Below, one piece after another: positions 1 through 36,804 of a DNA stretch of 36,804 nucleotides (positions are counted from its first letter, which is position 1; the number at the start of each line of letters is the position of its first letter). The notes under the pieces are model-generated. The model worked only from the letters and a program-made list of their open reading frames with translations. It ran no database searches and was not told the origin of the DNA. Made by a program: the position numbers and the translations under genes. Origin of the DNA: Holdemania filiformis DSM 12042 (GTDB lineage Bacteria > Bacillota_I > Bacilli_A > Erysipelotrichales > Erysipelotrichaceae); contig NZ_GG657555.1 of NCBI RefSeq assembly GCF_000157995.1, forward strand, positions 58,809 to 95,612, read 5' to 3'.

Positions 1-222
1 GGTTGTTTATCCATACATAGGCTTCAAATGTGTTTTTGACGAATGTGACCGATTTTTGTTCAGGGAGTTTGGTAACGACATTCAGAAGATATCGCGTTTC
101 GTATTTGTTGAAGAAATTAAATAATCTGTTTTATAAGGCTGGATCTAGGATTGGATGATCTGGTTGAATGAAAGCTGCAAAGATGGATGACGGCAGAAAA
201 AGATCTGTTTTTTATTTTGTTG
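1..222. other. AT-rich left edge, no supported gene
   Basis: I see no supported gene here. A short plus-strand frame runs in from the edge and stops with TAA at 122-124, and a minus-strand frame is open from about 130 to the edge without a start codon. Both are about 40 codons, too short to be distinguished from chance, and neither resembles a family I recognise. One of them could be the end of a gene outside the window. Confidence 0.4.
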
Positions 223-251
223 TTGACAGAGAAGTTACCTTGTGATAACAT
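223..251 (+). promoter_or_regulatory. Promoter of a short non-coding unit
   Basis: TTGACA (223-228), 17-bp spacer, TAACAT (246-251). Exactly the same two hexamers and spacing occur at the feoA2 promoter (15696-15724). The expected start of transcription is near 258. A degenerate operator copy (AGTTAC, six bases, ATAACA; 233-250) covers the spacer and -10, as at feoA2. Confidence 0.65.
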
Positions 252-258
252 TATGTCA

Positions 259-280
259 TAAGTTAGATAACACTAACTTA
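259..280. promoter_or_regulatory. Perfect palindromic operator, DtxR-type candidate
   Basis: Eight-base arms TAAGTTAG (259-266) and CTAACTTA (273-280) are perfect inverted repeats around six bases. The core TTAG-N6-CTAA is shared with sites at 15735-15752 and 16267-16284 next to the second feo operon, and in weaker form with 547-564 and 15706-15723. It lies on the predicted transcription start of the 258-490 unit, a position suited to repression. The binding protein is inferred to be the DtxR-family product encoded at 3012-3413. Confidence 0.6.
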
Positions 281-452
281 ATCGCAGATTTAATCTCCTC
301 TTTCCTGCGATACTGAACAAGAGGGCTGCGGTCCCGGGTTTTCACTCCTGCTGGACAGGATGAAAATTCCGCAGCTTCCACGAACAGATCATCCTAACCT
401 CTGTATTTCCTAACTATTTCCCCAATTAAAATCCAATCAGGATGATCGGATC

Positions 453-490
453 AAGGCTTTTCCACGCTGGCAGCGGAGAGCCTTTTTTCT
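453..490 (+). terminator. Rho-independent terminator of the short unit
   Basis: AAGGCT (453-458) pairs with AGCCTT (479-484), with an inner stem CGCT/AGCG (465-468, 472-475), followed by a T-rich run. It lies about 80 bp before the feoA1 promoter and so separates the short transcript from feoAB1. Confidence 0.75.
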
Positions 491-546
491 TTCTCCAACG
501 GTTGCCTGCGGGAAGCTGCGGTCATAATGTTGCCTTATGCTAATAA

Positions 547-564
547 AGTTAGTTAATCTTAACA
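547..564. promoter_or_regulatory. Operator copy upstream of feoA1
   Basis: AGTTAG (547-552), six bases, TTAACA (559-564): one mismatch per half from the consensus AGTTAG-N6-CTAACT. It lies just upstream of the -35 box at 572. A lone half-site AGTTAG is also present downstream of the -10 at 611-616. Confidence 0.45.
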
Positions 565-571
565 AAATCCG

Positions 572-599
572 TTGACATGCCGGGGGACCATGCTAAAAT
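572..599 (+). promoter_or_regulatory. feoAB1 promoter
   Basis: TTGACA (572-577) and an extended -10, TGCTAAAAT (591-599), with a 16-bp spacer between hexamers. The ribosome binding site GAGGGAG precedes the ATG at 631. Confidence 0.7.
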
Positions 600-630
600 T
601 GTACTGATATAGTTAGAAAGAGGGAGTGGC

Positions 631-858
631 ATGACCTTATTTGATTGTCAGGTTGGCGAAAAGGCGGAGGTTCTCGGCGTCAGCGGGGAACGGGCGATCC
701 GCAAACGTCTGATCGATATGGGAATTACCACAGGCACAGTCCTGTTTATCAGAAAAGTAGCACCGATGGGCGATCCGATCGAGATCCGCTGCCGCGGTTA
801 TGAATTATCGCTGCGCAAAGATGAAGCCAAAACGATTGAAGTCAGGAGGGTCGGCTGA
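631..858 (+). CDS. feoA: Ferrous iron transport protein A (first copy)
   Basis: A 75-residue FeoA, a small cytoplasmic SH3-like protein that works with the FeoB membrane transporter in Fe(II) uptake. The family pattern is clear: a G-x-x-A-x-R-K-R-L-x-D-M-G-I segment near residues 18-35, then the V-A-P-M-G-D-P-I-E-I stretch and R-G-Y-E-L-S-L-R-K at the end. Start chosen at the ATG behind GAGGGAG. Its stop overlaps the feoB1 start by one base (TGATG), so the two are co-translated. It closely resembles the second feoA of the other locus (16014-16235) and shares 29 identical bases with it (792-820 and 16178-16206), indicating an internal duplication or gene conversion. Confidence 0.93.
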   Translation: MTLFDCQVGEKAEVLGVSGERAIRKRLIDMGITTGTVLFIRKVAPMGDPIEIRCRGYELSLRKDEAKTIEVRRVG

Positions 859-2852
859 TGAATTTTAAAGTCGCTCTCGCAGGCAATCCGAACTCCGGAA
901 AAACGACGCTGTTTAACCGGCTGACCGGTTCCAAGCAGCATGTCGGCAACTGGCCGGGCGTTACGATTGAGAAAAAAGAAGGTTCCTTTCAGATTGAGGA
1001 GCACGAAATCACGCTGGTCGATCTGCCGGGGATTTATTCGATGTCCGTTTACAGTATGGAGGAAATCGTCGCGCGCGATTTCATCATGGACGAACATCCG
1101 GATTTGATTTTAAACATTGTTGACGGTACCAACATCGAGCGCAACCTGTACCTGAGCTTACAGCTGAAAGAACTGGGCATCCCGATGGTCATCGCGGTGA
1201 ACATGCTTGACGAGCTGAAAGGCAAGGGCATTACGATTGATTTAAAACAGCTGTCGGCGCTGTTAGACACGCCGGTCGTCGCGATCAGCGCAAAAAACGG
1301 CAGCGGCATGGCGGAGCTGATCCATGAGCTGGTTCACAACACGCACAGCTCGGTGCTGGACTATGACCCGGCGACGGAAACCATTTTAAAACAGATCAGT
1401 GTGATCCGTGAAGCCTGCCAGCACGATCATGTGCACGACAAGTTCTACGCGATGAAAATGCTGGAAAATGATGAGGCAATCGTCCGCGATCTGCGGATGT
1501 CCAACGCCCAGTTAGACGAGCTGCACGCCCTGCAGAAGCAGTTCTGCGATCAGCGCGGTCAACAGGAAATCGACATGGCGGTCGCGGATATGCGTTATTC
1601 GTTAATTGAAGCGATGATGAAGCAGTGCGTAAAAAAACGCGAAAGCGAAACCTCGGTTTCCGACCGGATCGACATGATCGTCACGAATAAGTATCTCGGG
1701 ATTCCGGTTTTCTTTCTTATCTTATTTCTGATGTTCATCGTGACCTTTGGCCCGATCGGCGAAGGGCTGAAGGGCTGGGTCGAAATGTTGATCAACGACG
1801 TGCTAGCGGAAAATCTGTTAGCGGCGCTGGCTTCGATGGCCGTGGCGCCGTGGGCGCTGGATCTGGTCAACACGGTGATCGGCGGGGTAGGCAGCGTGCT
1901 GTCGTTTATGCCCCAGATCATGCTTCTGTTTTTGTTCCTATCGGTGCTGGAAGACAGCGGATATATGTCCCGGGCAGCGTTTCTGATGGATGGAATGCTG
2001 CGCAAGATCGGGCTGAACGGCAAGGCGTTCATTCCGATGCTGATGGGCTTTGGCTGTACGGTGCCGGCGGTCATGGCCTCGCGGGTGCTGGAACACGAAC
2101 AAGACCGCAAGATGACGATTCTGTTGATTCCGTTTATGTCCTGCGGCGCGAAGCTGCCGGTCTATGCCCTGTTTGCCGGGATCTTCTTTCCGGAGCATTC
2201 CGGCATCGCGATCTTCAGCATGTATGTATTGGGAATTCTGGTCGCTGTCGGCTGCGGTTTCCTGTTGCGTCACACGGTGTTTAAAGACAATGAATCCACG
2301 TTTATTTTAGAGCTGCCGCCGTATCGGATTCCGTCGTTTCAGGTCACGATGATCCACATGTGGCAGAAAGCCAAAGGGTTTCTGATCAAAGCGGGAACGA
2401 TCATCTTCTCGATGACGGTGCTGTTGTGGGTGCTGACGAATTTCAGCTTCACCTTGCAGCCGGTAACGGATCCTACTTCCAGTATTCTGGGCACTGTCGG
2501 CCGCCTGATCGCGCCGCTGCTGATTCCGCTTGGCTTTGGTCACTGGCAGTCGGCAATCGCGCTGATTTCCGGACTGATCGCGAAGGAGAGCGTCGTGTCA
2601 TCAATGGCGGTCATGTATAACGTCGGCAATGTTTCGCAGCTCGCCGGCGTTCTGACCCGTGTCTTCACGCCAGCCTCGGCGATCGCGTTTATGACGTTCG
2701 TGCTGCTTTACGCGCCGTGTGTCGCGGCAATTTCCGCGATTCACTCAGAAGCGGGCAGCTGGAAATATACGCTTAAGTCGATGGGCTTTCAGATCAGCGT
2801 GGCGTACTGCGTATCGTTTGTCGTGTACCATGTCGTTTCCTTATTTATATAG
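858..2852 (+). CDS. feoB: Ferrous iron transporter FeoB (first copy)
   Basis: A 664-residue Fe(II) transporter of the inner membrane. The N-terminal G-protein domain has the P-loop GNPNSGKTT (9-17), the switch Thr36 in WPGVT, DLPG (55-58) and NMLD (115-118). A cytoplasmic helical spacer follows to about residue 270, then the membrane region with two Gate motifs: GFGCTVPAVMASR with a following SCGAKLP, and later YAPCVAAISAI, each carrying a Cys expected on the iron path. Length is on the short side of the family; the C-terminus lacks the extra helices present in the second FeoB (16301-18472). No terminator is evident before the DtxR-family gene, so read-through into it is possible. Translational coupling with feoA1 is direct. 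Confidence 0.95.
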   Translation: MNFKVALAGNPNSGKTTLFNRLTGSKQHVGNWPGVTIEKKEGSFQIEEHEITLVDLPGIYSMSVYSMEEIVARDFIMDEHPDLILNIVDGTNIERNLYLSLQLKELGIPMVIAVNMLDELKGKGITIDLKQLSALLDTPVVAISAKNGSGMAELIHELVHNTHSSVLDYDPATETILKQISVIREACQHDHVHDKFYAMKMLENDEAIVRDLRMSNAQLDELHALQKQFCDQRGQQEIDMAVADMRYSLIEAMMKQCVKKRESETSVSDRIDMIVTNKYLGIPVFFLILFLMFIVTFGPIGEGLKGWVEMLINDVLAENLLAALASMAVAPWALDLVNTVIGGVGSVLSFMPQIMLLFLFLSVLEDSGYMSRAAFLMDGMLRKIGLNGKAFIPMLMGFGCTVPAVMASRVLEHEQDRKMTILLIPFMSCGAKLPVYALFAGIFFPEHSGIAIFSMYVLGILVAVGCGFLLRHTVFKDNESTFILELPPYRIPSFQVTMIHMWQKAKGFLIKAGTIIFSMTVLLWVLTNFSFTLQPVTDPTSSILGTVGRLIAPLLIPLGFGHWQSAIALISGLIAKESVVSSMAVMYNVGNVSQLAGVLTRVFTPASAIAFMTFVLLYAPCVAAISAIHSEAGSWKYTLKSMGFQISVAYCVSFVVYHVVSLFI

Positions 2853-2953
2853 GAAAGCAGACGATATTAAAGAATGAAAAGCTGCCGGAGAAGATCCAAA
2901 GTTGCGGCGATGGATTTTACCCGCCGAATTTGCGGAGAAAGAAAGCGGTTTAG

Positions 2954-2982
2954 TTGTCCAAGCTTAAAGGATTTGTTATAAT
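2954..2982 (+). promoter_or_regulatory. Promoter of the DtxR-family gene
   Basis: TTGTCC (2954-2959), 17-bp spacer, TATAAT (2977-2982) with an extended TG at 2974-2975. No good copy of the AGTTAG operator is present here, so the regulator may be made constitutively. Confidence 0.6.
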
Positions 2983-3011
2983 TAACATCAGAAAGCGAGG
3001 ACCGGATCATT

Positions 3012-3413
3012 ATGGAACGCATTAATGAATCATCAGAAAATTATCTGGAAAGCATATTGATTCTGGAACAGCGCAACCCGAGCGTCAGAATGAGCGATAT
3101 CGCCGCCATGCTTCATGTCAGCAAGCCCAGTGTCAATAAGGCGATGGGCGTCCTGAAGGATGCCGGATATATTCATCAGGAAGTTTATGGTACGATCCAT
3201 TTAACCGAGGCCGGCCGGCAATATGCGGAAAAGGTTTACAGCCGGCATGTCTTGTTCAAGCGGTTTTTGACGGAAATGCTTGAGATCGACGAGGCGACGG
3301 CAGAGGAAGACGCTTGTCACATGGAACACTGCGTCAGCGATGAAACCATGGATAAACTGCGGATTTTCTTAACCGAAGCTCTGGAACGCAGCGAACAGAA
3401 ATCAAGTCAATAA
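3012..3413 (+). CDS. DtxR-family metal-dependent repressor
   Basis: A 133-residue cytoplasmic transcription regulator made of the N-terminal winged helix (about 5-70) and the metal-binding dimerisation domain (about 71-125). It has no C-terminal SH3 domain, so its length is like MntR. Aligned to DtxR it keeps His79, Cys102, Glu105 and His106 at the same numbers (A-C-H-M-E-H), while Met10 of the primary site is Asn and Glu83 and His98 of the ancillary site are Lys and Glu. MntR has Glu at the Cys102 position, so Cys argues for iron sensing. It sits directly after feoAB1 and is the obvious candidate to bind the palindromes near both feo loci. GAGGA (2997-3001) is ten bases before the ATG. Metal choice is inferred. 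Confidence 0.88.
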   Translation: MERINESSENYLESILILEQRNPSVRMSDIAAMLHVSKPSVNKAMGVLKDAGYIHQEVYGTIHLTEAGRQYAEKVYSRHVLFKRFLTEMLEIDEATAEEDACHMEHCVSDETMDKLRIFLTEALERSEQKSSQ

Positions 3414-3420
3414 CGGAAGG

Positions 3421-3446
3421 AAGCGGCTCAGCGCCGCTTTTCTGTT
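3421..3446 (+). terminator. Terminator after the DtxR-family gene
   Basis: AGCGGC (3422-3427) and GCCGCT (3433-3438) around a 5-nt loop, followed by TTTCTGTT, nine bases after the stop codon. Confidence 0.75.
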
Positions 3447-3468
3447 GCTTATAACAAAGAGATTGTAT

Positions 3469-3504
3469 AAAAAACGCCATGATTTTTTCTGCGGCGTTTT
3501 TTGA
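3469..3504. terminator. Bidirectional terminator between convergent genes
   Basis: AAAACGCC (3471-3478) pairs with GGCGTTTT (3493-3500); T runs follow on both strands. It lies between the DtxR-family gene and the convergent flavoprotein gene and can end transcripts from either side. Confidence 0.65.
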
Positions 3505-3596
3505 ATAAAGTATTTCTTGTGATCGCGATCCTTGATTTTACTTATGCCCTCTTCACTTTCCGGTAACAGATCGAATCGTGAGGACGACTTGGAAGT

Positions 3597-5045
3597 TTAT
3601 TTCGTTGCTTGAATGGAAGCCGCGGCGTGCTGCGCCGCGATTCTTCCAAAGGTCATCGCGTTAGAAATGGTATAGCCGTTGGAATTGGTAACGGTTGTGA
3701 CTTCGCCTGCGGCATACAAGCCGTCGATGACGCTGCCGTCAATCCGCGTAACCTGAGCGTTTTGGTTTTTGGTGATGCCGCCATGACAAACGCTCGAGAA
3801 GAACGTTGTCTTTAACGCGTAGTAAGGACCTGTCGAGATTGGGAACCAGAACTGCGCCGTGCGGCCGTAGTCTTCGTCTTCCATCTTCGCCGCGAAAGAA
3901 TTCCAGCGATCCACTGTTGCTTTTAAGGCTTCCGCGTCGATTCCGGTTTTCTGCGCCAGCTCATCGAGCGTATCTGCGACGACAACCCCTTCATGATCCT
4001 TGGCCGCATCTGCGATCTGCATCATTTCCAGCGACGCCTCATCGGCCAGACTCCAGAAATAATCAACGCCGGTTCTTCCATAAAGATCGACGACGTCATC
4101 TTTGATTTCCTGATTCCAGGTCTGCGCCGTTCTTTTCTCATCCATAAAGCGGCGGCCATCCTGACCGACAAAAATGGTAAACATATACGGGAACTGGCTC
4201 GTGCGGTTTTCCACTTCGCGCAGATAGACCTGAACCTGATCAAGATTCTGAACGCCGGCGCCCACCGCGGTCGCCATGACCAGGCCATCGCCGGTTTGGT
4301 AAGCTAAATTCGACGTCTGGAAATAGCGGTTCTGCTCGGCAACCGCCGCCATTAAATCCCCGTTGGCGCTGTATCCGCCGGTCGCCATGAGCGTCGCCTT
4401 GGATTTAATCCGAATTGTTTCGCCATTCTCGTTCACACATTCCGCACCGATGACGCGGCCGTCTTCCATAATTAAAGCGGTGGCTTCCGTATTCAGCCGC
4501 ACGTCGATGGCGCGGTCCGCAATGGCTTTTTCAAACGGTTCGCGTAAGCCGGAACCTTCGCCTTCTACCAGATGAATAGTCTGGAACGTACCGTAACCGT
4601 CTTTGACGATGACTTCCGGCTGGAATTGAACGCCCAGAGTGTCGATCATCCAGTCGATCGTTTTGCCTGCGCTTTCAATCGTTAAACGGGTTAATTCTTC
4701 GTCCAGAATGTAGTGCTTTTCCCGCTGCTGCTCCGCAATGATGTCCTCGATGTCGACATGCAGATCCAATGCTTGGGTGACTTGGGTTTCCACACCACCG
4801 AAAATGCCCCCGGAGTAAACGGCGGCGCCGCCCAGCATTCCAGTTTTTTCAACGATCATGATGTTTTCAATCCCTTGATCCGCGGCTTCAACCGCACTGG
4901 CGATGCCGGCCGCTCCGCCGCCTACGATCAGGTAATCGACTTCCGCGTCAAATTTACCAGACGGGGCCGGTGCTTCCGGCGCGGCGCTGCATCCGGCGAA
5001 AAGGAGCGCTGCCAGAAGGGGTAAGAAGATCTTTTTCAGTTTCAT
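3597..5045 (-). CDS. Exported FAD-dependent reductase lipoprotein (FrdA/flavocytochrome c type)
   Basis: A 482-residue flavoprotein of the soluble fumarate reductase family. The N-terminus is a lipoprotein signal: two lysines, a hydrophobic stretch and the lipobox-like FAGC with Cys19. The Rossmann FAD site follows (LIVGGGAAGIASAVEA, about 39-54), then LGGAAVYSGG, and a C-terminal FAD motif LYAAGEVT...GYTISNAMTFGR. A His in SVCHGGI and the Arg in TFGR match positions used for proton or substrate handling in flavocytochrome c fumarate reductases. No FMN-binding domain or haem motif is present, so electrons must come from a partner not seen here. Substrate is unknown; fumarate, urocanate and other enoates are possible. 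The signal lacks a twin arginine, so Sec export is expected. A MerR-family gene is divergent to it. Confidence 0.85.
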   Translation of the reverse strand: MKLKKIFLPLLAALLFAGCSAAPEAPAPSGKFDAEVDYLIVGGGAAGIASAVEAADQGIENIMIVEKTGMLGGAAVYSGGIFGGVETQVTQALDLHVDIEDIIAEQQREKHYILDEELTRLTIESAGKTIDWMIDTLGVQFQPEVIVKDGYGTFQTIHLVEGEGSGLREPFEKAIADRAIDVRLNTEATALIMEDGRVIGAECVNENGETIRIKSKATLMATGGYSANGDLMAAVAEQNRYFQTSNLAYQTGDGLVMATAVGAGVQNLDQVQVYLREVENRTSQFPYMFTIFVGQDGRRFMDEKRTAQTWNQEIKDDVVDLYGRTGVDYFWSLADEASLEMMQIADAAKDHEGVVVADTLDELAQKTGIDAEALKATVDRWNSFAAKMEDEDYGRTAQFWFPISTGPYYALKTTFFSSVCHGGITKNQNAQVTRIDGSVIDGLYAAGEVTTVTNSNGYTISNAMTFGRIAAQHAAASIQATK

Positions 5046-5062
5046 CTCTTTTTCCTCTTTTA

Positions 5063-5079
5063 ACTCATCATTGATGAGT
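5063..5079. repeat. Palindrome in the leader of the flavoprotein gene
   Basis: ACTCATCA (5063-5070) and TGATGAGT (5072-5079) form a perfect inverted repeat with a one-base centre, between the minus-strand promoter (5096-5126) and the flavoprotein start codon. It could be an operator or an mRNA hairpin; nothing further can be said. Confidence 0.5.
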
Positions 5080-5095
5080 CTTTCTTTCTGATTTC

Positions 5096-5126
5096 AGAAT
5101 ACAACATCCGTTACCGGGACAGTCAA
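5096..5126 (-). promoter_or_regulatory. Flavoprotein promoter with 19-bp spacer
   Basis: On the minus strand: TTGACT (5126-5121), 19 bases, TATTCT (5101-5096). A 19-bp spacer is the hallmark of promoters activated by MerR-family proteins, which untwist the DNA. The spacer contains CCG-N4-CGG. The divergent gene encodes a MerR-family protein, so it is the likely activator. Confidence 0.55.
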
Positions 5127-5211
5127 GCCGGATTTTTCTTCCCTTTTTCCGCCTTTGTGATCTTGTTTTTTCGCATTTCTGAACATTTAATTATTATTTT
5201 CACATTCTTTC

Positions 5212-5240
5212 TTGAAAAATCTGTCCTGTACGGGTATGCT
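5212..5240 (+). promoter_or_regulatory. Promoter of the large MerR-family gene
   Basis: TTGAAA (5212-5217), 17 bp, TATGCT (5235-5240). The ribosome binding site GGGGTGA follows before the ATG at 5260. Confidence 0.5.
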
Positions 5241-5259
5241 TTGGCTGGGGTGATTTTCC

Positions 5260-6282
5260 ATGCGCGTTCAGGAAGTATGCAAGAAAACAGGATTAAGCCG
5301 CAAAGCCGTTCATTTCTACATTCAGGAAGGATTAGTCAGACCCGCTAAGAATCAGAATGGTTATTATGATTTAAGCGAGGCGGACGTGAAGACCTTGGAA
5401 ATTATTCAGCGCCTGCGGCAGCTGGATCTTCCCATCGAAGTCATCCATGAGGCGTTTCGCTATCCGATCTCATTGAATTTCTTCCTTCATCGCCATGTCT
5501 ACCAGCGTAAACAGAAAATCAATGAAATGGCAGCACAGCTGGAAGTGATCCGGTATATTCTCGAACGCATTCCCTGCAACGCGACGCCGGATCTGCTTTT
5601 GAAGCTGCCGCGCCAGCATTTTGATCCGCTGCCTCCCAACCATCTGGCAGATTCGCTGGGGGTAGTTTCGGATGCGCGGATGATCGCGATTTTGTTGTTA
5701 GCGCCTTTTTTGGATATTGAAGTGGATCCGTACCGGCAATTTTTGTGGGATCGGATTTCGTCTGAGCTGAGACTGCAGTTTAAAGAGAATCTAACCGTTC
5801 TGCAGCAGCTGATTTACCATCTGAGCGCGCAGCAGATCCAGCGGTCGACGGAGGCGCAGTATGCGCTGTTTCTGAGGCTGTCGCAGGGTGATTCGCTGGA
5901 GCCTTTTGAAGCGGAGCTTTTAAATCAATGCCGTCTTCTGAATGAAGACGAGCAGCTTCAGGTGGTCTGGGTGCTGCTGTATGAGCTGATCCTGCGCCCG
6001 ACCCTGGAATTTTATCAGAGTGCGCTGCTGGGCCTGATGATGGAGTTCAGCGATCGTTTCACATTGTGCATGCGCCGGCTGGAAGCGATATTGAAGAACA
6101 TTCAGGAAGATCCCGCGCCGCTTCCGCTGATCGAACGGCTGAAGACAACGCTGCACGGGAAATTTGAGTTAGGGCAAGGTCTGAATTCTGATCTGTTTCT
6201 GGTTTATACCTTTAGCTGCAGTTTGTTTTCCAGCTGCACTGTTGAGCAGCTGCAGGAGTGGCTGAAGCCGTCATCTTATTAA
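5260..6282 (+). CDS. MerR-family regulator with long helical C-terminal region
   Basis: A 340-residue cytoplasmic regulator. Residues 1-70 are a MerR winged helix (VQEVCKKTGLSRKAVHFYIQEGLV, then N-G-Y-Y and a DVKTLEIIQRLR helix). The remaining 270 residues are predicted helical, rich in Leu and Gln, and match no ligand domain I recognise; most MerR proteins have a much shorter C-terminal part. It is divergent from the flavoprotein lipoprotein gene whose promoter has a MerR-type 19-bp spacer, so that gene is its probable target. Start is the ATG behind GGGGTGA; an upstream in-frame extension is not supported. The effector is unknown. Confidence 0.8.
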   Translation: MRVQEVCKKTGLSRKAVHFYIQEGLVRPAKNQNGYYDLSEADVKTLEIIQRLRQLDLPIEVIHEAFRYPISLNFFLHRHVYQRKQKINEMAAQLEVIRYILERIPCNATPDLLLKLPRQHFDPLPPNHLADSLGVVSDARMIAILLLAPFLDIEVDPYRQFLWDRISSELRLQFKENLTVLQQLIYHLSAQQIQRSTEAQYALFLRLSQGDSLEPFEAELLNQCRLLNEDEQLQVVWVLLYELILRPTLEFYQSALLGLMMEFSDRFTLCMRRLEAILKNIQEDPAPLPLIERLKTTLHGKFELGQGLNSDLFLVYTFSCSLFSSCTVEQLQEWLKPSSY

Positions 6283-6560
6283 AAGACCTGTTTCCAGAGG
6301 AGGAAGAACCGGCCGTCGATGCTGAATTAGATAAAGGAAGGATTGGGACAGGAAGCTTTTCCGTTATTTTTTTGCCGGCTGAGGAATAAACGCGGCAGTG
6401 CGGGGTATATAAAAAAGAGCTGGAAAATGAAGAAAATCAACAAATGCAACGCCTGAGTCAGTGGATTGCGGAGAAAATGGAAAAGAAATGCGTAATTTCT
6501 AAAAAGGTTGTTCTTTTCTCGTTGACAATTCACCGATTATCCGCTAGAATTAACCTCGCT
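6246..6560 (+). pseudogene. Possible remnant reading frame with one stop
   Basis: One frame is open from 6246 to the TAG at 6561 except for a single TAA at 6387-6389. Its first part could start at GTG 6258 and would give an acidic 43-residue peptide; the part after the stop reads as a charged helix-like segment (ELENEENQQMQRLSQWIAEK). It runs into the str promoter. It resembles no family I know, and may be chance. Confidence 0.2.
6522..6550 (+). promoter_or_regulatory. str operon promoter
   Basis: TTGACA (6522-6527), 17 bp, TAGAAT (6545-6550). Close to consensus, as expected for a highly expressed ribosomal operon; drives rpsL-rpsG-fusA and probably tuf. Confidence 0.8.
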
Positions 6561-6659
6561 TAGCTACGAATAAGGGTTTCCTATGCGGAAACTTATATTT
6601 ATGCCAAGAAATGGCACGCTTGGAAGTGTGTGCTTGAAAAGATCGAAAGGAGAAAAACC
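6557..6659 (+). promoter_or_regulatory. Structured leader of the str operon
   Basis: The roughly 100-nt leader holds two hairpins: GTTTCC (6576-6581) with GGAAAC (6587-6592), extended by ATAA/TTAT, and TGCCA (6602-6606) with TGGCA (6612-6616). An autoregulatory role for an operon product is plausible but not shown. AAGGAG precedes rpsL. Confidence 0.4.
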
Positions 6660-7079
6660 ATGCCAACGATTAATCAGTTAGTCCGCAAGGGCCGTGAGAA
6701 CAAGGTTTGGAAATCGAAGTCCCCGGCTTTAAACAGAGGTTACAACAGCCTGCAGCGTCAGGCCACCACCATCGCATCTCCACAGAAGAGAGGCGTCTGC
6801 ACCCGTGTCGGTACCATGACACCGAAAAAGCCGAACTCGGCGCTGCGTAAATACGCGCGTGTTCGTCTCAGCAACGGAATGGAAGTTACAGCTTATATCC
6901 CAGGAATCGGTCACAACCTGCAGGAGCACAGTGTTGTTCTGATCCGCGGCGGCCGTGTTAAGGACCTCCCAGGTGTCCGTTACCACATCATCCGCGGAAC
7001 TCTGGACTGCGCCGGCGTTGCCAACCGGAATCAGAGCCGTTCTCTGTACGGGGCAAAGAAGCCGAAAGCTAAGAAATAA
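6660..7079 (+). CDS. rpsL: Small ribosomal subunit protein uS12
   Basis: A 139-residue S12, a decoding-centre protein of the 30S subunit. It begins [12 protein letters not shown] and carries the conserved [11 protein letters not shown] loop whose lysine is the usual streptomycin-resistance position (here the sensitive Lys form), then the [13 protein letters not shown] loop. Start set at the ATG behind AAGGAG; an upstream in-frame ATG at 6630 would add ten residues without a ribosome binding site and is rejected. First gene of the str operon. Confidence 0.97.
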
Positions 7080-7093
7080 GGAGGGAATAACAC

Positions 7094-7564
7094 ATGCCAA
7101 GAAAAGGTTATATTGCGAAGAGAGATGTATTGGTTGATCCAATTTACAATTCGAAACTGGTCACTCGCTTAATCAACAAGCTGATGCTGGACGGCAAGAA
7201 GAACGTCGCTCAGGATATCCTGTACAACGCTTTCGATATCGTCGAAGCGAAGACGGGACGTCAGCCGATGGAAGTCTTTGAACAGGCTCTGTCCAACATC
7301 ATGCCGCTGCTGGAACTGAAGGTTCGTCGTGTCGGCGGCGCCAACTATCAGGTACCAATCGAAGTTTCTTCTGAAAGAAGACTGACGCTGGGTCTGCGCT
7401 GGCTGGTTAACTACAGCCGTCTGCGCCATGAAAAGACCATGGAACAGCGCCTGGCTGCGGAAATCATGGATGCGGCCAACGGCACTGGGGCTTCCGTCAA
7501 GAAGAAGGAAGATACCCACAAGATGGCCGAAGCCAACAAGGCCTTCGCTCATTACCGCTGGTAA
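7094..7564 (+). CDS. rpsG: Small ribosomal subunit protein uS7
   Basis: A 156-residue S7, the primary 16S rRNA binder that nucleates assembly of the 30S head. The start [12 protein letters not shown] and the segment [26 protein letters not shown] are typical, and the length is standard. It follows rpsL by 14 bases with a GGAGGG ribosome binding site and is followed by fusA, the usual str order. In E. coli S7 represses its own operon; nothing here proves the same. Confidence 0.97.
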
Positions 7565-7603
7565 GCGGCTGCAGAATCTGCAGAGTTACGAAAGGAGAAA
7601 TTT

Positions 7604-9682
<2,079 letters not shown>

Positions 9683-9689
9683 TCTGACC

Positions 9690-9718
9690 TTGATTTCTTC
9701 GGACGTTTATCTTAAAAT
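9690..9718 (+). promoter_or_regulatory. Possible separate tuf promoter
   Basis: TTGATT (9690-9695), 17 bp, TAAAAT (9713-9718) in the fusA-tuf gap. It could add extra EF-Tu expression; co-transcription from the str promoter is also likely because no terminator separates them. Confidence 0.45.
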
Positions 9719-9760
9719 AGACTTGGCTAATTGAATGGAAAATTAGGAGGAATTTGCAAA

Positions 9761-10945
<1,185 letters not shown>

Positions 10946-10973
10946 GTTTCGGTCATCGTTAAAAAATTCCTGA

Positions 10974-11001
10974 AAAGAGATCCCTTGCGGATCTCTTTTT
11001 G
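10974..11001 (+). terminator. Terminator of the str operon
   Basis: AAAGAGATCC (10974-10983) pairs with GGATCTCTTT (10989-10998) around CTTGC, followed by further T residues; 28 bases after the tuf stop. Confidence 0.9.
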
Positions 11002-11027
11002 CGTTTGGGAAACGGCGATGGTATAAT
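10999..11027 (+). promoter_or_regulatory. Promoter of the AraC-family gene
   Basis: TTGCGT (10999-11004), 17 bp, TATAAT (11022-11027) with an extended TG at 11019-11020. The -35 overlaps the tail of the tuf terminator. Confidence 0.55.
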
Positions 11028-11048
11028 AAAAAACAGGAGAAAACCCGT

Positions 11049-12374
11049 ATGAAACCATTCCGACATGATTACATTACTTCTCAAGTTCTGCGTTTTCATC
11101 AGACGGCGCTGCGGTATTCCGCTTCTGCCTTGAGCGTTGTCGCGATTTTGGAAGGCTGTGCCCAGGTGAAGCGGTTCAGCCGTCTGAGTGAAATGAGCGC
11201 CGGGGATGTTTTTTTTGTGAATGCCGGGGAAGTATGGGCCATGACATCGCGCGAAGGCTGTACGGCCTTGTGTGTAGAGATTGAAACCGCACTGCTGCCG
11301 CAGGTCAGCTATCCCTATGCCGACCGTGTTCAGCTGGTGGATTCGTTAGTCGATCCCGATCAGACCCGCGAGGTATCGCTGGTTTACCGCGACTGTATTT
11401 TCTTAAAGGATATTTTGGAAACCTATGCTTTGTTCAATCAGAAAGAAAAAGCAAGTCAGCGGCCGTTAATGGAAGAAAAGCTCGGTCTGACGCTGGTCAT
11501 GGAATATAATGTTCAAAATGAAGTCAACCGGCAGTTTCGGGCGGTCAGCGAAGATAAATTTGTGCGGTATTACCGGATACTGGATTATATTGTAACGCAT
11601 CTGGAGGAGAAGCTATCGCTGCAGCAGGCCGCAGACGCCGAGAAAATGCAGAAAAGTTATTTTGCCCAGTTGTGGAAACAGAACGACAACATGACGTTTC
11701 TGGAATGCGTCAGCCGCTGCCGGCTGCGGGAAGCGGAGCGCCGGCTGTTGTTTACGGCAGAAAGCAACGCCGGGATCTGCAAGGCGTGCGGTTTTTCCGA
11801 CTCCAAATATTTTTACCGCAATTTCCAGCAGGAATTCCAGATGACGCCGAGTCAGTGGAAAAGCCGGTGGACCCAAGGGCGCTGTCCGGACGAGGAAAGG
11901 CTGCCGTTAACGGAAGGTCTGCGCTGCGTCGCGGTTCAGCAGCGGCAGTTGGATTATGTGAAAACGGATACCCGTCTGTACCAGCAGTATCTGTGGCTAC
12001 GCGAAGGTCCTGAAGCAAAAGCGGCGGCGCTGGAGCTGAAGCTTGATCTGTATCATCCTGATAATGTCCTGATGCTTGGGCAGCAGCGGGTTCTGACGTG
12101 GTATGGTTTCGACTTGTTGATGAATATCGTCCGCCAGCGCCAGCTGAGCGTGACGCTGCAGCTGCGGATGGATTGTCTGCTTGAATCGCAGGATCAGCAG
12201 GAGTTTGAAGAATTGATCGCCCAGGTCTATGCCCGGCTGGGAACCCGGGTCACGAAAAACTGGAAATTTGAGCTGGCCTGCCGTTCTGAGCGGGAATTGG
12301 ATCAGGCTGAAAAGCTCTGCGGCTGGCTGCAAAAGAAGCTGCCAACCTGTAAGGCGGTCTGCGTTTTAACGTGA
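11049..12374 (+). CDS. AraC-family regulator with extra C-terminal domain
   Basis: A 441-residue regulator. Residues about 20-80 look like a small cupin sensing domain (S-A-G-D-V-F-F-V-N-A-G-E). The two-helix-turn-helix AraC domain spans about 172-274, ending in the signature GICKACGFSDSKYFYRNFQQEFQMTPSQWKSRW-like region. Unusually, about 165 residues follow the DNA-binding domain, whereas in most AraC proteins that domain is C-terminal; this tail looks like a mixed alpha/beta fold, perhaps a degenerate glycosidase-like barrel, but I cannot assign it. Start ATG is behind AGGAGA. Target and ligand unknown; the tat genes follow with their own promoter. Confidence 0.82.
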   Translation: MKPFRHDYITSQVLRFHQTALRYSASALSVVAILEGCAQVKRFSRLSEMSAGDVFFVNAGEVWAMTSREGCTALCVEIETALLPQVSYPYADRVQLVDSLVDPDQTREVSLVYRDCIFLKDILETYALFNQKEKASQRPLMEEKLGLTLVMEYNVQNEVNRQFRAVSEDKFVRYYRILDYIVTHLEEKLSLQQAADAEKMQKSYFAQLWKQNDNMTFLECVSRCRLREAERRLLFTAESNAGICKACGFSDSKYFYRNFQQEFQMTPSQWKSRWTQGRCPDEERLPLTEGLRCVAVQQRQLDYVKTDTRLYQQYLWLREGPEAKAAALELKLDLYHPDNVLMLGQQRVLTWYGFDLLMNIVRQRQLSVTLQLRMDCLLESQDQQEFEELIAQVYARLGTRVTKNWKFELACRSERELDQAEKLCGWLQKKLPTCKAVCVLT

Positions 12375-12421
12375 ATGGTCAATATATCAAAAAATAAAAT
12401 GGTAAAAATATAAATAAACGC

Positions 12422-12450
12422 TATACAAATTCCGGACGACTTGTTATAAT
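12422..12450 (+). promoter_or_regulatory. tat cluster promoter
   Basis: TATACA (12422-12427), 17 bp, TATAAT (12445-12450) with an extended TG at 12442-12443. The -35 is weak, the extended -10 is strong. AAGGAG (12460-12465) and an ATG at 12475 follow. Confidence 0.55.
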
Positions 12451-12474
12451 AATCTCACAAAGGAGAAACGGGGT

Positions 12475-12957
12475 ATGAAGATAGGAATTGCCGAGATCAT
12501 CGTGATCTGCGTGATCGCGTTGGTGGCCTTAGGACCGGAGAAGCTTCCGATCTACGCGAAAAAGCTGGGGGCGTCGCTGAAAGAAGTCAAGAAAGTGACA
12601 GGCGATCTGTCCAAGGACATCCGCGAGAATATCGTTGAACCGCTCGATGAAGCGAGCGCGCCGTTAAAGGAAGCGATTGAACCGATCGTGTCGCTGAAAG
12701 AGGATGTCAACAAGTCGATTGACGACGTGACAAAATCGTTCAAGTCGATTGGCAAGCCGGCGAAGAAAGAAGAAGCCAAGCCGGAGGTTATCGAAGCGGA
12801 AGTGACCGAAACCGCCGCCGCGGAAGTTGAAACACAGGCCGTTGCGGAAACGGCTGAAGAAACGCCGTCGTTAGCGGAAACGTATACCGGCCGCAAAGCA
12901 CCGCGCCGTCAGCGTCCAGCTGCGAAAACCGCGGGCCGCCGCTCGCATAACGCGTAA
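12475..12957 (+). CDS. Tat translocase subunit, TatB-like
   Basis: A 160-residue member of the TatA/TatB family: one N-terminal membrane helix (about 4-19), the L-G-P-E-K-L-P hinge, an amphipathic helix (about 25-45) and a long charged tail rich in Glu, Ala and Lys ending in a basic segment. The LGPEKLP hinge (rather than the FG hinge of TatA), and a tail of more than 100 residues, resemble TatB of Proteobacteria (E. coli TatB is 171 residues). Firmicutes usually have only TatA and TatC, so a distinct TatB-like subunit is noteworthy; a long TatA cannot be excluded. It is first in a tatB-like/tatA/tatC cluster. Confidence 0.82.
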   Translation: MKIGIAEIIVICVIALVALGPEKLPIYAKKLGASLKEVKKVTGDLSKDIRENIVEPLDEASAPLKEAIEPIVSLKEDVNKSIDDVTKSFKSIGKPAKKEEAKPEVIEAEVTETAAAEVETQAVAETAEETPSLAETYTGRKAPRRQRPAAKTAGRRSHNA

Positions 12958-12988
12958 TTTATTTATTAAAAATCAGGAGGGAAAAATC

Positions 12989-13162
12989 ATGTTTGGAAAA
13001 TTGGGAACCACAGAGTTATTAGTCATCTTAGTGATCGTCATTGTTATTTTTGGTCCGAAGCAGCTGCCGAAGCTGAGCAAAATGTTTGGCAAGACGATTA
13101 AGAACTTTAAGGAAGGCATGTCCGATAATAAGGATTCCGACAAGTCTGACGACGAAGAATAA
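12989..13162 (+). CDS. tatA: Tat translocase subunit TatA
   Basis: A 57-residue TatA: MFGKLGTTELLVI, one membrane helix (about 8-20), the F-G-P-K-Q-L-P hinge, an amphipathic helix (about 25-42) and a short acidic tail (DSDKSDDEE). TatA forms the transport channel for folded proteins exported by the twin-arginine pathway. It starts behind AGGAGGG, 31 bases after the TatB-like gene, and ends five bases before tatC. At 57 residues it is typical of the short TatA proteins of Gram-positive bacteria. Confidence 0.9.
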   Translation: MFGKLGTTELLVILVIVIVIFGPKQLPKLSKMFGKTIKNFKEGMSDNKDSDKSDDEE

Positions 13163-13167
13163 GCAGT

Positions 13168-13974
13168 ATGGCGAAGCATAAACAGAAACAGGAACAAGAG
13201 AATGAAGAAGCGGTCATGTCGCTGACCGGACATCTGAAGGAACTGCGCAACCGGATTCTGATCGTGATCGCGGTTCTGTTCGCTGGCTTACTGATCTGTT
13301 TCAACTACGCGGGGCCGATTGTTAACCTGTTGACGGAACAGGGAACGGAGCTGGGCTATCAGTTCGTTTACCTTTCGCCGCAGGCGCTGTTCATGCAGTA
13401 TATCAAGGTCGCACTGATCGGTGCGGTCTGCCTCGGTTCGCCGGTGATCCTGTATGAAATCTGGGCGTTTATTCGTCCGGGCCTGGAACGCAAGGAAAAC
13501 TTCGTGTTCTTCTTCGCGATGGTCGCCGGTTTGTTTTTCTTTGTTCTCGGCGCCGGGTTTGCTTACAAGATCGCGCTGCCGTTCATGTTGTATTTCTTCA
13601 TTCATGTCAACGCCTCGACGTCGATCATCGCGTCGATTTCCATTGAAAGCTATCTCAGCTTCATCATGACGATTTTTATCACCTTCGGCGCGGTGTTTGA
13701 AATGCCGGTTGTGACGGTGATTCTGACCCAGCTGGGGCTGATGCGGCCGGAATGGATGATCAAGGGCCGCTCGGTAGTGATCGTCGTCATCTTCATTGTC
13801 GCTGCGATCATTACGCCGCCGGATGTCGTGTCGCAGATCATGATCGCCCTGCCGATGCTGCTGCTGTATCAGTTGAGCATCTGGCTGTGCCGGATTTTCC
13901 GCAAGCGTAAAATTGCCGGGAATGAAGACGAAGACGAGGATGAGGAAGAAACGAAGGCATCAAAACAGGCATAA
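13168..13974 (+). CDS. tatC: Sec-independent protein translocase TatC
   Basis: A 268-residue, six-helix membrane protein, the receptor for twin-arginine signal peptides. After a charged N-terminus come HLKELRNRILI, the segment Y-L-S-P-Q-A-L-F, S-P-V-I-L-Y-E-I-W-A-F-I-R-P-G-L, F-E-M-P-V-V and the late I-T-P-P-D-V-V-S-Q loop, all characteristic. The C-terminal tail is strongly acidic (EDEDEDEEE) and longer than usual. The ATG at 13168 has a weak ribosome binding site; the ATG at 13216 (MSLTGHLKELR) is an alternative. Translation is likely coupled to tatA. Confidence 0.95.
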   Translation: MAKHKQKQEQENEEAVMSLTGHLKELRNRILIVIAVLFAGLLICFNYAGPIVNLLTEQGTELGYQFVYLSPQALFMQYIKVALIGAVCLGSPVILYEIWAFIRPGLERKENFVFFFAMVAGLFFFVLGAGFAYKIALPFMLYFFIHVNASTSIIASISIESYLSFIMTIFITFGAVFEMPVVTVILTQLGLMRPEWMIKGRSVVIVVIFIVAAIITPPDVVSQIMIALPMLLLYQLSIWLCRIFRKRKIAGNEDEDEDEEETKASKQA

Positions 13975-13991
13975 GCCGTCATTCTCAAACC

Positions 13992-14020
13992 AGATCAGGA
14001 GCAATCCTGATCTTTTTTTG
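13992..14020 (+). terminator. Terminator of the tat cluster
   Basis: AGATCAGGA (13992-14000) pairs with TCCTGATCT (14005-14013) around GCAA, followed by seven T residues. Confidence 0.9.
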
Positions 14021-14099
14021 AAAATTCTCGAAATCTGCCACAATCCTAGGAATTTTCTCAGTCTTCGTGTAAAATGAAATCAGAATGGGGGAGATTTTT

Positions 14100-14861
14100 A
14101 TGTTTGTACGCGCAGAATTGAAACGCCGGGCGAAAGAGGTATTGAGCCGGAAATATTTAAAACTGTTTGTCGCCTGTTTGCTTTTGTATTGGCTGGGGAA
14201 TGGGATTGGGAATTTTAAGATCTTTCAGATCAACTTCAATTTCAGCGGACCGACAGCGCAGTGGCTGGACGCCATGACGATTACCTTGTTTGGCAAGACC
14301 TATTCCGGGTTGAGTTCTTTAATGACGCTGTTTGGTCCGCTGGTTCTGATGTATACGCTGCTTTCGGCGGCTGTTGCGGCGCTGATCCGGCTGATCGTGC
14401 TGAATCCGCTGAGCTTCGGTTTGATGAATTATATGAAAAAGGCGTCCACAGATGAGGAAAACGCCAACGATGTATTCCGTTGCTTCAATCAATGGGAAGA
14501 CTTGAAACGGGTGGCGCTGACCGGTTTCTGGCGGGATCTGATCGTGTTTCTGTACTCGCTGTTGTTTGTTATTCCGGGGATCGTTAAATCGTACAGCTAT
14601 CGGTTTGTGCCGTATTTGACTGAGGATGAACCGGATCTTGATCCGCAGCAGATCCTGGCGCTTTCCCAGGAAATGACGCAGGGGATCAAGCTGGATCTGT
14701 TTGTGCTGGATCTTTCCTTCTTTTTATGGTATTTATTAGGGGCGGTTACGTTTAATATCGGCACGTATTTCATCCGGCCTTATATCAACCAGACGGATGC
14801 GGAGTGCTATCTGGAAGTGCGTAATCAATATTATGGAGGAACGCATGAGAACTGGGATTAA
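14100..14861 (+). CDS. DUF975-family integral membrane protein
   Basis: A 253-residue membrane protein with about five or six helices. It begins MFVRAELKRRAKEVL and has the family segments IPGIVKSYSYRFVPYLTEDEP, the late P-Y-I-N-Q-T-D-A-E-C-Y-L-E-V-R stretch and a preceding NPLSFGLMNY region. Its function is not known. The start at 14100 is preferred over 14085 because GGGGGAG (14087-14093) overlaps the earlier ATG and sits six bases before the later one. Its 3' end overlaps the HAD gene by 17 bases, suggesting coupled translation. Confidence 0.82.
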   Translation: MFVRAELKRRAKEVLSRKYLKLFVACLLLYWLGNGIGNFKIFQINFNFSGPTAQWLDAMTITLFGKTYSGLSSLMTLFGPLVLMYTLLSAAVAALIRLIVLNPLSFGLMNYMKKASTDEENANDVFRCFNQWEDLKRVALTGFWRDLIVFLYSLLFVIPGIVKSYSYRFVPYLTEDEPDLDPQQILALSQEMTQGIKLDLFVLDLSFFLWYLLGAVTFNIGTYFIRPYINQTDAECYLEVRNQYYGGTHENWD

Positions 14862-15510
14862 AGGAATTTTGTTTGATTTGGACAACACGCTGATCGACCG
14901 GCAGGCAGCTGCTGACGCCAAGGTCAGAAAATTAGTGGACGAGCTGTTTCCGCAGCTGCGGGATGAACCGGTGGAGCGGGAAAATATCGTTCAGAAGCTG
15001 CTGACCTGGGATGAATATGGTTCAATTCCAAAGATTCACATGTATTCGATGCTGGCAAAGGAATACGGTATCAGCCAGGAACAGGTCGACGCGCTGTGCA
15101 AGGACTGGAATGATACATTCGGCGATTACACTGTCGTATTTCCGCAGGCGCGCAGAGTCGTGGAGCAGCTGAAGAAAAAATATAAGGTGGGCATCGTCAC
15201 CAACGGCATTTCGCCAATGCAGCGGCGTAAGCTGGAATTGTGCGGTCTGGCAGACCTTTTTGAGGTGATCGTTGTTTCCGGCGAATTTAAGGCCCATAAA
15301 CCGGATGTGGAAATCTTTCTGGAAGGGGCGCGCCAGCTGGAGCTGCCGCCGGAGGAAATCGCGTTTGTCGGCGATACGTTCGCTACCGATATCATCGGCG
15401 CCTACCGGGCAGGCATGCAGCCCATCTGGATTTTCGCGAATCCCGGCCAGCAATGCCAGGCAGATCTGCCGCGGATTTACCGGATTGAGGAATTGCTCGA
15501 TCTGTTATAA
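14845..15510 (+). CDS. HAD-family hydrolase, probable phosphatase
   Basis: A 221-residue cytoplasmic HAD phosphatase, subfamily I. Motif I is FDLDNTLID with nucleophile Asp11 and Asp13; motif II is the T of IVTNG (Thr119); motif III is Lys152 in KAHKPD; motif IV is VGDTFATD (Asp177, Asp182). A helical cap lies between about 20 and 95. The fold and motifs resemble YjjG-type nucleotidases, but substrate cannot be read from the sequence. Start at 14845 is chosen because GGAGGA lies at 14835-14840; earlier ATGs sit upstream or within that site. Confidence 0.87.
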   Translation: MRTGIKGILFDLDNTLIDRQAAADAKVRKLVDELFPQLRDEPVERENIVQKLLTWDEYGSIPKIHMYSMLAKEYGISQEQVDALCKDWNDTFGDYTVVFPQARRVVEQLKKKYKVGIVTNGISPMQRRKLELCGLADLFEVIVVSGEFKAHKPDVEIFLEGARQLELPPEEIAFVGDTFATDIIGAYRAGMQPIWIFANPGQQCQADLPRIYRIEELLDLL

Positions 15511-15564
15511 GCCGAGGACTTGAATAAAACAGGCAGGAGAAAGCGGATTCGGATCGCAAGAATC

Positions 15565-15596
15565 AAGGCTGGAACCTGGCCTTTTTCTTTTTTTGA
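15565..15596 (+). terminator. Terminator after the HAD gene
   Basis: AAGGC (15565-15569) pairs with GCCTT (15579-15583), followed by a long T-rich run. It isolates the DUF975-HAD pair from the second feo operon. Confidence 0.65.
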
Positions 15597-15695
15597 GGGA
15601 AAATGCCGGAGAGCAAAACTACAGCTCGGGCCGTAAAGTAAAAAGTATTTGTCAAGTTGAATGCTCGGAAAAAAGGAAAATCCTTCAAAAAAAGA

Positions 15696-15724
15696 TTGAC
15701 ATAGATGTTAGATTAAGATAACAT
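15696..15724 (+). promoter_or_regulatory. Second feo operon promoter
   Basis: TTGACA (15696-15701), 17 bp, TAACAT (15719-15724). Identical hexamers and spacing to the promoter at 223-251. Confidence 0.75.
15706..15723. promoter_or_regulatory. Operator 1 of the second feo operon
   Basis: TGTTAG (15706-15711), six bases, ATAACA (15718-15723): an imperfect inverted repeat covering the spacer and -10 box. Occupation would block RNA polymerase. Candidate DtxR-type site. Confidence 0.55.
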
Positions 15725-15734
15725 ATAGACTGTA

Positions 15735-15752
15735 AGTTAGCCAAAGCTAATT
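15735..15752. promoter_or_regulatory. Operator 2 of the second feo operon
   Basis: AGTTAG (15735-15740), six bases, CTAATT (15747-15752), just downstream of the expected transcription start. It is 29 bases from operator 1; the two sites at 233 and 261 are 28 bases apart, nearly the same layout. Confidence 0.55.
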
Positions 15753-15788
15753 AAACAGATCTTTTTACTTAAAGGAGGAGTGAGGTTG

Positions 15789-15998
15789 ATGCCGTTAACC
15801 TTGGCCCAGGTTGGACAGATCAACGCTGTAAAACGAATCGGCGGGAAGGAAGAAGTTCGGCGTTTCTTAAATTCACTCGGTTTTATCGAGGGCAGCGAGG
15901 TCATGCTCATTTCGCAGAACCAGGGCAATGTCATCGTCAAGGTGAAGGAGTCCCGCGTGGCCATCAGTAAAGAAATGGCCCGCAAGATCATGATATAA
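15789..15998 (+). CDS. feoA: FeoA-domain protein (second locus, first copy)
   Basis: A 69-residue FeoA/SH3-like protein, more diverged than the other two copies: MPLTLAQVGQINAVKRIGG, then the E-E-V-R-R-F-L-N-S-L-G-F-I-E-G segment in place of the usual R-x-R-L-x-D-M-G. Such tandem FeoA proteins, one divergent, occur in Firmicutes feo operons; the divergent one may be regulatory or adapt FeoB. The ATG at 15789 is ten bases after AGGAGG; TTG at 15786 and GTG at 15780 are alternatives. It ends 15 bases before the next feoA. Confidence 0.87.
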   Translation: MPLTLAQVGQINAVKRIGGKEEVRRFLNSLGFIEGSEVMLISQNQGNVIVKVKESRVAISKEMARKIMI

Positions 15999-16013
15999 AA
16001 AGGGGGGGATAAA

Positions 16014-16235
16014 ATGAAAACGTTAAAGGATATCCGGGTCGGAGACACCGTTTCCGTCAAAAAGCTTCATGGCGAAGGCGCGGTTAAGCGCCGGATCATG
16101 GACATGGGCATTACGAAGGGTGTCGAAGTCTATGTGCGCAAGGTTGCGCCGCTGGGCGATCCGGTGGAGATCAACGTCCGCGGTTATGAATTATCGCTGC
16201 GCAAAGCCGACGCCCAGATGATCGAAGTGGAATAA
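16014..16235 (+). CDS. feoA: Ferrous iron transport protein A (second locus, second copy)
   Basis: A 73-residue FeoA of canonical type, with KRRIMDMGITKG, V-R-K-V-A-P-L-G-D-P-V-E-I and RGYELSLRK. It is much closer to FeoA of the first locus (631-858) than to its immediate neighbour, with 29 identical bases shared, so it was probably copied together with feoB between the loci. AGGGGGGGA precedes the ATG. A terminator-like hairpin follows at once, before feoB2. Confidence 0.92.
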   Translation: MKTLKDIRVGDTVSVKKLHGEGAVKRRIMDMGITKGVEVYVRKVAPLGDPVEINVRGYELSLRKADAQMIEVE

Positions 16236-16258
16236 AGGCCGGAGGGCCTGTCTTTTTT
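16236..16258 (+). terminator. Terminator-like hairpin inside the feo operon
   Basis: AGGCC (16236-16240) and GGCCT (16245-16249) around GGAG, followed by GTCTTTTTT. It begins immediately after the feoA2b stop and precedes feoB2, so it could lower feoB2 expression relative to the two feoA genes. Confidence 0.55.
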
Positions 16259-16266
16259 GGATATAT

Positions 16267-16284
16267 AGTTAGCTTAAGCTAATT
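16267..16284. promoter_or_regulatory. Palindromic operator between feoA2b and feoB2
   Basis: The core TTAGCTTAAGCTAA (16269-16282) is a perfect 14-bp palindrome and fits AGTTAG-N6-CTAATT. It lies 17 bases before the feoB2 start. The central CTTAAG is also the centre of the B. subtilis MntR box, supporting a DtxR/MntR-type binder. No clear promoter is visible beside it, so it may control an unseen promoter or act as a roadblock. Confidence 0.6.
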
Positions 16285-16300
16285 TTAGGAGGGATAGAAC

Positions 16301-18472
16301 ATGGCAGTTAAAATTGCGCTGGCCGGTAATCCGAACAGCGGAAAAACAACACTTTTTAACGCTCTGACGGGTTCCAATCAATTTGTGGGCAACTGGCCGG
16401 GGGTTACGGTCGAAAAGAAGGAAGGCAGGCTGAAGGATCAGAAGGACGTTACGATCACCGATCTGCCGGGGATTTATTCCCTTTCCCCGTATACGCTGGA
16501 AGAAGTCGTCGCCCGGAATTATCTGATTCACGAACGTCCCGAAGCGATTCTGAACATCGTTGACGGCACGAATCTGGAACGCAATCTGTACTTAACCACA
16601 CAGCTGCTGGAGCTGGGCATTCCGGTCGTCGTTGCCGTCAATATGATCGACGTCGTCAACAAAAACGGCGATCAGATCGACACGCAGCAGCTCGCCAAGG
16701 CGCTGGGCTGCGAGGTCGTCACGATTTCGGCACTGAAACAAACAGGAATTCAGGAAGCTGCGGCGCTGGCCGTTAAATTGGCGAAGCAAGGGCAAGCCTT
16801 GCCGCCGGCTCATCGTTTCAGCCCGAAAGTGGAAAAGGTGCTCAACGCGATCATTTCACAACTACCTGCAGAAATTCCTTCGGAAATGCAGCGGTTCTAC
16901 GCGATCAAGCTGTTTGAGCGCGATGATAAGATCACGGCGATGATGAACACCGTTCCGGATGTCGGAGCGCTGATTCAAAAAGCGGAAGACGAGCTGGACG
17001 ACGATGCGGAAAGCATCATCACCAATGAACGGTATAATTATATCGGTTCGATCATTCGTCAATGCTATACGAAGAAAAATCAATCCCGGATGTCGGTTTC
17101 CGATAAAATCGACTCCATCGTGACCAACCGCTGGCTGGCGCTGCCGATTTTCATTCTCGTCATGGCGCTGGTCTACGCGATTTCGATGGGCGGCTGGTCA
17201 ATCTCAATCGGCACGATGGGCACGGACTGGGCCAACGATGTGTTGTTCGGTGAGTGGGTGCCGGGCGCCGTTGACGCTTTCTTACAGACGATGGGCGTCG
17301 GCGGCTGGCTGGCCAGTCTGATTCAGGACGGAATGGTTGCGGGCGTCGGCGCAGTCTTAGGCTTCGTGCCGCAGATGCTTGTGCTGTTCTTCCTGCTCTG
17401 CATTCTTGAAGATATCGGCTACATGGCGCGGATCGCGTTCATTATGGACCGGATCTTCCGCCGGTTCGGCTTAAGCGGCAAGAGCTTTATCCCGATGCTG
17501 GTGGCGACTGGCTGCGGCGTGCCGGGGATCATGGCTTCGCGGACGATCGAACAGGATCGCGATCGGAAAATGACGATCATGACGACCGGATTCATTCCCT
17601 GCGGGGCGAAAATGCCGATCATCGGTCTGTTTGCCGGGGCGCTGTTCAACAATTCCGCTTGGGTTGCGACATCAGCGTATTTCATCGGCGTGGCCGCGGT
17701 GATTGTAAGCGGAATTATCCTCAAAAAGTTTAAAATGTTTGCGGGTGATCCGGCGCCGTTTGTCATGGAATTGCCGGCCTACCATATTCCCTCGGCATCC
17801 AATGTGCTGCGGGGAACGTGGGAACGCGGCTGGTCGTTTATCAAGCGGGCCGGTACGATCATTCTGTTAAGCTCGATTGTCTTGTGGTTCTTACAGGGCT
17901 ATGGCTTTGTGGACGGCGTCTTCCAGGCGGTTGAGGATAACAACAGCTCGCTGCTGGCGCTGATCGGCAACGCGGTGTCCTGGATCTTCTATCCGCTGGG
18001 CTGGGTCGGCGATATGGCGTGGAAAGCGACAGTGGCGACGGTAACCGGCCTGATCGCCAAGGAAGAAGTTGTCAATACCTTCGGTGTTCTTTACCATTAC
18101 AGCGGGGAACTGAGCGAAGCGGGCAATGAGATTTGGACGCTGATCGCGGCGGATTTCACGGCCCTCTCGGCGTACAGTTTCATGATCTTCAACCTGCTGT
18201 GCGCGCCATGCTTCGCGGCGATGGGCGCGATCAAACGGGAGATGAACAATCCGAAATGGACACTCGGGGCGATCGGCTACATGTGCGGCTTCGCTTACGT
18301 CATCGCGATGATCGTCTACCAGGTCGGCGGTCTGATCACGGGTGAAACACCGTTTACGATCTTCACGGTGATCGCGATGGTGCTGCTTGCGGCTCTGGTC
18401 TATCTGTTAATCCGGCCATATAAAGAAAGCCGGACGCTGGAAGTTGAACTGAAGGAAACGGCGAAAGTTTAA
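16301..18472 (+). CDS. feoB: Ferrous iron transporter FeoB (second copy)
   Basis: A 723-residue Fe(II) transporter. G-domain motifs: GNPNSGKTT (9-17), Thr36 in WPGVT, DLPG (54-57) and NMID (114-117). The membrane part has ATGCGVPGIMASR, then FIPCGAKMP, and a later L-L-C-A-P-C-F-A-A-M-G-A-I gate. Unlike FeoB1 it has an additional C-terminal pair of hydrophobic segments and a charged tail. It is followed by two small Cys-rich membrane proteins typical of FeoB neighbourhoods. AGGAGGG precedes the ATG. Sequence divergence from FeoB1 is substantial, so the two systems may differ in affinity or metal range. Confidence 0.95.
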   Translation: MAVKIALAGNPNSGKTTLFNALTGSNQFVGNWPGVTVEKKEGRLKDQKDVTITDLPGIYSLSPYTLEEVVARNYLIHERPEAILNIVDGTNLERNLYLTTQLLELGIPVVVAVNMIDVVNKNGDQIDTQQLAKALGCEVVTISALKQTGIQEAAALAVKLAKQGQALPPAHRFSPKVEKVLNAIISQLPAEIPSEMQRFYAIKLFERDDKITAMMNTVPDVGALIQKAEDELDDDAESIITNERYNYIGSIIRQCYTKKNQSRMSVSDKIDSIVTNRWLALPIFILVMALVYAISMGGWSISIGTMGTDWANDVLFGEWVPGAVDAFLQTMGVGGWLASLIQDGMVAGVGAVLGFVPQMLVLFFLLCILEDIGYMARIAFIMDRIFRRFGLSGKSFIPMLVATGCGVPGIMASRTIEQDRDRKMTIMTTGFIPCGAKMPIIGLFAGALFNNSAWVATSAYFIGVAAVIVSGIILKKFKMFAGDPAPFVMELPAYHIPSASNVLRGTWERGWSFIKRAGTIILLSSIVLWFLQGYGFVDGVFQAVEDNNSSLLALIGNAVSWIFYPLGWVGDMAWKATVATVTGLIAKEEVVNTFGVLYHYSGELSEAGNEIWTLIAADFTALSAYSFMIFNLLCAPCFAAMGAIKREMNNPKWTLGAIGYMCGFAYVIAMIVYQVGGLITGETPFTIFTVIAMVLLAALVYLLIRPYKESRTLEVELKETAKV

Positions 18473-18500
18473 AAGCCGGAATCGGCGGAAAGGAGAACAA

Positions 18501-18743
18501 ATGCTCGCTGCTATTCAAAGTTATTTTGGCGAAGGTGCTGTATTGTTGATGGTGATCGGCGCCTGCCTGTTGGCAATCCGCAGTCTGCGGCGGCAACATC
18601 GTCAAAAAGGCTCCGCCTGCGCAGGCGGCTGCGCGGGCTGCGGCATGAAGGGAATCTGTCACAGCGAGGGACTGCAGAACCCGCTGCTCAGCGCTTACCG
18701 GCACGATCATCCTCCGGGGCAATCGTCGCGTTATCCTGGTTAA
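18501..18743 (+). CDS. Small Cys-rich membrane protein, FeoB-associated type
   Basis: An 80-residue protein with one membrane helix (about 12-27, containing Cys22), a basic stretch (RSLRRQHRQK) and a Cys cluster C-x3-C-x2-C-x5-C (Cys40, 44, 47, 53). This layout matches the FeoB-associated Cys-rich membrane proteins found after feoB in Firmicutes, whose role is unproven but probably involves handling iron at the membrane. The C-terminal 25 residues are rich in His, Pro and Ser. AAGGAG precedes the ATG, 28 bases after feoB2, so it belongs to the feo operon. Confidence 0.75.
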   Translation: MLAAIQSYFGEGAVLLMVIGACLLAIRSLRRQHRQKGSACAGGCAGCGMKGICHSEGLQNPLLSAYRHDHPPGQSSRYPG

Positions 18744-18822
18744 TTTTCCGGCGGCAGCGTCAGAGCGCGGCTGCGAAAATTGGAAAACGATCATGCAGCG
18801 TTCAACCTTCCGGTCATTTCCA

Positions 18823-18851
18823 TTCATCCTCTGTTAAAATCCTGATATAAT
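18823..18851 (+). promoter_or_regulatory. Possible promoter of the second Cys-rich gene
   Basis: TTCATC (18823-18828), 17 bp, TATAAT (18846-18851) with an extended TG at 18843-18844. The -35 is poor. Confidence 0.4.
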
Positions 18852-18877
18852 AAGGAAAAAGAAAGGCGGGAAGGACG

Positions 18878-19054
18878 ATGGCAACGTGGCTAGTCATTCT
18901 GATCATTGGCGGTTGGACGGCGTATTGCCTGATCCGGCTGCGCTCCAAAAAGAACCGCGGCTGCGCTGCGTGCGCCAGCTATCAAGCAGGCAGTTGCCAG
19001 GCAAAGCAGGCGTTGTGCGATTACCGCAAGGATCACCCGCGCTCTGTTCAATAA
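18878..19054 (+). CDS. Second small Cys-rich membrane protein
   Basis: A 58-residue protein with one membrane helix (about 4-19, containing Cys17), a basic stop-transfer stretch (RLRSKKNRG) and four further cysteines in a C-x2-C-x7-C-x6-C pattern (Cys29, 32, 40, 47). The same plan as the preceding 80-residue protein, with different spacing, so I take it as another FeoB-associated Cys-rich protein. Ribosome binding site is GGGAAGGA. It has a possible own promoter but lies within reach of the feo operon transcript. Confidence 0.65.
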   Translation: MATWLVILIIGGWTAYCLIRLRSKKNRGCAACASYQAGSCQAKQALCDYRKDHPRSVQ

Positions 19055-19061
19055 GAAAAAG

Positions 19062-19091
19062 ATCCCGCTTGTCCTCTGTGACAGGCGGGAT
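19062..19091. terminator. Shared terminator between convergent genes
   Basis: ATCCCGC (19062-19068) pairs with GCGGGAT (19085-19091), with an inner TGTC/GACA. On the minus strand GGGAT is followed by CTTTTTCTT, so it best serves the MerR-family gene at 19096-19455; the plus-strand T run is weaker. Confidence 0.7.
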
Positions 19092-19095
19092 TCGT

Positions 19096-19455
19096 TTATT
19101 TGGCCGGCGTGTTGAACAACTTCATCTTGCGTTCCAGCACCGCCAGATTTTCCTGCAGCTGTTCAATCTGATGTTCGATTTGAGCTTTGTGATGCTCAAA
19201 CAAAGCTGTCCGTTGTTCCAACGTCGCGTCGCCCTGACGGATCAGGCCGACGAACTCGCGGATTTCCTCGACCGGCATGCCGGTTCGTTTTAAGCATTGG
19301 ATGATCTGCAGCAGTTTGAGATCCTCTTCAGAGAAGACGCGAACCTGGCCCGTGCTGCGCCGCAGCGGACCGATTAATCCGCGCTTTTCATAATACCGCA
19401 GCGTGGAGGCGGGGATGCGGAGCCGCTCAGAAATTTCTTTGATCGAATAATTCAT
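19096..19455 (-). CDS. MerR-family regulator of the adjacent transporter
   Basis: A 119-residue MerR protein: winged helix (YSIKEISERLRIPASTLRYYEKRGLI, then VRVFSEEDL, residues about 3-70), then a long dimerisation coiled coil (about 80-112, IEHQIEQLQENLAVLERK). No metal-binding cysteines in the C-terminal part, so it is closer to drug- or aldehyde-responsive members than to MerR/CueR. It is divergent from the MFS gene whose promoter has a 19-bp spacer with an AACC-TG-GGTT dyad, its probable target and also its own regulatory region. AGGAGAA precedes its ATG. Confidence 0.88.
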   Translation of the reverse strand: MNYSIKEISERLRIPASTLRYYEKRGLIGPLRRSTGQVRVFSEEDLKLLQIIQCLKRTGMPVEEIREFVGLIRQGDATLEQRTALFEHHKAQIEHQIEQLQENLAVLERKMKLFNTPAK

Positions 19456-19474
19456 ACCATTTCTCCTTTTTGGC

Positions 19475-19505
19475 TTGACTTCAACCTGGGTTTAACTTGT
19501 ATTAT
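19475..19505 (+). promoter_or_regulatory. MFS promoter with MerR-type 19-bp spacer
   Basis: TTGACT (19475-19480), 19 bases, TATTAT (19500-19505). The spacer contains AACC-TG-GGTT as a dyad centre, with partial symmetry extending to ACTTC on the left and AACT on the right. This is the standard architecture for MerR activation. Confidence 0.75.
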
Positions 19506-19531
19506 AGAGAAGTCATAAGGGGGATGCAAGC

Positions 19532-20716
19532 ATGACAAAAAAGAAATCAGTGTTCAGGATGCTGGTGATCACGGTCTTGTTGGGAATCGGTATGAATTTC
19601 CATCATCCGGTAACGCCGACCTTATATACGGCGATGGGACTGCCGTCGCGGATTTTCGGAACGTCGATGGCGGTGATGTGCTTCTTTTCATTTCTGACGT
19701 CTGTATTCTGGGGCGAGTTCAGCAATCATATCGGCCGCGTCAAGGTCTTTACCATTTCCTGCGTCTGTTACGGACTGGCGCAGCTGAGTCTGGGGTTTTC
19801 ATCGAGCGAGCTGATGGTGCTGATCTCGCGCGGGGCCGCGGGTGCTTTTGCGGGCGGCGCGGGGGTTGCGACGATGGCGTATGTGATCGACGTCAGCGAA
19901 CCTTCAAAGCGCGCCGCGAATCTGGCGGTCTATACGGCGATGCAGTCGGTGTCGCTGGCGGCAGGGTATCTGCTGGGCGGTGTTCTGGGAACGATTCACT
20001 TTCAGCTGGCGTTCAACGTCCAGGCGGTCTGGATGATCGCACTGGGCATCGGCACGGCGTTCTTTGCCGAAGATTCGATTGTCGATCCGCAGACGGTTCG
20101 CCCGCGCGAGCTGTTGAAAGCCGTGAATCCGTTTAATTCCTTCGCCAGCGCCCGCAGTCTGATGAGCACGGTCATGGTTCTGTTTCTGATCGTCGTCTTT
20201 CTGACCGGGTTCGCCAGCAACTGTCACGAAAACGCGTTCAACTATTTCTTAAAGGCGGAGCTGGACTTTAAACCGGTCTATAACGGTTTGATCAAAGCGA
20301 TCATCGGTCTTGTCGGCCTGATCGCCAATTTCTCCATCAATCTGTGGATCATCCGCCGCACAGACGCGAAGAAATCGCTGATTGTCGTGCTGGCGCTGTG
20401 CGCGCTGAGCGCGGCCGGAGCGCTGATTCCTGGCAATCTGACGCTGTTTATCGCAATGAATCTGGTGTTCTTTACCGCCAACGCCGTTTATCAGCCGATC
20501 ACCCAGGCTTTGTCCGTGGAAGGCCGGAAAAACAGCGAGGTCGGCGTCATCACCGGGCTGTTCAACGCGATCAAGTCGATGGGCAACGTGCTCGGGTCGC
20601 TGGCCGCGGGGATCGTCTACGATCTGAATATGTTGTTTCCGTTTATGCTGAGCGCCGGAGCGTTCGTTCTTTCGGCGGCGACGGCATTCGCTTACTGGCG
20701 CAGCGCGAAGCGGTAG
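19532..20716 (+). CDS. Major facilitator superfamily transporter
   Basis: A 394-residue, about 12-helix membrane transporter. Motif A is visible between helices 2 and 3 (GEFSNHIGRVKVF, 61-73), and an Arg-Gly-Ala-Ala-Gly-Ala-Phe-Ala-Gly-Gly-Ala-Gly helix follows at about 99-110. It has the size and character of drug or small-molecule exporters, but the substrate is unknown. Expression is probably induced through the divergent MerR-family protein. GGGGGA precedes the ATG. Confidence 0.88.
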   Translation: MTKKKSVFRMLVITVLLGIGMNFHHPVTPTLYTAMGLPSRIFGTSMAVMCFFSFLTSVFWGEFSNHIGRVKVFTISCVCYGLAQLSLGFSSSELMVLISRGAAGAFAGGAGVATMAYVIDVSEPSKRAANLAVYTAMQSVSLAAGYLLGGVLGTIHFQLAFNVQAVWMIALGIGTAFFAEDSIVDPQTVRPRELLKAVNPFNSFASARSLMSTVMVLFLIVVFLTGFASNCHENAFNYFLKAELDFKPVYNGLIKAIIGLVGLIANFSINLWIIRRTDAKKSLIVVLALCALSAAGALIPGNLTLFIAMNLVFFTANAVYQPITQALSVEGRKNSEVGVITGLFNAIKSMGNVLGSLAAGIVYDLNMLFPFMLSAGAFVLSAATAFAYWRSAKR

Positions 20717-20756
20717 CCGGCAGAAAAGCGGAAAAAGCAGGACATAAAGCAAAACA

Positions 20757-20801
20757 TAAAAAGGCTGCGGCGCAAACGGATTTACTGCGCGGCAGCCTTT
20801 C
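20757..20801. terminator. Bidirectional terminator after MFS and hydrolase genes
   Basis: AAGGCTGC (20761-20768) pairs with GCAGCCTT (20792-20799), with an inner GCGCA/TGCGC stem. T-rich tails follow on both strands, stronger on the minus strand. Confidence 0.75.
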
Positions 20802-20830
20802 GTATTTCAGATAGAATGGGAATTGCGGGA

Positions 20831-21532
20831 TTAGAAATGAATCTGATCCTCGATGAACGCGGCGATCGTATTCAAGGCCAATGAAGCATAGACCGGATCG
20901 TCCAGAATCGCGTGACCGACGCCTTCCAGCAGGATCAGTCCCTTTTGCGCGGCCGGAATTTTTTTGTAGATCCTGCGGCTGGAGGAAACGGCAATCGTAT
21001 CGTCCTCCGTGCCGTGCAGAATCAGCACCGGACATTCCACCATCGCCGCGTCCTGCTTTAACAGATCAACGACGTTCATGAACACCGAAGTAAAATCAGC
21101 GGGCAGCGGCGGATAGGCTTCCGGCTGTTCTTTTTTATTCGGGCTGCTGAACCAGCCGGTGATGTAGTCTGCGGCGTTGCCGACATTGATATAATTGAAC
21201 GCCGGGGCTAACAGGATCAGTTTCTTCACGGGTTTGACAGCGGCCAGGTGCGCGGCGATGACGCCGCCCATTGAGAAGCCGATCAGAATCACGTCCGCAT
21301 TCTGAGCTGTCAGTTCGTCAACGACTTCCTCGGCTCGCTGAATCCATTTCTGCGGATCAACGTCCTGCGGATTGCGCGGGTTAAATAATTCCGGCAGGAT
21401 CAGCTCAATTTTCTTGGCGGCAAGGAAATTCTTCAGCGGCAGAAATTCGTCCGTCCGCCGCCGGCCGAACCCGTGCAGCGCCACGACGACACATCGGCGC
21501 TCCTGCTTTTTGGATTTCAGAAATTCAAACAT
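20831..21532 (-). CDS. Alpha/beta hydrolase, probable carboxylesterase
   Basis: A 233-residue serine hydrolase. The nucleophile is Ser87 in GFSMGG, the acid is probably Asp177 in LHGTEDD, and the His is His207 in GVGHA; ALHGFG near residue 20 forms the oxyanion region. No signal peptide, so cytoplasmic. Size and motifs match small carboxylesterases or serine aminopeptidase-like hydrolases; the substrate is not predictable. Start at 21532 is chosen because AGGAGGTGAG lies just before it; an earlier ATG at 21574 would put that site inside the gene. Confidence 0.87.
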   Translation of the reverse strand: MFEFLKSKKQERRCVVVALHGFGRRRTDEFLPLKNFLAAKKIELILPELFNPRNPQDVDPQKWIQRAEEVVDELTAQNADVILIGFSMGGVIAAHLAAVKPVKKLILLAPAFNYINVGNAADYITGWFSSPNKKEQPEAYPPLPADFTSVFMNVVDLLKQDAAMVECPVLILHGTEDDTIAVSSSRRIYKKIPAAQKGLILLEGVGHAILDDPVYASLALNTIAAFIEDQIHF

Positions 21533-21764
21533 GGGCTCACCTCCTGGAAATATCCTTATTATAATATAAAACAAGTCGTCCGGGGGAAGGTTTCCTGATT
21601 AAAATTAGAAAAGAACGGCGAATTTCGACGAATGTAAGCGGTAATAATTGAAGAATGTCGAAAAAATGATCAAAAATACGCGTAAAACAGTGAGAAAAGT
21701 AAGGAGAAACTGGAGGAAAAAGGAGAGGAATACTCTCAATGACCCACTGATCTGCGTTGTTTTG
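21533..21764. other. AT-rich intergenic region
   Basis: No gene is supported. A TATAAT-like sequence on the minus strand near 21559-21566 could be part of the hydrolase promoter but lacks a matching -35. A small inverted repeat GAGAG/CTCTC lies at 21723-21737. Confidence 0.4.
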
Positions 21765-21810
21765 GATCAAGCAAAATCATTGATTTTCAAAACTTAAAAA
21801 GAGCTTGATC
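21765..21810. repeat. Nested inverted repeat upstream of the S10 promoter
   Basis: Outer arms GATCAAGC (21765-21772) and GCTTGATC (21803-21810) are perfect; inside lies the perfect palindrome AAAATCA-T-TGATTTT (21773-21787). It sits about 45 bases before the -35 of the S10 promoter. Role unknown. Confidence 0.6.
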
Positions 21811-21852
21811 TGAAGCCGTTTTTCTAAGTATTTAACTTTTTTGAAAAAAGTG

Positions 21853-21881
21853 TTGCATTGCCTGTTTTTGAGTGCTATAAT
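21853..21881 (+). promoter_or_regulatory. S10-spc-alpha cluster promoter
   Basis: TTGCAT (21853-21858), 17 bp, TATAAT (21876-21881) with an extended TG at 21873-21874. No other strong promoter or terminator is apparent until the end of rplQ, so it may drive the whole cluster. Confidence 0.8.
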
Positions 21882-21887
21882 AGCGAA

Positions 21888-22010
21888 GCATTCGCATGGA
21901 CGTGGGAGGTTGCCGGCACGCTGATCGGCGTTGTCACGATAGCGCCAGCTAAGCGTGAAGACCGGGGAATTCACACCGAGCGAATCTGCCGAAAAGGCGG
22001 ATGAAATGAA
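21888..22010 (+). promoter_or_regulatory. Structured leader of the S10 operon
   Basis: The roughly 135-nt leader can fold: GGCG/CGCC (21927-21930, 21943-21946) and GTGAA/TTCAC (21955-21959, 21970-21974), with an alternative GCCG/CGGC pairing (21912-21915, 21926-21929). Leaders of S10 operons often bind L4; whether this one does cannot be told from the sequence alone. Confidence 0.4.
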
Positions 22011-22023
22011 GGAGGAAGATTTC

Positions 22024-22335
22024 ATGGCAAAAAACAGCGTAAGAATTCGTTTAAAAGCTTACGAACACAGAATCCTGGACACAGCCAGCGAAAAGATCGT
22101 TAAGGCTGCTCAGGAACACGGCGCAAAGAAAGTCGTCGGACCTGTACCCCTGCCGACAGAACGTCAGGTGGTAACCGTTTTAAGAGCTGTCCACAAGTAC
22201 AAGGACTCGCGTGAACAGTTTGAAATCAGAACACATAAGCGTTTGATCGAGATCGTCGGACCGACCGCAGAAACCATTGACGCATTGAGCCGTCTGGAAC
22301 TGCCGAGCGGCGTCGACATCGAGATCAAGCTGTAA
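22024..22335 (+). CDS. rpsJ: Small ribosomal subunit protein uS10
   Basis: A 103-residue S10 of the 30S head, also the partner of NusB in antitermination. [24 protein letters not shown] and the C-terminal [11 protein letters not shown] are canonical. Start at 22024 behind GGAGG; a start at 21955 would run through the leader and is rejected. First gene of the S10 operon. Confidence 0.97.
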
Positions 22336-22354
22336 GGACAGTGGAGGTGACATC

Positions 22355-23047
22355 ATGAAAGGTATTTTAGGACGTAAACTTGGCATGACGCAGGTATTCA
22401 CTACGGATGGCGTATTGATTCCTGTCACAGTCGTTGAAGCACTGCCGAACGTAGTGCTGCAGAAGAAAACCCTGGAAAACGATGGCTACGAAGCTGTTCA
22501 GCTGGGATTTGAAGATCTGAGCGAAAAGGGTTCCAATAAAGCTGAAAAGGGTCATGCTGCCAAGGCATCGACCGCAGCGAAGCGTTTCGTTCGCGAAATC
22601 CGCGGTACGGAAATGACAAACCTGGAAGTCGGCAACGAAGTCAAGGTTGATCTGTTCGCCGCCGGCGAAATCGTCGACGTAACCGGCACCAGCAAGGGCC
22701 GCGGCTACAACGGCACAATCGTCAGAAACAACGCGACGATGGGCCCGAAGACGCATGGCGGATCTAAGAACATGCGGCATATCGGTTCTCTGGCAACGAC
22801 CGGACGTAACAACGGCCGGATCGAAAAGGGAACGGCTGGCGCTGGCCAGGAAGGTGGATATACCACAACGACACAGAATTTGGAAATCATCAAGGTTGAT
22901 GTTGAAAACAACTATATGCTGATCAAGGGCAACGTTCCGGGACCGAAGCGCGGACTGGTTGTTGTTAAATCATCCGTCAAAGGAACAGCTGCTGTTTCGG
23001 CCAAGGATCTGATCAGCTATTCCGAAGAAGCAAAAGAGGAGGAATAA
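22355..23047 (+). CDS. rplC: Large ribosomal subunit protein uL3
   Basis: A 230-residue L3, which reaches the peptidyl transferase centre. [15 protein letters not shown] at the start, the KGRGYNG and [12 protein letters not shown] loop, and [14 protein letters not shown] near the end are conserved. About 20 residues longer than E. coli L3 because of an acidic C-terminal tail (SEEAKEEE). GGAGGTG precedes the ATG. Confidence 0.96.
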
Positions 23048-23050
23048 CAG

Positions 23051-23680
23051 ATGCCAAAGTTAAATGTATATAACCTGGAAGCTAAAGAGATTCGTGAAAT
23101 CGAACTGGCTGAGGCTGTATTCGGCATTGAACCTAATCAGCAGGTCATGTTTGACGCGCTCATCATGCAGCGCGCGAATATGCGTCAGGGAACGCATGAC
23201 ACCAAGAGCCGTCATGAAGTCAGCGGCGGCGGCAAGAAGCCTTGGCGTCAGAAGGGCACAGGCCGTGCTCGTCAGGGTTCCATCCGCGCTCCGCAGTGGA
23301 GAGGCGGCGGCATCGCTTTCGGTCCGACGCCGCGCAGCTATGCTTACCGTCTGAACCGCAAGGTCCGCCGGTTGGCTTTGAGATCGCTGCTTTCTGAAAA
23401 GGTCATTGAAAACAACCTGGTTGTCGTCGATGCGCTGAAGTTCGACGCGATCAAGACAAAGGAATTTGTCAAGGTTATGGATGCGTTCAAGTTTGAAGGC
23501 AAGACGCTGTTTGTAGCGGATATCGCCGAGGACTTCGACAATGCCTTCATGTCCCTGCGCAACATTCCGAACGCTGCCTTATTGACAGTTGAAGAACTGA
23601 ACGCCTTCGACATCGCCAACGCTCAGAAGCTGGTTATGACGGAAGCGGCTGCCAACAAAGCTGGGGAGGTATTCGCATAA
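23051..23680 (+). CDS. rplD: Large ribosomal subunit protein uL4
   Basis: A 209-residue L4. The extended loop [26 protein letters not shown] lines the exit tunnel and is fully conserved. In E. coli L4 represses the S10 operon. Its stop overlaps the rplW start (TAATG), giving direct coupling. The ribosome binding site lies in the end of rplC. Confidence 0.97.
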
Positions 23681-23967
23681 TGAGTAACGCAAGAGATATC
23701 ATTATCCGCCCGATCATCACTGAAAAGACGATGAAGCTGATGGACACTGACAACAAGATCACTTTCGCGGTCGCAAAGGGCGCGAACAAAACGCAGGTCC
23801 GTCTGGCTGTTGAAGAAATTTTCGGTGTCAAGGTTGAACAGGTCAACATCCTGAACTGCAAGCCGAAGACGAAGAGAATGGGCAAATACGTCGGCAAGAC
23901 GAGCGCTGTCCGCAAAGCAGTTGTCAAGCTGCCGGAAGGACAGGATATCAACTTATTCTCGGAATAA
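23680..23967 (+). CDS. rplW: Large ribosomal subunit protein uL23
   Basis: A 95-residue L23 at the tunnel exit, docking site for trigger factor and [17 protein letters not shown], the [16 protein letters not shown] segment and the following basic loop are typical. Starts on the last base of the rplD stop codon. Confidence 0.97.
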
Positions 23968-24030
23968 GCTGAACAACATATCGGAAGAACACGCTATTTC
24001 CGGAAAAATGCGTAAGGAGGACTAAATCCA

Positions 24031-24864
24031 ATGGCGATTAAGAAATATAAACCAACGACTCCAGGTCGTCGCGGTATGTCAAGCCTGAGCTTCGAAGAAA
24101 TCACATCGACTTCTCCAGAACGCTCGCTGCTTGAACCGCTGTCCAAAAAGGGCGGCCGCAACAACACCGGTCGGATCACAACCCGTCATCAGGGCGGCGG
24201 ACACAAGCGTCAGTACCGCGTGATCGACTTCAAGCGTAATAAAGACAACATCCCGGCGAAGGTCGCAACGATCGAGTACGATCCGAACCGTTCCGCCAAC
24301 ATCGCACTGCTGAATTATGCAGACGGTGAAAAGCGCTATATCCTGGCTCCGAAGGGAATGCAGGTCGGACAGACCATCGTTTCCGGCGAAGCGGTCGACA
24401 TCAAGGTCGGCAACGCGATGGAGCTGCGCAACATCCCTGAAGGTACTTTCGTTCACAACGTTGAACTGAAGCCGGGCAAGGGCGGCCAGCTGGCACGTTC
24501 CGCTGGCGTTTCCGCACAGATCCTGGGTTCTGAAGGCCGCTACACGATTCTGCGTCTGGCGTCCGGCGAAGTCCGCAAGGTTCTGAGCAACTGCCGCGCC
24601 ACCATCGGCACGGTCGGCAATGAAGATCACAGCCTGGTTAACTTAGGCAAAGCTGGACGTTCCCGCTGGATGGGCATTCGTCCGACAGTCCGCGGTTCTG
24701 TTATGAACCCGAACGATCACCCGCATGGCGGCGGTGAAGGCAGAACTCCGGTTGGCCGTAAATCACCAATGACGCCATGGGGTAAGAAGGCGATGGGCGT
24801 TAAGACCCGCAAAGCCAAGAAGGCCTCGACGAAGTTGATCACACGCCGCCGCAACGGTAAGTAA
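24031..24864 (+). CDS. rplB: Large ribosomal subunit protein uL2
   Basis: A 277-residue L2, a 23S rRNA binder needed for subunit joining. [29 protein letters not shown] and the C-terminal [13 protein letters not shown] with its conserved His are present. The 63-base gap after rplW contains no hairpin strong enough to call a terminator. AGGAGG precedes the ATG. Confidence 0.97.
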
Positions 24865-24884
24865 ACGAAAGGAAGGAAGCTAAA

Positions 24885-25154
24885 ATGAGTCGTAGTTTGA
24901 AAAAAGGACCGTTCTGTGATGACCATTTAATGAAAAAAGTGGAAAAGCTGAACGCGTCAGGCAAGAAAGAAGTCATCAAAACATGGTCTCGCCGTTCCAC
25001 TATTTTCCCGCAGTTCGTTGAACATACGTTCGCGGTTTACAACGGTAAGGAACATGTCCCTGTCTATGTCACAGAAGATATGGTCGGCCATAAACTTGGC
25101 GAATTCGTCCCAACCCGCAAATTCGGCGGTCATGGCGACGACAAGAAAGCGTAG
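24885..25154 (+). CDS. rpsS: Small ribosomal subunit protein uS19
   Basis: An 89-residue S19 of the 30S head. [28 protein letters not shown] and the end [19 protein letters not shown] are canonical. GGAAGGA precedes the start; the stop is followed by the AGGAGG of rplV. Confidence 0.97.
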
Positions 25155-25165
25155 GAGGTGCCACA

Positions 25166-25498
25166 ATGGAAGTCAAAGCAACAGCGAAAACTGTCCGCAT
25201 CGCCCCTCGCAAAGTCAGACTTGTTCTGGATTTAGTCAGAGGCAAAGATGCGAAAGAAGCAGAAGCAATCCTGAAGTTCACACCGAACCACGCTGCCGAA
25301 GCAGTTGGGAAAGTGCTGAAATCAGCCGTTGCCAATGCGGTCAACAATCATCAGCTGGATGAATCAAAATTGTATGTCAAAGCGTGCTATGCCAACGAGG
25401 GAATCACCATGAAGCGTTTCATGCCTCGGGCAAAGGGCAACGCCGCTCAGATTTTAAAGCGCACCAGCCACATTACTGTTGTGGTTGAAGAACGGTAG
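25166..25498 (+). CDS. rplV: Large ribosomal subunit protein uL22
   Basis: A 110-residue L22, with the hairpin loop that reaches into the exit tunnel (near [17 protein letters not shown]). The [20 protein letters not shown] start is typical. Normal length; macrolide-resistance loop shows no visible insertion. Confidence 0.97.
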
Positions 25499-25509
25499 GA
25501 GGTACTCTC

Positions 25510-26307
25510 ATGGGTCAGAAAGTTAGTCCAATTGGAATGCGTGTCGGCGTCATCCGCGACTGGGAATCCAGATGGTATGCTGAAAAAGATTACGGCACCC
25601 TGTTGATGGAAGACGTCAAAATCCGTGAATTCCTGTTGAAGGAACTGCATGCGGCTTACGTTTCCAGAATCGAAATCGAACGCTCTAAGAACCGTGTTGA
25701 GATCATCATCCGTGCCGCTCGCCCGGGTGTGATCATCGGAAGCAACGGTGAAAGCATTGAAATCTTAAAGAAGAAGCTGCAGAAAATGTGCGCTGGCAAG
25801 CAGATCCACATCAAAGTGGTTGAAGTTGCCAATCCGGATCTGGATGCACACCTGGTTGCCCGCGCTATCGCGGAGCAGCTGGAACAGCGTGCTTCGTTCA
25901 GAACCTGCCAGAAGCGTCAGATTCAGAAGACGATGCGGGCAGGCGCCAAGGGTATCCGTACCCTGGTTTCCGGCCGTTTAGGCGGCGCGGATATCGCGCG
26001 CAGCGAAGGCTATTCCGAGGGCGTTGTTCCTCTGCATACGCTGCGTTCGGACATCGACTTCGCAATTGTTGAAGCGATGACGACCTACGGCAAGCTGGGC
26101 GTTAAAGTCTGGATCTGCCGCGGTGAGGTTCTGCCGGGCCAGATGGTTCAGGAACCGGAAGCACCGAAGATGCCGCAGGGCCGCGATCGCCGGCGTGGCG
26201 GACGGAATGACCGCCGCGGCAATCGGAACAACAATAACAACAGCCGCAATGCCGAAGCTAAAGCAGCTGCGCCAAAGGCGGAAGGAACCGTTGAAGGAGG
26301 TAAGTAA
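25510..26307 (+). CDS. rpsC: Small ribosomal subunit protein uS3 with disordered C-terminal tail
   Basis: A 265-residue S3, on the mRNA entry side of the 30S. The KH domain has [10 protein letters not shown] (74-83), and the C-terminal domain runs to about 215 with the usual [17 protein letters not shown] region. Residues about 216-265 are an extension rich in Arg, Gly and Asn ([17 protein letters not shown], then a five-Asn run) ending in an Ala/Glu segment. B. subtilis S3 is 218 residues, so this adds nearly 50. AGGAGG precedes the ATG. The tail is probably unstructured and may bind RNA. Confidence 0.96.
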
Positions 26308-26309
26308 TC

Positions 26310-26726
26310 ATGTTAATGCCTAATCGAACAAAATATAGAAGACCTCATCGTCAGAGTTACGAAGGTCGCTCTAAGGCCGGACGTGAGATCGTATTCGGTG
26401 AATACGGATTAATTGCTTACTCCGGTGCATACGTCAGCAACCGTCAGATCGAGGCGGCGCGTGTCGCCATGACTCGTTACATGAAGCGTGGCGGCCAGGT
26501 TTGGATCAAAATTTTCCCACATCTGGCAATTACGAAGAAACCGCTGGAAGTCCGAATGGGTTCCGGTAAAGGCGCACCTGAAGGATGGGTAGCCGTAGTT
26601 CAGCCAGGCCGCGTCCTGTTTGAAGTCGGCGGCGTCGATGAAGAAACCGCGCGTGAAGCCCTGCGCTTAGCAGCCCACAAGCTGCCGGTCAAGTGCAAAT
26701 TCGTGCGCCGAGGCGAGGAGGAATAG
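26310..26726 (+). CDS. rplP: Large ribosomal subunit protein uL16
   Basis: A 138-residue L16 near the A-site t[23 protein letters not shown] is the standard start, followed by the G-K-G-A-P-E-G-W loop. Begins two bases after the rpsC stop, with the ribosome binding site (GGAGG) in the rpsC end. Confidence 0.97.
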
Positions 26727-26729
26727 GAA

Positions 26730-26930
26730 ATGAACGTTAAGGAAATTCGTGATAAGAGCAATACTGAATTACTTCAGGAAATTGAATCTTTAAAAGAAGA
26801 GCTGTTCAACCTGCGTTTCCAGCAAGCTACCGGCCAGCTGGAGAATCCTTCCCGCATGAAGGAAATTCGCAAGACGATCGCTCGCATCAAAACTGTCATC
26901 ACTGAGCGCGAACTCAGTGAGGCGAAATAA
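26730..26930 (+). CDS. rpmC: Large ribosomal subunit protein uL29
   Basis: A 66-residue two-helix L29 at the tunnel exit: [21 protein letters not shown], then the [21 protein letters not shown] motif. Starts three bases after the rplP stop, whose end supplies GAGGAGG. Confidence 0.97.
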
Positions 26931-26945
26931 GGAGGATAACTGGTC

Positions 26946-27206
26946 ATGGAAAGATCAAACCGTAAAGTATTACGCGGAAAAGTCGTTTCTGATAAGATGG
27001 ACAAGACCATTACGGTTGAGGTAGCAACCAGCAAGAGTCATCCGCTTTATTCGAAGCGTATTAAATATTCAAAGAAATTCAAAGCACATGATGAAAACAA
27101 TGAGGCGAAGCTCGGTGATATCGTAGAAATCATGGAAACTCGTCCGTTATCCGCGACCAAGCGTTTCCGCCTGGTTAAGATCGTCGAAAAGGCTGTAATT
27201 CTTTAA
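26946..27206 (+). CDS. rpsQ: Small ribosomal subunit protein uS17
   Basis: An 86-residue S17, an early 16S rRNA binder. [19 protein letters not shown], the K-R-I-K-Y-S-K-K-F loop, and the [10 protein letters not shown] segment with K-R-F-R-L are conserved. AGGAGG precedes the ATG. Confidence 0.97.
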
Positions 27207-27227
27207 TAGCACAAGGAGGAACTGACA

Positions 27228-27596
27228 ATGATTACGAATGAAAGTAGATTAAATGTCGCGGACAACACCGGTGCTAAGGAATTATTAGTCATCCGTTGCC
27301 TGGGCGGCAGCAAGCGCAAAAGAGCGAACATCGGCGATATCATCGTCTGCTCGGTTAAGACAGCAGCTCCTGGCGGAACTGTAAAGAAGGGCGACGTCGT
27401 TAAGGCGGTCATCGTCCGGACTCGTTACGGCATCCGTCGTGAGAACGGCAGCTACATCAAGTTTGATGACAATGCAGCCGTTATCATCAAGGACGACAAC
27501 ACACCAAAGGGAACCCGTATTTTCGGGCCTGTTGCAAGAGAACTGCGTGACAAAGACTTCATGAAGATTGTTTCTTTGGCACCAGAAGTTTTATAG
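27228..27596 (+). CDS. rplN: Large ribosomal subunit protein uL14
   Basis: A 122-residue L14 of the subunit interface, also the binding site of the silencing factor Rsf[28 protein letters not shown]-like R-T-R-Y-G-I-R-R, and [13 protein letters not shown] are canonical. Classic first gene of the spc region; no promoter or terminator is visible before it. Confidence 0.97.
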
Positions 27597-27609
27597 GAGG
27601 TGGCTTGAG

Positions 27610-27930
27610 ATGAAAATTAAAAAAGGCGATAAAGTAAAAGTCATCACAGGACATTACAAGGGAACGATCGGCGAAGTTCTGGCCGTTATGCCGAAAGAGA
27701 ACAAAGTCATCGTTGAGGGTGTCAATCTGATGAAGAAACACCTGAAGCCGACTCAGGCTAACCCGGACGGAGGTATCATTGAAAAGGAAGCTCCGATTCA
27801 TGTATCCAATGTCATGGCGTATGATTCCAAAGCCAAAACAGCCAGCCGGATCGGCTTTAAGGTCGAAAAGGGCGAAAAGGTCCGCGTATTTAAGAAATCC
27901 GGCAACGTCGTCAAGGGAGGTAAGAAATAA
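27610..27930 (+). CDS. rplX: Large ribosomal subunit protein uL24
   Basis: A 106-residue L24, an assembly initiator of the 50S subunit. [21 protein letters not shown] is the KOW motif. Start at 27610 behind AGGAGG; a frame extension from 27568 lies inside rplN and is rejected. Stop overlaps the rplE start (TAATG). Confidence 0.97.
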
Positions 27931-28469
27931 TGAACCGTCTTGTTGAAAAATACCAGAAGACAGTCATTGAATCTCTGATGAAGCAGTTCAATTACAGCTC
28001 TGTCATGCAGTGCCCGAAGATCGAGAAAGTCGTCATCAACATGGGTGTCGGCGATGCGATCGCCAACCCGAAGGCGCTGGACGAAGCAGTTGCCGAACTG
28101 ACTCAGCTGGCAGGCCAGAAGCCGGTCATCACGAAGGCGAAGAAGTCCATCGCGAACTTCAAGCTGCGTGAAGGCATGCCGATCGGCTGCAAGGTCACCC
28201 TGCGCGGTGAACACATGTATGAATTCCTGGACAAGCTGTTCAACATTTCCCTGCCGCGTGTCCGCGACTTCCGCGGCGTCAGCACAACGGCGTTCGACGG
28301 TCGCGGCAACTACACGCTGGGCGTGAAGGAACAGATCATTTTCCCGGAAATCAACTTTGATAAAGTAAGCAAAGTACGCGGTATGGACATCGTTATCGTA
28401 ACGACGGCCAATACTGATGAAGAAGCAAAGGCATTGCTGGCAGGTATGGGCATGCCGTTTGCGAAATAA
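27930..28469 (+). CDS. rplE: Large ribosomal subunit protein uL5
   Basis: A 179-residue L5, part of the central protuberance with 5S r[40 protein letters not shown] and [11 protein letters not shown] are standard. Coupled to rplX through overlapping stop and start. Confidence 0.97.
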
Positions 28470-28484
28470 GGAGGGACAACAACC

Positions 28485-28670
28485 ATGGCAAAGACATCAA
28501 TGAAAATTAAGCAGCAGCGTCCTCAGAAGTACAAAGTCAGAGAGTACACGCGCTGCGAACGTTGTGGACGTCCGCACTCTGTCTTAAGCAAGTACAAAGT
28601 CTGCCGTATCTGCTTCCGCGAATTAGCCTATAAGGGCCAGATTCCGGGAGTCAAGAAGGCAAGCTGGTAA
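28485..28670 (+). CDS. rpsN: Small ribosomal subunit protein uS14, zinc form
   Basis: A 61-residue type Z S14 with two Cys pairs, C-x2-C at 24/27 and 40/43, that bind zinc. Many Firmicutes also carry a zinc-free paralogue; none is in this window. GGAGGG precedes the ATG. Confidence 0.96.
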
Positions 28671-28693
28671 GGATACGGAAGGAGGAAAAAGCA

Positions 28694-29098
28694 ATGATGA
28701 ATATGACTGATCCTATCGCAGATATGCTGACCAGAATCCGTAACGGTGTTCAGGCGCGCCACGAAGCCGTTGAAATTCCGGCAAGCAAGCAGAAGGTTGA
28801 AATTGCGAAGATCCTGAAGAACGAAGGATTTATCCTGAATTACGCAGTCACAGGTGAAACCGCTGCAGAAAAGAAGATCACAGTCACTTTGAAATACGGC
28901 CCGAATAACGAAAAGGTTATCAGCGGCATCAAGCGTATCTCGAAGCCAGGCTTACGGGTATACGCCAAGAGCGGCTCGATCCCACGTGTCCTGAACGGTT
29001 TAGGCATCGCGATCATCTCTACCTCTCAGGGATTGATGACCGACAAAGAAGCAAGAGCGAAGCATACAGGCGGCGAAGTTATCGCCTACGTATGGTAA
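28694..29098 (+). CDS. rpsH: Small ribosomal subunit protein uS8
   Basis: A 134-residue S8 (if started at the first ATG) that binds 16S helix 21 and, in E. coli, represses the spc operon. [23 protein letters not shown] and the end [22 protein letters not shown] are canonical. Start at 28694 is eight bases after GGAGG; ATGs at 28697 and 28703 are possible alternatives. Confidence 0.96.
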
Positions 29099-29125
29099 GC
29101 GTGTTAGAGAAAGGAATAGAAAACA

Positions 29126-29671
29126 ATGTCACGTATCGGTAATAAAACGATTACCATTCCAGCCGGTGTTGAAGTCACGATTGCGGCTGGCAATGAGGTG
29201 ACGGTCAAAGGACCTAAGGGTACTTTAACACGTCAGTTTAACGAAAACATGCAGATCGATGTCAACGGCAATGAAATCAAAGTCGTTCGTCCGAACGATG
29301 AGAAGCATATCAAACAGCTGCACGGTACAACCCGCGCGCTGCTGCACAACATGGTCGTCGGCGTTTCTGAGGGCTTCACCCGTGAACTGGAAGTTGTCGG
29401 TATCGGCTTCCGTGCCGCTGTCAGCGGCAACAAGCTGACACTGAACGTCGGCTTCTCTCACCCGGTTGAATTCGAGGTTGAGGAAGGCCTGAAAGTTGAG
29501 TGCCCGTCCGCAACTGAAATTAAAGTTTCCGGCATCGACAAGCAGCGCGTCGGCGAATTCGCTGCGGTCGTCCGGGCAACAAAGAAACCTGAACCTTACA
29601 AGGGTAAAGGTATTCGCTATAAAGGCGAACATGTCCGTCGTAAAGAAGGCAAGACGGCTGGTAAGAAATAG
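29126..29671 (+). CDS. rplF: Large ribosomal subunit protein uL6
   Basis: A 181-residue L6 near the factor-binding site. [25 protein letters not shown], and the signature [22 protein letters not shown] at the end are present. Confidence 0.97.
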
Positions 29672-29692
29672 TGGGAAAGGAGAGAGTGAACA

Positions 29693-30049
29693 ATGCTTAA
29701 GAAAGTATCTAAAAATGATGAAAGAATTCGTCGTCACATTCGTGTCCGTACAAAGATCAGCGGAACTCCGGAACGCCCACGCCTGAACGTCTTCCGTTCT
29801 AACAGCCACATCCACTGCCAGATCATCGACGATGTTAACGGCACGACGTTGGTTGCCTGCAGCAGCGTGGATCTGAAGCTGGAAAACGGCGGAAATATCG
29901 AAGCCGCAAAAACTGTCGGAACTGAACTGGCAAAGCGCGCTTTAGCTAAGAACATCACTAATGTTGTATTTGACCGTGGAGGTTATGTTTATCACGGACG
30001 TGTCCAGGCCCTGGCCGAAGCTGCCAGAGAGGCCGGACTGAAATTCTAG
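29693..30049 (+). CDS. rplR: Large ribosomal subunit protein uL18
   Basis: A 118-residue L18, a 5S rRNA binder. [25 protein letters not shown], and the end [26 protein letters not shown], are canonical. AAAGGAGAG precedes the ATG. Confidence 0.97.
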
Positions 30050-30062
30050 GAGGGCTCGCTGA

Positions 30063-30575
30063 ATGGAACGTAAACCAAGAAGAGTTGAACGCGATAAAGA
30101 ATTTGAAGAACGCGTTGTTGTCATCAACCGTGTAACCAAGGTTGTTAAAGGTGGACGTCGTTTCCGCTTTGCCGCCCTGGTTGTCATTGGTGACAAAAAA
30201 GGCCGCGTAGGCTACGGCACAGGAAAGGCTAACGAAGTTCCTGATGCAATTAAGAAGGCCAGTGAAAATGCCAAGAAGAATCTGTTCAGAGTTCCTCTGG
30301 TAAACAATGGCTCCACGATCCCACATGCTGTCACCGGCGTTTACGGCGCGGGTGAAGTGTTCCTGAAACCGGCTGCAGAAGGTACCGGCGTTATCGCTGG
30401 CGGCGCTGTCCGTGCGGTTTTGGAACTGGCAGGCGTCAGCGACGTTCTGTCCAAGTGCATCGGTTCCCGCACTCCGATCAACATGGTTCATGCCACGGTT
30501 GCCGGTCTGAAAGAACTGAAAACGATCGAAAGCGTTAGCAAACTGCGTGAGAAGAAGCCGCAGGAAATTCGCTAA
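30063..30575 (+). CDS. rpsE: Small ribosomal subunit protein uS5
   Basis: A 170-residue S5, involved in decoding accuracy and mRNA unwinding. [46 protein letters not shown]-type region is intact, including the spectinomycin loop. Usually rpmD follows; here rplO starts 21 bases later, so rpmD is absent from its expected place. Confidence 0.97.
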
Positions 30576-30596
30576 GTTAGACGGGAGGCAGCTTAA

Positions 30597-31037
30597 ATGA
30601 AATTAAACGAACTGAAATACACAGAAGGTGCACGTCGTAACTCCAAGAGAATCGGCCGCGGCCATGGCTCCGGATGGGGCAAAACTGCAGGTAAGGGTTC
30701 CAAGGGCCAGAACGCTCGTTCCGGCGGCGGAGTCGCACTGGGCTTTGAAGGCGGTCAGACACCGATCTGGCGTCGTCTGCCGAAGCGTGGATTCACCAAC
30801 TTCACCCGTAAGGAATACTCGATCGTCAACGTCGAACTGCTGAACCGGTTCGAGGACGGCGCAGAGATTACTCCGGAACTGTTAAAGCAGGCGGGTTTAG
30901 TCCGCAAGGAACTGGACGGCGTGAAGATCCTGGGCGTCGGCGAACTGGAAAAGAAGCTGACGGTCAAAGCCAATAAATTTTCCAAATCAGCAGTAGAAGC
31001 AATTGAAAAAGCAGGCGGAAAAGTAGAGGTGATCTAA
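30597..31037 (+). CDS. rplO: Large ribosomal subunit protein uL15
   Basis: A 146-residue L15, a late assembly protein. [38 protein letters not shown] and [17 protein letters not shown] are characteristic. It directly follows rpsE without rpmD and its stop is one base before secY. Confidence 0.97.
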
Positions 31038-31038
31038 C

Positions 31039-32328
31039 ATGATCCAGACCTTTACCAGCCTGTTCAAGAATAAAGAAATCCGGTCTAAGATTATCTTTAC
31101 TCTGGCCATGCTGTTCATCTACCGACTCGGATCCGGCATTCCGGTTCCGGGCGTAGATGCGACGGCGCTGACCGCCGGCATCGCTGATAATTCCATTCTG
31201 GGAATGATGAACCTGCTGGGTGGCGGCGCGTTACAGCGTCTGTCGGTCTTCGCCTTGGGCGTTACACCGTACATCACCGCTTCGATCATCATCCAGCTGA
31301 TGTCGATGGACGTCATTCCGGCACTGACGGAAATGGCGAAATCCGGTCAGCAGGGCCGCATGAAAATGGATAAGATCACACGATATATGGGTGTGGTCTT
31401 AGCGTTTATTCAGGCCTTTACGATGGTCTACGCGTTTGACAAGAGCTATGGAATCCTCTCCGGCGCCGGCGTTTCCACTTACTTGTATGTGGCGACGGTG
31501 CTGACGGCGGGTACCATGTTCCTGTTGTGGGTCGGCGATCAAATCTCAGTGAAGGGGATTGGAAACGGCGTTTCCATCATCATCTTCGCAGGGATCGTTG
31601 CGAACATTCCGTTCCAGTTCATCCAGGTCTTCAACACCCTGGTTGACACGACGAACAACACGGCGATGTTCAACGGCATCCTGACGTTCATGCTGTATGT
31701 ATTAATGTATCTCTTGATCATCGTGCTGGTTGTCTTCATGCAGCTGGCAACACGGAAGATCCCGGTACAGTACACATCCAGTTCCATGACCAAGGGCCGC
31801 AACGATATGACGTATTTACCGTTGAAAATCAACTCTGCCAGCGTCATCCCGGTTATCTTCGCTTCGGCGATCATGACGGCGCCGCTGACGATCATGAGCT
31901 TCTTTGAAGCCAATAGCTTCACAACCACTCTGAATAACATCCTGTCGCTGCAGAAGCCGTTAGGCCTTTGCATCTATGCGGTATTGATCGTTCTGTTTAC
32001 CTTCTTCTACACTAATTTACAGGTGGATCCGGAGAAGATTGCAGAAAATCTCGGCAAGTCTGGAACGTATATTCCTGGCATCCGCCCGGGTACAGAAACC
32101 AAGGAGTACTTATCCAAGGTGCTGAACCGGATCACGGTGCTGGGCGCGATCTTCCTCGTGTTCATCGCGCTGCTTCCGTATGTGCTGCCGATGGTGACAA
32201 GCCTGCCGTCCTCGGTTTCAATGGGCGGAACCGGAATCATCATCGTCGTCGGCGTTGCCATGGAAACGATGAGCCAGCTGAAAGGTCAGCTGACCCAGAA
32301 ATCATATCGCGGTTTTATTCAAAAATAA
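31039..32328 (+). CDS. secY: Protein translocase subunit SecY
   Basis: A 429-residue, ten-helix channel protein of the Sec translocon. The N-terminal NKEIRSKIIFTLAMLFIYRLGSGIPVPGVD, the plug region after it, the SxxMxxGRNDMTYLPLKIN-type loop 6 and the VDPEKIAENLGKSGTYIPGIRPG loop 8 are canonical. Coupled to rplO by a one-base gap, with GAGGTGA as ribosome binding site. Confidence 0.97.
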   Translation: MIQTFTSLFKNKEIRSKIIFTLAMLFIYRLGSGIPVPGVDATALTAGIADNSILGMMNLLGGGALQRLSVFALGVTPYITASIIIQLMSMDVIPALTEMAKSGQQGRMKMDKITRYMGVVLAFIQAFTMVYAFDKSYGILSGAGVSTYLYVATVLTAGTMFLLWVGDQISVKGIGNGVSIIIFAGIVANIPFQFIQVFNTLVDTTNNTAMFNGILTFMLYVLMYLLIIVLVVFMQLATRKIPVQYTSSSMTKGRNDMTYLPLKINSASVIPVIFASAIMTAPLTIMSFFEANSFTTTLNNILSLQKPLGLCIYAVLIVLFTFFYTNLQVDPEKIAENLGKSGTYIPGIRPGTETKEYLSKVLNRITVLGAIFLVFIALLPYVLPMVTSLPSSVSMGGTGIIIVVGVAMETMSQLKGQLTQKSYRGFIQK

Positions 32329-32341
32329 GAGGTGAGTGAGA

Positions 32342-32992
32342 ATGAACATTCTGATCATGGGACCTGCCGGAAGCGGCAAGGGGACAATGTCGGCAAAAAT
32401 TCTTGAAAGCTTCAATATTCCGCATATCTCCACCGGGGATATGTTCCGCGCCAACATCAAAGAAGGCACGGAGCTGGGTAAAAAAGCGCAGGAATACATG
32501 AATGCCGGCAAGCTCGTACCGGATGAAATTACGGTCGCAATGGTCGCAGATCGGCTGAAACAGCCGGACTGTCAAGCTGGTTATCTGTTGGATGGCTATC
32601 CAAGAACGCTGGTTCAGGCAAAATTTTTCGAAAATTTATCAAAAGAAATTGCCAAACCGGTAGAAGTTGTTATAAACTTAGTAGTGGAGTTTGAAGCTCT
32701 GGCCGATCGCATCACGGGCCGCCGCATGTGTAAGAACTGCGGTGCGATCTATCATGTCCGCAACCACCCAAGTCAGGTGGACGGTATTTGTGATGTCTGC
32801 GGTTCTCCGCTCATTCAGCGTGCTGATGATACAGAGGAACAACTTCGTGTTCGTCTTGACGAGCATGAAAAGAATACCAAGCCGGTTCTTGATTACTACC
32901 GTGAAAAAGGACTGGTCGTCGACATCAATGCCACGCGCTCAATTGACGAAGTGTGGAACGATGTCGCCGCGGCATTGGAGAACGTGAAATGA
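32342..32992 (+). CDS. adk: Adenylate kinase, zinc-lid type
   Basis: A 216-residue enzyme converting ATP and AMP to two ADP. P-loop GPAGSGKGT (7-15), TGDMFR AMP site (31-36), LDGYPRT (83-89), and a lid with two Cys pairs (Cys130, Cys133, Cys150, Cys153) that bind zinc, as in many Gram-positives. Start at ATG 32342, seven bases after AGGTG; a GTG at 32336 is an alternative. Stop overlaps the map start (ATGA). Confidence 0.97.
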   Translation: MNILIMGPAGSGKGTMSAKILESFNIPHISTGDMFRANIKEGTELGKKAQEYMNAGKLVPDEITVAMVADRLKQPDCQAGYLLDGYPRTLVQAKFFENLSKEIAKPVEVVINLVVEFEALADRITGRRMCKNCGAIYHVRNHPSQVDGICDVCGSPLIQRADDTEEQLRVRLDEHEKNTKPVLDYYREKGLVVDINATRSIDEVWNDVAAALENVK

Positions 32993-33780
32993 TCTCTGCC
33001 AAGTCGCCGCGAGAAATCGCAACGATGAAGCAAGCCGGAAAGATCGTAGCGCTGGCCCGCGCGGCTGTGGCGGCTGCGATTGCTCCGGGAGTAACTACTA
33101 AACAGCTGGACAGGATCGCTGAACGGGTGATCCGGCAACAGGGAGCCTCACCGTCCTTTAAAGGGTACGGGGGCTTTCCTGCGTCTATCTGTACTTCGAT
33201 CAATTCAGTGCTGGTTCATGGAATTCCGGATCAGACTGCGTTGAAAGACGGAGATCTCATTTCCATTGACATCGGAGCTTGTTATAAAGGCTATCATGGG
33301 GACGCCGCGTGGACGTTCGCCGTCGGCCGCGTCAGCGAGGAAGCGGTGCGATTGATGGAAGTTACGCGCCAATCTCTTTTTATAGGTTTAGAACAGGCAA
33401 AACCTGGGAATCGTTTAAGTGATATTTCGCACGCGATCGGCGATTTTGTCGAAGCGCACGGGTATTCAGTGCCAATCGATTATACAGGTCATGGAATCGG
33501 CACGCACCTGCACGAAGAACCTGCGATTCCGAATTTTGGTTCGCCGGGCAAAGGCATTCTGTTAAAGGAAGGCATGACGTTCGCAATCGAACCGATGGTT
33601 CACGCAGGCAAGCCGCACACACGGGTGTTGGCTGATGACTGGACAGTCGTTACCAAAGACGGCTCTCTGGCAGCACATTACGAACATACTATTGTCATCA
33701 CACATGACGGGTATGAAATTCTGACAATCAATCCAGATGAGGAGGAAGATTCAGTTTATGGGCAAACAGGATGTCATTGA
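32989..33780 (+). CDS. map: Methionine aminopeptidase, type I
   Basis: A 263-residue enzyme removing the initiator methionine. The five metal ligands align with E. coli MetAP: Asp94, Asp105, His168, Glu201 and Glu232, with YTGHGIG and TFAIEPM around them. Start at 32989 overlaps the adk stop; a start 12 codons upstream is rejected. Its last 23 bases overlap infA in another frame, so the final residues ([10 protein letters not shown]) may be an accident of that overlap. Confidence 0.96.
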
Positions 33781-33976
33781 AATTGACGGGATAGTAGAAG
33801 ACACACTTCCCAATGCGATGTTTAAGGTGAAGCTCGCCAACGGTCACACCATTTTAGCTCACGTTTCTGGTAAAATCCGTATGCATTACATTCGCATTTT
33901 ACCGGGAGATCGGGTTACCGTTGAAATTTCACCGTATGATTTAACACGTGGGCGTATTACATTTAGACACAAATAG
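33758..33976 (+). CDS. infA: Translation initiation factor IF-1
   Basis: A 72-residue S1-like fold that binds the 30S A site. [51 protein letters not shown] and [11 protein letters not shown] are canonical. Start at 33758, with GAGGAGGAAG upstream inside map; the overlap with map couples translation. Confidence 0.97.
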
Positions 33977-33995
33977 TCTACAGGAGGAAAAACGC

Positions 33996-34112
33996 ATGAA
34001 AGTAAGACCATCTGTCAAACCAATATGCGATAAGTGCCGCATCATCAAGCGCAAAGGCCGCGTTATGGTTATTTGTGAAAACCCTAAGCACAAGCAGCGT
34101 CAAGGAAACTAG
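33996..34112 (+). CDS. rpmJ: Large ribosomal subunit protein bL36, Cys-containing form
   Basis: A 38-residue L36: [19 protein letters not shown], then [16 protein letters not shown]. The zinc ribbon ligands are Cys11, Cys14, Cys27 and His32. AGGAGG precedes the ATG, 19 bases after infA. Confidence 0.97.
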
Positions 34113-34128
34113 GAGGAATTAGAGAGAT

Positions 34129-34494
34129 ATGGCTCGTATTGCAGGAATCGATATCCCACGTGACAAACACGTCGTGGTATCCTTAACTTATATCTACGGA
34201 ATCGGCAGCTCCACAGCGAAGACCATTCTGAAGAAATGCGGAATCAGCGAAGATATCCGTGTTAAAGATCTGACTGACGAACAGGTCAACGCAATCCGTC
34301 AGGAAGTTGACCAGATTAAAGTTGAAGGCGATCTGCGCCGGGAAACCCAGCTGAACATCAAGCGCTTGATGGAAATCGGCTGCTACCGCGGTGTTCGTCA
34401 TCGTAAAGGACTGCCTGTCCGCGGACAGCGCACCAAGACCAACGCACGTACACGCAAAGGACCGCGTCGTACAGTAGCGAATAAGAAGAAATAA
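34129..34494 (+). CDS. rpsM: Small ribosomal subunit protein uS13
   Basis: A 121-residue S13 of the 30S head, contacting P-site t[29 protein letters not shown], and [29 protein letters not shown], are standard. AGGAGG precedes the start. Confidence 0.97.
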
Positions 34495-34512
34495 GCGGGA
34501 GGATAGTAGTCA

Positions 34513-34905
34513 ATGGCAAAAGTGAAACAGACAAGCCGCAAGCGTCGTGTCCGCAAGAATGTCGCTCGGGGCGTTGCACATATTCATTCAACATTTAACA
34601 ATACAATCGTAACGATTACTGATGAAAGCGGAAATGCCATCGCATGGTCCAGTGCTGGCGCATTAGGCTTCAAGGGTTCTCGTAAATCTACACCGTTTGC
34701 CGCTCAGATGGCAGGCGAAGCTGCCGGCAAGGCTGCTGTCGATCACGGCATGAAGGTTGTCGAAGTTAACGTTAAGGGTCCGGGACCTGGACGTGAAGCG
34801 GCTGTCCGTTCTTTACAGACGGCTGGCTTGGAAATCACAGTCATCAACGACGTTACTCCGATTCCGCACAATGGATGCCGTCCACCGAAGCGGCCACGTG
34901 GTTAA
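34513..34905 (+). CDS. rpsK: Small ribosomal subunit protein uS11
   Basis: A 130-residue S11 of the 30S platform. [22 protein letters not shown], the [14 protein letters not shown] segment, [16 protein letters not shown] and [18 protein letters not shown] are canonical. It is directly followed by rpoA; rpsD is not in the cluster, as in Bacillus. Confidence 0.97.
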
Positions 34906-34931
34906 TAACCTAATTGAGGAGGGAAATGGTT

Positions 34932-35891
34932 ATGCAAAAATTTGAACGCGCAAAGTTTGAAGTCAAAGAATATGTTGAATCTGACCATTATGGAAAATTC
35001 GTTGTAGAACCTCTTGAAAGAGGGTTCGGCACTACCCTTGGTAATGCCCTCAGACGTGTTTTACTCTCCTCTTTACCGGGAGCTGCGGTTTACTCGATTA
35101 AGGTCGAAGGTGTTTACCACGAGTTTACATCCATTCCTGGCGTTGAAGAAGACGTCACGATGATGATTCTGAACATCAAGAATCTGATCATGAAGATTGA
35201 TGATGATGAATCCTATACCTTAAGAATTGCCGCAAAAGGCCCAATGACCGTGACCGCGGGTGATATTATCTGCCCGACGGGTGTGGAAGTATTGAACAAA
35301 GATCTGGAAATCGCGCACCTGGAAGAAGGCGCCACGCTGGAAATGGAGCTTAAGGCCCGCAATGGCCGCGGCTACATCAGCGCTGATGGCAACAAAGCCT
35401 TGTACCAGGGATCTTCTCAGGGGATTGGAACGGTATATACCGATTCCATCTATACCCCGATCGACCGTATTTCGTACAATGTGGAACCGACTCGTGTCGG
35501 CCAGGACGCGAAATACGACCGCCTGATTTTTGAAATCTGGACGAACGGTTCGATTACGCCGCAGATGTCGCTGGCGCTGGGCTCCAAGATTCTGATCGAT
35601 CATCTCGATCTCTTGACCCATGTCAATGAATCCGTAGCGGATATGGAATCCGTCATGAAGGATGTCAACGGCGAATCGCCGAAGAACATGCAGTCCATGG
35701 CGATCGAAGATCTGGATCTGTCTGTCCGTTCTTACAACTGTTTGAAACGGGCCGGTATCCAGACGGTCGAAGAACTGACTCAGCGTTCTGAAGAAGAAAT
35801 GATGAGAGTCCGGAATCTGGGTAAAAAATCGTTAAAAGAAGTCAAAGACAAGATTTACGAATTGGGTCTGAGCTTCAAATCATACGACTAA
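34932..35891 (+). CDS. rpoA: RNA polymerase alpha subunit
   Basis: A 319-residue alpha subunit. The N-terminal domain (assembly) includes FVVEPLERGFGTTLGNALRRVLLSSLPG; the C-terminal domain (about 250-315), binding UP elements and activators, contains IEDLDLSVRSYNCLKRAGIQTVEELTQ and NLGKKSLKEV. Start at ATG 34932, nine bases after AGGAGG; ATG 34926 is too close to it. Confidence 0.97.
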   Translation: MQKFERAKFEVKEYVESDHYGKFVVEPLERGFGTTLGNALRRVLLSSLPGAAVYSIKVEGVYHEFTSIPGVEEDVTMMILNIKNLIMKIDDDESYTLRIAAKGPMTVTAGDIICPTGVEVLNKDLEIAHLEEGATLEMELKARNGRGYISADGNKALYQGSSQGIGTVYTDSIYTPIDRISYNVEPTRVGQDAKYDRLIFEIWTNGSITPQMSLALGSKILIDHLDLLTHVNESVADMESVMKDVNGESPKNMQSMAIEDLDLSVRSYNCLKRAGIQTVEELTQRSEEEMMRVRNLGKKSLKEVKDKIYELGLSFKSYD

Positions 35892-35915
35892 TCGCAAGTA
35901 AAGGAGGAACCCCCT

Positions 35916-36278
35916 ATGTGGAATCGTAAATTAGGACGCACTGCTGACCACCGGAAAGCGATGCTTCGCAATATGGCTACCAGCCTGATCCTGAACGGCA
36001 AAATTGAAACAACTGAAATGAAGGCGAAAGAACTGCGCTCCGTTGTCGACGAACTGATCACGTTGGCTAAGCGCGGGGATCTGCATGCCCGCCGTCAGGC
36101 TGCCGCTTACATCCGTAACGTTGTTGCGGACGAAAAGACAGGCGAAACAGTACTGAAGAAGCTGTTTGACGAAATCGGTCCGAAATATGCCGACCGCAAC
36201 GGCGGATATACCCGCGTCTTAAAGACCGGCTTCCGTCGCGGCGACAGCGCACCGATGGCAATCATCGAACTGGTTTAA
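35916..36278 (+). CDS. rplQ: Large ribosomal subunit protein bL17
   Basis: A 120-residue L17. [25 protein letters not shown] and the end [27 protein letters not shown] are canonical. Last gene of the cluster; the ECF transporter genes that often follow in Firmicutes are absent. AAAGGAGG precedes the ATG. Confidence 0.97.
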
Positions 36279-36289
36279 TTATTGAATGA

Positions 36290-36320
36290 GAAGCATGGCT
36301 CCGGCTGTGCTTTTTTCTTT
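36290..36320 (+). terminator. Terminator of the ribosomal protein cluster
   Basis: AAGCA (36291-36295) pairs with TGCTT (36308-36312), imperfect in the middle, followed by a long T-rich stretch. Confidence 0.7.
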
Positions 36321-36535
36321 TTCTTCAGAACCGCAGGGAATACACCTGCCTGATTGAAAAGATCGCGGCTGCCAAGATGTTCCAAATGCTGTGAAATCGC
36401 TCTTAGAGGCTGTTTGCGGGCGAAATGAAGCTCGATTAGGGATAAATGAGCGATAAGAATAGAAATGCCGCAGCAATGTCAAGATGCGCTTCTTCTTTTG
36501 CAAGAAATTCATGTTCATCTGATGATTTCCGGGGG
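36321..36535. other. Intergenic region without visible features
   Basis: I see no supported gene or clear signal between the rplQ terminator and the TetR promoter. A minus-strand open frame (36279-36518) crosses the rplQ terminator and has no ribosome binding site. Confidence 0.5.
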
Positions 36536-36563
36536 TTGTAATGCTGAGTCAATCCCCTATAAT
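36536..36563 (+). promoter_or_regulatory. Promoter of the TetR-family gene
   Basis: TTGTAA (36536-36541), 16 bp, TATAAT (36558-36563). Confidence 0.6.
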
Positions 36564-36573
36564 AAAAAATGTA

Positions 36574-36590
36574 GACTGACCTGGTCAGTC
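36574..36590. promoter_or_regulatory. Palindromic operator before the TetR-family gene
   Basis: GACTGACC (36574-36581), T, GGTCAGTC (36583-36590): perfect 8-bp arms with a one-base centre, just downstream of the expected start of transcription and 13 bases before the ATG. Position and symmetry fit autorepression by the TetR-family product. Confidence 0.75.
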
Positions 36591-36603
36591 AGGAGGAATT
36601 CCC

Positions 36604-36804
36604 ATGAACGAGAAGTTCTATGAACTGCCGCCGGAAAAGCAGCAGCGGATTATCAATGCCGGATTGGAAGTGTTCGGCGCTCATGATTATCCGCAGGCAT
36701 CGACGGATGATATGACTGCTAAGGCTGAGATCTCCAAGGGGTTACTATTCTATTACTTTAAAAATAAAAAGGAATTCTATCTGTTTCTGTTTGATTACTG
36801 CTGC
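36604..36804 (+). CDS. TetR-family regulator (partial, cut by window end)
   Basis: The first 67 residues of a TetR-family repressor. After MNEKFYELPPEKQQRIINAGLEVFGAHDYPQAST comes the DNA-binding region DDMTAKAEISKGLLFYYFKNKKEFYLFLF, the classic helix-turn-helix and following helix. AGGAGG precedes the ATG. The ligand domain is outside the window, so the effector and target cannot be guessed. The adjacent palindrome suggests it controls its own synthesis and perhaps downstream genes. Confidence 0.9.
   Translation, partial: MNEKFYELPPEKQQRIINAGLEVFGAHDYPQASTDDMTAKAEISKGLLFYYFKNKKEFYLFLFDYCC

Follow-up and report, generated by a model that had tools for sequence, protein, structure and literature searches.

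Small RNAs that spare iron have previously been placed mainly under the control of Fur (RyhB, PrrF, FsrA and IsrR) and, in mycobacteria, under that of IdeR. RyhB of Escherichia coli, which follows this iron-sparing logic, is Fur controlled and Hfq dependent. FsrA of Bacillus subtilis, also controlled by Fur and working with the FbpABC chaperones, binds Shine-Dalgarno (SD) sequences through a C-rich motif and shuts off iron-containing enzymes (PMC9410917). The iron-repressed IsrR of Staphylococcus, which has Fur boxes, is composed of several stem-loops and a terminator and presents single-stranded C-rich regions to the SD of Fe-S enzyme mRNAs (PMC9410917), its targets being fdhA, narG, nasD and gltB2. 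In Mycobacterium tuberculosis, the promoter of the short RNA MrsI (ncRv11846, ~100 nt) carries a site for the DtxR-family iron regulator IdeR (PMC8628891), and this RNA negatively regulates non-essential iron proteins (PMC8628891, PMC9410917), with a six-base seed that pairs onto hypF, bfrA and fprA. A 2022 review treats the RyhB-like RNAs as members of Fur regulons and lists none for iron-sensing DtxR (PMC9294342); MrsI predates this review. In the part of the literature that was covered, no papers on such RNAs in Erysipelotrichales were found.

We have analysed a window of 36,804 nucleotides (the whole stretch of DNA) from Holdemania filiformis DSM 12042, in which positions 223-490 would be a gene of their own, encoding a small RNA (sRNA) that acts in trans and spares iron. 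A sequence-only reading had suggested an iron-responsive sRNA at this place, an interpretation that the comparative evidence described below supports.

The small RNA locus upstream of feoAB

On the + strand, a sigma-70 promoter with a TG-extended −10 element is found at 223-251, with a −35 TTGACA (223-228), a 17-nt spacer and a −10 TAACAT (246-251) preceded by TG; both hexamers are kept in all four Holdemania loci. This promoter scores 10/12 and is the twin of the second feo operon promoter at 15696-15724. Taken alone it is weak evidence, since six promoter-like matches occur in the first 4 kb against 4.0 expected by chance. The start site placed from the −10 element gives an RNA of ~230 nt (258-490, + strand), and a palindrome, AAGTTAG-N6-CTAACTT (AAGTTAGATAACACTAACTT, 260-279), lies over this start; from box comparisons it is an operator of the DtxR-family metalloregulator type, and it doubles as the 5′ hairpin of the RNA.

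Folding of 258-491 gives the palindrome hairpin (259-280), three further stem-loops and a terminator (448-490), with a stability z of −4.3 and none of 200 shuffles equally stable. Stem-loop H2 (281-311) holds the C-rich, anti-SD sequence UCUCCUC in its loop (loop A). The long H3 (321-379) is variable in sequence and is the least conserved part, having diverged in the locus L009, and H4 (387-447) closes a long C-rich loop with a 9-bp stem. Within the latter, loop B (AACCUCUGUAUUUCCUAACUAUUUCCCC, 396-424) is the predicted partner of the mRNA leader of pyruvate:ferredoxin oxidoreductase (PFOR). The C-rich loops are mostly unpaired, the mean unpaired probability being 0.91 for ACCUCUGUAUUUCCUAACUAUUUCCCC. 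The intrinsic terminator consists of a strong hairpin and a TTTTTT run behind it; a simple terminator scan of the window did not flag it, probably because its stem is interrupted. The promoter and the rho-independent terminator noted by the sequence-only reading are present, and the C-rich loops are where it had placed them, while its TTAG-N6-CTAA palindrome on the start site proves to be longer, and in place of its two strong hairpins there are three stem-loops besides the palindrome and the terminator.

In alignments, each of the four Holdemania genomes examined has the sRNA unit ahead of feoAB, and the order of the folded domains is the same at the four loci. In L009, the most distant one, the flanks are poorly alignable while promoter, palindrome, loops and terminator persist, with loop A altered. 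Two compensatory changes are found in H4 (G-C to A-U and A-U to G-C) and four compensated pairs in the terminator; as many as these six pairs altered on both sides were reached in 1 of 500 shuffles. Pairing cells make up 86% of the stem alignment, compared with 78% when shuffled and 31-53% when slid. Loop B is the most conserved unpaired stretch of the sRNA, with AACCUCUGUAUUUCCUAACUAUUUCC best kept. The sequence-only reading had looked to relatives for conservation of hairpins and promoter, and these, as well as the terminator, are kept in the four Holdemania. The covariance search that it proposed, done with a model of H4 and the terminator (R1), returned exactly these four genomes at E ≤ 1e-18. 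No convincing match turned up in the other 142 of the 146 family genomes; weak matches (E 0.01-1) were rejected, as no box was nearby in the 20 loci inspected. A DNA search of 60 relatives gave one meaningful match outside Holdemania, namely the operator region in G038. Two matches (L006, L007) were discarded as short chance matches, and L005, detected via a 27-base piece, is the true sRNA locus of G001. No Rfam family reached the gathering threshold in the window, and none meaningful was seen at the locus with a relaxed threshold.

Short ORFs are present on both strands, as a small-protein gene would require, and one could also think of non-functional intergenic DNA whose RNA features arose by chance. 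However, no ORF with a start and an SD is common to the four Holdemania loci and no peptide explains the locus, as the sequence-only reading had judged; conservation tracks the stems and the unpaired loops, with compensatory changes, and the PFOR pairing test below also speaks against chance. Both of these explanations together are thus extremely improbable. With its own promoter and intrinsic terminator, the locus has, at the sequence level, the make-up of an independent non-coding gene, and the sRNA gene at 258-490 is almost certainly real.

The RNA lies directly 5′ of feoA (631-858, Pfam FeoA) and feoB (858-2852, Pfam FeoB_N/Gate/FeoB_C), on the same + strand, and feoAB carries a related box, so it could be regarded as a cis-acting 5′ leader or attenuator of feoAB that terminates unless a signal permits read-through. 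We consider this very unlikely, since feoAB has its own promoter, TTGACA-N16-TAAAAT (572-599, + strand), which is kept in all four species, so that the sRNA promoter is not its sole promoter, and neither an evident alternative structure opening the terminator nor an Rfam riboswitch match was found. An independent sRNA gene remains the preferred reading of the locus.

The operator box and its candidate regulator

Matches to AGTTAG-N6-CTAACT with ≤2 mismatches number four in the window, against 0.42 expected, and none of 100 shuffles reached four. One belongs to the sRNA, one to feoA and two to a second feoA-feoA-feoB operon (15788-18743), where they lie in the promoter (15735-15752) and between the second feoA and feoB, just 5′ of this second feoB (16267-16284). 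This second ferrous-iron operon, with its two DtxR-type boxes (15696-18743 in all), also encodes a FeoB-associated Cys-rich protein. The feoA box, a degenerate AAAGTTAGTTAATCTTAACA (545-564) that is absent in L009, lies 5′ of the feoA −35 element, in contrast to those boxes that cover a start site, and could serve as a roadblock against read-through from the sRNA. In the rest of the genome (G000), the box is best matched by two tandem copies that precede a FecCD/Peripla_BP_2 iron (siderophore) ABC operon and are conserved in G002 and G003. The Holdemania boxes mark both feo operons, this ABC operon and the sRNA.

The promoter-plus-box pattern is present in 55 of the 146 family genomes, compared with a single match for the reversed control pattern, and in 88 of 209 genomes of the order. 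Genes behind the boxes, named from their N-terminal sequences with Pfam run on the Holdemania ones only, include feoA/feoB, FecCD, siderophore-binding proteins, ZIP and Mn/Zn-type transporters, flavodoxin-like proteins and DtxR-family genes themselves (L097, L099); boxes with no terminator behind them mostly precede feo, ZIP, FecCD, flavodoxin-like or other metal genes. Since metal-uptake and DtxR-family genes stand behind such boxes, the palindrome, as judged by these neighbours, is a box of a DtxR-family metal regulon, with the TTAG-N6-CTAA core of that regulon. This core resembles that of DtxR/IdeR/SirR-type boxes. The sRNA promoter has its box in common with the feo and FecCD operons, and the sRNA is very probably controlled by this DtxR-family box, to which the feo-linked regulator described below would bind.

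Several other genes were seen behind such boxes. In L073, L286, L288, L289 and L297 the box is directly 5′ of a cofactor-dependent phosphoglycerate mutase-like gene (MKLVLVRHGESEWN...), whose product possibly replaces a manganese-dependent isoenzyme under metal shortage, and in L293 it precedes an enolase-like gene. A short flavodoxin/NrdI-like protein (MKYAYASRTGNVESI...) is encoded directly behind the box in L074, L076, L125, L126, L128, L133, L183, L267 and others, often with a second gene following; these regulon members are likely iron-free electron carriers or helpers of a Mn-dependent ribonucleotide reductase. In L063, L187 and L189 the box is followed by a lone gene, with its own terminator, for a 43-residue membrane peptide having a Cys-rich tail (CGCAGCSKCH) like that of FeoB-associated proteins.

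The likely regulator of the sRNA is encoded directly downstream of feoB (3012-3413, + strand). It is a DtxR-family metalloregulator (Pfam Fe_dep_repress and Fe_dep_repr_C), and its PDB matches show about equal similarity to MntR, DtxR and IdeR. From our reading of the alignment, the DtxR residues C102, E105 and H106 correspond to Cys, Glu and His in this protein; its position 10 is an unusual Asn. Cys/Glu/His at these three positions favours iron over manganese.

The same kind of sRNA could instead respond to manganese, or to manganese and iron, via an MntR-like family member. Several boxes of relatives do precede ZIP, Mn/Zn-type ABC and phosphoglycerate mutase-like genes, which must be conceded against our main reading, as must the fact that the palindrome would suit a manganese regulator from this family equally well; moreover, MntR is among the best PDB matches of the regulator, and Holdemania has a second DtxR-family gene. 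Yet the confidently assigned Holdemania boxes are those at the feo and FecCD iron-uptake operons, the regulator has a Cys like DtxR C102 where MntR has Glu (by the same alignment reading), an Fe-S enzyme is predicted as the target, and G001, in which the feo-linked protein is the only family member seen, still keeps the sRNA. A manganese signal is therefore unlikely, and iron is the preferred one. As for Fur, Holdemania has one Fur-family gene over the cut-off, and because it is adjacent to a rubrerythrin gene (L044 2442-2864 and L033), it is more likely PerR-like than Fur. The control by a DtxR-type protein instead of Fur, proposed from the sequence alone, gains support from the box in an iron-uptake regulon and from the adjacent regulator gene with its iron-type Cys ligand.

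PFOR leaders as predicted partners of the RNA loops

When SD-bearing genes were ranked for complementarity to loop B, the leader of the PFOR gene (C30:291658-295164; POR_N, POR and Fer4 domains) came first of 670, a sample from ~880 kb of the 3.93 Mb genome (G000), or about a quarter. The ranking used a local complementarity score in place of the duplexfold energy of the whole sRNA, which is misleading because it allows long internal loops. Loop B AACCUCUGUAUUUCCUAACU is computed to pair with the Holdemania PFOR leader GGUUAGAGAGUACAGGAGGUU along its full conserved length, interrupted by a single bulge and a single mismatch, and to cover the SD. All four Holdemania species have the same leader, GGUUAGAGAGUACAGGAGGUUUAACCAUG, including G001, in which the PFOR start region is 88% identical.

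Beyond PFOR, the enrichment of Fe-S genes in this sample is modest (four ferredoxin-type proteins, p = 0.004) and driven by PFOR itself; radical SAM proteins were not enriched among loop B targets of the 670-gene scan. Further Holdemania candidates with weaker support are rnfC and a DUF362 ferredoxin-like protein. In three species loop A is complementary to the rnfC leader, and rnfC is only a candidate because loop A differs in L009, which keeps the rnfC leader. The wider target list is uncertain, since anti-SD loops pair with many leaders. The feoA leader AUAGUUAG was rejected as a target of loop B, as it pairs in the window species and not in H. massiliensis or L009.

The boxes were also screened for the order promoter, box and then terminator ahead of any gene. 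In about ten other groups of Erysipelotrichales, the same promoter-box drives other short, terminator-ended RNAs without an ORF. The candidates are g75 (L080, L109), g71 (L101), g22 (L132), g24 (L177-L179), g32 (L111, L114, L115, L311-L315, L317, L319), g63 (L171), g21 (L192), g40 (L280, L281) and a well-conserved second-family RNA with the core CCCUCAUACUCCUAUUCAUCGUCAUU in g36, g38, g41 and g79 (L262, L263, L279, L290, L291, L298, L300, L308); L063/L187/L189 and L122, which apparently encode SD-bearing small peptides, were excluded from the count. Nearly all of these RNAs expose C-rich, anti-SD stretches, and the C-rich loops differ between groups. They are not feo leaders, because the RNA is divergent from feoA in g75 (G132, G152), precedes a TPP riboswitch and a transporter gene in g32, and is unlinked to feo in the remaining groups, that of g40 adjoining a tRNA-like region; this too argues against a leader function of the Holdemania RNA.

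The TPP riboswitches of g32, downstream of the RNAs, were the only Rfam matches in the loci of relatives. In L111, L114 and L115 this riboswitch follows the sRNA candidate immediately, together with a gene for a small membrane transporter, which makes for an unusual combination of iron and thiamine control; thiamine diphosphate is a cofactor of PFOR. The g40 RNA is very short, ~60 nt after the box, starts with AUAACCUCU and matches its own PFOR leader.

The sRNAs of the other genomes were selected before, and independently of, PFOR, and the PFOR leaders were collected afterwards. Written as sRNA loop with own PFOR leader, examples of the pairs are UCCUCUUUCG with CGAAGGAGGA (G137), CUCCUUUAUG with CAUAAAGGAG (G152), CUUUCCUUGU with ACAAGGGAGG (G124 and G098), UAAUUAUC with GAUAAUUA (G074), GUCCUCCU with AGGAGGAC (G102 and G034), AUGUUCUCCUG with CAGGAGGACAU (G195 and G200) and AUAACCUC with GAGGUUAU (G042 and G047). 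Own pairs were better than permuted ones at P = 5e-5 for 8 classes and P = 1e-5 for 11 classes, with the same outcome under ungapped scoring; P was 3e-5 without Holdemania and 2e-4 with the SD core neutralised. The pairing statistic was 53.7, compared with a mean of 3.5 (sd 8.1, maximum 30.5) in 400 draws of random leaders from the same genomes, and the control sRNAs were not significant in this test (reversed, P = 0.39; complemented, P = 0.13). Pairing is weak in the f2 group (g36, g38, g41, g79) and in g21, both of which contribute nothing.

The structure and its conservation, the common box and the PFOR complementarity, which co-varies between genera, are all computed results. A feoAB leader would leave the conserved unpaired C-rich loops, co-varying with PFOR leaders, unexplained. 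By this computed pairing with the mRNA of an iron protein, PFOR mRNA is quite probably a direct target of the sRNA, and the target prediction for the C-rich loops called for by the sequence-only reading has led to a bona fide Fe-S enzyme whose pairing tracks across genera.

Proposed mechanism and comparison with known systems

Taken together, the locus probably encodes a DtxR-controlled, iron-sparing sRNA that would block the translation of PFOR and probably of other Fe-S mRNAs. When iron is plentiful, the metal-bound feo-linked repressor would sit on the start-site palindrome and keep the sRNA off, and from the common boxes it would shut off the feo and siderophore-uptake operons at the same time. 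When iron is short, the repressor would leave, the sRNA would accumulate and feo and siderophore uptake would be released. By pairing with the PFOR leader, loop B would then cover the ribosome-binding site and block translation, so that PFOR, a large Fe-S enzyme, would no longer be made and the iron of its Fe-S clusters would be saved; loop A may hit further Fe-S mRNAs such as rnfC. Transcription, DtxR binding, iron as the signal, translational repression and the further targets are what we infer from the computed features.

The same arrangement may extend over the Erysipelotrichales, in two families and ~11 sRNA classes, with a DtxR-family iron repressor controlling fast-diverging sRNAs that have PFOR mRNA as their common target, loop and leader co-evolving; we lean towards this wider reading with some reserve. 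It looks like a widespread, undescribed iron-saving switch, because related gut bacteria carry similarly switched RNAs that mostly match their own PFOR mRNA. If true, it would be the first DtxR-controlled class of iron-sparing RNA in Firmicutes, as far as could be found. The central pyruvate step of anaerobic gut bacteria would then be linked directly to the supply of iron, PFOR being the main Fe-S entry point of fermentation. It would also offer a case of many unrelated-looking sRNA sequences co-evolving with one mRNA leader, with predictions testable in culturable gut anaerobes.

Among the known systems, RyhB has the same iron-sparing logic and an unrelated sequence, and FsrA, to which the Holdemania locus has no Rfam match, has the same use of a C-rich motif. 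The novelty of DtxR control is limited, because MrsI already has an IdeR box (PMC8628891). The locus and its relatives suggest that the same solution also arose in Firmicutes that rely on a DtxR-type iron regulator, PFOR being the constant target. MrsI is the closest analogue, being nearest by regulator; it comes from another phylum and is likened by description to the Holdemania RNA, which matches no Rfam family. In the Holdemania RNA, C-rich loops would cover the SD, and PFOR is the predicted main target. IsrR, with no sequence match at this locus, is the nearest in anatomy, in that both are built of stem-loops with C-rich regions.
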